This document shows positions 1-50,735 of a stretch of 50,735 bases of DNA, one piece after another. The position numbers and the translations under genes are program-made. Each line of letters opens with the position of its first letter. Positions within the stretch are counted from its first letter, which is position 1. The stretch is from Deltaproteobacteria bacterium (GTDB lineage: Bacteria; UBA10199; GCA-002796325; JACPFF01), in NCBI GenBank assembly GCA_016183065.1, contig JACPFF010000001.1, forward strand, positions 1-50,735, read 5' to 3'. Below the pieces are notes generated by a model. The model saw nothing but the letters and a program-made list of their open reading frames with translations. It had not been told where the DNA came from and ran no database searches.

Positions 1-232
1 CGAGTCCGGGCGCCCGCGAAGCGGGTGGACGAGGAAGTACCCCAGCGCGCACCGCGCGCGAGAGGGGGGGGACCCGACGGGCTTTGCCCGTTGGGGGGGC
101 AGTGGCGACGACCGAGTCCGGGCGCCCGCGAAGCGGGTGGACGAGGAAGTACCCCAGCGCGCACCGCGCGCGAGAGGGGGGGGACCCGACGGGCTTTGCC
201 CGTTGGGGGGGCGACGTGAGCCCCTGTAATAG
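1..232 (+). repeat. Hairpin-rich dispersed repeat, copy A (tandemly duplicated core)
   Basis: Two nearly identical 112-base units run from 1 to about 224. Each carries small GC-rich hairpins: CCCGC-GAA-GCGGG, GCGCGC-ACC-GCGCGC and CAACGGGC-AAA-GCCCGTTG. The block ends with GACGTGAGCCCC and TAATAG, the same terminus as the copies near 23.0, 24.5 and 41.5 kb. The left end lies outside the window, so total length is unknown. The middle G-run module is shared with copy C but replaced in copies B and D. It is non-coding here; open frames across it are a by-product of GC richness. Confidence 0.85.
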
Positions 233-257
233 ATGAACCCGCGAGTGCACACACACA

Positions 258-617
258 CTACCGCCCCAGGATCAATTTGAGCCCCACGACCAACAGCAGG
301 CCACCGAAGGCCTTGCGCAAGAGCGCACCGGAGACCAACTCGGCCAAGACCGCGCCACCCCACCCCCCCACAAAAAATCCGCCGGCAATCAGGAGTGCGG
401 CGCGGAGATCGACGTGCCCCGCCTGCCAGTAGCGCCAAGCCGCCAAGGCCCCAATGGGGAGCAACAAGGCCGCCACGGAGGTCCCTTGGGCCAGGTGTTG
501 GGGAAATTGCGCGACGTAGATCAGGAGGGGAATAATGACCACGGCCCCACCAATACCGAAGAACCCACCACAGATCCCGGCAAGGGTCCCAATGAGCAGA
601 TAGAGTAAACCATTCAT
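258..617 (-). CDS. Half-size TauE/SafE-family membrane permease
   Basis: This 119-residue hydrophobic protein looks like one repeat of the TauE/SafE (sulfite/organosulfonate exporter) family. A glycine-rich first helix (GICGGFFGIGGAVVIIPLL) is followed by three further membrane segments with Gly-rich packing. Full family members carry two such halves (about 250 residues), so this protein would have to dimerise to make a complete channel. Start is ATG at 617, preceded by GGGGAAT. It stands alone, divergent from the EIIA gene. Substrate cannot be told from sequence; export of a small anion is the family's usual role. Confidence 0.85.
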   Translation of the reverse strand: MNGLLYLLIGTLAGICGGFFGIGGAVVIIPLLIYVAQFPQHLAQGTSVAALLLPIGALAAWRYWQAGHVDLRAALLIAGGFFVGGWGGAVLAELVSGALLRKAFGGLLLVVGLKLILGR

Positions 618-681
618 ATCATTCCCCTTTTCCGAAGCGTTTTATCATGATCTCCGCGGGGACGCAAGATTGTGGAAGCCT

Positions 682-710
682 TTGACAACCTCAGGGCCCC
701 ATGCTAGCCC
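682..710 (+). promoter_or_regulatory. Possible sigma-70 promoter for the EIIA-permease operon
   Basis: A perfect TTGACA (682-687) lies about 55 bases before the ATG of the EIIA-like gene, with TG at 702-703 and a poor -10 match (TAGCCC) after a 17-base spacer. The -35 box is good and the -10 weak, so the site is tentative. Confidence 0.3.
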
Positions 711-740
711 GACCGGCGTTTTCCCTCCAAAGGCTTACGT

Positions 741-1256
741 ATGTTGTGTCACTATTTATCGCCGCACCTGATTCTCTGTCCCTCGACAGCAACCACAAAA
801 CACGAGGTGATAGAGACCCTGACCCATGCCCTGGCCGAGCGCCACCACCTCAAGCATGAACGGAAGATCCTGCAGGCGATCCTGGCCCGTGAAGAGGTTG
901 GATCGACCTTTCTTCCAATTGGTGTGGCCATTCCCCATGCCCGGTACAAAGAGGTGGAGGAGATCAAGATGGTGATGGGCATTCTCCCCACCGGCTTGGT
1001 GGAGGATGCCGAGGGGATCGCGGATCCCATTCATATTGTCGCCCTCTTTATCTCACCAGCAGCCGAGGAAAATTTTGGCCGTCATCTCAAACTCCTTGCG
1101 CGTATTGGTGCCATCTTCCGCAGTCGGGCCATTGTCGAGGAAACCGCAGCGGCCCCGGACGCGGAGACGGCCTTTCGGCTCCTGCAACGGTTTGAGCGCG
1201 AGGCCGAGGAATTGCAGTCGCAGGCGCAACGAGACCAGTACCAGGAACACGCGTGA
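741..1256 (+). CDS. PTS EIIA-like protein (fructose/Ntr type)
   Basis: The 171-residue cytoplasmic protein has the EIIA(Fru/Ntr) fold. The phospho-acceptor histidine sits in GVAIPHA (His66), and a C-terminal region (LLARIGAIFRS) is typical of the family. It has no EIIB or EIIC partner nearby. Its GTGA stop/start overlap with a permease gene suggests a regulatory phospho-relay role, as for PtsN controlling transporters, rather than sugar import. The C-terminal 20 residues are rich in Glu and Gln. Family assignment is firm; the idea that it controls the neighbouring permease is inference from translational coupling. Confidence 0.9.
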   Translation: MLCHYLSPHLILCPSTATTKHEVIETLTHALAERHHLKHERKILQAILAREEVGSTFLPIGVAIPHARYKEVEEIKMVMGILPTGLVEDAEGIADPIHIVALFISPAAEENFGRHLKLLARIGAIFRSRAIVEETAAAPDAETAFRLLQRFEREAEELQSQAQRDQYQEHA

Positions 1257-3265
1257 TTCGCACATCAGTGCCATTCGAAAATCCCCTGCGACGCACCACC
1301 ACTGCCGTGATCATTACCACGGCCATGCTCTCATTCATCAGCTACTGGCGGGCTGCATCGGTGGTGTTGTGCGACATGGCCTCGTCGGCCTACTATGCCT
1401 GCGGCATCGCCGAGAAGTCCATCGGCAAGGCGGCCCCGTGGTTCGTCATCTTTATCATGCTCTTTTCCATGGGCGTCCGGTTGGTCTATCTCGAATCGTG
1501 CGGCATGTTTGTCCGTGGTGGCGTCTACCGCACGGTGAAGGCCGCGATCGGCAGCCCGTTGGCAAAATTCGCGGTCTCCGCGCTGATCTTCGACTATATG
1601 CTCACCGGCCCGATCAGCGCCGTCTCCGCCGCCCAGTACCTGATCCATTTCTTGAATGAGACGGCACGGCTGAGTGGTTATGGCTATATCCAGTTCCCCG
1701 AGCAGACAACCATGCTCATTGCCATCGCCATCATCGCCTATTTCTGGCGGAAAAATGTGATTGGCATCGGTGAGAGCAGTACCAAGGCCCTCCGGATCAT
1801 GCAGACCACCACCGTCATGATGGTGGTGCTCCTCATCTGGAGCGTGATCACGCTCCTCCTCCATCCGGCACCGCTCCCCCCGCTTACCCCCGTGATCCAT
1901 GAACATGCCCTCGGATGGCTCTCCGGCCTCGATTGGCACCAGACCATCCCTGCGGTAGGGATTGCCATCGCGCTGGGCCACTCCATGCTCGCCATGAGCG
2001 GCGAAGAGACCCTCGCGCAGGTCTACCGCGAAATCGCGGCCCCAAAGGTCCGTAACCTGAAACGGGTCGCCACCATCATGGCCATTTACACCTTCACCCT
2101 GACCGGCATCATCTCGTTTCTCGCGGTGATGATTATTCCGGACGGGGTCCGCGGGAGCTACACGGACAATCTCCTCTCCGGCCTGGCCATGCACGTGGTC
2201 GGTCCCACGCCGGTGAAACTCGCACTGCAGGCCTTTGTCGTGCTCGTTGGCGTCCTGATCCTCTCGGGTGCCGCCAACACCTCCTTTGTCGGCGCCAACG
2301 GGACGTTGAGTCGTGTGGCGGAGGACGGCATTCTCCCCCAGTGGTTGCGGCATCCCCATCGCACCTATGGGACGACGAGTCGCATGTTCAACGTGATTGC
2401 CATGGTCCAGATCGCGATTGTGCTCCTGTCACAAGGGGACATCTTTCTGCTCGGCGAGGCCTATGCCTTCGGCGTCATCTGGAGTTTCGTCTTCCAGACG
2501 GTGTCAATCATGGTGCTGCGCTGGAAGGATGCGAGCACACGCCTCTATCGGGCGCCCCTCAATGTCCGTTTTGGGCGATACGAGTTTCCCCTCGGCATCG
2601 CGCTCATTTCGGGAGTCCTGTTGGTGATTGCCGTCGCCAATTTTTTTACGAAAACGACGGCCACGAAATTTGGCGTCCTCTTTACGACGGTCTGTTTTCT
2701 CGGGATCACGTGGTCGGAACGATATCATAAACGGCGTTTTGCCGGCACGCCGCCGCATCTGGAACGGGTCAATCTCGCCTTTGCACAGAGTGCAACGCGG
2801 GAGAGTTGCGGGCTGATCCGCAAACATTGTCTCCTCTGTGCAGTGCACGATCCGAACAATCTGACACACTTTCGCCAGACCGCCGAACGGATCGATCCGA
2901 AGACCACGGACATCATTGTCGTCTCGGTCAAGGGGAGCTATGTCCCCGCCGAAGGTGGCAACATTGCCGAACTCCCGCTCGATGAGCAGCTCTTGATCAC
3001 GAATGTCGTGGCCATTGCGGAAAAGGTCGGCGTACATGTGAATCCGCTGATCATCCCGGCCGAAAACGCGATTTATGCCATCGCGAAAGTTGCCTTCGAT
3101 CTCGGTGCCGAGGAGATCATCCTCGGCCGCTCCGGGAAGACACGGCCGGAGATCCAACTCGAGAAGGTTGCCATGGCCTGGGGCTATGCCTCTGCAGAAC
3201 AACCCCGTCGCATGGTGTTGCGGGTGATCTGGCCCCAGCATGAGGTCAAAGCCGAGTTGGGATAG
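1253..3265 (+). CDS. APC-family permease with C-terminal USP-like domain
   Basis: The 670-residue protein begins at a GTG that overlaps the stop of the EIIA gene. About 12 membrane helices fill residues 15-490, with the small-residue motifs of the amino acid-polyamine-cation superfamily. One example is SALIFDYMLTGPISAVSAAQY. From about residue 510 a soluble domain follows. Its end (DLGAEEIILGRSGKT) resembles the nucleotide-binding loop G-x2-G-x9-G[ST] of universal stress proteins. Such APC-USP fusions are known in bacteria and archaea. Import of an amino acid is likely; the substrate is unknown. The soluble tail probably senses ATP or AMP and gates transport (inference). Confidence 0.9.
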   Translation: MIRTSVPFENPLRRTTTAVIITTAMLSFISYWRAASVVLCDMASSAYYACGIAEKSIGKAAPWFVIFIMLFSMGVRLVYLESCGMFVRGGVYRTVKAAIGSPLAKFAVSALIFDYMLTGPISAVSAAQYLIHFLNETARLSGYGYIQFPEQTTMLIAIAIIAYFWRKNVIGIGESSTKALRIMQTTTVMMVVLLIWSVITLLLHPAPLPPLTPVIHEHALGWLSGLDWHQTIPAVGIAIALGHSMLAMSGEETLAQVYREIAAPKVRNLKRVATIMAIYTFTLTGIISFLAVMIIPDGVRGSYTDNLLSGLAMHVVGPTPVKLALQAFVVLVGVLILSGAANTSFVGANGTLSRVAEDGILPQWLRHPHRTYGTTSRMFNVIAMVQIAIVLLSQGDIFLLGEAYAFGVIWSFVFQTVSIMVLRWKDASTRLYRAPLNVRFGRYEFPLGIALISGVLLVIAVANFFTKTTATKFGVLFTTVCFLGITWSERYHKRRFAGTPPHLERVNLAFAQSATRESCGLIRKHCLLCAVHDPNNLTHFRQTAERIDPKTTDIIVVSVKGSYVPAEGGNIAELPLDEQLLITNVVAIAEKVGVHVNPLIIPAENAIYAIAKVAFDLGAEEIILGRSGKTRPEIQLEKVAMAWGYASAEQPRRMVLRVIWPQHEVKAELG

Positions 3266-3313
3266 AGGAAATGTGCGGACGGCGCGCCACGCGGCCTCGT
3301 CGCGGATACACCA

Positions 3314-4417
3314 TCATGCATCGCCCATGCAGGTCCCGACCGCGCGGGCGGCGCGCAGGATGGGGGCATCGCGTGGGACCTGACGCTGGTGATGGGCGAC
3401 TTTTTCAATGCCGACATGGCAGATGACCCCATGCTGCAGGGCCACCATCTGGTTCCATCTCCCCTCCACGACCAGCTGTACCGCATGCTGCCCGAAGACC
3501 GTGGCCAGCACCCGATCGAAGGCGCACGGCGTCCCACCCCGCTGGACATGGCCGAGGATCGTGCTGCGACACTCCAGCCCCGTGGCCTCGGAGAGCTGTC
3601 GTGCGAGCACGGTACTGACACCACCCAAACGGATCGGGTCGGGACTCTCAGGGACAATGCTCTCCACGACGACCTGCCCGTCCACGGGGCGCGCCCCTTC
3701 GGCGACGGCAATGATCGTGAAATTCTTCCGGTGCTCGGCGCGCGCCTGGCAACAGCGATAAACGGCCTCGGGGTGATACGGGATCTCGGGTATCAAAATG
3801 ACATCAGCGCCGCTGGCAATGCCCGCATGGAGCGCCAGCCATCCGGCATTGCGTCCCATGGTCTCCACCAGCATCACGCGGTGATGGCTCGCCGCCGTCG
3901 TATGAATGCGATCCAGCGCCTCGGTCGCGACTTCCACGGCCGTCTGGAATCCAAAGGTCAGATCGGTATGCCTCAGGTCATTGTCGATCGTCTTCGGCAC
4001 GCCGATCATCCGTACCCCATGCTGCATGAGACGCGCGGCACCGGACATCGATCCATCGCCGCCGATGACAATGACCGCCTCGAGCCCCCGCGCCGCAATG
4101 TGTTCGAGCACGCGGGGCGTCACATCTTCGACAATGGGATCGCCGTTGGCGTCACGGCCGGTCACAAACCGGTCAGGGACGGCCTTGTTGGAGGTCCCCA
4201 GAATGGTCCCACCCTGCGTCAGGATATTGGAGACGTCGTTGGCGGTGAGCTCGTGCATCCGATCCTCGATCAGACCAAGAAAACCGTCGGCAATGCCATA
4301 GACCTCCATGCCATATTCAAGAATGGCACTCTTGGCGACCGCACGAATCACGGCATTGAGGCCCGCGCAATCGCCGCCACCCGTCAGCACCCCGATGCGT
4401 CGTAGTCGTTGTCTCAT
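3314..4417 (-). CDS. pfkA: 6-phosphofructokinase (group III-like)
   Basis: This enzyme phosphorylates fructose 6-phosphate in glycolysis. The 367-residue protein starts with the phosphate-donor loop GVLTGGGDCAGLN (residues 9-21). It has IGGDGS (118-123), PKTIDND (141-147, catalytic Asp) and ETMGRNAGW (185-193). The donor-selecting positions are mixed. Gly122 (the GGDG form) is the ATP type, whereas Lys142 in PKTIDND is usual in PPi-linked and group III enzymes. Start is the second of two ATGs, since GGGAGGA is spaced better to it. It is transcribed divergently from the PBP gene, with about 65 bases between them. Confidence 0.95.
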   Translation of the reverse strand: MRQRLRRIGVLTGGGDCAGLNAVIRAVAKSAILEYGMEVYGIADGFLGLIEDRMHELTANDVSNILTQGGTILGTSNKAVPDRFVTGRDANGDPIVEDVTPRVLEHIAARGLEAVIVIGGDGSMSGAARLMQHGVRMIGVPKTIDNDLRHTDLTFGFQTAVEVATEALDRIHTTAASHHRVMLVETMGRNAGWLALHAGIASGADVILIPEIPYHPEAVYRCCQARAEHRKNFTIIAVAEGARPVDGQVVVESIVPESPDPIRLGGVSTVLARQLSEATGLECRSTILGHVQRGGTPCAFDRVLATVFGQHAVQLVVEGRWNQMVALQHGVICHVGIEKVAHHQRQVPRDAPILRAARAVGTCMGDA

Positions 4418-4482
4418 CATGCTCCTCCCGTTCCATGATTTGCCACCCGCGCCGGCATCTGCTAGTGTGGACGGCACTACTC

Positions 4483-6798
4483 ATGCGCTGGTCGAACCAA
4501 CAGAAACCACAACGGAAAAAATCTCCCCTGCGTGATCGGATCCGCCGCCTTGTCCGTCTCGTCAAATGGGGCGGTGGACTGCTGATCGTTCTCGGCATTG
4601 CCGGCGCATGGTATACACACCGCCTCAGCCGTTTTGCGGAGCAGCAGTTCAGCCGGTCCTTTCGCTGGGATATCCCGTCGAAAATCTATTCCGATGTGGA
4701 ATACCTCTTTCCGGGCCTCGATATCAAGCGGCGCCGTCTTCAGGAAAAGCTTGATCGCCTCGGGTACCGCAACACCGGTGATGGCATCCATTCACCGGGC
4801 GATTACGCAATGCGACCCAATGGGATCGAGATCTTTCTCCATCATTTCGATTATCCCCTCCAGAAGTTCGAAGGCTTTCCCGTGCGTATTGCCGTATCGG
4901 GATCGGTCATCGATCATATCGGGCGGATCGATTCCGGTGAGCGCATCGCGACCATGCGGCTCGAGCCGGAATTGATTGCAACCCTCTTTGATGACACCAT
5001 GGAAGATCGCTCCCTGGTCACGCTCCAGGAAGTCCCGGATGCCTGTCTCCAGTCGATCATTCTCGTCGAGGACGAGCGGTTTTTCCGCCATCACGGCATC
5101 GATCCGAAGGGGATTGCACGCGCCTTTTTTGCGAACGTGCGCGCCTTGCGCATTGCGCAAGGGGGATCGACGCTGACGCAACAGTTGGTCAAAAATTATT
5201 TTCTCGATAGCGAGCGATCCTTTCAGCGCAAGATCAAAGAGGCCATCATTGCCCTGATCATTGAACAAAAACATTCGAAAGGTGAGATTCTCGAGGCCTA
5301 TCTCAATGAAATTTATCTCGGACAGCGGGGTGCCAGCAGTGTCTTTGGTTTCGGGGAGGCCGCCCGTCTCTATTTTGCCAAGGAGGCCCGCCAGCTGACG
5401 GCCGGAGAGTGTGCCCTCCTTGCCGGCATGATCCGGGCACCGAACCGGTATTCACCCTTTCGCGATAAGGATGCCGCAGCACAACGCCGCAACTTCGTGC
5501 TGAATCGGCTGCACGAGGCCGCATTGGTCGATGATACCGTCTACCACAGCGCAATCACCGAACCATTGATCCTCCCGAAACAGCGCGAACGACTCACCAA
5601 TGCCCCCTATTTTATCGATTTTGTCCGGACGCAGCTCCGAGAGCTCTATCCGGACACGCAGTTGAGCGCCGAGGGGTTGCGCATTTTCACGACCCTCGAC
5701 ATGACGAATCAATTGATCGCCGAACAGGCTGTGTCGAACGGCGTGGCAACCCTTGAGAAGGACTATGCCACCCTCCTCCCGAAGGATCATGCCGGGAAAC
5801 TGCAAGGTGCACTGATCAACATCCAACCGCAAACCGGCTATATCCGCAGTCTTGTCGGCGGCAGGGGCTATCTCGACACGCAGTTCAACCGCGTGGTACA
5901 GAGTCAGCGACAACCGGGATCGATTTTCAAACCATTCGTCTATTTGACCGCATTCGACCCCCACCGCGGCGAAGAGGTCGTGGCCCCGACCTCCTATATC
6001 TACGACGTCGGCTTTCAGGTGCAGTCCGGTGGAAAGCCGTGGACCCCGCATAACTATGATAAAAAAGAGCATGGTCCGGTGTCCGTCCGCGAGGCCTTGA
6101 TGAAGAGTTATAATATCGCGACGGCCCGGCTGGCCATCGATGTGGGACTCAACAATGTGGTGAAGACGGCCCGCGATGCGGGCATTGAAGCGGATTTGCA
6201 GGCCGTCCCCGCACTGGCGTTGGGGGCGTTCGAGGTCTCACCGCTCGAGATAGCCTCGGCCTATACCATCTTTGCCAACAACGGCATCCGCGCGGAACCG
6301 CTCTCGCTGATCCATGTCGTGGCTGCCGACGGCACCACGCTGAAACGGAAGTCGATCGAGATGAAGCGGCGTTTTGATCCTGGTCCGGTCTATCTGGTCA
6401 CGCAGGTGCTGAAAGATGTCTTCAATGGCGGTACGGCCTCATCAGCCCGCCAAATGGGCTTTCACGGCATTGCCGCGGGGAAAACCGGCACGACCAACAA
6501 TTACCGCGATGCCTGGTTCGTCGGATTCACCCCCGACCAACTGACACTGACGTGGGTGGGATACGATGACAACGCCACCATGAACATGAGTGGCGCGCGG
6601 GGAGCCCTTCCCATGTGGGTCCACTATATGCGAGAGGCCGTGGGGGACTCGCAGCAGGAATTCCCGGTCCCCAATAATGTTGTGTTGGTGAAAATCGACC
6701 CCGAGTCAGGAAAAGCCTGGACAAAACGGTGTCCGCAGTCCATTTTCGCCCCTTTCGTGGAGGGGAGCGAGCCAACGGAGCACTGCCCCTTGCATTGA
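4483..6798 (+). CDS. Bifunctional peptidoglycan synthase, PBP1B type
   Basis: It polymerises lipid II into glycan strands and cross-links them in the periplasm. The 771-residue protein has a basic cytoplasmic tail, one anchor helix (about 28-46), a UB2H-like segment (IYSDVEYLFPGLDIKRRRL), a GT51 transglycosylase and a transpeptidase. The transglycosylase shows EDERFFRHHGID near residue 195 and GGSTLTQQLVKN near 227. The transpeptidase has Ser480-x-x-Lys483, Ser542-Tyr-Asn and Lys667-Thr-Gly. All catalytic motifs are intact. The UB2H-like segment points to MrcB rather than PBP1A. Start at 4483 is chosen because it keeps a normal short tail; an upstream in-frame ATG at 4435 would overlap the pfkA leader. 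The next gene encodes a TPR lipoprotein 17 bases on, a possible partner. Confidence 0.95.
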   Translation: MRWSNQQKPQRKKSPLRDRIRRLVRLVKWGGGLLIVLGIAGAWYTHRLSRFAEQQFSRSFRWDIPSKIYSDVEYLFPGLDIKRRRLQEKLDRLGYRNTGDGIHSPGDYAMRPNGIEIFLHHFDYPLQKFEGFPVRIAVSGSVIDHIGRIDSGERIATMRLEPELIATLFDDTMEDRSLVTLQEVPDACLQSIILVEDERFFRHHGIDPKGIARAFFANVRALRIAQGGSTLTQQLVKNYFLDSERSFQRKIKEAIIALIIEQKHSKGEILEAYLNEIYLGQRGASSVFGFGEAARLYFAKEARQLTAGECALLAGMIRAPNRYSPFRDKDAAAQRRNFVLNRLHEAALVDDTVYHSAITEPLILPKQRERLTNAPYFIDFVRTQLRELYPDTQLSAEGLRIFTTLDMTNQLIAEQAVSNGVATLEKDYATLLPKDHAGKLQGALINIQPQTGYIRSLVGGRGYLDTQFNRVVQSQRQPGSIFKPFVYLTAFDPHRGEEVVAPTSYIYDVGFQVQSGGKPWTPHNYDKKEHGPVSVREALMKSYNIATARLAIDVGLNNVVKTARDAGIEADLQAVPALALGAFEVSPLEIASAYTIFANNGIRAEPLSLIHVVAADGTTLKRKSIEMKRRFDPGPVYLVTQVLKDVFNGGTASSARQMGFHGIAAGKTGTTNNYRDAWFVGFTPDQLTLTWVGYDDNATMNMSGARGALPMWVHYMREAVGDSQQEFPVPNNVVLVKIDPESGKAWTKRCPQSIFAPFVEGSEPTEHCPLH

Positions 6799-6815
6799 AA
6801 ATGGAGGCGTGAGGA

Positions 6816-7316
6816 ATGGATATGAAACACGTCGGGATCAGTGCCCTGATCGGTCTTCTCCTTTTCCCCAGCTGCAGCTGGTATGAACGGACCGCGGGGA
6901 AGATGCGGAAAAAAGAGGGCGGAACGACCTACACCAAGCAGGTACCGGGCGAGAAAGGCCCGGTCAAACTGGAAGTCCAGAAACTCGAGGGGACAAACCT
7001 CGCGACCATTCAGTCGCCGCAGCGGGCGGCCTCGATGCGCGTGGTCGACCAGGGGCGCGGTGAGTTGTCGCGCGGCCAACTCGATGCCGCGCTCCAGACC
7101 TTTCAGGAGGCCGTGACTCTCGATGGAAGCAACGGTGTTGCCTACTATTATCTTGCCCGCGCGCACTACCAGCTCGGCCACCATGAGCAGGCGATGGGAC
7201 TCCTTGAGCGCGCCGAGGCACTCCTCGGAAAGAACGCGGGGTGGGAGCTGACGATTGAGGCCTTGCGCGAAATGATCCGCAACGAGGCCGACGGGACCAA
7301 TCCGGGGGCCACATGA
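6816..7316 (+). CDS. TPR-containing (lipo)protein
   Basis: The 166-residue protein starts 17 bases after the PBP1B gene, with GGAGG upstream. A hydrophobic N-terminus ends in LLLFPSCSW, so Cys20 is a plausible lipidation site, although Phe and Pro before it make a poor lipobox. Residues 70-150 form TPR-like helix pairs (RGQLDAALQTFQEAVTL, then YYYLARAHYQLGHHEQA). Its stop overlaps the start of the next gene (ATGA). The position suggests an envelope scaffold or an activator of the synthase, by analogy with Lpo lipoproteins. That is inference; no Lpo signature is visible. Confidence 0.8.
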   Translation: MDMKHVGISALIGLLLFPSCSWYERTAGKMRKKEGGTTYTKQVPGEKGPVKLEVQKLEGTNLATIQSPQRAASMRVVDQGRGELSRGQLDAALQTFQEAVTLDGSNGVAYYYLARAHYQLGHHEQAMGLLERAEALLGKNAGWELTIEALREMIRNEADGTNPGAT

Positions 7317-7879
7317 GTATTGTGACCAGGCAGGGGGATCGCGGAACGACCCGTTTTTTCTCCGGAGAAGAAGTGAGCAAATCGCATCCCCGTCTTGCGG
7401 CCTATGGCACGCTCGATGAGCTCGTCTCGGCGCTCGGGCTGGCGCGGAGCCTGTGTGCGGCCCCCGCAGTACAAGGGACCGTGCATGCCCTGCAATTGGA
7501 GCTCTTTCAATTGGGGACCGAGCTGGCGACCCCCGATGTGGCCAATGCCCCGATGACCGTGGAACCGATCGCGGCCGCGCATGTCACGGCGCTCGACATG
7601 ATTGCCACCGACCTCGAGGGGGAGATGACCCTGCCGCGTGCGTTTGTGATCCCCGGGAGCTCCGCCGGTGGCGCAGCACTCGACGTGGCCCGCAGCGTCT
7701 GCCGCCGATTGGAGCGTTGCATAGCCGTGCTACGCGAGGTGGAGGGTTATGATAATGCCGAGGCCTTTCGATATATCAACCGGTTGTCCGATGTCCTCTT
7801 TCTCCTGGCGCGCACCGAAGAATTCGCGGCGGGGGTCGATTACGATACCGTGCCGCGCCGAAAGGATCGGTCCACATGA
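7313..7879 (+). CDS. Cob(I)alamin adenosyltransferase, PduO type
   Basis: It transfers the adenosyl group of ATP to reduced corrinoid, making adenosylcobalamin. The 188-residue protein shows the ATP-binding N-terminus (TRQGDRGTTRFFSG), the family motif SKSHPRLAAYGTLDEL, and the C-terminal PGSSAGGAALDVARSVCRR with its conserved arginines. Length matches the PduO/MMAB family. It overlaps both neighbours by ATGA junctions, so it is co-translated with the TPR lipoprotein and cutA. No cobalamin-dependent enzyme is present in the window. Confidence 0.93.
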   Translation: MSIVTRQGDRGTTRFFSGEEVSKSHPRLAAYGTLDELVSALGLARSLCAAPAVQGTVHALQLELFQLGTELATPDVANAPMTVEPIAAAHVTALDMIATDLEGEMTLPRAFVIPGSSAGGAALDVARSVCRRLERCIAVLREVEGYDNAEAFRYINRLSDVLFLLARTEEFAAGVDYDTVPRRKDRST

Positions 7880-8202
7880 CGACCGCAGGTCCTCTCTCAT
7901 GCGTGGTCGCGCTGACGACCTGTGCCACGCATGCAGAGGCCACCACCATCGCTACGGCGCTCGTGGACGAGCGCCTCGTCGCGTGTGTCAACATCATCCC
8001 GACGGTTGAATCGATCTATCGATGGGAGAATCGTCTCTGTCATGAAACAGAATGGTTGTTGATGATGAAACTCCCGCAGTCCAATTGCCCGGCACTCAAA
8101 AACCGCCTCCCGGCACTCCACAGCTACGAGTGCCCAGAACTGATCATCGTGTCGATTACTGACGGCCTACCAGCCTATTTGCAGTGGGTGGGAACACCGT
8201 AG
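7876..8202 (+). CDS. cutA: Divalent-cation tolerance protein CutA
   Basis: This 108-residue protein is a member of the trimeric CutA1 family. Recognisable segments are VALTTCATHAEA, LVDERLVACVNIIP, IYRWENRL and ECPELIIVSITDGLPAYLQW. The conserved Cys of ACVNI and the Trp and Glu of YRWEN are kept. Its molecular role is unsettled; copper tolerance in E. coli gave the name. It is the last gene of the operon that starts with PBP1B, and its start overlaps the previous stop (ATGA). It converges on mutY with only 10 bases between. Confidence 0.92.
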   Translation: MTTAGPLSCVVALTTCATHAEATTIATALVDERLVACVNIIPTVESIYRWENRLCHETEWLLMMKLPQSNCPALKNRLPALHSYECPELIIVSITDGLPAYLQWVGTP

Positions 8203-8212
8203 CATCGCACAA

Positions 8213-8905
8213 TCACAATCGACAAGATCGGCGAGAGGGGAGTGGCGGCGAGATGGGCGCACGACAGATGTCGGCCATGGGGCAGGTGCCACACTGGGGA
8301 TTGCGTGCGGTGCAGATCATCGCGCCAAAATCCATGATCCCCTGATTAAACTCCCAGATTTTTTTTCGCGGCAGAGAGGCCTCTGCCAGACGCCAGAGTC
8401 GTTTTTGGACACGCGAAGACTTCGGATCGCCACGCACGCCAAAGATGCGGCGGAGCACGCGCGCGACATTCGTATCGAGAATCGGGGCGCGGCGATTAAA
8501 GGCAAAACTCGCGACCGCACCGGCCGTGTACCGCCCGATGCCGGGGAGTGCGACAAGCTGTTCCACATGCGTGGGAAATGCCCCGCGATGCTCGGTCATC
8601 ACTGCCTGACTTGCCCGATGCAGATTGCGCGCCCGGGCATAATAACCGAGCCCTTCCCAACTCTCACGCACCTCAAGGGGTCCGGCAGAAGCCAGGTCGG
8701 CAACCGTGGGATAGCGTGTCAGAAAGCGGTCGTAAAAATCACGGACGCGATCGACCTGCGTCTGCTGCAACATGACTTCCGAGACAAGGATTTTGTAGGG
8801 ATCTCGGGTTTCGCGCCATGGCAGGCTACGCCCATGCCGGGAAAACCATCGCAGGAGACGACGCCGAAACCGCAACAGACGCTGATCAGCGGGTCGTTGC
8901 ACCAT
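8213..8905 (-). CDS. mutY: A/G-specific adenine glycosylase MutY, without C-terminal NUDIX domain
   Basis: It removes adenine mispaired with 8-oxoguanine. The 230-residue protein has SEVMLQQTQV (catalytic Glu), the helix-hairpin-helix LPGIGRYTAGAVASFAF, the catalytic Asp in ILDTNVARVLRR, and the [4Fe-4S] site C-x6-C-x2-C-x5-C near the C-terminus. Typical MutY has about 350 residues with a NUDIX-like 8-oxoG recognition domain; here the protein stops soon after the cluster. The start (ATG, VQRPADQRLL) lies 20 bases inside the upstream secreted-protein gene. Short MutY forms are known, but reduced lesion discrimination is plausible. Confidence 0.93.
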   Translation of the reverse strand: MVQRPADQRLLRFRRRLLRWFSRHGRSLPWRETRDPYKILVSEVMLQQTQVDRVRDFYDRFLTRYPTVADLASAGPLEVRESWEGLGYYARARNLHRASQAVMTEHRGAFPTHVEQLVALPGIGRYTAGAVASFAFNRRAPILDTNVARVLRRIFGVRGDPKSSRVQKRLWRLAEASLPRKKIWEFNQGIMDFGAMICTARNPQCGTCPMADICRAPISPPLPSRRSCRL

Positions 8906-9536
8906 GGGATTTGGAATGGGCCGCCTGGGGAGAGGAGAGTTCTTCAGCAAAGGCCATGGCGGCATCGAGCGAATGAAACGGCCGGACCCACTTCGTCAAC
9001 GCCGCCAGTGCAGCATCGCGATCACGCTGCGTGACCATCTCCCTGGGCAGCGTAAAGCCGACCATCGTAGCCACGCGCGACGGATGCTTCTCGCTCAATC
9101 GTCGTCCCTCATAGACGCTCGCCGAAAGGAGTTTCAAATAGACGGTCCGGTGACTGTATTTCGTCTCGGCCACGAGCATCACCTGCCCGACCGGCAGATA
9201 CGCATAGACCTTGCCACGCCGCGTGGAGATCGATTCCGTGGCCACATCAATCACACTGGCCCGATAATCATATTCCTGATTGGTGATAAAAAACTCGGCC
9301 TTTCCGGCCGGAATACCCCCGCGCAGCAGGACGACATACGTGTTGACCTTCTGCGGCTCGATTGCGGCCTGCGCAGTCAGGAGACCCCGATGTGGCCGGG
9401 CGGGGGGAAATTCCGTGTCGATCGCGTTGCGCAATGATTGATCGATCCCCCCGCGGGCCAATGCGGGCATGCCGAGGACCACTGCAACACACCACACGGC
9501 ACACACGCGCGAGATAAGGATTGCCTTGGAACGCAT
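8886..9536 (-). CDS. Secreted protein of unknown function
   Basis: The 216-residue protein has a signal peptide (hydrophobic stretch in residues 8-26, ending MPALARG) and a mostly beta-rich mature part. Two tracts, NTYVVLLRGGIPAGKAEFF and KVYAYLPVGQVMLVAETKY, look like strands. The last third is helical and basic. I do not recognise the family. It overlaps mutY by 20 bases and is divergent from queD across 38 bases. An extracytoplasmic role is likely; nothing more can be said. Confidence 0.8.
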   Translation of the reverse strand: MRSKAILISRVCAVWCVAVVLGMPALARGGIDQSLRNAIDTEFPPARPHRGLLTAQAAIEPQKVNTYVVLLRGGIPAGKAEFFITNQEYDYRASVIDVATESISTRRGKVYAYLPVGQVMLVAETKYSHRTVYLKLLSASVYEGRRLSEKHPSRVATMVGFTLPREMVTQRDRDAALAALTKWVRPFHSLDAAMAFAEELSSPQAAHSKSHGATTR

Positions 9537-9574
9537 GGGTGCCCTATATCGGCGGTCAGGAAGGCTGTCAAGCC

Positions 9575-10012
9575 ATGGACACCTACGCGGTCTCTACATC
9601 GATTGCTTTCTGCTATGGCCACCGGTTGTGCGACTACAACGGGCCGTGCCGTCATCTGCACGGACACAACGCGCGCGTCGAGATCGTCGTTGCCACAGAC
9701 ACACTCGACTCACAGGGGATGGCATGCGATTTTCGCCTCATGAAGTCGGTGCTGAAGGGATGGATCGACGCCCATCTGGACCACCGGATGATTCTCCAGG
9801 AAACGGACCCTTTAGTCCCGATCCTGCGCAATGCCGGCGAGCCGCTCTATCTCATGACCGACCCTCCCACGGCGGAACATATCGCACGTCTGCTGTTTCA
9901 GCACGCCCACGCGGCCGGATTGCCGGTCCGTGAAGTGCGACTCTGGGAGAGCGACAACGCCTGTGCCGTCTATCGCGCAGCGACCGACGAACGGCGCGCG
10001 GAGCAGTCCTGA
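9575..10012 (+). CDS. 6-pyruvoyl-tetrahydropterin synthase / 6-carboxytetrahydropterin synthase (QueD-like)
   Basis: It acts on 7,8-dihydroneopterin triphosphate, most likely giving 6-carboxytetrahydropterin for queuosine. The 145-residue protein has the zinc ligands in CYGHRL and LHGHN, the catalytic Cys of GPCRHLHGHN, and a C-terminal acidic motif (WESDNACAVY). The Cys is retained, which argues against the PTPS-III type that bypasses FolB. Start at 9575 follows AGGAAGG; the longer frame would run into the divergent gene. It is joined to folB by a TGATG overlap, so two enzymes using related pterins are co-translated. Confidence 0.9.
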   Translation: MDTYAVSTSIAFCYGHRLCDYNGPCRHLHGHNARVEIVVATDTLDSQGMACDFRLMKSVLKGWIDAHLDHRMILQETDPLVPILRNAGEPLYLMTDPPTAEHIARLLFQHAHAAGLPVREVRLWESDNACAVYRAATDERRAEQS

Positions 10013-10359
10013 TGGACCAGATTGCCATCCACAATGTGCGCGCCGACTGCGTGATCGGGGATCAGCCCTGGGAACGGCAGCAACGGCAGCCGATTCGTTG
10101 CACGCTCACGTTGGCGTGCGATCTGCGCACCGTCGCAACGTCGGATCACCTCACCGACACCATCGATTATGTCGCGGTGGCCGAGACCGCAACGACCTTT
10201 CTGCGCCAATCGTCCTATGCCATGCTTGAAACACTCGCTGCAGGTCTCGCAACACATCTCCTGGAGCGATTTCATCCGGCGCAGATGACCGTGACACTCT
10301 GGAAACAGGCCCATTTCCCCCATGCCGATGAAGTGAGTGTGACGGTGACGCGCCCATGA
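10012..10359 (+). CDS. folB: Dihydroneopterin aldolase
   Basis: It cleaves 7,8-dihydroneopterin to 6-hydroxymethyl-dihydropterin and glycolaldehyde in folate synthesis. The 115-residue protein has the FolB start (IAIHNVRADCVIGDQPWERQ), the segment TDTIDYVAVAE, and the substrate-binding Glu in YAMLETLAAGLA. Near the C-terminus VTLWKQAHFPHADEVSV replaces the usual V.K...P motif and retains the lysine. It overlaps queD by one base and the next gene by four. Confidence 0.92.
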   Translation: MDQIAIHNVRADCVIGDQPWERQQRQPIRCTLTLACDLRTVATSDHLTDTIDYVAVAETATTFLRQSSYAMLETLAAGLATHLLERFHPAQMTVTLWKQAHFPHADEVSVTVTRP

Positions 10360-10970
10360 AGTGGCTGAAGATCTCCATGCGACGTCGCGAGTGGTTATTG
10401 TTCGGCGTCCTCTATTTCGTGGCAGGCTATTATGGATGTGCCTGGCTGACGGCCACACGAGCGTCCGTGGCACTCCACATCTTTTCGTGGGAGGCCGGGC
10501 TTCCGGTCATCCCTGCGGGCATTTACGGGTACCTTCTCCCCTATCCTGCCATAGTGCTCACCTATCTCCTCATCCGCTCGGAGGTCTGTTTTCGCTACTT
10601 TGTCCAGAATATCTTTCTGGTCCTGACGATCCATTTCCTCATTTTTCTCCTCTTCCCCACCGCCATGAACCGTTCGCCCGTCCCTCCAGGACATTCGTGG
10701 TCGCTGACCCTCCTTCGGCACTACTATACGCTCGACCCACCGCAAAATCTCTTTCCGTCGATCCATGTCTCGCTGCCGTTCTTGTCGACCCTCAGCCTCT
10801 GGCCCGAACGTCGCTGGTGGCGCTATGTCATGTTGTTGGCAACGCTCGTGATCTGCGTGTCAGTGATTTTGATCAAACAACACTACGTCGTCGATGTGAT
10901 TGGCGCGATCGGCATTACGGCAGTCGTGTACACTACACGGCGTATGGCATTGAGCCCTCCCGTGAATTGA
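10356..10970 (+). CDS. PAP2-superfamily membrane phosphatase
   Basis: The 204-residue integral membrane protein has about six helices. The acid phosphatase motifs are NLFPSIHVSLPF and KQHYVVDVIGAIG, the second and third PAP2 signatures (SxxH-type and SRxxxxxHxxxD-like). The upstream motif is reduced. This form is common among bacterial inositol-phosphorylceramide-synthase-like or undecaprenyl-PP phosphatase-like PAP2 proteins. It overlaps folB by ATGA, but a pterin link is not implied. A lipid phosphate substrate is likely. Confidence 0.85.
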   Translation: MKWLKISMRRREWLLFGVLYFVAGYYGCAWLTATRASVALHIFSWEAGLPVIPAGIYGYLLPYPAIVLTYLLIRSEVCFRYFVQNIFLVLTIHFLIFLLFPTAMNRSPVPPGHSWSLTLLRHYYTLDPPQNLFPSIHVSLPFLSTLSLWPERRWWRYVMLLATLVICVSVILIKQHYVVDVIGAIGITAVVYTTRRMALSPPVN

Positions 10971-11072
10971 AAAAGGGGCCCCTCTCAAAACTTCACTTTT
11001 TGGACCTGTTTAGCCAAGTCGATTGGCCGTTCACAACCCGGAATGCGTGTGGAAAACCGAGATCTAAACTAA

Positions 11073-11465
11073 TCACGCGACGCCACAATAGGTCTGGACG
11101 GTCTTGGAAACTTGTTCCGCAATCCGTAGCGCTCTTTCGCACACCGACTTATCAGGATCAAAATTGGGAAGTGCTGAGCCCAGAGGATATTTCGAGGGAA
11201 GATAGATGGCATCGAGAAATTCGATGTCATCATCCGAAAGTTCGATGTCACAGCCATGTTTGGTACAGAGATTCTTCAATTCTGCAATATTATGTGTCTT
11301 CTTCAATTCTACGGAACGCTCCATCAACAACGCTTTCAGCCATTTTTCGACAGCCTGCTGCACATTCTGCAGACACGGATTACACAAATTGCTCTCCAGC
11401 AAAACCTGCGCTGCAGAAAAATTGTCCTCGGCGTAGCACAGCCACAGCTTCACATTATCTCTCAT
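11073..11465 (-). CDS. HEPN-domain protein (toxin partner of an MNT pair)
   Basis: The 130-residue all-helical protein has the HEPN pattern. An N-terminal helix (DNVKLWLCYAEDNFSAAQ) precedes a central helix (NVQQAVEKWLKALL) and the Arg...His element at Arg50/His58 (ERSVELKKTHNI). In characterised HEPN/MNT systems the HEPN protein is an RNase or growth inhibitor silenced by the nucleotidyltransferase. Here it is the second gene, starting inside the last codons of the MNT gene (11-base overlap). The pair is AT-richer than its surroundings, as expected for an acquired module. Confidence 0.88.
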   Translation of the reverse strand: MRDNVKLWLCYAEDNFSAAQVLLESNLCNPCLQNVQQAVEKWLKALLMERSVELKKTHNIAELKNLCTKHGCDIELSDDDIEFLDAIYLPSKYPLGSALPNFDPDKSVCERALRIAEQVSKTVQTYCGVA

Positions 11466-11763
11466 AAATGACCTCACCGCGGTCAATTTCGGAGAGAAAC
11501 GCCACATCCTTCACTCCAGCCCGTAAAGGGATGATGTCGAGCGGGATCCTCTTCGCTAGCGCACGGGTCTTGCGTCGATACCGTAATGCCAAGGAGAGAT
11601 AAGGCTCAGTGCTCGTCTGAAACACGGCAACATCGAGATCATTAGGGTTGCTGGACGTAAGAAACGAGCCGAAAATCACGATCTTCTCTACTTCATCCTC
11701 GTGACTGAGACAGGAGACAAGTTGCTGTCGTAACTCGGCCTTTTGGCCCTGCGTGACCACCAT
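11455..11763 (-). CDS. MNT-type minimal nucleotidyltransferase (antitoxin of a HEPN pair)
   Basis: The 102-residue protein has the pol-beta nucleotidyltransferase signature GSFLTSSNPNDLDVAV (Gly32-Ser33, Asp42, Asp44). A third acidic residue lies in RIPLDIIPL. All three carboxylates are present, so it should be active. In this family the enzyme AMPylates and inactivates the HEPN toxin. ATG at 11763 follows a GAGGA-like site. It lies 91 bases downstream of the large barrel protein gene on the same strand but looks like an independent cassette. Confidence 0.88.
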   Translation of the reverse strand: MVVTQGQKAELRQQLVSCLSHEDEVEKIVIFGSFLTSSNPNDLDVAVFQTSTEPYLSLALRYRRKTRALAKRIPLDIIPLRAGVKDVAFLSEIDRGEVIYER

Positions 11764-11854
11764 TGAGTCCTCAATATTCTGGACTGCCTCTTACGTCAAT
11801 GGGGAGGTCCAACGCCCTAAGAGGCACCCCGAACAGAGTTTTTTTGGCAACCTG

Positions 11855-14794
11855 CTAAAACGACGTCCCCCATTGCATGATGAAGACACCGTTGCGGGCG
11901 GGGGTGCCGAGCAGAGGGTCCGTGATGGCACCGAGACGATCGCGATTGGCCACCACAATGCCGTAGCCCAAACGTCCCACCACCGGGAGCCCGTGACCGA
12001 TGACAAAATCGCCGCGGACTTCCACGCCAGTGCCGAGAAAGAAATTCTTCAGCACATTCGTCTCATTCGTGTTCCAGGCATTGCCGTAGTCGGCAAAAAC
12101 CGCCGCATGGAGATTTTCGACAAAAAGGGGCCACGTGCCGAGGCCGCGTTGCGGGGAGACGAGCGGGATCCGGTATTCCATCGAGGCGAGTGCTGCACGA
12201 CTCCGGGAGAGCGAAGAGACCGGCAGTCCGCGCAGCGGGAAATAGTAGAGACTCCCCCCACCGCCGAGGTTCCCCTCACCCAGGTCGCCACCAAGGGCGA
12301 ATGTCCCCTGCACGAGACGATCGCCCCAGGTCCATCCCCCCTTGGCCCGCAGGGCCAATACATGGTGGCGCCATGGAAGCGCAATGTATTCCCGCAGATC
12401 GACGGTCGCAATCCGTTGTTCGTTCCGTTCGCTCGCACCGAAAATATTGTCGGTGACTGTCAGATTGGCCAGAACCCGGTGCCCCTTTTCCGTGCTGATC
12501 GAGGCGGGATATCGCTCTCCTTTGCCCCAACTGTAGGTCGCACTCACCCCCGCAAATCGATCGAGGTTCAAAAGACTCCGCTCTGCTGTAGAGAGTGCGG
12601 GGACGTTATCCCGCTGTTCGAGAAAATAGTTGAGCCGAAACTGATGATTGTTCACGGCATAACCGGCACCGGCAAAACCACGTGTCCGTTTTTCATACAT
12701 CCGGACCGTGCGCGTCCCCGATGATGAGAGAAACGTCAGATTCCCGAAATCGACCGCATAATTCATGACTCCCACATTGATGATCGGGCGGTAACGATTG
12801 TAGAAATAATTGAAAAAATACCCGACATGTCCCGCATCGGTCCGATACGTGACACCGCCCATCCAATTATGCCATCGTAAGGGATCGAATGCGCCCGTGG
12901 TGGCACTCAGCAACACGCCACTCCCCGTTCCGATGACATTGGGAACCATATAGCGCGGCAGAAAGAGGTGCGGGGTCAAGGGATTATAGCTGCGCGTCGG
13001 GAAGTCCTGCTGCGCGACTGCGGCACGGTCCACGCTCCCCGCTGACCGCTCTACAGAAGAGTCGGCAAATGGCTCGGCCAGCGTCATGGAATATGCGCGT
13101 CCCACGGTGGCCTGACGGATGTCGTATCCCTCCCCATGGTAATACTGGAGATAGAGCGACCCGTCCGGGGCGGGTTGCGGTTCGAAGACGCCGGTCGGCA
13201 CATTGGTCACGCGTGCAACGCGTTGTCGCCGCAGGTCATACCGGTAGATGTTGGCCACACCGGAACGATCACTCCCAAAATAGAGCGTCGATCCGTCTGC
13301 GCTCCACACGGGCGTGGCATCCACTGCGCGATCATTGGTCAGGCGGCGCGCCAGGAGGCCATTGGGATAATAGAGATAGAGATCATGCTGGCCATCGCGC
13401 CATGACGAAACCGCAATCAGCCGGCCATCCGGTGACCAGCGCGGGCGGCTGAACTGCGTCCGCGGTCCGCGCTCGATGGGAATGATCGTCTCTTTTTTGG
13501 TTGCCAGATGATACCGCGCCAGCCATTGCTCTCCCCCCTTTTCGACCACATAGAGCAACTCATCCCCTGTGGGGGAAAATGAGGGATCCCGCGCACGGCG
13601 CCCATTGGTCACCCGAAACACCTTCGCGCGCGCCAAATCATAGAGGTAGATGTCCGAGAAATAATTGTAGCGCCGGTGCCGACCCAATGCCGAAAAGGCC
13701 ACCTGATGCCCGCGTGGATGAAATGCGGCGGCCGTGGGACGGAGAGCGGTGCGCAGCACGCGCTCGCTCCCGTCCGTCAGGTCGCGAAACCGCAGCTCTG
13801 CTTTGCGATGCGGACTGCTCGACGTGTAGACGAGCGCCGACCCGTCCGGTGCAACCGCGAGCGCGCCATTGATCTCGCCGGCATTGGCCACGGTGGTGAG
13901 CGGCGTCACGCCGGCGGCCTCGATTGCGGCGATCTGTTGGCGATAGTGTGCCGCCGTCTCGTTGCGCCAATCGCGCCAGAGCCGATAGAGTGTCTTCCCC
14001 CACACGCGCTTGGCATGGTGGTTGTGCATGAAGAAAATCGGACTCCCGGCGGTGCGACGCTGAAACTTTACCAGAGAATCTTCGCCATATTTTTTCCCGA
14101 GCCAATCGAGAAACTCTCCCCCATAAAGATAGCGCGGCAAGAATTTCGGCCACCGCCAACCCAGCCCATCGGCCTCATCGATCGCCTTCCAGTCATCCTG
14201 CAGAACGTCGGTACGCAACATCATGTCACTCACGGTCGCGCGCGCCCGTCCGGCCCGCGTCTGGAGCGACTCCTCATGGACGGCCAAGCCCTCGCGCATC
14301 CAGCCCGGCAGGATACCATTGGGTGACACGGTCTTCCCCATCACCAGTCGCGGCACCTTCATGATCCCCCGCGCCTGATCCATGTGAATGATGTGAAGGT
14401 ATTCGTGCATGATCAACAGGCGCAACCAGTCGTCGTAATAGGCAAGGACACTCTCGGGTGGCGGCGCGGTCACACGAAGGAGGAGATAGTTGTACGGCAA
14501 GACGGTCGCCAGGCCATTGGATTCGTCATTGTTGTCGGTCAGGACCACGACCGTGCGGCCAAGCGGTTTCCAGTGGTATTTCGGCGACAACGTGACGTGT
14601 GCCTCTTCTGCCAGGTCGGCGGCGCGTTGTGCGACTGGAGCCAGGTCGCGGGAATAATAGACCATGAAGTGCGGACTCTTGAGTTGCTGCCATCCCGCCT
14701 TCGGATCAAAACTGGCCGCATCTGCAGAGCCGATGGCGGCTGCAAGACAGGTCGTGACACAGAGCCACCAGCTGACCGAATGAGAAAAAACCAT
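11855..14794 (-). CDS. Surface protein: gluzincin-like metallopeptidase, TolB-like propeller and outer-membrane barrel
   Basis: The 979-residue protein has a signal peptide and a zinc-peptidase-like domain with HEYLHIIH near residue 128. The downstream GWMREGLAVHEES holds a likely third ligand. From about 290 to 600 there are beta-propeller repeats of TolB/WD40-like type (SPTGDELLYV, SPDGRLIAVSSW, SADGSTLYFGSD). The last 350 residues are Tyr/Gly/Asn-rich beta strands resembling the C-terminal barrel of BamA/surface antigens, ending in Phe. ATG at 14794 follows GGAAGAGGGGG. The order suggests a cell-surface protease held by its own barrel. Related architectures occur in deltaproteobacterial genomes; no substrate is known. 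Confidence 0.88.
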   Translation of the reverse strand: MVFSHSVSWWLCVTTCLAAAIGSADAASFDPKAGWQQLKSPHFMVYYSRDLAPVAQRAADLAEEAHVTLSPKYHWKPLGRTVVVLTDNNDESNGLATVLPYNYLLLRVTAPPPESVLAYYDDWLRLLIMHEYLHIIHMDQARGIMKVPRLVMGKTVSPNGILPGWMREGLAVHEESLQTRAGRARATVSDMMLRTDVLQDDWKAIDEADGLGWRWPKFLPRYLYGGEFLDWLGKKYGEDSLVKFQRRTAGSPIFFMHNHHAKRVWGKTLYRLWRDWRNETAAHYRQQIAAIEAAGVTPLTTVANAGEINGALAVAPDGSALVYTSSSPHRKAELRFRDLTDGSERVLRTALRPTAAAFHPRGHQVAFSALGRHRRYNYFSDIYLYDLARAKVFRVTNGRRARDPSFSPTGDELLYVVEKGGEQWLARYHLATKKETIIPIERGPRTQFSRPRWSPDGRLIAVSSWRDGQHDLYLYYPNGLLARRLTNDRAVDATPVWSADGSTLYFGSDRSGVANIYRYDLRRQRVARVTNVPTGVFEPQPAPDGSLYLQYYHGEGYDIRQATVGRAYSMTLAEPFADSSVERSAGSVDRAAVAQQDFPTRSYNPLTPHLFLPRYMVPNVIGTGSGVLLSATTGAFDPLRWHNWMGGVTYRTDAGHVGYFFNYFYNRYRPIINVGVMNYAVDFGNLTFLSSSGTRTVRMYEKRTRGFAGAGYAVNNHQFRLNYFLEQRDNVPALSTAERSLLNLDRFAGVSATYSWGKGERYPASISTEKGHRVLANLTVTDNIFGASERNEQRIATVDLREYIALPWRHHVLALRAKGGWTWGDRLVQGTFALGGDLGEGNLGGGGSLYYFPLRGLPVSSLSRSRAALASMEYRIPLVSPQRGLGTWPLFVENLHAAVFADYGNAWNTNETNVLKNFFLGTGVEVRGDFVIGHGLPVVGRLGYGIVVANRDRLGAITDPLLGTPARNGVFIMQWGTSF

Positions 14795-14923
14795 GCCACC
14801 CCCTCTTCCGACGTTCCTCATACGCAAGATGCATCGGAAATGCAATGATTTCGGGGGTCTTCCCGCGATTATCTCCCGTCACAACCGAAGGCCTTCAACG
14901 AGGACACTATACGTGTGACCCTC

Positions 14924-16102
14924 TCATGGACGGTGAGATTCCGACAGACGCGAGAACTGCTGCAACCCTTCGTTCCAGTACATGCAAAGGACGTCGTCGA
15001 TCACTTTACGCTCTCGCTCCAGAGACCACACCTGCGCCTCACAAGGACTTCCCCAATCATGCCGGAATCGTGTGAGGAGTGCCGTATCATCGTGGGTCAC
15101 TCTGGTGGTCGATTTGATTTCGATTAACAGGTCTGCAATCCCTGGGCGTCGAACCACCAAATCAACTTCCACGTCACTCTTTGTGCGTAAATATGAGAGC
15201 GTGTAATCGAGTTGATGGTATTCATTCATGCGATGGCATTCCAGAATGACCCAATGTTCGAAGGCATTGCCAAATGCATAGGTTTGCGGGAGCAACTCGA
15301 CGCGCAGCGTGCCGGAAAGCGCACGCACAATGCCAGGATCAAAAAAATAAAACTTCGGAGCTTCTCTTTGCTGCTTGCGAACAGAGCGATGAAAAGGAGG
15401 GAGATAGAATCCGACGAGCGTGTCCTCGAGAATCGCAAAATAATTGCGGACTGTTTTATCATCCGCACCGATATCACGTCCGATTTTGGCATGATTAATG
15501 ATTTTTCCATTACATTGGGCCGCGACCTCCAGAAAATCCCTGAATGGGTGGAGATTTCGCACCAGTTGTTCAATTGCGATTTCCTCACGCAAATAATTTT
15601 TGACATACGCTCGCAAAAATTCATTCTTCTCCTCGCGGGTTGAGTATTCGAGCAGTCGTGGCAAGGTTCCAAATTCCAGCGCGTGCGTCAGATCAAATTG
15701 TGCCCCGAGCTCGCAAGCCGTCAACGGAAACAAATGATAGGTAAAGGCACGGCCTGCCAGCAAATTGGCGCGGCCCCGTTTCAGTTTTCGTGCGCTCGAT
15801 CCGGTTAAGATAAATTGAACATGCTTTCTCTTCTCCATTTCGTGATGGACGATGTCGAGCAATTTTGGTCCCTTTTGGACCTCATCAATCACCACACGCG
15901 TATAAGATGTCGTGGCAAGTGCTCGGCTCAGTTCATCGGGATGGCGACCGAATTTCGCCTCGTCAGCTTCTGTCAGCAGATCGATCCACAGGGTCTCTGG
16001 GCTGGAAAAATGAGCCTTCAGTAATGTTGATTTTCCCGTGCCCCGACTGCCAAAGAGAAAAAAGCTACTGTTTTTATTTAGTTTTTGAATTCTTCCGACC
16101 AT
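14924..16102 (-). CDS. AAA ATPase with DUF4143 domain
   Basis: The 392-residue protein has a P-loop (FGSRGTGKS, residues 17-25), Walker B VVIDEVQK, a sensor-like ILTGSSARKLKRG, and a C-terminal DUF4143 domain. In the latter, DVEVDLVVRR and DLLIEIKST recall the D-ExK core of restriction-fold nucleases. Such AAA_14/DUF4143 proteins are widespread, often horizontally acquired, and of unclear function. A role in defence or addiction has been guessed. The gene is visibly AT-richer than its neighbours and stands alone, which supports acquisition. Confidence 0.88.
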   Translation of the reverse strand: MVGRIQKLNKNSSFFLFGSRGTGKSTLLKAHFSSPETLWIDLLTEADEAKFGRHPDELSRALATTSYTRVVIDEVQKGPKLLDIVHHEMEKRKHVQFILTGSSARKLKRGRANLLAGRAFTYHLFPLTACELGAQFDLTHALEFGTLPRLLEYSTREEKNEFLRAYVKNYLREEIAIEQLVRNLHPFRDFLEVAAQCNGKIINHAKIGRDIGADDKTVRNYFAILEDTLVGFYLPPFHRSVRKQQREAPKFYFFDPGIVRALSGTLRVELLPQTYAFGNAFEHWVILECHRMNEYHQLDYTLSYLRTKSDVEVDLVVRRPGIADLLIEIKSTTRVTHDDTALLTRFRHDWGSPCEAQVWSLERERKVIDDVLCMYWNEGLQQFSRLSESHRP

Positions 16103-16165
16103 GCTCCGAAATATTCGTCTACATTCGGAGTTATGTCAACTGAAAAGACCGCCGAGCCTTCCCCC

Positions 16166-19100
16166 CTACCGCACCGGGCTCCAGCCGCGTTTGAGCCACA
16201 ACCCCTCAAAGTCTTCACCATCGTTATTGGCATCCCCATCCACGTCAAAAAAGATCGGATTGGTAAAGGCCCAGGCGGGCATCTCTAATTGCGGATCGGT
16301 GTAAAATTCCTCCAATCCAAAATGCCCGGTGCACGGGGGTTGTACTCCGGCTTCCGCATGATCAAACGTGGCCATGGGGAAAATGGAACGAAAGCCCTCG
16401 GTCTTTTGTGTGCCACGCGCGACCACCACGACCCAGGTATCGATGGCAAAAGTCATTGGCAATTCCACGGTGGCGGTAATGAGCCCGTCCTGCTCCTGCC
16501 AAGACGACAGGGTTCCGTCCCGCAATCGATAGCGCGCCATCGGTTGGTAGGAAAATTTCGGACGCCGATAGGGGGCAAAAAAGGTGTCCGGCGTGGCCGC
16601 AATCCCTTCCAACACGCTCACGCCATCGTCGTCCACGGGATCCGGCTCGGTATTGGCGTAGATCTCGATGGTATCAAACCAGGCCCATGACGGGGCCACG
16701 ACCTTCGCCTGAATCGTCGCACCCCGGGCACGCACGGTCTCTCCCATCGCAACGTGCTCCCCTTTTTCAGTCACGGCCGTGAACGTAATAAATGGACCGG
16801 CACTCGCCACCACCCGATGGTCGTTGATCGCGCGCGCATAGGCTGCGGCATCAAACTCCGCAAACTCGCCCAGGCCGTCGGCCGGATCGACCTCCGAGGC
16901 GACAAAATTGCGCGGCATCCCGATCGGTCGATGGACGGTATGACTGTCGGAATTGCTCGTGGCCGTCCAAAGCAGGCCGAGGTTCAGCAGATTGAACCAC
17001 TGCGGCAGGCCGGTCTCCCAGAGAAAGGGGCCGTTCAACTCCGGGCCAATGGTCAATTCAACCGCCGTAAAATCCTTGCTCGTGAATGGCGTCGTCCCCC
17101 ACGCAAAGGGCGGATCCCCCGTGAACACCCCTGCCGCCCGCGACATCAGGGGATTCGTGTAGACCGAGAGCGGTTCCACCTGGTCACTCTCCCGGTAGTG
17201 GGGCGAAGTCACGGTCCCGGGAATATTGAGGAGACTCAAGACCAGATCGCTGATGTGATTCATCTGCAACACGACGTCCGAGCCATACTGGGTGCGCATG
17301 GCATCGAGAATTTCCTGCACGCTCAGCTGAAAATCCGGGGACGGATCGTCACGATCTTTTGGATGGAGTGACCAGTTGAACGCACCACCACCGGGCGCAG
17401 CAGCATCATGCACCAGCGGAAATGCCTGGATATGTCCCATGTTGTTTGGCGTGATTTCCACGCCGACCACCGTCGCCATGAGACGATCTGGCACCCACGC
17501 GCGCGCCGCCGAGGTCGTCTTCTCGTCGCCATAGTCATGATAGAAATCGTGATCCGAGGAATGGAGGATGTCGAGTCCCTCGCCCGCCGCGGCCAGGACG
17601 CGTTGCACGGGCGGCACCCAACTATCGGGCGATCCCGCGGCATGGATGTGAAAATCGGCCGCAACATAGCCGACGGTCGGCATGACGCGTTGCAACGTCC
17701 CCGGCGTCACCGAGGTCACGCCATAGGCCGATACCTCCACGGGATCGACTTTGAGCGCATATTCCGGCCCACGGGAATAGACGAAGAGATAATAGCCCGG
17801 TTCCAGGCGGAGCCACCGGGTGTCACTCTCATCGACACCGCCGGCGGCATTGAGATATCGGAATTGCACAACGCCATAGGGCCCATAATGGACCGTCGTA
17901 TCCATGAAGATCCCGGGAAGGGCGCGATCCGGGCTCGGATCGGCACCCACAATGGTGAGCCGCACCGGCATCGGTCGCTGGCTCACGGCATCGGTCATCG
18001 GGCCGGAAAATTGCACAACACCACTTTTTCCAAGGCGGCAGAGAATCTTGCCGACCGACCCCTGTCGCATATCGATCGTCGATGGCGTACAGACACCGGC
18101 GTCGGCCGTCCCTCCCGCATGATGCCCCCGCTTCTCGACGCGAAGCGTATAGACGCCCGTGCCAAAGGCGCGTGCAAACGGGGTCGAACCGTCGGAGAGA
18201 TAACCACTGAAGCGCCCCTTGCCATCAACCCGATAGGTCACGATCGTTTTTCCCGCCTCGCCCAGTATGGCGACCTCGGCATCGTCAACGCCCTTTCCTT
18301 CGGTATCGACGACCCATCCACTCACCGAATGGCGTGGAATATCGAGCGCACGCAGGCCGGTATCAAGGACCGACCCGGCCGAGCGATTGCCGAGAACAAA
18401 GTAGCGCGTGTAGGAGCGGCGGGATTTTTCGGGGATTGTAAAGTTGATCGACGGGGATTGTTTTGCCCCAATCGGAAAAATCTTCGGAAAACTCTCCCCG
18501 AACATCATTCCCGTTACGCCGGAATAGCTGATCGACGCCGAGGCAAGCCGCTCCTGCGTGCCCGTCGACGCCTTTTCGTCGGTCGATGCCGTGAGAAAAT
18601 CCTCAAAGCGGTAAAAGTAGCCGTACGAGACCAGACTCGTCGTATCAGCAACGTAGATCACGGCCGGCGTATCACCGAGAAGCTGCTCTTCCAGCGGCGG
18701 TGAAAACCCGAGGCCGGGGATCAGCAACTGCAATGCCCCACTCCCATTGAGAAAGTCGCCGACCGGCATGGTGACCGGCTCATCGCCGTCATTAAAAATG
18801 GTCGTCGTGATTTCGACATACGATTCATGCTTGGGGAGTCGATAGAGGGTATACGTCTCAGGACGAATCCCCCGCAGGGCCGTGGACTGAAACGGGGCGA
18901 ACAGGTCATCAAACTGCGGATCATACGAAATGGTCTGCCCGGTTGTCGCGTGCGCAATCGGTTCGAGAAAATCGAGATCCAGATAGTCATAGACATCGAT
19001 CACCCCGCGAACGACAATGACGGGTGTCTCCCCATCCGGAAGCATGTCGGCAAGCGGAGTCAGTGTCCCACCCAGGAATTGGTCGAGGTCAAAAGACTCA

Positions 19101-19477
19101 AAGGCCATGATATCCAGGCCGTTGATCGTCCATTCAATGTTCACGAGCGGCCACATATAGCCAAACTGGTCTTCTCCCTGCATGGAGGGGCGAACCCAAT
19201 CGGCGTCGATAATATTTCCGCCAAAGGAACTGATCCCTGGATATCTGCCATATTGTTGGATCACGAGGCGAATAATGTCATTGGAAAGGATGACATCCCC
19301 CTCACGTCCTGCACTCTGCGGACCACCGATCAGCTGGTGGGACGACTGGACCGTATAAGGCGTGATGGTTGAGAGAGTGAGTGTGGTCGGACTCGTCTCC
19401 CCCCCGGAGAGGGTCGAGCTACGACACCCCACCAGTACCGTCAGGAGCCCAAAACTCAAACACCAGTATCTACGCAT
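16166..19477 (-). CDS. Large CehA/McbA-family metallohydrolase-like lipoprotein
   Basis: The 1103-residue protein starts with a lipoprotein signal ending TVLVGC, a good lipobox, so it is membrane anchored. A beta-rich N-terminal half with carboxypeptidase-regulatory-like segments (SGWVVDTEGKGVDDAEVAI) precedes a PHP-type domain from about residue 605. That domain has ADFHIHAAGSPDS, LDILHSSDHDFYH and SNSDSHTVH, which supply metal ligands. CehA/McbA proteins include carbaryl esterases, but most members have no known substrate. A start at ATG 19477 is preferred to TTG 19483 because of GAGG spacing. It has no operon partner. Confidence 0.9.
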   Translation of the reverse strand: MRRYWCLSFGLLTVLVGCRSSTLSGGETSPTTLTLSTITPYTVQSSHQLIGGPQSAGREGDVILSNDIIRLVIQQYGRYPGISSFGGNIIDADWVRPSMQGEDQFGYMWPLVNIEWTINGLDIMAFESFDLDQFLGGTLTPLADMLPDGETPVIVVRGVIDVYDYLDLDFLEPIAHATTGQTISYDPQFDDLFAPFQSTALRGIRPETYTLYRLPKHESYVEITTTIFNDGDEPVTMPVGDFLNGSGALQLLIPGLGFSPPLEEQLLGDTPAVIYVADTTSLVSYGYFYRFEDFLTASTDEKASTGTQERLASASISYSGVTGMMFGESFPKIFPIGAKQSPSINFTIPEKSRRSYTRYFVLGNRSAGSVLDTGLRALDIPRHSVSGWVVDTEGKGVDDAEVAILGEAGKTIVTYRVDGKGRFSGYLSDGSTPFARAFGTGVYTLRVEKRGHHAGGTADAGVCTPSTIDMRQGSVGKILCRLGKSGVVQFSGPMTDAVSQRPMPVRLTIVGADPSPDRALPGIFMDTTVHYGPYGVVQFRYLNAAGGVDESDTRWLRLEPGYYLFVYSRGPEYALKVDPVEVSAYGVTSVTPGTLQRVMPTVGYVAADFHIHAAGSPDSWVPPVQRVLAAAGEGLDILHSSDHDFYHDYGDEKTTSAARAWVPDRLMATVVGVEITPNNMGHIQAFPLVHDAAAPGGGAFNWSLHPKDRDDPSPDFQLSVQEILDAMRTQYGSDVVLQMNHISDLVLSLLNIPGTVTSPHYRESDQVEPLSVYTNPLMSRAAGVFTGDPPFAWGTTPFTSKDFTAVELTIGPELNGPFLWETGLPQWFNLLNLGLLWTATSNSDSHTVHRPIGMPRNFVASEVDPADGLGEFAEFDAAAYARAINDHRVVASAGPFITFTAVTEKGEHVAMGETVRARGATIQAKVVAPSWAWFDTIEIYANTEPDPVDDDGVSVLEGIAATPDTFFAPYRRPKFSYQPMARYRLRDGTLSSWQEQDGLITATVELPMTFAIDTWVVVVARGTQKTEGFRSIFPMATFDHAEAGVQPPCTGHFGLEEFYTDPQLEMPAWAFTNPIFFDVDGDANNDGEDFEGLWLKRGWSPVR

Positions 19478-19594
19478 CGACAAGATACCTCTTTCGAACG
19501 GACCGCCTTTGGCCGAGTTCCCGGGAAACCCCGGCGGTCGGTGGGCATGTACTGGTGTTATCGGCAGCGGTCACGGGGAGTTGCTATCAAACAA

Positions 19595-19616
19595 AAATCA
19601 TATAACAATATGATTT
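19595..19616. promoter_or_regulatory. Perfect 9-bp dyad in an AT-rich intergenic stretch
   Basis: AAATCATAT and ATATGATTT flank the four bases AACA. The site lies in the AT-rich island between the CehA-like gene and ald, about 55 bases upstream of the ald promoter's -35 and about 120 bases before the lipoprotein start. It could be an operator for either gene. No binding protein can be named. Confidence 0.5.
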
Positions 19617-19650
19617 CATTTAATAAAATAGCCTCTAGGCCCACCGCCTC

Positions 19651-19679
19651 TTGTCACACCATACCCCGAGTGCTATAGA
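19651..19679 (+). promoter_or_regulatory. Extended -10 sigma-70 promoter for ald
   Basis: TTGTCA at 19651-19656 is followed by 17 bases and TATAGA at 19674-19679, with TG at 19671-19672 giving an extended -10. Transcription would start near 19686, giving a leader of about 85 bases before the ald ATG. Confidence 0.7.
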
Positions 19680-19697
19680 GCGGCTCGCCAGAGCAAG

Positions 19698-19725
19698 CCG
19701 GCCTGCGTCACGCAGGCCGGGCTTT
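19698..19725 (+). terminator. Terminator-like hairpin inside the ald leader
   Basis: The perfect 10-bp stem CCGGCCTGCG/CGCAGGCCGG with loop TCA is followed by GCTTTT. It begins about 12 bases after the predicted ald start of transcription, and no upstream + strand gene needs a terminator. It is therefore either an mRNA-stabilising 5' stem, a transcription attenuator, or the end of a very short RNA. The T run is short (four). Confidence 0.6.
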
Positions 19726-19769
19726 TGGCATCTTATCCTGCCGACAACGCCGGATGGAAGGAGTCACCA

Positions 19770-20891
19770 ATGGTGATCGGGGTATTAAGAGAGATCAAAG
19801 ATGGGGAGACGCGCGTCTCGTTGACCCCAGAGCTGGTCAGTGTCCTCATTCGCGCCGGGCATACGGTGTTGGTGGAAAAAAACGCGGGACTCTCGTGCGG
19901 ATTCACCGATCGCCACTATCGTGACGCCGGGGCCACGATTCTGACGTCGGCGCAAAAAATCTGGAAGATGGCGCAGATGATCTGCAAGGTGAAAGAACCG
20001 CTTCCGGTAGAATACAAATATTTTGAGGCGGGAAAAATCCTCTTCACCTATCTCCATCTTGCTGGCGTGCCCCTCTTGGCGCGCAGTCTCTGCAAGTCCC
20101 ATGTCACGGCCCTGGGCTATGAAACCGTCGAACTCCCGGATGGCTCGCTCCCGCTCCTGACACCGATGAGCGAGGTCGCCGGACGGATTGCGACGCAGAT
20201 CGGTGCACAACTCCTCCATGGCATGGGGAAGCAAGGGAAAGGCCTTCTGCTCGGCGGGGTCACGGGGACCAAACGGGGGGTGGTCACGGTCATCGGTGGC
20301 GGGACGGTCGGCATTCATGCGGCAGAGGTTGCGGTCGGCCTTGGCGCAGAGACGGTGTTGATGGAAATCAATCCCGACCGATGCCGCGAATTGCGTGAGC
20401 GCTTCATGGACAAATGCCTCGTCATGGAATCGACCACCGACAACTTGATGGCTTGGGTCAAAAAATCGGACCTCCTCGTTGGTGCCGTACTCGTCCATGC
20501 CGACAAGGCCCCCAAGGTGATCACCAAACGGATGTTGCAGCAGATGGAACCGGGGTCTGTCGTCATAGACGTGGCCATCGATCAGGGCGGTTGTATTGAG
20601 ACGGCACGGGCAACCACGCACAAGCGGCCGACGTACCTCAAGTATAATGTCGTCCATTATTGCGTCCCGAATATGCCTGCATTGACCCCCCGGACATCGA
20701 CCGAGGCCCTCACGACAGCGACGTTTTCGTATATCAAGAAAATTGCCGATCTCGGCATCGACGAGGCCTGCAAACGGGACCGCGCACTCGCCAAAGGGAT
20801 CCAGTGCCACGACGGCCGGGTGGTACATCCCGTGATTGCGCGACTCTTCAAGAGCCTGGCCGCGCCAGGACTCCTGAGCAAAGCGGCGTAA
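19770..20891 (+). CDS. ald: Alanine dehydrogenase
   Basis: It interconverts L-alanine and pyruvate plus ammonia with NAD. The 373-residue protein shows the family start (MVIGVLREIKDGETRVSLTP), Lys72-region KVKEPLP, the catalytic His in TYLHLAG, and the Rossmann motif VIGGGTVGIHAAEVA. The late segment NMPALTPRTSTEALTTAT is diagnostic. Length is normal. ATG at 19770 follows AAGGAG at good spacing; the in-frame extension upstream runs into the hairpin. It is monocistronic and converges on coaX. Confidence 0.97.
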   Translation: MVIGVLREIKDGETRVSLTPELVSVLIRAGHTVLVEKNAGLSCGFTDRHYRDAGATILTSAQKIWKMAQMICKVKEPLPVEYKYFEAGKILFTYLHLAGVPLLARSLCKSHVTALGYETVELPDGSLPLLTPMSEVAGRIATQIGAQLLHGMGKQGKGLLLGGVTGTKRGVVTVIGGGTVGIHAAEVAVGLGAETVLMEINPDRCRELRERFMDKCLVMESTTDNLMAWVKKSDLLVGAVLVHADKAPKVITKRMLQQMEPGSVVIDVAIDQGGCIETARATTHKRPTYLKYNVVHYCVPNMPALTPRTSTEALTTATFSYIKKIADLGIDEACKRDRALAKGIQCHDGRVVHPVIARLFKSLAAPGLLSKAA

Positions 20892-20916
20892 TTCGAAGAC
20901 GCGTTGGCACAATCGC

Positions 20917-21696
20917 TCAGAGGTCGGCGGGTCCTGTCACCGTGATCGCCCGAATCCCTTCGAGCGTCAGTAACGGCTCGACATAGAATCTGTCGGCCAA
21001 TTGTGGCACGATCATCGGAGCAAGCCCCCCGGTAGCAATGAGTGTTGGTCTTGTGCCGATTTCTTGATACATCCGTTCCAACAGCCCATTGACGGCCCCG
21101 ACGGTGCCGAAAAAAATCCCCGTCTGCATGGCTTCAACGGTCGTCCGCGGCAGCACCCGTGTTGGCGCGACAAAATCAATCGCCGGCAGTTTTGCGGCAG
21201 CCTCCGTCAACGCACGCTGTGCCAGCAACACCCCTGGGGCAATGGGACCGCCACAATATGCCCCCTGCGCATCAAGATAGTCGAACGTGGTGGCCGTCCC
21301 AAAATCGACGATAATCACCGGCGGCGCATATTTTTTCAGGGCACCGGCGGCATCGGCCAGCCGATCCGCTCCGATTTCGGCAGGGATTGGATAGGCAATG
21401 GGATGGGGGTAGGTCTCCATGGTGACCAGGTGCGGCGCAGCACCAAAGAGCTCGCGCACGGTCGCCTCATAGAGCGGATCGAGTGGCGGAACCACGCTGG
21501 CCACGCCGACGCACTCAATCTCGCCGACATGCGTATGTAGTGCGGAAAGTGTTCGCTGCAGATGGGCCATGCATGCGGTGACATCGCGCACGCTGTCCGT
21601 CTCGAGCCGGATTGGTCCCCGCCATGCATCACCCGCGGCCACGGCCAACGTGATATTGGTATTGCCGATATCAATGGCCAGAAAGCTCATCGCCAC
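20917..21696 (-). CDS. coaX: Type III pantothenate kinase
   Basis: It phosphorylates pantothenate, the first step to coenzyme A. The 259-residue protein has DIGNTNITLAV (phosphate loop), EIGADRLADAAGA, IVDFGTATTFDYL and GGPIAPGVLLAQRAL, all CoaX hallmarks. The start is GTG at 21696, directly after the birA stop, or ATG six bases later. birA-coaX is a widespread gene pair, and here they are translationally coupled. Confidence 0.96.
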   Translation of the reverse strand: MAMSFLAIDIGNTNITLAVAAGDAWRGPIRLETDSVRDVTACMAHLQRTLSALHTHVGEIECVGVASVVPPLDPLYEATVRELFGAAPHLVTMETYPHPIAYPIPAEIGADRLADAAGALKKYAPPVIIVDFGTATTFDYLDAQGAYCGGPIAPGVLLAQRALTEAAAKLPAIDFVAPTRVLPRTTVEAMQTGIFFGTVGAVNGLLERMYQEIGTRPTLIATGGLAPMIVPQLADRFYVEPLLTLEGIRAITVTGPADL

Positions 21697-22455
21697 TCAC
21701 CACCGCACCACATCGCCACTCGTGATGGCGCATAATTGATCGGCGGTCTGCAGCAGCAGGGCGCCCGTCTCATGAATCCCTGTGACCGTCCCATGACACT
21801 CTCCCCCACCATCGCGAACCACGACCTGACGTCCCTGCAACAGATGTCGCTGTTGGTATCGCGCTCGGAGATCCCCAAATCCCCCTGCACAATACGTCGC
21901 ATACGCCGCCGCGACATGGCGCAGGAGTTCCGCCAGCAGTGCATCCCGGTCGAGTGGATGACCGCGCACTATTGCCAATGACGTGGCGATTGATCGCACT
22001 GGTGGCGAAAAATCCGTGTCGACGGCATTGACGTTCACCCCAAGCCCGATCACGATCATCGTTTTTTGGTCGGGCTGGACCACCGATTCCATCAGGATCC
22101 CCGCCACCTTTTTCCCCGAGATCCGGACGTCATTCGGCCATTTGACCTGCACGGCCCGGTCGTCGACGCATTGGGGTGTGTGCTCGGAAATGGCCTCGGC
22201 CACGGCCAGTCCCATCACGAGGGGAAGCGACTGATAGGCCGCAAGAGGTCCAAGTGGACGAACCGGACGAAGAATAATCGAACAATAGAGATTTTTCCCG
22301 TACGGAGACTCCCATACTCGTCCAGCACGGCCACGACCCTTTCGCTGCCCTTCGGCGAGGATCACCGTCCCCTCGGCGGCACCGGCCCGGCCTCTCTCGA
22401 GGGCCACGGTATTGGTCGAATCGACCCAGTCATGCCGCGTAATGGTATAGTCCAT
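21697..22455 (-). CDS. birA: Biotin-[acetyl-CoA carboxylase] ligase, no DNA-binding domain
   Basis: It activates biotin as biotinyl-AMP and attaches it to the carrier protein of acetyl-CoA carboxylase. The 252-residue protein has DSTNTVALERG, the GRGRAGRVW biotinyl-AMP loop, KWPNDVRISGKKVAGIL, and the small C-terminal SH3-like domain (GTVTGIHETGALLLQT). No N-terminal helix-turn-helix is present, so it is a group I ligase that cannot repress bio genes itself. Start at 22455 (DYTITRHDWVDSTN) fits the family best. Confidence 0.95.
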   Translation of the reverse strand: MDYTITRHDWVDSTNTVALERGRAGAAEGTVILAEGQRKGRGRAGRVWESPYGKNLYCSIILRPVRPLGPLAAYQSLPLVMGLAVAEAISEHTPQCVDDRAVQVKWPNDVRISGKKVAGILMESVVQPDQKTMIVIGLGVNVNAVDTDFSPPVRSIATSLAIVRGHPLDRDALLAELLRHVAAAYATYCAGGFGDLRARYQQRHLLQGRQVVVRDGGGECHGTVTGIHETGALLLQTADQLCAITSGDVVRW

Positions 22456-22540
22456 ATTCGCCACACGTACTGCACCCGCGCTCTCCATGCAAGCCACCTC
22501 ACCGGAGAGGCCTCACCGGAGGAGACCACCTCAAGAGGTC

Positions 22541-22569
22541 TTGACAAGCCCTCCCCACCCCACTATGGG
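22541..22569 (+). promoter_or_regulatory. Strong-looking sigma-70 promoter, near-leaderless
   Basis: TTGACA (22541-22546), 17 bases, then TATGGG (22564-22569). Transcription would start near 22576, only about five bases before the ATG at 22581. Just upstream lie a palindrome ACCTC-AA-GAGGT (22528-22539) and a direct repeat CCTCACCGGA (22497 and 22511), which could bind a regulator. Confidence 0.6.
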
Positions 22570-22580
22570 TCGCTGCCGCT

Positions 22581-22919
22581 ATGGCACGACACGATAAATA
22601 CACATGGGCGGATTTCCTTCGCGAACACCCGGACAAGAAGGGGATGAAGCGGACCTCTGCCGAGGGGAAAAAGGCCTTTGAGCAGGGAAGTAAGGCCTAT
22701 TTGAAACAATATTATGCCGAACATCTCGCCCGTCTCGATCGTGCCCATGCACGGGCAGTGACACGACGCGACGTGGTTGTGGCCCAGCTCAAGGCGTCAA
22801 AAGTGGCCCGCAAGTCTCGGGCCCTCCAAATGCGGGTCGGGGAGAGAGACCGTGCCATTGCCACCCTCTCCCGCCAGATCGAATGTGGCAAAGCCGCGCA
22901 AAAAGCAGGAAACCTCTAA
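22581..22919 (+). CDS. Small basic helical protein of unknown function
   Basis: The 112-residue protein is highly charged (Lys/Arg-rich), with long predicted helices and heptad-like stretches in residues 50-105. It has no signal peptide or membrane segment, and a single Cys near the end. I do not recognise the family. Its promoter leaves almost no leader, so it is probably translated from a leaderless or very short-leader mRNA. The motif YTWADFLREHPDKKG at the start may help in searching for relatives. Confidence 0.7.
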   Translation: MARHDKYTWADFLREHPDKKGMKRTSAEGKKAFEQGSKAYLKQYYAEHLARLDRAHARAVTRRDVVVAQLKASKVARKSRALQMRVGERDRAIATLSRQIECGKAAQKAGNL

Positions 22920-22973
22920 AAAATACCTTAAATTTCAAGTAGTTATAAACCGTATGACGTACCCGAAGTTTTA

Positions 22974-23079
22974 CCGCTGGAGGGGGGTGTGGCGACGACC
23001 GAGTCCGGGCACCCGCGAAGCGGATGGACGAGGAAGTCCCCGGAGGCGGAGCCGCAGGGGACGTGAGCCCCTCCAATAG
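22974..23079 (+). repeat. Hairpin-rich dispersed repeat, copy B (short form)
   Basis: It shares CCGCTGGAGGGG, TGGCGACGACCGAGTCCGGG, a slightly decayed CCCGCGAAGCGG hairpin, GGACGAGGAAGTCCCC and the terminus GACGTGAGCCCCTCCAATAG with copy D. It carries the GGAGGCGGAGCC module where copies A and C have a G-run module. It lacks the far half present in C and D. It ends about 50 bases before the start of the next secreted-protein gene and so may form part of its leader. Confidence 0.85.
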
Positions 23080-23131
23080 TGGCAGCATCGCGGGCATTGA
23101 CAGCCAATCTGGTGCCTCCTATAGGCTCGGC

Positions 23132-24076
23132 ATGCGCTTCTCCTTCCAGGTCGTCCTCATCGGGCTTGTCTGCTCACTCACGGCGAACGGATATGCCGCC
23201 CCACCGGCCTGGTTAAAGACTGGGGGGACACCCCCTGCGTCAAAAGAGGTGCCAAAAACGTCGCAGAAAAAAACGCCCCTCCCTCGGACAAAGACCGCCG
23301 TTCAGAAGCCAAAAACGGCCGCTCCGACGACCGCTCGCAAACAGGCCATACAACAGAAGAAACCGGTGGTGAAGCGTCGGCAGGCGGTGCCACGACGGAG
23401 GACGGCACGCCGCACTCCCGGCACCACTCCCGCCCTGCTGGCACAACCGAAAAACATGCCGACCGTCCGCGAGATTCCCGGCGCCATTGTGACACTCCTC
23501 AGGGAAGGGAAGATTGCGATCGCGGCCCGTCGCCTCTTGATGGAACCGGCGGCCACCAAGAGCCTCTATCTCATTCGGGAGATGCAACGGATCGGGGAGG
23601 CGGAAGAGGGGATGCGCGAAGCGCGCAAAGGGGATCACCGGGGTGATCTCAATCTCGGCGTGGCCTATCACAATCTCTTTCTCTTTCTCAAAGGCCATGA
23701 CGTCCGCGACAAGCGCTATTACCGCAAGGCCTACGGTGCCTATAAAAAGGCCCGGCGGACGGCCGGAGATGTCCATCGAGAGGAAGTCGACGTGTTGCTC
23801 GCCTCGCTCGACATGGCCGCGGGATATCGTCGGAGCGCCGAACGACGTTTTGCGAAACAGGTCGATTCCGAACACGTTGGGATGACCTTTCGCGGGAGGA
23901 CCTATTTGGCCACCTATTACGCTGCCGGCGGCGACATGGCGAATCTCCTCGCCACCCTGACAGCGGCAAAGGGCCTCGACGAGGGGGCATTCCTCAGACA
24001 ATGGCTCGAGATCAGCGACGACTTCGGGACGGTCCGTGACGATCCCCAATTTCAGGAATTTGTGAGCACGTTGTAG
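23132..24076 (+). CDS. Secreted, basic, helical-repeat (TPR-like) protein
   Basis: The 314-residue protein has a signal peptide (SFQVVLIGLVCSLTANGYAA). A Lys/Pro/Thr/Arg-rich linker (about residues 30-105) precedes a helical C-terminal domain with TPR-like pairs (LNLGVAYHNLFLFLKGHD, YYRKAYGAYKKARR). The C-terminus (DFGTVRDDPQFQEFVSTL) is typical of TPR-containing periplasmic proteins. An in-frame upstream ATG at 23024 would start inside repeat copy B, so ATG 23132 with its signal peptide is preferred. The basic linker could bind peptidoglycan or outer-membrane lipid (inference). Confidence 0.82.
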   Translation: MRFSFQVVLIGLVCSLTANGYAAPPAWLKTGGTPPASKEVPKTSQKKTPLPRTKTAVQKPKTAAPTTARKQAIQQKKPVVKRRQAVPRRRTARRTPGTTPALLAQPKNMPTVREIPGAIVTLLREGKIAIAARRLLMEPAATKSLYLIREMQRIGEAEEGMREARKGDHRGDLNLGVAYHNLFLFLKGHDVRDKRYYRKAYGAYKKARRTAGDVHREEVDVLLASLDMAAGYRRSAERRFAKQVDSEHVGMTFRGRTYLATYYAAGGDMANLLATLTAAKGLDEGAFLRQWLEISDDFGTVRDDPQFQEFVSTL

Positions 24077-24093
24077 ACGATGCGGTCGCGCGG

Positions 24094-24357
24094 CTACCCG
24101 TTGGATGCGACGTCATCGGCGTCGGCGTCACCGTTGTTCCCGATCGCCTCGACCGGGCAGGATTCCAGCGCCTCTTGACACTGGACGCGTTCCTCGTCGC
24201 TCTCGGGTTGTTTATAGACATAGGAATATCCGCCGTCTTCGTATTGGCGGAAATTATTTGGGGCCGTGTCGCGACAAAGGTTACAGTCGATGCATTGCGA
24301 ATCGACATACCACGCCCCGGGCCTATTTTGGGCCACACGATCATTTTTGTCTGCCAT
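24094..24357 (-). CDS. Single-cluster [4Fe-4S]/[3Fe-4S] ferredoxin
   Basis: The 87-residue acidic protein has CIDCNLC (C-x2-C-x2-C) and a distal Cys-Pro in ESCPVEAIG, the pattern of monocluster bacterial ferredoxins. The text between, APNNFRQYEDGGYSYVYKQ, is typical of that family. It carries electrons in the cytoplasm; the partner is unknown. ATG at 24357 follows GAGGAGA. Upstream the same strand carries repeat copy C and nth. The acidic C-terminal tail ends DADADDVASNG. Confidence 0.92.
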   Translation of the reverse strand: MADKNDRVAQNRPGAWYVDSQCIDCNLCRDTAPNNFRQYEDGGYSYVYKQPESDEERVQCQEALESCPVEAIGNNGDADADDVASNG

Positions 24358-24517
24358 ACAGACGCTCTCCTCGGAAACAGTGTTTCTTGGCACAACCCCT
24401 CACGGGTCGGCAAGAGCTGTCGCCACCCACATCAGCGATTGTGTCAACAGGGAAAAAATTGTACCGAGCGCTCCGGACGTCGTCAACCTCCTTTTCTCCG
24501 GAGGCCTTTTCTCTCCA

Positions 24518-24779
24518 CTATTGGAGGGGCTCACGTCGCCCCCCCAACGGGCAAAGCCCGTTGGGTCCCCCCCTCTCGCGCGCGGTGCGCGCTGGGGGAC
24601 TTCCTCGTCCACCCGCTTCGCGGGTCCCCGGACTCGGTCGTCGCCACTGCCCCCCCCAACGGCACAGCCGGGTCAAGGCCCAGCTGTACTGGGCCGCGAA
24701 GCAGAGTCGAAGACTGTGCGGAGTGTGATGGAGCCTCCCCTTCAACACCGCGGTGCGGCTGGGTCGTGGGGCCCCACGT
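24518..24779 (-). repeat. Hairpin-rich dispersed repeat, copy C (full length, inverted)
   Basis: Read on the - strand it starts ACGTGGGGCCCCAC, a perfect palindrome. It continues through ACCGCGGTG and GGCTCCATCACACTCCGCAC, then a GCCCAG/CTGGGC stem interrupted at its loop. After the GTGGCGACGACCGAGTCCGG core come the GCGCGC and CAACGGGC hairpins, and it ends GACGTGAGCCCCTCCAATAG. Both termini match copy D, so this is the reference full-length form (262 bases). It fills most of the space between the ferredoxin and nth, and holds the nth stop codon. Confidence 0.88.
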
Positions 24780-25419
24780 CCCGGCAACCGGGGCAGAGAT
24801 GGGCAATCACGCACACAGTGCAACGTGGCCGCCGGGCAATGCAGACGGCCCGGCCATGGAGGATCAGGTTCATGCTGAACGCATTCCACGAGGATTTTGG
24901 CACCACTTCCATCAGCTCGACCTCGATTTTGCCCGGGTTCGTGTATCTCGTCAGCGCCAGCAGTCCGGCCAGGCGCTTGACATGGGTATCAACCACGACC
25001 CCAGGGATGTCCCAACAGGCCCCGAGGACGACGTTGGCCGTCTTCCGGCCGACCCCCGGCAAGGTCACGAGCTCGTCCATTGTCTGCGGGACTTTGCCGT
25101 GAAAGCGATCCACGAGCGCACGACAGCAGGCGATGAGGTTGCGTCCCTTGTTTTTGAAAAACCCGGTTGAGCGAATGATCTGTTCCAACGCTGCCGGTTC
25201 CGCATTGGCCAATGCCTGCACCGTCCCGAATCGCGCAAAGAGCGGTGGCGTCACCATGTTGACCCGCGCATCCGTACATTGGGCGGAGAGGATCGTCGCC
25301 ACGAGCAACTCGAACGGGGAACGATGCCGTAAGGCGGTCTTTGTGGGGGGATAGTGTCTGTTCAGGAGCGCCGAGATTTTTTTCGCGCGCGCGCGCCGCG
25401 CTTGCATTGTTTCATCCAT
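24742..25419 (-). CDS. nth: Endonuclease III
   Basis: This DNA glycosylase/AP lyase removes oxidised pyrimidines. The 225-residue protein has SPFELLVATILSAQCTDARV, the helix-hairpin-helix LPGVGRKTANVVL with the catalytic Lys, the catalytic Asp in VVDTHVKRLAGLL, and the cluster site C-x6-C-x2-C-x5-C. Start is ATG 25419; a much longer frame upstream is a shadow of polX. The last twelve residues (DVGPHDPAAPRC) and the stop codon lie inside repeat copy C, so the natural C-terminus was probably replaced. The start overlaps the end of polX by 58 bases. Confidence 0.95.
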   Translation of the reverse strand: MDETMQARRARAKKISALLNRHYPPTKTALRHRSPFELLVATILSAQCTDARVNMVTPPLFARFGTVQALANAEPAALEQIIRSTGFFKNKGRNLIACCRALVDRFHGKVPQTMDELVTLPGVGRKTANVVLGACWDIPGVVVDTHVKRLAGLLALTRYTNPGKIEVELMEVVPKSSWNAFSMNLILHGRAVCIARRPRCTVCVIAHLCPGCRDVGPHDPAAPRC

Positions 25420-27118
25420 AGGGCCACTTTCTCCTGCGACCAGGTATTCAGTACATCGTCCGGTTGCCACCACCCTTTGCGGGCAATGCCCGCGCCAAAC
25501 CGGACTACATCGTAGCCCTCCACGCTGTGCGCGTCTGGCGCAATCATGGTGCGCACGCCGGACGCTTGCGCCAGGCGCCCGAGCCGCCAATCGAGATCGC
25601 ACCGTCGCGGATTGGCATTGATTTCCACCACGACCCCTTCCGCGCCCGCCACACGGAGCACCTCGGCCATATCGATGCCATACGCCTGGCGCGACAGGAG
25701 GAGCCGGCCGGTGGGATGCGCCAAGATGCGCACGGACGGATGACGCAGGGCCCGGCAAACCCGCTCCGTCATTGCCGACCGCGACAGCGCCATATGGGAA
25801 TGGACCGAGGCGATGACGAAATCAAACTGTGCCAGGAATGGATCGGTGTAATCCATTGATCCATCTTTCAATATATCGGCCTCGATAAGATGCGCACGTC
25901 ACGATATCGTGCGCCCAGTCGGTCGATCGCCGTCCACTGGGCCCGCACTTTTGCCGGCGTGAGGCCGCCAGCATAGGCCGCAACCTGGCTGTGGTCGGAA
26001 ATGCCGAGATACTGATATCCGCGCTCCCGCGCCCCTGCCACCATCTCCTCGAGCGAGGCACGCCCGTCGCTCGCACTGGTATGACAGTGCAAGACACCGC
26101 GGATGTCTGCCGCCTCAACGAGCACAGGTAGAGTGCCATTTTCTGCCGCGGCGATCTCCCCCATCTCCTCACGCAATTCCGTGGGGATGTAGGCGAGATC
26201 CAATGCTGCATAGATTGCGGCCTCATCGGCACAGGGAACGGGGATTTCCCGTTGCCCCCTCCGGCGAAACAGACCGTATTCATTGAGCGTCATCCCTCGC
26301 TGCACCGCCCGCCCCCGCAACGCCGTATTATGGGCCTTACTCCCCGTACAATGCAACAATGCACACGGAAAGACACGGTCATCGACACAGCGCAGATCGG
26401 CGTTGATTCCGGCCTGCAGGGAGACACTCGATTTCGTCTCGCCATGCTGGAGAATCTTGCTGACCAATGGGGATGACACAAAGCCCTGCATGACCCGTGC
26501 GACATCGGCACTGCTGGCCACAAGGTCAATGTCTTTGACGACCTCGTTATGTCGTCGCAGGCTGCCGGCGATCTCGAGCCGCACGATCGGTGCCTGCTGT
26601 CGCAAGAGTTCGACCAGTTCGACCGCAGCCGCCAGGGCCGTGGGAAAGAGGTGCTGACCGCTCTGTTGCTGCAGGTAGGCGATCCCTTCGAGAATTTTTT
26701 CCTCGGTTTTCTTTCCCATCCCCGACAAGGTCGCCACGCGCCCCGTGTGACACGCTGCCGCTAATTGCTCGAGAGTCGTGATCTGCAGGGATTTCCAACA
26801 CTGGAGGATTTTTTTGGGACCAAGTCCCGGAATCGCCAGCAGGTGGCGCACGCTGTCGGGAATCTCTTTGCGCAGGCTCTCGTATTCCGCAATGGTCCCC
26901 TGTGTGGCGCATTCGAGGATATGCGCTGCCATGCCGGTCCCGATGCCCTTGATCTCGGTCAGCGTCCCCTTGCGCATCCGTTCCTCAAAATCGACCATTC
27001 CCTCCAGGATGCGCGCGGCATTCGTGTAGGAGCGGATGCGAAAGGGATTCGCATCCGTCATTTCGAGCAGATGCGCCATCTCGATCAACACACTGGCTAT
27101 GGCGTGTCGGTCTTTCAT
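25362..27118 (-). pseudogene. polX: DNA polymerase/3'-5' exonuclease PolX, split by a frameshift
   Basis: The upstream piece (27118 to 25868) carries the N-terminal helix-hairpin-helix region, the pol-beta catalytic motif GSLRRHNEVVKDIDLVAS, and the start of the PHP exonuclease domain (GVLHCHTSASDGR, GISDHSQ). It stops after VRILSRPIY. The rest of the PHP domain continues in another frame from 25871 (KDGSMDYTDPFLAQFDFVIA, VVEINANPRR, APDAHS). Intact PolX reads ILSGIEADIL here, so about seven bases are missing, bounded by TCG. The second piece could start at a TTG overlapping the stop (TTGA), so reinitiation giving two chains is conceivable. A sequencing or assembly error is the other explanation. 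Confidence 0.85.
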
Positions 27119-27327
27119 CACGAGGTTCCACGGTCTCTTTCACCACTGCTGTAATTCCGCACACTTCGCAATCATTTTTTCCGGCCTGGGTGCACCATCG
27201 CCGGATATGGGCGGAGCGCATGGTGATGTCGCCATGGCAGGGAGAGAGCGTGGACAAATTGCGTCTTGCCGCAATGCTGCAGCACCGGTATATGTCCGCC
27301 GTTCACGCAACAACCAAGGAGGAGCGT

Positions 27328-27726
27328 ATGCGTTCTCTCATCACACCAGCGATCCTGGTCACCCTTTTCCTGATCGGCACTGTCACCACGACGGTCGTGA
27401 CATCGCCGGCAGAGGCCCATCCGGTGCGGCGCGGAGTCCTCGCTGCAAAACATGCCAAAGAGCATCGCAGTGCGGCACGGGAACGCGCCGCGGATCTGCG
27501 GCGCGACCGCAAGACCCGCCGATTGGTTTCGTGGTGCCAAAGTCACCCGCGGGTCTGCCGTGAGCGGTGGGCGAATTACCACCGCTGGTGCACGAGCCAT
27601 CCGGCGCGGTGTCGCGCACAACGCGCCGAAGCACAGCGGTGGTGCAGTGCGCACCCGCGCGAATGCGCCCGGCGGCGCGCGCAGGAGAGTCGCTTCGACT
27701 TCTTCCTTGATGACAGCCCGCTATGA
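27328..27726 (+). CDS. Secreted protein with three 18-residue WCxxHPxxC repeats
   Basis: The 132-residue protein follows AAGGAGG at good spacing. A signal peptide (residues 1-30, ending SPAEA) precedes a very basic helical mature chain. Three repeats, WCQSHPRVC (69-77), WCTSHPARC (87-95) and WCSAHPREC (105-113), recur at exactly 18 residues. Each offers two Cys and one His. Disulfides or bound metal or haem are possible; CxxH-like haem motifs are not formed (the spacing is C-x2-H without the CxxCH core). I know no named family. Its stop overlaps the next start (ATGA), heading a long operon. Confidence 0.8.
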   Translation: MRSLITPAILVTLFLIGTVTTTVVTSPAEAHPVRRGVLAAKHAKEHRSAARERAADLRRDRKTRRLVSWCQSHPRVCRERWANYHRWCTSHPARCRAQRAEAQRWCSAHPRECARRRAQESRFDFFLDDSPL

Positions 27727-28205
27727 CACGTCGCGGGCGGACGTGTACGGTCAGCGAAACCCGCAACATCCTCATGCAACTGATGCAGCCGACAACGGCC
27801 AACGTTTACGGCTACGTGCATGGGGGCGAAATCATGAAACTGGTCGATGAGGCCGCGTTTGTCTCGGCCACGCGGTTGGCGCGAACCAATGTGGTCACGG
27901 CGTCAATCGATCACCACAGCTTCAAGGCCCCCGTTCATATTGGCGATCTCCTCATTCTCAAATCGCAGGTGAATTTCACCGGAGCGACCTCCATGGAGGT
28001 CGGCATTCGTATTGAGGTGGAACGGCTGCGAAGCGGGGAGACCTGCAAGGTCGGCGCTGCGTATCTCACCATGGTTGCCCTGGACGATGCGGGCCGGCCG
28101 ACGCCAGTGCCGCAACTGGTCTGTGAGTCCGCCCCGGATCGGGCGCGCCATCGACGCGCGCAGGAGCGCCGAGCCGAACGCCTCAGGCTCCGCGGGAAGC
28201 AATAA
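27723..28205 (+). CDS. Acyl-CoA thioesterase (hotdog fold)
   Basis: It hydrolyses acyl-CoA to free acid and CoA. The 160-residue protein has the YciA/BACH-type signature NVYGYVHGGEIMKLVDEAA and the follow-on VVTASIDHHSFKAPVHIGDLL. The C-terminal 30 residues are Arg/Glu-rich and outside the fold. It starts with an ATGA overlap with the Cys-repeat gene, and M20 follows 12 bases on. Confidence 0.93.
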   Translation: MTRRGRTCTVSETRNILMQLMQPTTANVYGYVHGGEIMKLVDEAAFVSATRLARTNVVTASIDHHSFKAPVHIGDLLILKSQVNFTGATSMEVGIRIEVERLRSGETCKVGAAYLTMVALDDAGRPTPVPQLVCESAPDRARHRRAQERRAERLRLRGKQ

Positions 28206-28217
28206 GCGAGGTCATCA

Positions 28218-29552
28218 GTGACATCTCCCTGGGAGCCCATCGATCGTGAAGCGACCGAGTATCTCCAGCAGCTCGTGCGGATCGATACGAGCAATCCCCC
28301 CGGCAATGAAATCGCGGCGGTCCGCTTTCTCGAGGGCCTGCTACGCCGTGAGGGCCTGCAGCCGGTCATCATCGAACCAGCGCCTGGGCGCGCCAATCTG
28401 GTCTGTCGATATGGCACGGGCGGCACGGAAGGACCTCTCCTCCTGACCTCCCATGTCGACGTGGTCCCGGCGGAGAGTGCGGGTTGGACCCATCCCCCGT
28501 TTGGTGGCGTCCTGGCCGACGGCTACCTCTGGGGACGCGGCACCTGCGACATGAAATCGATGACGATCATGGCGCTGATGACCATACTCCGTGCCAAACG
28601 GGAAGGACTTGTCTGCCGGCGTGACCTGATTTTTGCGGCGGTGGCAGACGAAGAGTGTGAAACACGCTACGGGAGCGCGTATCTCGTGGAGCATCATCCC
28701 GAACTCATTCGCGCGGAATACGCCCTCAACGAAATGGGGGGCTTCACGCTCCATGTCGGTTCGCATCGGCTCTATCCGATCCAGGTGGCGGAGAAGGGAC
28801 TCCTGTGGCTCCGCGTGCGATTGCGCGGCATCGGCGGTCATGGATCGGTGCCCCATGACCGGATGGTTGCGGACCGCATGGCACGCGTGGTGCGTCGCCT
28901 GCGGCGGCATGGCTGCGGGTATGGCCGCACCCCCGTGGCCACGGCATTTCTGCAGGCACTCAGTCGTGCGCACACGGGACTGCGAAAATATCTCCTGCAG
29001 GGACTGACCGTGCCGCTGCTCGGTCGCGCACTCCTTCCCCTGCTGCGCGGCCCGTATCGCGCGCACATCTTGGCACAATTGCATAATACCGTCGCACCAA
29101 CGGTCATGGCGAGCGGGACCCCCACATCGATCAATGTCATTCCAACCTCCGGCGAACTCTATCTCGATTGCCGACTCCTTCCCGGCGAGTCCCGGGGAGA
29201 TTTCCTCGCTGCCCTGCAGCGGACGCTGGGCAACGATGCAGAGATCGACGTCTTGCGCTATCGCACGTCCACGGAGCAACCGTGCGATACCCCTGTTTTT
29301 CACGTCATCGCGCAAGGGATCCGGCAGGCCGATCCTGGTGCGCAGGTCGCACCCATGATGCTGAACGGGTTTACCGATGCCCACTTCTACAGGAAGCTCG
29401 GGATCATCACGTACGGATTTCAACCCGTGCAGTGTCCGTCCGATTTTTCTTTTCCGGCCATGCCCCATGCCGTCAATGAGCGGATTCCCATTGCCGGCTT
29501 TCATTGGGGCGTAAAAACCTTCTATGATATCGTCCGGCGGATTGCCACATGA
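28218..29552 (+). CDS. M20-family metallopeptidase
   Basis: The 444-residue protein (GTG start) is a dizinc amidohydrolase of the ArgE/DapE/CPG2 type. Metal site motifs are LLLTSHVDVVPAE, GRGTCDMKS and the catalytic Glu pair in VADEECET. A dimerisation domain with GIGGHGSVPHDR follows, and the final ligand is His in FPAMPHAVNERI. The substrate cannot be read from sequence; members cleave acyl-amino acids or dipeptides. The stop overlaps the methyltransferase start (ATGA). Confidence 0.93.
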   Translation: MTSPWEPIDREATEYLQQLVRIDTSNPPGNEIAAVRFLEGLLRREGLQPVIIEPAPGRANLVCRYGTGGTEGPLLLTSHVDVVPAESAGWTHPPFGGVLADGYLWGRGTCDMKSMTIMALMTILRAKREGLVCRRDLIFAAVADEECETRYGSAYLVEHHPELIRAEYALNEMGGFTLHVGSHRLYPIQVAEKGLLWLRVRLRGIGGHGSVPHDRMVADRMARVVRRLRRHGCGYGRTPVATAFLQALSRAHTGLRKYLLQGLTVPLLGRALLPLLRGPYRAHILAQLHNTVAPTVMASGTPTSINVIPTSGELYLDCRLLPGESRGDFLAALQRTLGNDAEIDVLRYRTSTEQPCDTPVFHVIAQGIRQADPGAQVAPMMLNGFTDAHFYRKLGIITYGFQPVQCPSDFSFPAMPHAVNERIPIAGFHWGVKTFYDIVRRIAT

Positions 29553-30388
29553 CCGACGCCCTGCGAAAACGCCATGCCATTCTCCTGCGCGATGCAGTCC
29601 GGATGGAGGCTTATGCAGCGGCCCTTCGCACCGTGGTGCGGCCGGGAGATGTCATTGCCGATCTTGGCTGCGGCCTGGGCGCCCTTGCCTTCATGGCCCT
29701 CCGTGCGGGTGCGCAACACGTCCATGCGATCGATGTCGAACCAGAGACCCTGGCGCTCGCCATGGACCAGGCGACACGGGAAGGTCTGGCCTCGCGCATC
29801 ACGTTTCACCAGGGGCTGGCACAAACAGTGGCGGTGCCGGAACAGGTCGATCTGATTGTCACCGAAACGCTCGGGAGTCTTGCCCTCGATGAGAACATGC
29901 TGCCACTCCTCATCGATGCCCGGCAGCGCTGGCTCAAGCCCGGGGGACGCATGATCCCGCAAGACGTCACCATCACCTTTGCGCCGATTGCCAGAAAGTT
30001 TCCGCGCCACCTGCACGCATATCATCACGCATCCATCACGGACGATGAATATCTGGGCACGCCAGTGAGCGCGCCCATGGTGACGTTTGCGAACCGCCGC
30101 CGCGCGTCATGGGCCTTTCAGACCACGCTACCGGTCGCGCGAAACGGCATTTTGCAGGGATTTGCCGGCTGGTTCACCCTGAGACTCACCGAGAAGGTCG
30201 CATTCTCGACGGCGCCCGATGCCCCGCCAACACACTGGGAGCAGGGGATGCTCCCCCTGCGAAAACCGCAACCCGTCCGGGCAGGCGACGCCATTGATTT
30301 CGTGATTGGCATAGAGCCTGATCCTGATAACCTGCACAGTATCATTGAATATGATTTTTTGGTCCGGCCGGCGGACCGTAACCGATAG
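29549..30388 (+). CDS. PRMT-like SAM-dependent methyltransferase
   Basis: The 279-residue protein has PRMT features. These are LLRDAVRMEAYAAAL (like the eukaryotic mLkDxvRtxaY), the SAM loop ADLGCGLGALAFMA (37-50), Glu64, and a double-Glu region (TETLGSLALDEN; Glu106, Glu115). A THW loop (PPTHWEQGMLPL, 228-230) lies in a beta-barrel-like C-terminal half. In PRMTs the double-Glu loop binds the target guanidinium. Bacterial homologues are sparse and mostly uncharacterised, so protein arginine methylation is a family-based inference. The gene overlaps M20 and is 21 bases before priA. Confidence 0.85.
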   Translation: MTDALRKRHAILLRDAVRMEAYAAALRTVVRPGDVIADLGCGLGALAFMALRAGAQHVHAIDVEPETLALAMDQATREGLASRITFHQGLAQTVAVPEQVDLIVTETLGSLALDENMLPLLIDARQRWLKPGGRMIPQDVTITFAPIARKFPRHLHAYHHASITDDEYLGTPVSAPMVTFANRRRASWAFQTTLPVARNGILQGFAGWFTLRLTEKVAFSTAPDAPPTHWEQGMLPLRKPQPVRAGDAIDFVIGIEPDPDNLHSIIEYDFLVRPADRNR

Positions 30389-30409
30389 CCCCCCTGTGCG
30401 AGTCCCTCT

Positions 30410-32431
30410 ATGGCCTTTGTCGATGTTGCCATCCCCGTCCCTGTCCATCAACTCTTTACCTATGCGATCCCGGATTCCCTGCGCGACCGCTGTCAACCCG
30501 GCATGCGGGTGGTCGTGCCGTTTCGCCGACAGACGCGACTCGGCATGGTCATGGCACGTCACGCGACCACGCCGCCAATGGACTGCAAATCGCTCCTCGA
30601 GTGCTGCGATGAGAAACCGATCCTCGATGCCGGACTCCTCGAACTCTGCCAGTGGATCAGCCGGTACTATAGCGCCCCCATTGGCGAAGTCTGTCGCACT
30701 GCCCTCCCGGCCTCATTTCTCCGAAGATCGACACTGGCGGGAAAACCGCGCGAACCCCACGTTCACCGCCATGACGCGGACTTTGCGCAGATGGAGCCGA
30801 TCACGCTTACCGCATCGCAACAGACCGTTGTGGAGACGATATCGCATGCCGTGGAAGGAGGATCGTTTCAGACCTTCCTGTTGCACGGTATTACCGGGAG
30901 CGGAAAAACCGAGTTCTATCTCCAGATCATTGCGCAATTGCTGGCCCGCGGGAAGAGCGTGCTCTTTCTCCTACCGGAGATCGGTCTCACCCCGCAGTTG
31001 CTGGGTCGCATTGCCCACCGCTTCGGCGAGACGGTGGCCCTCTATCACAGCGGGCTCACCGAGACCCAGCGGACCGAGCAGTGGCTCCGCATGGCCCGCG
31101 GCGAGGCGCGTATCTGTTGTGGCACGCGATCGTCCGTCTTTGCCCCCTTGCAGCAATTGGGCGGGATCATCCTCGACGAGGAGCACGACGCCTCATACAA
31201 ACAGGAAGAGGCCCCGCGGTATCATGGACGCGACGTGGCCATCGTCCGGGCAAAATTGCTCAAGGCCCTCGTCCTCCTCGGTTCGGCGACTCCATCGCTG
31301 GAGACCTATTACAACGTCCAGCGGCACCGGTACCACCTGGTGTCACTCACGGACCGGCCTGCGGGCGCAACGCTCCCCACGGTGGAGCTGATCGACATGC
31401 GTGACCAGCCGGTCAGCAGCGACCCGAGCGGGCTCCTTTCGCCGCCACTGCGTACGGCCATCACCGAAACATTGAACCGCCGCGAACAGGTCCTCCTCTT
31501 TCTCAACCGGCGCGGCTACGCCCAGATGCTCCTCTGTCGCGATTGCGGCGCGGTTTTTCGCTGCCCGAATTGCGATATCAGCCTGACACTCCACCGACAG
31601 GCGCAACAACTCCGCTGTCACTATTGTGAATATGCGATCTCGCGACCACGCACCTGTGCCGCATGTCAGGGCCTGCATCTCAAAACACTCGGCAGCGGGA
31701 CAGAACAGATCGAACGGGCACTTGGCGTCCATTTCCCACAGGCCCGCATTGTCCGGTTCGACCGCGACTCGACGACAGAACGCGGTGCGCGACAGCAGAT
31801 CGTGCGCGCTATGCGGCGCGCGGAGATTGACATCTTGATCGGCACCCAGATGGTGACGAAGGGGCATGATTTTCCGGGCATCACGCTGGTCGGCGTCATT
31901 CAGGCCGACCTGTCGCTCCATCTCCCGGATTTCCGGGCGGCAGAACGGACATTCCAACTCCTGACCCAGGTGGCCGGCCGCGCAGGTCGCGCGGATCGCG
32001 CTGGGCGGGTCCTCATCCAGACATATACGCCCGATCATTACAGTCTCCTCTGCGCACAACAGCACAACTATCGCGACTTTGTGCATGCCGAGGTGGCCCA
32101 TCGGCAGGCCCTCGGCTATCCGCCCTTCGGTCGACTGGTGAACGTCAGGTGTTCGAGCAATTCGGACACCAAGGCGGCCGAATATGCCATGCAGCTCCGC
32201 CAGGCCCTGGAACAATGGACGCGCGGGGGAAGTACGATCACGGGCATTCTTGGTCCTGCGCCCGCGCCGCGCAGCAAGGTCGCCGGACGGCACCGGTGGC
32301 AGCTCCTCTGCAAGGCGGGCGATCCTCAGACGGTCCGCGCGCTCACCGAGGCGATCCAGCAGCATATCAATGCCCACTCGCCGTCGGGCGTCACCGTGGC
32401 CATCGACGTCGACCCCCTCCATATGATGTGA
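30410..32431 (+). CDS. priA: Primosomal protein N' (replication restart helicase)
   Basis: It reloads the replisome at stalled forks. The 673-residue protein has the N-terminal 3'-end-binding domain (ATG start AFVDVAIPVPVHQLFTYAIP) and Walker A HGITGSGKTEFY near 161. DEEH lies in LDEEHDASYKQEE near 256. Zinc-binding Cys pairs (CRDCGAVFRCPNCDIS, CHYC, CAAC) fall at about 376-420, and helicase motifs TKGHDFPGITLVGV and VAGRAGRADRAG follow. It is slightly shorter than E. coli PriA (732). It is followed by def, as in many genomes. Confidence 0.97.
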   Translation: MAFVDVAIPVPVHQLFTYAIPDSLRDRCQPGMRVVVPFRRQTRLGMVMARHATTPPMDCKSLLECCDEKPILDAGLLELCQWISRYYSAPIGEVCRTALPASFLRRSTLAGKPREPHVHRHDADFAQMEPITLTASQQTVVETISHAVEGGSFQTFLLHGITGSGKTEFYLQIIAQLLARGKSVLFLLPEIGLTPQLLGRIAHRFGETVALYHSGLTETQRTEQWLRMARGEARICCGTRSSVFAPLQQLGGIILDEEHDASYKQEEAPRYHGRDVAIVRAKLLKALVLLGSATPSLETYYNVQRHRYHLVSLTDRPAGATLPTVELIDMRDQPVSSDPSGLLSPPLRTAITETLNRREQVLLFLNRRGYAQMLLCRDCGAVFRCPNCDISLTLHRQAQQLRCHYCEYAISRPRTCAACQGLHLKTLGSGTEQIERALGVHFPQARIVRFDRDSTTERGARQQIVRAMRRAEIDILIGTQMVTKGHDFPGITLVGVIQADLSLHLPDFRAAERTFQLLTQVAGRAGRADRAGRVLIQTYTPDHYSLLCAQQHNYRDFVHAEVAHRQALGYPPFGRLVNVRCSSNSDTKAAEYAMQLRQALEQWTRGGSTITGILGPAPAPRSKVAGRHRWQLLCKAGDPQTVRALTEAIQQHINAHSPSGVTVAIDVDPLHMM

Positions 32432-32486
32432 GACACCCCTGTGTGACGCGTTTGCAATATCTGTCACGCCGCGGTACGCTTGGCAC

Positions 32487-33047
32487 ATGGGACTGCTGAA
32501 CATCCGGATCTACCCGGACCCGGCGCTGAAGGCCGTTGCGCAACCGGTGGTTGAGGTGACCGAGAAGGTTCGTCGCCTCCTCGATGACATGGCCGAGACC
32601 ATGTATCATGCCCCCGGCGTCGGGCTTGCCGCCCCCCAAGTGGGCGTGCTGCAACGCATCCTCGTGGTCGATGTCGGGGAACCGGTGCTGATGACGCAGG
32701 GAGAACGCGACCCCGACCAAACCATCCGTCCAAAGCTCTATCAACTGATCAATCCGGAGATCGTTGCAAGAGAGGGCCAGCTCACATGGGAAGAGGGATG
32801 TTTGAGCCTGCCGGAATTGCTCGTGGTGATGGAGCGATCCGCACGAGTCGTTGTCCAGGCAAAAGATCGTGACGGTCAGACCGTCACGATCGACGCGGAA
32901 GGGTTGCTGGCCGTCGCCCTCCAGCATGAGATTGATCATCTTGACGGAAAATTGATCATCGATCCCTTAAGCCGCCTCAAGCGGCAGCTCTATCTCGACA
33001 AACTCCGCAAATTGGTTCCGCACTCGACCGAGAGATTTTGCATATAG
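32487..33047 (+). CDS. def: Peptide deformylase
   Basis: It removes the formyl group from nascent proteins. The 186-residue protein has all three metal-site motifs: GVGLAAPQVG, EEGCLSLPE (Cys ligand) and QHEIDHLDG (two His ligands and the catalytic Glu). The start is ATG 32487, and fmt starts 27 bases after its stop. Confidence 0.97.
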   Translation: MGLLNIRIYPDPALKAVAQPVVEVTEKVRRLLDDMAETMYHAPGVGLAAPQVGVLQRILVVDVGEPVLMTQGERDPDQTIRPKLYQLINPEIVAREGQLTWEEGCLSLPELLVVMERSARVVVQAKDRDGQTVTIDAEGLLAVALQHEIDHLDGKLIIDPLSRLKRQLYLDKLRKLVPHSTERFCI

Positions 33048-33074
33048 AATGCACTCCTGCTATAGGGACGTGCT

Positions 33075-34010
33075 GTGCGTCTCCTCTTTATTGGCACAGC
33101 GGATTTTGCAACGGCCACCCTGCAGGCGCTCCAGGCATCGTCGCACACGATTGCCGCCGTGGTCACGCAACCGGACCGTCCCGCGGGACGCGGACAACGC
33201 CTCCGACCTTCCCCGATTGCCGCAACGGCTGCGGCCATGGGCATCCCGGTACTGAAGCCCGAGTCTCTCAAGCCACCGGTCATACTGGAGACGCTGCGCT
33301 CTCATGCGACGGAATGTATTGTGGTGGCAGCGTATGGCATGATGATTCCTCCGCCACTGCTCACACTCCCGCCGCATGGGTGCGTGAACCTCCATCCGTC
33401 GCTCTTACCGAAGTACCGCGGTGCAGCCCCGATCCAACACGCCCTGCTCAATGGTGAAACCCTCACCGGCGTCACGACCATCGTCCTGGTCGAGGCCATG
33501 GATGCGGGGGACATCTTGCTGCAGGAGAAGGTGCCCATTGCGCCGGGGGAAACCGCGCCGGCACTGACGGACCGGCTGGCCAGACTCGGCGCCTCGCTCG
33601 TGGTCCGGACACTCGACGGCCTGGAAGCACGGCAGATCACACCGAGGCCGCAGGACGGACGAGCGGCAACCTTCGCACCGCTCCTTGCCAAGGACGATGG
33701 TCGCATCGACTGGCATCGCCCAGCGCACCAGATCATCAACCAGATCCGCGCGCTCCAGCCGTGGCCCTCCGCATTCACGAGGCTCCACGGCCGGCGATTG
33801 CAAATATTCCGGGGAGAGATCCCCGAGGATCGCCGGGTTCCTCCCGGCAGCACGCCTGGCACGGTCATTGCGGTCACCCGCAGTATTCACATCGTCACAG
33901 GCGATGGCAGACTCTGCCTGACAGAACTCCAACTTGAGGGAAAACGGCGCATGGTGAGCGAAGAACTGCTTCGCGGATATCCGGTCGCTGTCGGCGAGGT
34001 CTGCCAATGA
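33075..34010 (+). CDS. fmt: Methionyl-tRNA formyltransferase
   Basis: It formylates initiator Met-tRNA with 10-formyl-tetrahydrofolate. The 311-residue protein has the N-terminal Rossmann-like domain, the formyl-transfer motif CVNLHPSLLPKYRGAAPIQ (Asn and His), DAGDILLQEK, and a C-terminal tRNA-binding domain (NQIRALQPWPSAFT). The start is GTG, the usual position for RLLFIGTADFA. It is coupled to rpe by ATGA. rsmB, often between fmt and rpe, is absent here. Confidence 0.97.
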   Translation: MRLLFIGTADFATATLQALQASSHTIAAVVTQPDRPAGRGQRLRPSPIAATAAAMGIPVLKPESLKPPVILETLRSHATECIVVAAYGMMIPPPLLTLPPHGCVNLHPSLLPKYRGAAPIQHALLNGETLTGVTTIVLVEAMDAGDILLQEKVPIAPGETAPALTDRLARLGASLVVRTLDGLEARQITPRPQDGRAATFAPLLAKDDGRIDWHRPAHQIINQIRALQPWPSAFTRLHGRRLQIFRGEIPEDRRVPPGSTPGTVIAVTRSIHIVTGDGRLCLTELQLEGKRRMVSEELLRGYPVAVGEVCQ

Positions 34011-34651
34011 TCCAGATTATCCCCTCGATTCTCTCATGCGACTTTGGCCGACTCGCGGAGGAGATCCGTGCGGTCGAAGCCGCAGGGGCCGATGCCATCC
34101 ATATCGATGTCATGGATGGTCATTTTGTCCCGAATATTTCGATCGGCATTCCGATTGTGCGCGCAGTACGGGCGGTCACGCAGTTGCCGATCGATTGCCA
34201 CCTGATGATCGCACATCCCACGCAATATCTGCGGGCCTTTGCGGAAGCGGGCGCCGACTGGATCTCCGTCCATGTCGAGACCTGCGATCTTGCAACCGCA
34301 CTGCCGGCGATCCGCGCCCTGGGATGCCGCGCGGGCGCCGTCCTCAATCCGCCGACACCGGTGGCTGCCGTGCTCCCATACATTGGAGAAGCCGATTTTT
34401 TTCTCGTCATGTCGGTGGATCCCGGCTTTGCCGGACAACGCTTTCTCCCGGAGGCTCTTGAAAAAATCCGCACCCTGCAGCACGCCCTCCATGCCCGCAC
34501 CCCGGCAACCCCGATCCAGATCGATGGCGGGATAACGATCGAGAATGTCGGTCGCGCCAAGGCCGCCGGGGCCTCCCTGATCGTTGCCGCCAGCGCCATC
34601 TTTCAAGGCCGGGATTATGCCGCCACGATTGCGGCATTGCGCACTGGATAG
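34007..34651 (+). CDS. rpe: Ribulose-phosphate 3-epimerase
   Basis: It interconverts ribulose 5-phosphate and xylulose 5-phosphate. The 214-residue TIM barrel shows IIPSILSCDFGRL, HIDVMDGHFVPNIS (metal His and Asp), CHLMIAHP, MSVDPGFAGQRF and IDGGITIENV. It ends the + strand operon that starts at 27.3 kb and converges on cysS. Confidence 0.97.
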   Translation: MIQIIPSILSCDFGRLAEEIRAVEAAGADAIHIDVMDGHFVPNISIGIPIVRAVRAVTQLPIDCHLMIAHPTQYLRAFAEAGADWISVHVETCDLATALPAIRALGCRAGAVLNPPTPVAAVLPYIGEADFFLVMSVDPGFAGQRFLPEALEKIRTLQHALHARTPATPIQIDGGITIENVGRAKAAGASLIVAASAIFQGRDYAATIAALRTG

Positions 34652-34686
34652 AGAGCCCGTAGCAATCAACGGTCCCGATCGTACCA

Positions 34687-36165
34687 TTACTCAACATGCC
34701 ATTCGGTGGTGCCATCGGCGCGGTCTTTGAAGCTCACGCCCATGGCCGTCAGTTGATCGCGAATCTGGTCAGCTGTGGCAAAGTCCTTTGTCCTCCGCGC
34801 GGTGTTGCGTTGCGCGATCAGCTGCTCGACCGTGGCATGATCCACTCCGCGTTTGCCGAGGGCCATGGCCTTCATTCGCTCCCGGAAATCTGCCGCATCG
34901 CTCCCGAAGAGACCGAGAATCCGGTGGCACTGCTGCCGCAGCGTGCTCCAGGCCATCTGAATCCAGTGATGGATCGGTCCGTGGCGACCATGTTGCGTAT
35001 CGAGATACCGGTTGAGATCGCGGACGAGTTCAAACATCATCCCGAAAACCTTCGGTGTATTGAGATCGTCGTCGAGCGCCTCGTGGAGTTCCTCGTGAAA
35101 GGTCTGTAATCGACGCACCAGCGGGCGGGCCTCGTCCGGCAGCGTTTTGGGAGGGGCTGCGGGAAAGGCTCCCGCCGTGGCCTGACCGAGGCGGCCGGTC
35201 GCATCATAGAAACGCGTCACGGCGCGGCCCATATCGGTGAGCGCCATGGTACTGAAATCGAGTGGTGAACGGTAGTGACTGGAAAGGAGAAAATAGCGGA
35301 TCACTTCGGCATCGTACTGTTGCAACGCCTCGCTCGTCCTGAAATAGTTGCCGAGCGACTTGCTCATTTTTTCACTGTCGATCGTCAGACTGCCGTTGTG
35401 CATCCAACAACGGACAAACGGCGTGCCACTGGCCCCTTCGGCCTGCGCAATCTCGTTTTCGTGATGCGGAAAGATCAGATCACGACCGCCCCCATGGATG
35501 TCAATCGGCTGCCCGAGATACTTTGTGGACATGGCCGAGCACTCGATGTGCCATCCCGGACGACCTGGCCCCCAGGGACTGGGCCACGACGGCTCGTCCG
35601 GTTTTGCGCGTTTCCACAGCGCGAAATCGAGCGGGTCCCGTTTTGCCTCGTTGGCCTCGACCCGCGCGCCCACGGCCAGTTCCTCGATCTTTTTCCCCGA
35701 CAATTGGCCATAGTCCGCACATGTGCGGACCGCGTAGAAGACATCGCCCTGGGTCTCATACGCCAATCCACGCGCCATCAGCGTTTCAATCATGGCGATC
35801 ATGTCGCCAATGTGTGCACTGGCACGTGGCTCGACATCGGGCTTCACCGTGCCGAGACGCTCCATATCCCGCGAGTACTCGGCGATATATTTTTCCGCCA
35901 CCGCCGTCCAGGGAACGCCGTCCTGGTTGGCTCTCCGGATGATCTTGTCGTCAACATCGGTATAATTCTTGACGTAGGTCACCTGGAATCCGCGATGCCG
36001 GAGGTAACGGACGATCGTGTCAAATACGATGGCCGCCCGCGCGTGCCCCAAGTGCGTGGAGTCCCACACGGTCACCCCGCAGACGTAGATGCCGACCTTG
36101 GGTGGCCGCTGCGGAGCAAAGGGTTCCTTGCAGCGGGTCAGCGTGTTGTACAATCGCAGTGTCAT
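34687..36165 (-). CDS. cysS: Cysteinyl-tRNA synthetase
   Basis: It charges tRNA-Cys. The 492-residue protein has the zinc Cys and HIGH region YVCGVTVWDSTHLGHARAA, GPGRPGWHIECSAMS, GGGRDLIFPHHENEIAQ and KMSKS (SEKMSKSLGN). The C-terminal anticodon domain ends in NTARRTKDFATADQIRDQL. Length is normal. It lies 7 bases after ispF, in the order carD-ispD-ispF-cysS. Confidence 0.97.
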   Translation of the reverse strand: MTLRLYNTLTRCKEPFAPQRPPKVGIYVCGVTVWDSTHLGHARAAIVFDTIVRYLRHRGFQVTYVKNYTDVDDKIIRRANQDGVPWTAVAEKYIAEYSRDMERLGTVKPDVEPRASAHIGDMIAMIETLMARGLAYETQGDVFYAVRTCADYGQLSGKKIEELAVGARVEANEAKRDPLDFALWKRAKPDEPSWPSPWGPGRPGWHIECSAMSTKYLGQPIDIHGGGRDLIFPHHENEIAQAEGASGTPFVRCWMHNGSLTIDSEKMSKSLGNYFRTSEALQQYDAEVIRYFLLSSHYRSPLDFSTMALTDMGRAVTRFYDATGRLGQATAGAFPAAPPKTLPDEARPLVRRLQTFHEELHEALDDDLNTPKVFGMMFELVRDLNRYLDTQHGRHGPIHHWIQMAWSTLRQQCHRILGLFGSDAADFRERMKAMALGKRGVDHATVEQLIAQRNTARRTKDFATADQIRDQLTAMGVSFKDRADGTTEWHVE

Positions 36166-36172
36166 AGCATGC

Positions 36173-36670
36173 TCACGGTACGGGCCGCATCACCAGAAGG
36201 GCGGTGGCCAGGGCGGCAATCCCCTCTCCACGTCCCAATGCACCGAGTTGTTCGTTCGTCGTTGCCTTGATACCGACTCGTGATGCAGTGATCTCGAGCG
36301 TTGCGGCAATCTCCGCCTTCATCGCCGGAATATATTCCGCCACTCTTGGCCGCTGCGCAATGAGCGCCACATCGAGATTGCCGACAACGAATCCCGCGTT
36401 CGTGATCTGTTGCGCGACGTCGCGCAGCAAACATACGCTCGAGATGTCCCGATATTGCGGATCCGTATTGGGAAAATAGTGCCCGATGTCTGGAAGCCCT
36501 GCCGCCCCCAAGAGCGCATCCATGGCGGCGTGCAGGAGAACGTCCGCGTCGGAATGGCCTTGGAGCCCGGCAGCATCCGGAATCACCACCCCTCCCAGTA
36601 CCAGTGGGCGGCCCCCGCCAAACCGGTGGATATCGTACCCGATGCCGATCCGAAACGGTATGTCAGCCAT
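36173..36670 (-). CDS. ispF: 2-C-methyl-D-erythritol 2,4-cyclodiphosphate synthase
   Basis: It cyclises CDP-ME-2-phosphate in the MEP isoprenoid pathway. The 165-residue protein has the zinc site Asp13-x-His15 (GIGYDIHRF), the third ligand in LQGHSDADVLLHA, DIGHYFPNTDP and IKATTNEQLGALGRGEG. The start at 36670 overlaps the end of ispD by 8 bases; a longer frame upstream is a shadow of ispD. Confidence 0.97.
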   Translation of the reverse strand: MADIPFRIGIGYDIHRFGGGRPLVLGGVVIPDAAGLQGHSDADVLLHAAMDALLGAAGLPDIGHYFPNTDPQYRDISSVCLLRDVAQQITNAGFVVGNLDVALIAQRPRVAEYIPAMKAEIAATLEITASRVGIKATTNEQLGALGRGEGIAALATALLVMRPVP

Positions 36671-37352
36671 CTCCCCCTCGTTCCAGAAGGACCTCTGCCA
36701 AGCGGAGGTCTTCCGGCGTCGTGATTTTGAGGTTCCAGCGGGAGCCGTGCACCACTGCCACGCGCACACCGAACGCCTCCACCAATGCCGCCTCATCGGT
36801 CCCGACAAGCCCCTGCGCATCGGCATGCGCCATGGCCCGGCAGAGGAGTTCGTATGCAATAACCTGTGGCGTTTGCGCCAGCCAAATCGTCTCGCGCGGC
36901 ACGGTCTCGAGAATATGATGATCGGCGTGGACCACCTTGACCGTATCGGCGGCAGGGACGGCCACAATGGCCGCCCCTTCCTGCATGGCTCTCTCGACAC
37001 AGCGGTCGATCGTCGCCGGTGCAATCAACGGCCGCGCGGCATCGTGCACAGCCACAAAGTCGCAGCGGCTCGAAATCGCTTCAAGCCCGCACCGCACCGA
37101 GGTCTGCCGCGTCTCCCCACCGGCCACGACACAGCGGACTTTCGGGTGTTGCGCCATCACGGTCTGCTCGACCTCGGTGATGCGTCCGGGGGCGACCACT
37201 AGCACAATCCCGTCGATCCGCGTGGCCGCGGCGAGGCGCGCCACACTCAGCGCAAGGATCGACTCTCCACCGAGAAAGAGGTACGGTTTCGGGGTCTCAC
37301 CTCCCATCCGCATACCAGCACCGGCCGCGGGAATAATGGCAATCGTCCGCAT
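36663..37352 (-). CDS. ispD: 2-C-methyl-D-erythritol 4-phosphate cytidylyltransferase
   Basis: It makes CDP-methylerythritol in the MEP pathway. The 229-residue protein has the CTP loop IIPAAGAGMRMGGETPKPYL, TRQTSVRCGLEA, VAVHDAARPL and TDEAALVEAFG. The ATG sits close behind the carD terminator without a clear Shine-Dalgarno sequence. Transcription must come from read-through or a promoter overlapping the hairpin. Confidence 0.96.
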   Translation of the reverse strand: MRTIAIIPAAGAGMRMGGETPKPYLFLGGESILALSVARLAAATRIDGIVLVVAPGRITEVEQTVMAQHPKVRCVVAGGETRQTSVRCGLEAISSRCDFVAVHDAARPLIAPATIDRCVERAMQEGAAIVAVPAADTVKVVHADHHILETVPRETIWLAQTPQVIAYELLCRAMAHADAQGLVGTDEAALVEAFGVRVAVVHGSRWNLKITTPEDLRLAEVLLERGGDG

Positions 37353-37367
37353 GGGCCGCTGATAAAA

Positions 37368-37396
37368 AAACCCCTTGCGTCATGCAAGGGGTTTTT
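37368..37396 (-). terminator. Rho-independent terminator between carD and ispD
   Basis: CCCCTTGC (37371-37378), a five-base loop and GCAAGGGG (37384-37391) are flanked by A7 and T5. The hairpin works in both directions, but on the - strand it follows carD and gives a seven-U tail. Confidence 0.85.
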
Positions 37397-37430
37397 CACG
37401 AAACCGACGTGAGCCCTTCTTCACTCCGTC

Positions 37431-37940
37431 TCATGCAGCGGCAAAGAGGCGATCAATCTCCTCCGACACATCCGTTTCCTTTTTCTTCTGCGCAATGGCC
37501 AATTCCTTGATCAGGAGCGTCCGCGCAGAATCGAGCATCTTCCGCTCGCCGAAGGAGAGTTCCTTTTCGTAGCGGAGCAGCGAGAGATCGCGCAAGACCT
37601 CGGCGATTTCGTACACCGACCCCGTTTTGATCTTGTCCATATACTCCCGATAGCGCCGATTCCAGGTCTGGTTGTCGATGGCAATGTCGCGCTCCATGAG
37701 GATTTCGTAGACGGTCTCCACTTCCTCCTGCCCGATGACTTCCCGCAGGCCAACCGCCCGGACGTTATCGGTGGGGACCATGATGGTCATGCCATTGTCC
37801 ATCACCTTGAGGATGTAGAACTGCTGCTTCTGTCCGGAGATCTCGCGCGATTCGATGGAGTGGACCTTCGTCACCCCATGCGCGGGATAGACCGCAATAT
37901 CTCCGACTTTAAACTCTTGCTGCTGCTGACGGCCACGCAT
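37431..37940 (-). CDS. CarD/CdnL-family RNA polymerase-binding regulator
   Basis: The 169-residue protein has the Tudor-like RNAP beta-binding domain (FKVGDIAVYPAHGVTKVHSI through MTIMVPTDNVRAVGLR). A helical DNA-contacting domain (TWNRRYREYMDKIKTGSV, LSFGERKMLDSARTLL) follows. CarD/CdnL stabilises open promoter complexes, notably at rRNA promoters. It has its own promoter and a strong terminator, so it is largely monocistronic upstream of ispD. ATG at 37940 follows GGGAGG. Confidence 0.96.
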   Translation of the reverse strand: MRGRQQQQEFKVGDIAVYPAHGVTKVHSIESREISGQKQQFYILKVMDNGMTIMVPTDNVRAVGLREVIGQEEVETVYEILMERDIAIDNQTWNRRYREYMDKIKTGSVYEIAEVLRDLSLLRYEKELSFGERKMLDSARTLLIKELAIAQKKKETDVSEEIDRLFAAA

Positions 37941-38019
37941 TGAAAACCTCCCTTAGACGCAGTGTGCTGCACAAAAAATAGGCATTTTCTTGGCGAATAG
38001 TTTTCCTAATATACTTTTT

Positions 38020-38036
38020 GATAACAAACGGTTATC
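38020..38036. promoter_or_regulatory. Dyad GATAAC-N5-GTTATC in the carD leader
   Basis: A perfect 6-bp inverted repeat lies downstream of the carD promoter, about 80 bases before the start codon. It could be an operator or a weak stem; nothing else identifies it. Confidence 0.35.
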
Positions 38037-38063
38037 GATTTTCTCTTCTGAAAAACAGGGCGC

Positions 38064-38092
38064 TCTATACCACAATTTTTGGCGTCGGTCAA
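38064..38092 (-). promoter_or_regulatory. Sigma-70 promoter for carD
   Basis: On the - strand TTGACC is followed by 17 bases and TATAGA. Transcription would start near 38057, leaving a leader of about 115 bases that is AT-rich. Spacing and both boxes are close to consensus. Confidence 0.65.
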
Positions 38093-38179
38093 AAAAATCG
38101 ACATCCCGCACAAAACGGCATTTGAGGTGGCGGATCCACTCTCGCACGATAACCCTGCAACCTGTCGGGGAAAAAAATC

Positions 38180-38255
38180 TGGTGGTCAGGGACGGAATCG
38201 AACCGCCGACACGTGGATTTTCAGTCCACTGCTCTACCGACTGAGCTACCTGACC
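38180..38255 (-). tRNA. tRNA-Phe (GAA), CCA encoded
   Basis: The 76-base gene has acceptor stem GGTCAGG/CCTGACC, U8-A9, D arm GCTCAGTCGGTAGAGC, anticodon arm GTGGA-CTGAAAA-TCCAC (anticodon GAA) and T arm GGCGG-TTCGATT-CCGTC. Discriminator A and genomic CCA complete it. A run of seven Ts follows on the - strand and could end transcription. Confidence 0.97.
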
Positions 38256-38269
38256 CAACTCAGCGGTTG

Positions 38270-38298
38270 CTATTTGCCCAGCTCTTGGAAAAATGCAA
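38270..38298 (-). promoter_or_regulatory. Probable promoter of tRNA-Phe
   Basis: On the - strand TTGCAT, 17 bases, then AAATAG place the transcription start about 8 bases before the tRNA. The -35 box is fair and the -10 weak. Confidence 0.4.
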
Positions 38299-38412
38299 GT
38301 AGTTCGTATTGCCGTCCCGCGCCTGTTACGCCCCCAGCCCTCGCTCCGGTCGTACATGTACCCTCCACCGCTCCCTTCGCGTCTCTTCGGTGGCACGCGC
38401 GCGCAAACAAAA

Positions 38413-38434
38413 GGGAGCCACGGCCTTGGCTCCC
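38413..38434 (-). terminator. Hairpin terminator downstream of the 38.6-39.4 kb gene
   Basis: GGGAGCCA and TGGCTCCC form an 8-bp stem with a six-base loop; read on the - strand it is followed by TTTTGTTT. It lies in the 336-base gap between tRNA-Phe and the next gene, about 160 bases after that gene's stop. Apart from this hairpin and the tRNA promoter I see nothing else in the gap. Confidence 0.6.
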
Positions 38435-38591
38435 CCAGGGGTCGATCATGTCTCCATGGTTAGTATCGGCAATTGCACGAAAATGTTGCTAAAAAAGAGT
38501 AGCGCACGGAGATTATTATGGTTTTACACTTGTGAGCCCCTCGAAAAACGTCATCCCTTTGATCGCCGGATTCGATGATACACATCGGTTT

Positions 38592-39440
38592 TTAGAGCTG
38601 CCCTTGAGACACTCTCTCTGGAAGGGTCACCGACTCGGTGATCACGGTAATACCATGCACTGCATGATCCGCCTCGACAATGTGCCAGTCGAGCAAGGCC
38701 AGCATGGAGACGAACCAGGGATCTTGTATCAACGGTCTGGAGAAACTCATGCCGCGCAATGGCTGTGTGGGGAGCTCATCGAACGCAAGGTGGTAATGAC
38801 CAAACCACGCCTCCACCGAGGAACCGGACCGTGTCAGCCATGTAATCAGAGAGTCCCCCAATTCACGGGTTGGGTGATGTGCCGTAAAGGTGATTCCAGC
38901 CACCGTGCGCGGCCATCCCTCGGCATTCTTGAGCATGCGGCCAATCTCGGCAACCTGCGTGCTATTGCCGTTCTGTGCGAGGAGGGACTGCAGGAGTCGT
39001 AACACGGACCCGCTCTGACCCCAGGCGGTATGGATCATCTGCCAAAACGCCCATTCATTGCCTCTGACACCCGCGCTCTGGAGCTCGGCATGCACGGCCT
39101 GTAGCTCCGTTAGGCCGCGCGTAATAAGCGTCTGTATCTCCCCCTCTGCCAGCTCCAATCGGGAGAGATCGATGCCGATGGGTCCCTGCGGATCATCGGA
39201 GAGCGTAATCATCGCAGCCATTGTTCGGCAGATGTGGTTAAATTCGGCGCACCGTTGGACATGTTGATAGAGATGATGCCAATGTCTCAGCGTCCCTGCG
39301 GTAGAGTGAATCCCGAACAATGGCCGCGGAACGACCCCGACGTGGGGAATGCCCTCTCCTGTGGCCCTTCCAGGTGGCACCGTGGTTGGTCGCAATCCAC
39401 GGCCCCAGATTGTTAACCCCACGGAGGTCATATGGTTCAC
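38592..39440 (-). CDS. Protein of unknown function
   Basis: The predicted 282-residue chain (GTG start, or ATG at 39431) has no signal peptide or membrane segment. Residues 80-140 look helical (LSRLELAEGEIQTLITRGL, TELQAVHAELQ), and the remainder is mixed (WFVSMLALLDWHIVEADHAV). I do not recognise any family. A later start at MAAMITLSDD (about residue 74) is possible. It has its own terminator and is separated from the next - strand gene by 140 bases. Codon usage seems ordinary. Confidence 0.6.
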   Translation of the reverse strand: MNHMTSVGLTIWGRGLRPTTVPPGRATGEGIPHVGVVPRPLFGIHSTAGTLRHWHHLYQHVQRCAEFNHICRTMAAMITLSDDPQGPIGIDLSRLELAEGEIQTLITRGLTELQAVHAELQSAGVRGNEWAFWQMIHTAWGQSGSVLRLLQSLLAQNGNSTQVAEIGRMLKNAEGWPRTVAGITFTAHHPTRELGDSLITWLTRSGSSVEAWFGHYHLAFDELPTQPLRGMSFSRPLIQDPWFVSMLALLDWHIVEADHAVHGITVITESVTLPERVSQGQL

Positions 39441-39580
39441 CGGTGCGGCCCGCTAACCAAAGGCCCGCATGAGAGCACGGATAAAAAATTATCGCCTTAC
39501 CTAAGGATATTATCGGCCGTATCGAAAAAACGTTGCGTGGTTTCGGAAAAGACTCCCTGACGATCACGGAAAAATACGCG

Positions 39581-39886
39581 CTAATTGATCAAGTGAAACC
39601 GCTCGGCCATCTTGAGCATGGCCTGGGCGGCATTTTCCTCGATGAGATCGCTATATTTTGTCCCATCGATTCGCTCCCAGAAAGCGGCATCTTCCATCTG
39701 GGCGATGTCAAAATCGACCGAACGATAGGCCACGTTCCCTTGGGCCTCCCGAACAATCTGATTGGCAAAGAGATTTTGCGTCCGATCTAGTCCCCGACGA
39801 AAACTGGGGTGGAGAAAGAGGGGGCAATCCCGTTCAATCAGGAGTTCTGTAAGATAGAGAAAGTCTTCTTTGGTCCATCGGCGCAT
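39581..39886 (-). CDS. Small protein of unknown function
   Basis: The 101-residue soluble protein (RRWTKEDFLYLTELLIERD at the start, EENAAQAMLKMAERFHLIN at the end) is acidic and mostly helical. ATG lies 2 bases after the stop of the upstream gene with GGGG close by, so the two are co-translated. I do not recognise the family. Its partner gene is the only functional clue. Confidence 0.65.
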   Translation of the reverse strand: MRRWTKEDFLYLTELLIERDCPLFLHPSFRRGLDRTQNLFANQIVREAQGNVAYRSVDFDIAQMEDAAFWERIDGTKYSDLIEENAAQAMLKMAERFHLIN

Positions 39887-39888
39887 AA

Positions 39889-40335
39889 TTACCCCTTTTT
39901 GGTTTCAAACAGGCCGTTCGGCGCTTGGGCGACCATAGTGGCCGCGGCACTGAAACATTTTGAATAGACGTAGAGAGCGACATCGGTCGCGCCCGCTTCG
40001 GCAAACTTGACGATTTGATCGGCGACTTTCCCGATTTCTCCCCGTGAAATGGCCGCGGCTCCCGAGGCTACCCCACCGTAAATGGCCGCTTTATAACCGG
40101 GGAGTCCCCTCCCCACACCTCGATTGACTGACGCTGGTCCCCGCGCCAATTTCTCCGCCCGCCCATCCTCGAAGCCATCGACTGGACCACCCATTTTCGC
40201 AACGTCCCTAGGCGACCCGGTATCGGACGTTCCAAGACCGGGAACAATAGTCCCCAGCTTGTCAACGGCCTTCCGAAACCCTTCAGGAATATCAAATCCT
40301 AACACACTGTTATTAATAGGTTTTATCGGTGCCAT
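39889..40335 (-). CDS. Gly/Ala-rich protein of unknown function
   Basis: The 148-residue protein has a Gly/Pro-rich first half (VPGLGTSDTGSPRD, GPASVNRGVGRGLPGY). A small-residue helical second half follows (KAAIYGGVASGAAAISRGEI, DVALYVYSKCFSAAATMV). ATG follows GAGGGAG. No signal peptide; the second half could be a peripheral membrane or assembly segment. The family is not recognised. It is coupled to the 101-residue gene and lies 206 bases after the repeat-interrupted gene. Confidence 0.65.
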   Translation of the reverse strand: MAPIKPINNSVLGFDIPEGFRKAVDKLGTIVPGLGTSDTGSPRDVAKMGGPVDGFEDGRAEKLARGPASVNRGVGRGLPGYKAAIYGGVASGAAAISRGEIGKVADQIVKFAEAGATDVALYVYSKCFSAAATMVAQAPNGLFETKKG

Positions 40336-40541
40336 TGCTTTTACTCCCTCTTCTGACTCATCGTTCTGTGGTTATATCCTTGCAATCACCTTGCCATATT
40401 GCAGCCTTTTTCATCCAGCACGAGGAAACCGTCGGCCCTCGCCTTCAGTCTCCCCGTATTATTATTATCGGATGCCACCCCCCGAAAGTTGCGTTGGGGA
40501 CGAAATTCAGGCGGGAAAAACATAAATCAGAAGCAAAATCA

Positions 40542-42104
40542 TCAGACTATCTTCACCTTGCGATGCGTAGAGGCCAAGAAACGCTCCTTTGGTGCTGTGA
40601 CGATGGTTACGTTCGTCATGCCGAGATCTTTTGCATCGCGAATATATTGTACGGCAGCGGTCTGTAATGCCCGCTGATTGACGGTTTTTTGGTATCCGCG
40701 GAGATCGATGACAATGATCACTTCTTCGGGCAACTCACACGGTTCAGATGGGGATCCGTAAAGGCCTCTGAAGAATGCCCTGTCACGGTAAGCACCAGAG
40801 AGGCGTTCTCTGATAGCCGGGAAATTGCTGGAAAATTTATCATCAAATCGGGCAAGGGAGATACGGTAGACCGACTGTCGCGAGGGCCGAAATGAGTGGA
40901 CCACCTCCATCCCATAGGCAAGAGCGATGCGGAGCGGTGCCATACAAGCGAGTCCGCGGATAACGCATTCCGGGTATAAATAGTGCATCTCATGCTGAGG
41001 TAATTGAAGCGTGAGCGGGACAGCGGCATGTTCAGCAGAGACGGTCTGCACAAAGGACAACGAAAATTGCCCCATCGTGATTGTGTCGCCCCCCGCCGGG
41101 AATGTCCGGATGTGCAGCTGATACGGCGCCTCCTCAGGCTCAACAATGGGCTCCGGAGGAGAGGGGTTCGCCACCGGTCGGGGGAGCGCCGAAAGGTCCG
41201 GATGTATCGTCACGGCCTTTTCGTGCACGGCGCCCAACACAACACCATCACCGCCGACGATCACTGCATACGCAAATCCCGCCCGTTGCAGCTCGTCCAG
41301 ACTCTCTTCCACTGCGGCACGCACGTGGGGCCCCACGCCCCAGCCGCACCGCGGCGCTGAGGGGGAGGCTCCATCACACTCCGCACAGTCTTCGACTTTG
41401 CTTCGCGGCCCAGCTGTGCTGGGCCTTGACCCGGCTTTGCCGCTGGAGGGGGCAGTGGCGACGACCGAGTCCGGGCACCCGCGAAGCGGGTGGACGAGGA
41501 AGTCCCCGGAGGCGGAGCCGGAGGGGACATGAGCCCCTCCAATAGTGTGGCTGATCAACGATGTTGCGGGCTTTTCCACGCGAAACATCACGAGATCCCG
41601 CTGGAGTAACGATGCCGAGTGCGACACCACTTGTCGCACCATTCCCCGCAGTGCTGCGACCCCTTTGCCGGTACTTTCACAATCAAAGACAAAATATGTC
41701 ATCTGATCGGGACCACGGATGGCGGTGACAATGGGCGCCCCGCTACTCGTCGAGACGACCGTTATGCGGTTGCTGGCCTGGCGGAGTCTCTCATAGAGCA
41801 CCTGACGTTCACCTTCGGGGCGCAAGGCGTTCCGTTTCAACGCGACCGCGGCAGAGTCTTCAGGCGCGAGCGCGCGCAGGACGTCGCGAATGCCCCCAGG
41901 GGAGATGTCGCGAAAACTATCCGAAAATGAACCCTTTTCAGCACGTCCGGCGATGACGAGCCGCAAGACGTCTTGTGGCAATGCCGCTCGGTCCATGGTC
42001 TGGGCGGCTGGCGGTACTGTCAGTGCCCGCTCTGCCGCTCCCCTTGCCGCTCCCGGACGGAGATGCCGTATGACTCCACCCAAGAACTGTGTCACTCGAC
42101 TCAT
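40542..42104 (-). CDS. Unknown protein carrying an in-frame insertion of the dispersed repeat
   Basis: The 520-residue open frame has an N-terminal part that looks like a globular alpha/beta domain (TVVSTSSGAPIVTAIRG, YFVFDCESTGKGVAALRGM). About 74 residues encoded entirely by repeat copy D follow. The C-terminal part holds beta-rich segments (YAVIVGGDGVVLGAVHEKAV, EEVIIVIDLRGYQKTV, MTNVTIVTAPKERFLAS). Apart from the insert it reads as one soluble protein. No stop or frameshift occurs across the insert. ATG 42104 with AAGGGA upstream is preferred to GTG 42125. I do not recognise the family. Whether the insert is tolerated or the gene is dead cannot be told. Confidence 0.65.
   Translation of the reverse strand: MSRVTQFLGGVIRHLRPGAARGAAERALTVPPAAQTMDRAALPQDVLRLVIAGRAEKGSFSDSFRDISPGGIRDVLRALAPEDSAAVALKRNALRPEGERQVLYERLRQASNRITVVSTSSGAPIVTAIRGPDQMTYFVFDCESTGKGVAALRGMVRQVVSHSASLLQRDLVMFRVEKPATSLISHTIGGAHVPSGSASGDFLVHPLRGCPDSVVATAPSSGKAGSRPSTAGPRSKVEDCAECDGASPSAPRCGWGVGPHVRAAVEESLDELQRAGFAYAVIVGGDGVVLGAVHEKAVTIHPDLSALPRPVANPSPPEPIVEPEEAPYQLHIRTFPAGGDTITMGQFSLSFVQTVSAEHAAVPLTLQLPQHEMHYLYPECVIRGLACMAPLRIALAYGMEVVHSFRPSRQSVYRISLARFDDKFSSNFPAIRERLSGAYRDRAFFRGLYGSPSEPCELPEEVIIVIDLRGYQKTVNQRALQTAAVQYIRDAKDLGMTNVTIVTAPKERFLASTHRKVKIV
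41323..41545 (+). repeat. Hairpin-rich dispersed repeat, copy D (inside a reading frame)
   Basis: It begins ACGTGGGGCCCCAC and continues through GGCTCCATCACACTCCGCAC and the perfect stem GGCCCAGC-TGT-GCTGGGCC. GCCGCTGGAGGGGGCAGTGG, the CCCGC-GAA-GCGGG hairpin and GGAGGCGGAGCC follow, and it ends GAGCCCCTCCAATAG. Both termini match copy C, but the module before the right end is the B-type, not the A/C type. At 223 bases it is not a multiple of three, so the true insertion boundaries or a small target duplication must make up the frame. The host gene is on the - strand. Confidence 0.88.
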
Positions 42105-42153
42105 CGGAAGGTCCCTTTCACTCACACTTCATATCGGCAAGACTGGGAAAACG

Positions 42154-42179
42154 TTGTGCCACAGGGCTTGTTGGCACAA
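42154..42179. promoter_or_regulatory. Operator-like dyad TTGTGCCA-N10-TGGCACAA
   Basis: A perfect 8-bp inverted repeat lies between two divergent genes, and the half-site TGGCACAA recurs at 42255-42262, just before the start of the 1379-residue protein gene. Spacing of about 18 bases centre to centre would put both halves on one DNA face region. The regulator is unknown. Confidence 0.5.
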
Positions 42180-42269
42180 TCGCTGACACGGGCAGGTGAA
42201 GGCCCCACTCCCCTCTGCACCTTATTATCGATAATTGCTTTCCCGAATCATTTCTGGCACAAGGCCCCC

Positions 42270-45200
42270 ATGAAAACACCCATTCGACATTTTTTTATCC
42301 TCCTCCAACTCGTCTCCCTTGCCGTGACCACCGTACCGGCAGTCGCTGCACCGCTAGAGGCGCCACACGCACTGCCGGCAGCGCTGCAGGCATGGGTCCC
42401 GTGGGTCTTGCATACGGAGAAAGAGGCCACCTGCCCCTTTTTGCACGGCGGTGCAACGCGGCAATGCATCTGGGGCGGGCCGCTCCAGCTGGACCTCCAC
42501 GGTGACGGCGGGACCTTCGCGCAGACATGGACCGTTGCATCGGCCAGCGCGTGGATCCCCATGCCGGGGAGTGAGCAGAACTGGCCCGTCGAGGGAGTGG
42601 TCAATGGCACGGCCATGCCGATTCTTCCTCACAACGGCATGCCCTCACTGCACCTGGCTGAGGGGACCCACCGGCTGGTCGGGCGCTTCCGCTGGCATAC
42701 GCCGCCGGAAACCATGGTGATCCCTGCGCAAGTGGGGATCGTCTCCCTCGCCATGTTCGGCGAGGCCGTCCCGTTTCCCAACTGGCTCGATGCCCGGCAC
42801 CTCCGATTGACCACCCCTCAGATCGCGCAAGGGACCGACGTCGTCGAACTCTCTGCCCATCGCCGGCTCGACGATGGCATCCCCCTGATCCTCACGACCC
42901 ATCTTCTCTTGCAGGTCGGGGGAAAAGACCGCGAACTGACGATCCCCCCCTTTCTCCCGGAGGGGTTTTGGCCGATGCAGGTCGAGAGCGCGCTCCCCTC
43001 CCGCATTGACGGCGATGGCCGGTTGCGTGTCCAGCTCCGTGCCGGCATCTGGTCGGTGAACGTCAAGGCGTATCACGCGACACCGGCAGAGACGATCGAA
43101 CGCCCGGCCTTTGCCGAGCCATGGCCCGCAACCGAAACGTGGGTCTTTGCCGCCAACCCCCGATTGCGAACGGTGCGCATCGAAGGCCCGACCGCCATCG
43201 ATCCGCAACAGACGACTCTCCCCGAGGCCTGGAAGTCGCTCCCTACCTATGTGGTCGAGCCGGCAACGCCATGGCATATGGTTGAAGAAGTCCGCGGACT
43301 CTCCGAACAACCGGTCGATCAGGTCCAGCTCCGTCGGGATCTCTGGCTCGATTTCGATGGCCAGGGGATGACGGTCAAGGACGACCTGACCGGCACACTC
43401 CACAGTCAGTGGCGCCTCGACACGGACGGCACCCTCATCCTTGGACATGCCCGACTAGATGGTGTCGATCAACTCATCACCACCAATGCCACCAACGGAC
43501 GCCCGGGCATCGAGGTCCGCAATGAAACGCTCCGGCTCGCTGCCGAAAGCCGAGTCGAAAGCAAGGGCCGCCGGTTGTCCGTGGGTGGCTGGTCGATGCC
43601 ACTCCAGGGCGTCTGGGCCACCCTCCATCTCCCTCCCGGTTGGCGTCTCTTTGCGACCCGTGGCGTGGACGATGCGGGCGGGACCTGGGTGGGGCAATGG
43701 TCGTTGTTCGATTTCTTTCTCCTCCTGATCACGGCGATCGCCTTTTTTAAATTATGGGGACCGCGTTGGGGAATCGTGGCGCTCGTCACGTTGACACTCC
43801 TCTTTCATGAACCGTATGCGCCGGTCTGGATCTGGCTCCCGATCCTTGCCTGCGAGGCTCTGCACCGTTTGTTGCCACACGGATGGGGCAATACCATCGC
43901 GCGCCTCGGCTATCTGCTGGGGCTCGTGACGCTGGTGATTTGGTCGATTCCGTTTGCCATCCAGCAGGGCCGGCAGGCCATCGCCCCCTCATTGGAGCAC
44001 CGCATTCAGGGACATGCCGGCGTCTCGCCACTCGCTGCACCCGCGGAGTATGTCTTGGCTGCGGATGGCGCAGTGCCTGCCCCGCAGACAACCGGTGACG
44101 AGGCACCATTACCCGCCGAAGATGTCACGGCAGCGAGTGAAAAGGAGGATACTCAACTCAATGATCGTGCCCGACCGAAAGCGCTCGAAGTCAAGTCTTA
44201 CTCGTCTTCCTCGCTCGCACGACGGATGGAACCAGCCCCGAGTACGCTTGGGAAGATTCAGACCGGCCCCGGCATTCCGTCGTGGTCATGGCATACGTAC
44301 CCCCTGATCTGGAATAGTCCTGTGGATACCGCACAGACGTTTCGTCTCTTTCTCCTGTCACCGCTCGCCACGCGATTGGTGACGCTCTGCCGCCTCGCAC
44401 TCCTCCTGCTCCTGATGAGCGTGTTCCTGCAAAAACATTTCCAGCCACTCTCTTCCTGGTTCCGGAGACAACGCGGGCTCCCGCTCGCACTCCTTGCCCT
44501 GGGCCTGGCAACACTCTGGAACCAACCCGCCATGGCACAAGTAACGGCTGGCGTGGATTTCCCGCCATCGACTCTCCTGGACGAATTGCGCGGACGGTTG
44601 CTCGAACCTGCGCCGTGCCGCTTTGACTGTGCAAGTCTCACCACCATGCACGTTGAATCGACCATGGAGCGCCTCCGCATCGGGCTGGACGTCCACGTCG
44701 GTGCGGACACGGGCGTCCCCATCCCTGGCAACCGCGCGGAATGGACGCCGGAAGAGATTGTGGTCGATCACCACATGTCCGGCGAGGTCTTTATGGACAC
44801 CGCGGGGACCTTATGGCTTCACCTGATGCCGGGGGTACACCACGTCCTCCTCGAGGGAGAGCTACCGGCCCACGAACGCGTCACCGTGTCATTGCCATTA
44901 CCAGCACGACACGTCACGATGGGTCAGTCGGCATGGCTCGTTGAAGGGATCGACACCCACGGCACGGCAAGCGCCAATCTCCAGCTCGTGCGCAAGGGTG
45001 AAACCGCGGACACGTCAGAAAACGCTGCCACGGTCGTCACGGCCATGGCACCATTTCTCCGCGTCACGCGACAGCTCTCGCTCGGCCTTACGTGGGAGAT
45101 CGAGACCACGGTCGAGCGACTCACATTCGCCGGGACGCCGGTCGTTTTGAGCGTGCCGCTCATTGCGGGCGAAACGGTCACGACACCGACGATCAAGACC

Positions 45201-46409
45201 ACGGAGACGACCGCGCTGATCCAGCTGGCTCCGAACGCACATTCCGCCACATGGCATTCGATCTTGGCCGAACACGACCAGGTCGTGTTGCAGGCCCCGG
45301 ATGGCGTCCCGTGGGTCGAGACGTGGCTCATCGATGCCAGTCCCTATTGGCATGTGGACTTTGCGAATCTTCCCCGGGTTGCGGCAAGTGCCGATACGGG
45401 GACGCATGCCCCGTTGGCCGTCTGGCAACCGTGGCCCGGCGAGTCTGTGCAGCTCCATGTCACACGGCCTGAGGCGGTCAGCGGCACCACCATGACGGTC
45501 GACCGGGCGATTCTCGATGTCAGGCCCGGACACCGCGCGAGCGACGTGGAACTCCGCTTCACCGCGCGGAGCAGCCTGGGTGACCGGTACACGCTCGACC
45601 TGCCGAACACGGCCACCATACAGCGCGTGACCATTGGCGGCATCGAGAGTCCTCTGCAGGCGCATGACGGGCGCGTGACCATTCCGGTCACGCCCGGGGA
45701 AGAGGAAATCATTGTGGCCTGGCGTGAATCCCGCGGCATGAGCACCTGGTATCGCACGTCATTGATCACCACGACGGGGACGGTGGCCAATGCAATGCTC
45801 AACGTCTTTCCACCCGCGAATCGCTGGATTCTCTTCACCGGCGGACCCCGATTGGGCCCGAGCGTCCTCTTTTGGGGCTATCTCCTCGTACTCGTCGTGA
45901 TGGCTTCTGCCCTCGGCCGTTTTGCCCCCACGCCGCTGCGAACGCATCAGTGGCTCCTCTTGGGGCTTGGGCTCTCGCAGATCCCGGCGATCTTTGCCGC
46001 GATCGTCGTCGGGTGGTTCCTCCTCCTCGCACGCCGGGAGCGACAGACCATCGCCAATGCCGCATGGTTCAATGTCCGGCAACTCGTCCTCCTCTTCTGG
46101 ACCTTCGTCACCATGATCGTCCTGTACGGGGCCATTCACGCGGGCCTGCTGGGGACCCCGGATATGCAGATTGCCGGCAATGACTCGTCGCGACTGGCAC
46201 TCCATTGGTTCCTCGATCGACCACAGGGACATTTGCCGCAGGGCTGGCTCTTTTCCCTCCCGATGTGGACCTATCGCGTCGCCATGCTCGTGTGGGCCTT
46301 GTGGCTGGCCAATGCCCTGCTCGGCTGGTTGCGCTGGGGATGGCGTTGTCTCCACACCAGCGGGTTCTGGCGCGAAATGTGGCAGCGGCGCGAACCTCTC
46401 AAGCCGTGA
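42270..46409 (+). CDS. Large multi-pass envelope protein of unknown function
   Basis: The 1379-residue protein has a signal peptide (FFILLQLVSLAVTTVPAVAA) and a 450-residue extracytoplasmic beta-rich domain. Three membrane helices lie at about 476-570. After a Pro/Ala-rich segment comes a second membrane stretch at about 692-755, which itself looks like a signal peptide (GLPLALLALGLATLWNQPAMA). A second extracytoplasmic domain follows, and then several helices from about 1186. That C-terminal block (GPRLGPSVLFWGYLL, TPLRTHQWLLLGLGLSQIP) is what I believe recurs in uncharacterised proteobacterial membrane proteins. ATG 42270 is preferred to an upstream frame start. It is followed by rlmE 13 bases on. 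Confidence 0.88.
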   Translation: MKTPIRHFFILLQLVSLAVTTVPAVAAPLEAPHALPAALQAWVPWVLHTEKEATCPFLHGGATRQCIWGGPLQLDLHGDGGTFAQTWTVASASAWIPMPGSEQNWPVEGVVNGTAMPILPHNGMPSLHLAEGTHRLVGRFRWHTPPETMVIPAQVGIVSLAMFGEAVPFPNWLDARHLRLTTPQIAQGTDVVELSAHRRLDDGIPLILTTHLLLQVGGKDRELTIPPFLPEGFWPMQVESALPSRIDGDGRLRVQLRAGIWSVNVKAYHATPAETIERPAFAEPWPATETWVFAANPRLRTVRIEGPTAIDPQQTTLPEAWKSLPTYVVEPATPWHMVEEVRGLSEQPVDQVQLRRDLWLDFDGQGMTVKDDLTGTLHSQWRLDTDGTLILGHARLDGVDQLITTNATNGRPGIEVRNETLRLAAESRVESKGRRLSVGGWSMPLQGVWATLHLPPGWRLFATRGVDDAGGTWVGQWSLFDFFLLLITAIAFFKLWGPRWGIVALVTLTLLFHEPYAPVWIWLPILACEALHRLLPHGWGNTIARLGYLLGLVTLVIWSIPFAIQQGRQAIAPSLEHRIQGHAGVSPLAAPAEYVLAADGAVPAPQTTGDEAPLPAEDVTAASEKEDTQLNDRARPKALEVKSYSSSSLARRMEPAPSTLGKIQTGPGIPSWSWHTYPLIWNSPVDTAQTFRLFLLSPLATRLVTLCRLALLLLLMSVFLQKHFQPLSSWFRRQRGLPLALLALGLATLWNQPAMAQVTAGVDFPPSTLLDELRGRLLEPAPCRFDCASLTTMHVESTMERLRIGLDVHVGADTGVPIPGNRAEWTPEEIVVDHHMSGEVFMDTAGTLWLHLMPGVHHVLLEGELPAHERVTVSLPLPARHVTMGQSAWLVEGIDTHGTASANLQLVRKGETADTSENAATVVTAMAPFLRVTRQLSLGLTWEIETTVERLTFAGTPVVLSVPLIAGETVTTPTIKTTETTALIQLAPNAHSATWHSILAEHDQVVLQAPDGVPWVETWLIDASPYWHVDFANLPRVAASADTGTHAPLAVWQPWPGESVQLHVTRPEAVSGTTMTVDRAILDVRPGHRASDVELRFTARSSLGDRYTLDLPNTATIQRVTIGGIESPLQAHDGRVTIPVTPGEEEIIVAWRESRGMSTWYRTSLITTTGTVANAMLNVFPPANRWILFTGGPRLGPSVLFWGYLLVLVVMASALGRFAPTPLRTHQWLLLGLGLSQIPAIFAAIVVGWFLLLARRERQTIANAAWFNVRQLVLLFWTFVTMIVLYGAIHAGLLGTPDMQIAGNDSSRLALHWFLDRPQGHLPQGWLFSLPMWTYRVAMLVWALWLANALLGWLRWGWRCLHTSGFWREMWQRREPLKP

Positions 46410-46422
46410 ACCCCCAGAGCAC

Positions 46423-47034
46423 ATGGCACGATACGAGCGGAAAGATCATTATTATCAGCAGGCCAAGCGGGAGGGCCGCGCCAGTCGCGCGGCATTCAAA
46501 CTCGACGAACTACAGGCGCGCTACCGCCTTGTGCGTCGAGGCGAGCGCGTCGTGGATCTTGGGTGCGCGCCGGGCGGCTGGCTACAGCCGCTCGCCGAGT
46601 GGGTCGGCCCCACCGGGCGCGTGATCGGCGTGGATCAGCGTCCGGTCACGATTCCACTCCCCGCACAGGTCATCACACTCGTGGCGGATATCGGTGCCCT
46701 GGCCAAAGATCCAACGCCGATTCTCTTGCGGACCGGAGGCCTTGTCGCACTCGTCCTTTCTGACATTGCGCCGAATACCTCGGGGACGCGGTTTCACGAT
46801 CAGGTGCGTTCGTTGAATCTTGCGCGGGCTTCCTGGGCATGTGCGGCGCAACTCCTGGCCCCAGGCGGACACTTTGTGGTGAAGATCTTCGAAGGTCCCG
46901 ATGTCGCCGAATTTCGCCGTGCACTGCGCACGCACTTCACGAAAGTGGTCACCGTGGATCCCCAAGCCACACGCAAGGGCTCCTTCGAACGCTACTTTGT
47001 CTGCTTGCAGAAAGTCGATGCAAACGCACCTTAA
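46423..47034 (+). CDS. rlmE: 23S rRNA 2'-O-ribose methyltransferase RlmE (FtsJ)
   Basis: It methylates U2552 of 23S rRNA. The 203-residue protein has the typical start (RKDHYYQQAKREGRASRAAF with the first catalytic Lys at KLDEL), the SAM loop VVDLGCAPGGWLQPLA, the catalytic Asp in LVLSDIAPNTSGTR and the Lys in GGHFVVKIFEG. The last Glu of the K-D-K-E tetrad lies in RKGSFERYFVC. ATG 46423 matches the family start; a longer frame is a shadow of the preceding gene. Confidence 0.95.
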   Translation: MARYERKDHYYQQAKREGRASRAAFKLDELQARYRLVRRGERVVDLGCAPGGWLQPLAEWVGPTGRVIGVDQRPVTIPLPAQVITLVADIGALAKDPTPILLRTGGLVALVLSDIAPNTSGTRFHDQVRSLNLARASWACAAQLLAPGGHFVVKIFEGPDVAEFRRALRTHFTKVVTVDPQATRKGSFERYFVCLQKVDANAP

Positions 47035-47057
47035 CGTTTTTTGGAGGTACCCTTGAG

Positions 47058-47579
47058 TCAGAGTGATTTACTGAACACGTGGACTGCTGTAAAGGTTCCT
47101 CCGGTAGGTGAAGCTGGAAATCGGAGAGGATGTTTGGGATTTTTATAAACCAATTGACGGAGATTACTGAGCAGATCGGCTTTTCCCCGTTCTGATCCTT
47201 TCAATCCGACGGTATCGAATCGCACGGCGGTCACCTTTCCATTTCCATCGACCGTACCGTCGACAACGCGCCCCTCCACCGAGGGAAAGAGTTGTAGGGT
47301 CCTTTCATACGCCGCACCAATGTTCCCCATGCGTCGCCGCAGTTGTGTGTCGGCTGCCGTGGTAAAATCCCGGGGAGACGCATCAGCGCTTCCGCCTAAT
47401 TTAATGTCTCCGGTCCCTTTAGCCGGCCCAGCCGGCCATCGGACCCCTGCATACTCGTATTTGGGCTCCAGTTTTTGCTCTTGTTTCCTCTTCGACGTCT
47501 CTGTCAGCTCCCTCCGGTCAGACCGAACCTCCACTGCACCAGGACGCCGCCCAGAACCATTGATTGTTGATCCGCCCAT
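47058..47579 (-). CDS. Protein with AgmX/PglI-like C-terminal domain
   Basis: The 173-residue protein has a disordered, basic and Gly-rich N-terminus (about 85 residues). Its C-terminal domain resembles the TonB-like tail of myxobacterial AgmX/PglI proteins: RRMGNIGAAYERTLQLFPSV, EGRVVDGTVDGNGKVTAV, and FPASPTGGTFTAVHVFSKS. Family members usually have a Cys in the first helix (CYE); here it is Ala-Tyr-Glu, and no Cys occurs. ATG follows GGGGAGG. The start has no signal peptide or membrane anchor, unlike longer relatives. Assignment is moderate. Confidence 0.7.
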   Translation of the reverse strand: MGGSTINGSGRRPGAVEVRSDRRELTETSKRKQEQKLEPKYEYAGVRWPAGPAKGTGDIKLGGSADASPRDFTTAADTQLRRRMGNIGAAYERTLQLFPSVEGRVVDGTVDGNGKVTAVRFDTVGLKGSERGKADLLSNLRQLVYKNPKHPLRFPASPTGGTFTAVHVFSKSL

Positions 47580-47843
47580 ACGTTCCTCCCCGCAGGCCCC
47601 CCCACTTTTTAAAGGGCATCTCTATACACCTTTATGACGTTTTTAGAGGTGCCTCCTCAAGTGTTCTCGGTCCATCTTTTCCCCAGAGTTGCTTCACCGC
47701 ACTATCATTCGTGTAACAGATCCTCTCCTCCCAATCTGTGACCGATGGTCGGCCCACGCCAAGGGCCTGAAAATAGACGTGACTCCGGAGAGCCAGCATA
47801 CTACGATGGCGACTCGTCGGCACATTACCCGGGAGGTCATGAC

Positions 47844-49610
47844 ATGAGAAAGCATCTATTGTGGAGTATCCTTACCTGTGGCGCGGTAGCGCTGGGCTGG
47901 CATCCGATGGCCCTGGCGGCCGAGATTCGCGTCGATTCCACAGACGTGGTCGTCAGAAGCGATAAGCACTGTTCTCTCAGTGAAGCGATTCTGGCGGCCA
48001 ATACAGACGCTGCCGTCGACACCTGTACGGCCGGGTCTGGCGACGACGTGATCGAACTCGATGCCAATGCCATATATACGATCACTGCGCCGCATCAGAC
48101 TACGGATACGGGACTTCCCCCGATCACCTCAAGTCTCACAATCCACGGCGATCATACGCTGATTGTCCGCAGCAGTCAGATAGAGTTTCGGATTGCGAAG
48201 ATATCCGGGGCCGTGAAGGTCCTGTTTGACGGTCTCCTCTTGCAGGGAGGGCGTCTTTCCAGAGGGGGCGCCGAGGGAGGCATCCTCCGGATTGACGGAG
48301 ATGCACAGGTGACAATCCGTCAGACAAAGCTCTTCCACGGGACTGCCGGGATCGGTGGCGCACTCTATGCCAGCGGCGCTCAGACGGAGGTACGGCTGGA
48401 AAATAGTGGGATTGCCTCTAGCAGTGCCACTGTCGACGGTGGAGGTATCGCCTCGAGCGCAAAACTTTTACACATCGAACACTCCGACATCGAAACGAAC
48501 AAAGCCAGTCAGAGCGGTGGCGGAATCTGGTTCTCGCGGCAGGATGGAACACTCGAAATAGAAGACGCCCGGATTGCAAATAACAAGGCCGTGCAGGGAG
48601 GCGGACTCTACGTCGATAACGGTGCCGCGCTTTCGATGAAGGCTATCTCCATCGTGGAAAATACAGCGACATCCGCGACACAGGGTGGAGGTGGGCTCTT
48701 TCTTGCGGGTCTCCGTGTGGCTGAAATTGTCAACACGACATTTGCCAGCAATGTCGCGCTCTCTGATGGGAGTGCCATCTTTCTGGCAGGGCATACCAAA
48801 GTCACGCTGGGGCATTGCGCGTTGGTGAAAAATCGGGGTGGCAGCGCGCAGGCATTACAATTGGGTAGTGACATGGGAGGAAAGTTTACGGCCGTTGGGT
48901 CAATTTTCTACCTCAATGGGTCACTCAATCTAAAAACCGCAGACCCCTGCTCGGCAGTGACCTCAAAAGGCTGGAATATTGTGGAAACAACCTGTCGGGT
49001 CAAGCAGGAGACACCGGACAACGTGGACATCGTGACGGATCAGCCAAAATTAAGTGACTTGGTCACCGCCCAGGATGGCATGCACACTTACACCATCTTG
49101 ATGACAGGGAGCCCCGGCATCAATAACGGCGATGCGGCATCTTGTTCGAGCACACCGGCGTTACAAAACGACCAACTGGGACATGCTCGTGATGATCTTT
49201 GCGATATCGGCCCTGTGGAGGCCGGCTGCGGCGATACCGTGATACAGTCCGAGCTGGGAGAGACGTGCGATGGTCTTCACGTCGCGGCGGGTGAGACCTG
49301 CGGGGCCACGTGTCAGACCGTCGTAACAGGCGCGACTCCCGAAGATGAGACGGGTGATGGGCTGGATACGGTGGAAACTGGGGAAAATAGCGGTGAGGCG
49401 AACGCCATGCAACCCGATGCGACACAACCACCCGCAGAGATGTTACCAGAAGGCGGCATTGACACTGGCGTGGAAGAAACACCGGCCCCCTTTGCCACCG
49501 CGACTATTGAAGAGGAAGGCACTGCCCCGGCATTGGGAGAGGGGGAAAACGCCGAGGCACCTCCCGCCCCAAACGCCAGCGGTGGCGGGTGCACACTGAG
49601 AAGCCTATGA
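47844..49610 (+). CDS. Secreted right-handed beta-helix protein with CSLxEAI motif and Cys-terminated tail
   Basis: The 588-residue protein has a signal peptide (cut near Ala26) and the CSLSEAI motif (43-49) found at the start of choice-of-anchor-type adhesins. Right-handed beta-helix repeats with GGGI/GGGL turns follow (GGGIASSAKL, GGGIWFSRQDG, GGGLYVDNGA). Next comes a DUF4215-like motif CGDTVIQSELGETCDG near residue 460. An acidic Pro/Thr/Glu tract precedes the end GGGCTLRSL. Comparable proteins often continue after GGGC with a membrane helix and Arg cluster; here the chain stops. GGGAGG precedes the ATG. Coupled to the next gene by ATGA. Confidence 0.85.
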   Translation: MRKHLLWSILTCGAVALGWHPMALAAEIRVDSTDVVVRSDKHCSLSEAILAANTDAAVDTCTAGSGDDVIELDANAIYTITAPHQTTDTGLPPITSSLTIHGDHTLIVRSSQIEFRIAKISGAVKVLFDGLLLQGGRLSRGGAEGGILRIDGDAQVTIRQTKLFHGTAGIGGALYASGAQTEVRLENSGIASSSATVDGGGIASSAKLLHIEHSDIETNKASQSGGGIWFSRQDGTLEIEDARIANNKAVQGGGLYVDNGAALSMKAISIVENTATSATQGGGGLFLAGLRVAEIVNTTFASNVALSDGSAIFLAGHTKVTLGHCALVKNRGGSAQALQLGSDMGGKFTAVGSIFYLNGSLNLKTADPCSAVTSKGWNIVETTCRVKQETPDNVDIVTDQPKLSDLVTAQDGMHTYTILMTGSPGINNGDAASCSSTPALQNDQLGHARDDLCDIGPVEAGCGDTVIQSELGETCDGLHVAAGETCGATCQTVVTGATPEDETGDGLDTVETGENSGEANAMQPDATQPPAEMLPEGGIDTGVEETPAPFATATIEEEGTAPALGEGENAEAPPAPNASGGGCTLRSL

Positions 49611-50458
49611 GTATCCCGAGAACTGGGGGAATACAGGGCCTCCTGTCGCTGTTCAACAGGTCGTGGCATTTTGCGCGATTCCGCGTGGGGCCTGAACACG
49701 TGTCAACCGTTGGGCAACGCGTGCGCAGCATCACTGTTGGGCAATTGCAAGATGCGAACGAAGCATTGCCGTCGGCCTTCACGACAGACGGCATGCACCC
49801 GGAAATTGTGCAATTCGGATCATGCACTGAGGGACGGGGAAACGTCAGGCAACCGATAGTCGCGTTGTCAGAGGCCCTTGGCACCTCACCACTTCCGGAG
49901 ACATTAACGGCGCCGATCTCCATCGATCCATCTCCTTATCAATCGGAGCCGCTTGCACGGGCACTGCACCGGTTATTCGCGACGGTAAAGGCCGAGGGTG
50001 GGAGGATCACAAAGGTGGAATTTCATCCCCTGGATCGCCCATCTGCCATCGGGGCGTTGAAAAGCGGCCAAGTGACGTACACCGCGGAGTGGATGTCAGC
50101 AAAAGTCCTTCTCGACTTGACCACCACGGTGATCGTGGATCGGTTCGGATATAATGCCGTGTGGTATATGGCCAGTCTGTTGGAAAAGGCATCGCTCTCC
50201 GCCTCACTGCGCGATGAAGCCGACCGCAACGCACCGGAAGGCAATGAGGTACTGCAGGGCGGACTATTGGCCATGCTCACCCCGTGGGTCGATGGCTCCA
50301 GGCGATTGCAGCTGGGAAACAACCGCTCGGGCACGGGTCGATGCCCACCCTATTATTTTTTGACCTTTCCGGATGATGAAGAGGGAGTAACCCCCCTGTA
50401 TGCCGAGGAACTCCGGATGGATCTTGAAGGGAGATGTTTCGTCAGCACATCATCATAA
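49607..50458 (+). CDS. Protein of unknown function coupled to the beta-helix gene
   Basis: The 283-residue protein starts in an ATGA overlap with the surface protein. It has no signal peptide or clear membrane helix. It is a mixed alpha/beta chain (SITVGQLQDANEALPSAF, RFGYNAVWYMASLLEKASLS). The C-terminal third carries CPPYYFLTFPDDEEGVTPLY. I do not recognise the family. Co-translation suggests it processes, binds or regulates the surface protein, but this is only positional. Confidence 0.75.
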   Translation: MSIPRTGGIQGLLSLFNRSWHFARFRVGPEHVSTVGQRVRSITVGQLQDANEALPSAFTTDGMHPEIVQFGSCTEGRGNVRQPIVALSEALGTSPLPETLTAPISIDPSPYQSEPLARALHRLFATVKAEGGRITKVEFHPLDRPSAIGALKSGQVTYTAEWMSAKVLLDLTTTVIVDRFGYNAVWYMASLLEKASLSASLRDEADRNAPEGNEVLQGGLLAMLTPWVDGSRRLQLGNNRSGTGRCPPYYFLTFPDDEEGVTPLYAEELRMDLEGRCFVSTSS

Positions 50459-50461
50459 CCT

Positions 50462-50512
50462 CTTATGGTGCGTTAATTTTTCCTGAGTACATGCGTCTTA
50501 CGGCACCATAAG
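50462..50512. repeat. 10-bp inverted repeat after the last + strand gene
   Basis: CTTATGGTGC (50462-50471) and GCACCATAAG (50503-50512) are a perfect inverted pair with a 31-base interior, beginning 4 bases after the stop codon. No U tract follows, so it is an odd terminator; it could be the end of a mobile segment or an RNA-protecting stem. Confidence 0.5.
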
Positions 50513-50602
50513 TAGTCCATTATGGCCCCTTCTCTGATCCACCCGGCAACGACCCTGGCACAATGGCTTCGAGCGCTTTGAGCGTGTTGGGATCAATTAA
50601 AC

Positions 50603-50626
50603 ATCCCTCGCCTGAAGGCGAGGGAT
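50603..50626 (-). terminator. Hairpin terminator for the gene at the window end
   Basis: ATCCCTCGCC and GGCGAGGGAT form a perfect 10-bp stem with loop TGAA. On the - strand it follows the stop codon at 50654 by about 28 bases and is followed by GTTTAATT. It could also stop + strand transcripts (ATTTGA). Confidence 0.55.
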
Positions 50627-50653
50627 TTGAGCGCCACCTGCTGAAGCAGGGCA

Positions 50654-50735
50654 TTACGCGTCGACAATCGTAAATGAATCGCCCCGCTTGGCCAGATCCT
50701 CGTCCTGTTGGGCGCTGTACTCCATAATCATTTCA
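50654..50735 (-). CDS. C-terminal fragment of a gene running off the window
   Basis: Reading the - strand from the window end gives an open frame ending MEYSAQQDEDLAKRGDSFT-IVDA and a TAA at 50654-50656. Only about 27 codons are visible; the family cannot be named. The hairpin at 50603-50626 would serve as its terminator. Confidence 0.5.
   Translation of the reverse strand, partial: EMIMEYSAQQDEDLAKRGDSFTIVDA

Follow-up and report, generated by a model that had tools for sequence, protein, structure and literature searches.

The repeat analyzed here, one copy of which (copy D) lies inside a 520-codon reading frame, is very probably a non-autonomous mobile element that is translated within its host proteins and tolerated there in loops, resembling the Rickettsia palindromic elements (RPE) and forming a distinct family that crosses phyla. 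The original prediction of a mobile repeat adding peptide in frame in the manner of RPE is strongly supported for the family, whose hosts are conserved and whose segment is absent in orthologues and solved structures. The parallel with RPE holds for behavior, but nothing shows descent from RPE.

Copy D and its reading frame

The window, which is the whole stretch of 50,735 nucleotides analyzed, contains copy D at positions 41325–41546 of the minus strand, with its CTATTGGAGGGGCTC end at 41531–41545 and its GTGGGGCCCC end (plus strand) at 41325–41334. The host reading frame spans 40542–42104 on the minus strand and comprises 520 codons plus the stop when read from ATG, or 527 codons from an alternative GTG start at 42125. 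That copy D lies entirely within this frame and introduces no in-frame stop, as predicted, is borne out by the open reading frame and by the count of 222 nt, and the roughly 74 added residues that had been claimed correspond to exactly 74 codons (TIGGAHVPSGSASGDFLVHPLRGCPDSVVATAPSSGKAGSRPSTAGPRSKVEDCAECDGASPSAPRCGWGVGPH), read as ACT ATT GGA ... CCC CAC (TIGGAHV...GVGPH). The N-terminal flank (41547–42104, minus strand, 186 codons) and the C-terminal flank (40545–41324, minus strand, 260 codons) each have a coding score of 0.27 beside the insert, calculated over 240 nt on each side of copy D in the frame running through the element; the genome mean of long ORFs is 0.35 and the off-frame value is −0.63. 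The two flanks had been taken for parts of one protein, and both are indeed coding in the same frame, but no relatives of the host protein were found. Orthologues were absent from 60 relatives, 46 genomes of the class and the species collection, and the empty site of copy D is for this reason not seen. Pfam gave no family above the cut-off and the PDB no significant relative; identification of the host through the weak matches to Smr (E = 0.005) or NAD kinase (E = 0.07) was rejected, and an AlphaFold single-sequence fold was uninformative, with a mean pLDDT of 36.6.

Copy D might instead separate two unrelated neighboring genes that were fused by chance in one open frame, as would fit with the frequent position of elements between same-strand neighbors and with the fact that both flanks are seen as one protein in no orthologue. 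We consider such a fusion unlikely, since both flanks are coding in one frame as far as the element, no stop closes the N-terminal flank ahead of it, the C-terminal flank would require a start inside or after it, and joining in the same frame by chance has a probability of about 1 in 3 even before stops are counted. In-frame mobile insertion at copy D's own host gene is supported by two lines only, analogy with the other hosts and the coding signal of the flanks.

The repeat family in the source genome

Three further copies of the repeat are present in the window. The copy at 22961–23091 (minus strand), spanned by no long frame, is 95% identical to copy D over 112 nt (22970–23081), and the copy at 24512–24800 (plus strand), which carries a core-type end module (CTATTGGAGGGGCTCACGTCGCCCCC...), matches copy D in inverted orientation with 90% identity over 205 nt (24595–24799). 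The third copy lies at the contig end (1–261, minus strand) and has an internal 112-nt tandem duplication, with 1–100 equal to 113–212; the duplication (window 1–212) is exact. In the source genome (G000; a metagenome assembly of 1.97 Mb in 30 contigs, 88.8% complete), a BLAST search with copy D returned 62 matches, and the 15-nt end motif CTATTRBAGGGGCTC was matched 133 times with at most one mismatch, compared with 0 for the reversed-pattern control. Iterative BLAST over 514 kb of sequence fetched around the listed copies delimited 117 element intervals of ~40–490 nt. The elements are mosaics built from short hairpin modules, with lengths from 76 nt, for the core, to over 400 nt. Terminal inverted repeats are absent, the ends CTATTRYAGGGG and GCTCGCT not being complementary by inspection of the alignments. 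Long flanking duplications show no excess in the source genome except at one tRNA copy, and duplications of 1–3 bp are below resolution.

RNAalifold, applied to 22 copies, predicts a pair of adjacent hairpins in which 3 of 14 base pairs show compensatory changes. Such strong structure would also suit an element that is transcribed and not translated, being either skipped by the ribosome, as for the yeast mitochondrial byp elements, or spliced out of the RNA, and bypassed palindromic elements are reported in mitochondrial genes of Magnusiomyces (PMC6649704). Skipping, however, does not require the element to be 3n long or its frame to be open; here the flanks share a frame, stops are absent and the codon phase is constant. 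Rfam covariance models at the gathering score found only tRNAs in the copies searched, with no intron or other RNA family. Taken together, we regard a transcribed but untranslated element as highly improbable.

Several loci are of note for their surroundings. The copy at L142:4521–4606 adjoins a tRNA-Leu-like 5' end and is flanked on either side by a perfect 55-nt duplication. At L189, L171, and L174 of the same-family relative G001, diverged element flanks recur on the opposite side, as with local duplication at insertion, and a repeated tRNA-like 3' end is among the recurring flanks at L189. Long target duplications as a general feature were set aside, being hinted at by these three loci but showing no overall excess in the source genome. 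Many copies in the source genome (e.g. L093, L125, L145, and L158) begin ~0–30 nt from the stop codon of the upstream gene, and some of these supply or overlap that stop codon.

In-frame hosts in the source genome

A search of the genome for further proteins containing DFLVHPLRGCPDSVVA, as the original prediction had proposed, found the peptide, slightly changed, in CarA, squalene/phytoene synthase, and orotate phosphoribosyltransferase (OPRT)-like and cupin-like proteins. Fourteen elements lie inside an open frame that is coding on both sides, one of them (before FlhA) doubtful; these cases were found by searching among open frames, which favors finding such cases. In CarA, for which only one full match was found, the element lies between the CPSase and GATase domains. 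Residues 2–176 and 194–374 of Escherichia coli CarA align by phmmer to residues 20–193 and 240–419 of the protein, and the segment therefore replaces or extends the interdomain linker. The element lies within the Pfam domain of squalene/phytoene synthase, and both this enzyme and CarA are free of the segment in G001. In the OPRT-like protein it follows the N-terminal half and precedes the phosphoribosyltransferase core, approximately at the catalytic loop. An in-frame copy is also carried by a LysM lytic transglycosylase (SLT/LysM protein), and two inserts are found in a type I FAS-like protein of at least 2319 amino acids (L153:3–6959, plus strand), a protein that here occurs in a small bacterial genome. 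The class II ribonucleotide reductase has one copy within the intein and another in the C-terminal extein, ahead of TSCPD; its frame (L090:5401–10398, plus strand) encodes 1666 amino acids with Intein_splicing and LAGLIDADG_3 matches. Frames spanning an element before FlhA (L131), TatD (L129), GCS2 (L139), OsmC (L106), and TauE (L108), as well as a 307-amino acid frame at L111, were set aside because the element precedes the domain and the gene may start after the element.

Five same-strand frame pairs flanking an out-of-frame element were compared by Pfam and proved to be different genes, namely ScpB/ClC, FMN-binding/Rnf, FtsJ/GCS2, SMC/nucleotidyltransferase, and thymidylate kinase/DNA polymerase III delta. 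In this small sample no gene is cut out of frame by an element.

The core element and its hosts in other genomes

The end motif exceeds its control in relatives of the class as well. There the core consists of CTATTAYAGGGGCTCGCGTCGCCCCCTCC, a variable hairpin around GGCAAAGCC, then GGAGCCTCCCCCTC and a second module ending in GCTCGCT, and the 76-nt core in other genomes has the same ends as the family in the source genome. A 26-base core pattern was found in 35 stretches from 16 genome records titled Deltaproteobacteria, Nitrospirae, Troglogloeales, Nitrospiria, Syntrophus, Bdellovibrionales, and Proteobacteria; these phylum labels are record titles of metagenome assemblies and some cross-phylum cases may be binning errors, but several projects are represented. 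The core is shared so closely as to suggest transfer or a common mobilizer. Phages, plasmids, and viral contigs gave no match to the repeat.

In many of these records the core lies in frame within conserved genes. In RNase R it separates the cold-shock domain from the RNB domain; the other hosts are PheT, TilS, FGGY kinases, a carotenoid biosynthesis protein, a UvrD-type helicase, RimP, CinA, an RF-1 domain protein, QueA, diacylglycerol kinase, a radical SAM protein, and UvrC. In the conserved hosts the domains before and after the insert are intact, and alignments to PDB entries place the inserts between domains or in loops. With the Bacillus subtilis QueA structure, only 2 residues of the structure stand opposite 34 of the query at the element, and the solved PheT and UvrC likewise match on either side of the element and leave a gap there. 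In genome G024 (96% complete), PheT is single copy and carries the insert. The same genome has 69 matches to the peptide SEREGEAPTALPLEGATRAPIID, of which ~30 belong to frames no shorter than 200 amino acids, and a peptide resembling SEREGEAPTALPLEGATRAPIID is what antisense copies add.

Codon phase and the state of the host genes

All 7 sense copies examined in the source genome keep to one codon phase (chance 0.0007). Outside the source genome, the 13 antisense copies with Pfam support also keep to a single phase, in which the CTATT end falls after codon position 1 (chance 0.0025, from the openness of two possible frames); these are modest figures, in which the copies are treated as independent. 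The antisense copy inside the intein is an exception and uses a different frame. Constant phase may reflect selection after insertion, target preference, or both.

A different explanation for the open frames is that the inserts mark decaying genes and that the frame stays open merely because the element is G+C-rich and poor in stops. The sense frames of elements over 100 nt are indeed mostly open regardless of location (104, 86, and 101 of 106), which makes openness weak evidence for sense copies, D among them, and the host of copy D is an orphan. The antisense frame gives a different result, being stop-free in 4 of 4 gene-internal copies in the source genome versus 16 of 108 elsewhere (Fisher p = 0.0008, again a modest figure with copies taken as independent), with a TGA present in most of the other copies and in none of the gene-internal antisense ones. 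Also weighing against decay are the normal coding scores of the flanks and the hosts themselves, which are conserved, have intact domains on both sides and in several cases are normally essential and single (PheT, and CarA with its one full match). It is accordingly a very unlikely explanation.

As we picture the preferred reading of a translated mobile element, elements made of small hairpin modules would insert at many sites, and those surviving inside genes would be the copies with suitable length, orientation, and codon phase. The ribosome would read through a surviving copy, and the protein would gain 25–100 residues, in most cases in a loop or between two domains. The segments would presumably be translated and kept in the finished protein, with the host proteins still functional, and the elements would move within lineages and from one to another, either directly or through DNA copies. 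An extended form of this reading, that of a single cross-phylum mobile family adapted to gene-internal life, with the EGATRAP segment in dozens of proteins per genome, is tentative, and we lean slightly against it. Its further proposition, that the ends and the insertion phase would keep a stop-free frame and that the peptide, harmless in loops, could thus spread through essential genes, is conceivable to the same limited degree. Constant codon phase allows filtering by selection alone to be tested against elements built for translation.

Comparison with known palindromic and mobile repeats

In-frame palindromic elements have so far been regarded as peculiar to Rickettsia, apart from a few isolated cases elsewhere. 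An early report of RPE, as related in later articles, gave insertions in 19 reading frames (Ogata et al. 2000/2002, via PMC2229807, PMC10969869), and the Rickettsia gmk product with an RPE insert is described as translated and active (PMC2229807). Like RPE, the elements described here are small dispersed hairpin repeats that are also intergenic, lie in frame in conserved genes with a conserved peptide, and are absent at the same sites in relatives. In contrast to RPE, the present family is G+C-rich and modular; its carriers are free-living bacteria of groundwater and sediment that belong to several phyla, not Rickettsia, and it uses both orientations, with one main codon phase in each. The protein-coding palindromic repeats of Wolbachia and archaea (Ogata 2005; Suyama 2005, cited in PMC3733652, PMC2229807) are likewise comparable, each reported from one lineage in the citing articles, whereas at 26 bases the present core is common to 16 genome records with several phylum labels.

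REP/BIME sequences with their RAYTs (PMC3733652) are also palindromic, of high copy number, often located by gene ends and occasionally within genes, but the present element is much longer than the 20–40 bp REP and its core is not near the RAYT-type genes inspected in relatives. Bacterial MITEs such as Correia/NEMIS, ERIC, RUP, and YPAL (PMC2229807) share with it a non-autonomous nature, a size of 70–300 bp, structure, and high copy number, and some have open frames fused to genes, as in the present family; they differ from it in the matter of terminal inverted repeats and may differ in flanking duplications, of which the source genome shows no excess. A description of the present family was not found in the literature searched, subscription journals being mostly outside that search. 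Here the behavior known from Rickettsia recurs among free-living bacteria from several phyla, with an element of different appearance and high copy number that lies within enzymes including PheT, QueA, UvrC, and CarA. Those who annotate proteins or solve structures from these lineages can expect to find the same foreign segment in many of them.

Mobilization

The mobilizing enzyme would be encoded elsewhere than in the element. A RAYT-like gene is present in the source genome, with the nearest repeat copy ~1 kb away, and Y1_Tnp occurs in 38 of 45 relatives, where no core elements lie beside the RAYT-type or Y1 genes inspected. A RAYT/Y1 transposase was rejected as the mobilizer, given that Y1 is near-universal in the class and provides no discrimination and that core elements are not adjacent to it. 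One copy in the source genome (L251:1465–1881, plus strand; G000:C8 ~65,800–66,200) lies within an IS200/IS605-type Y1 transposase, which it disrupts close to the HUH motif.
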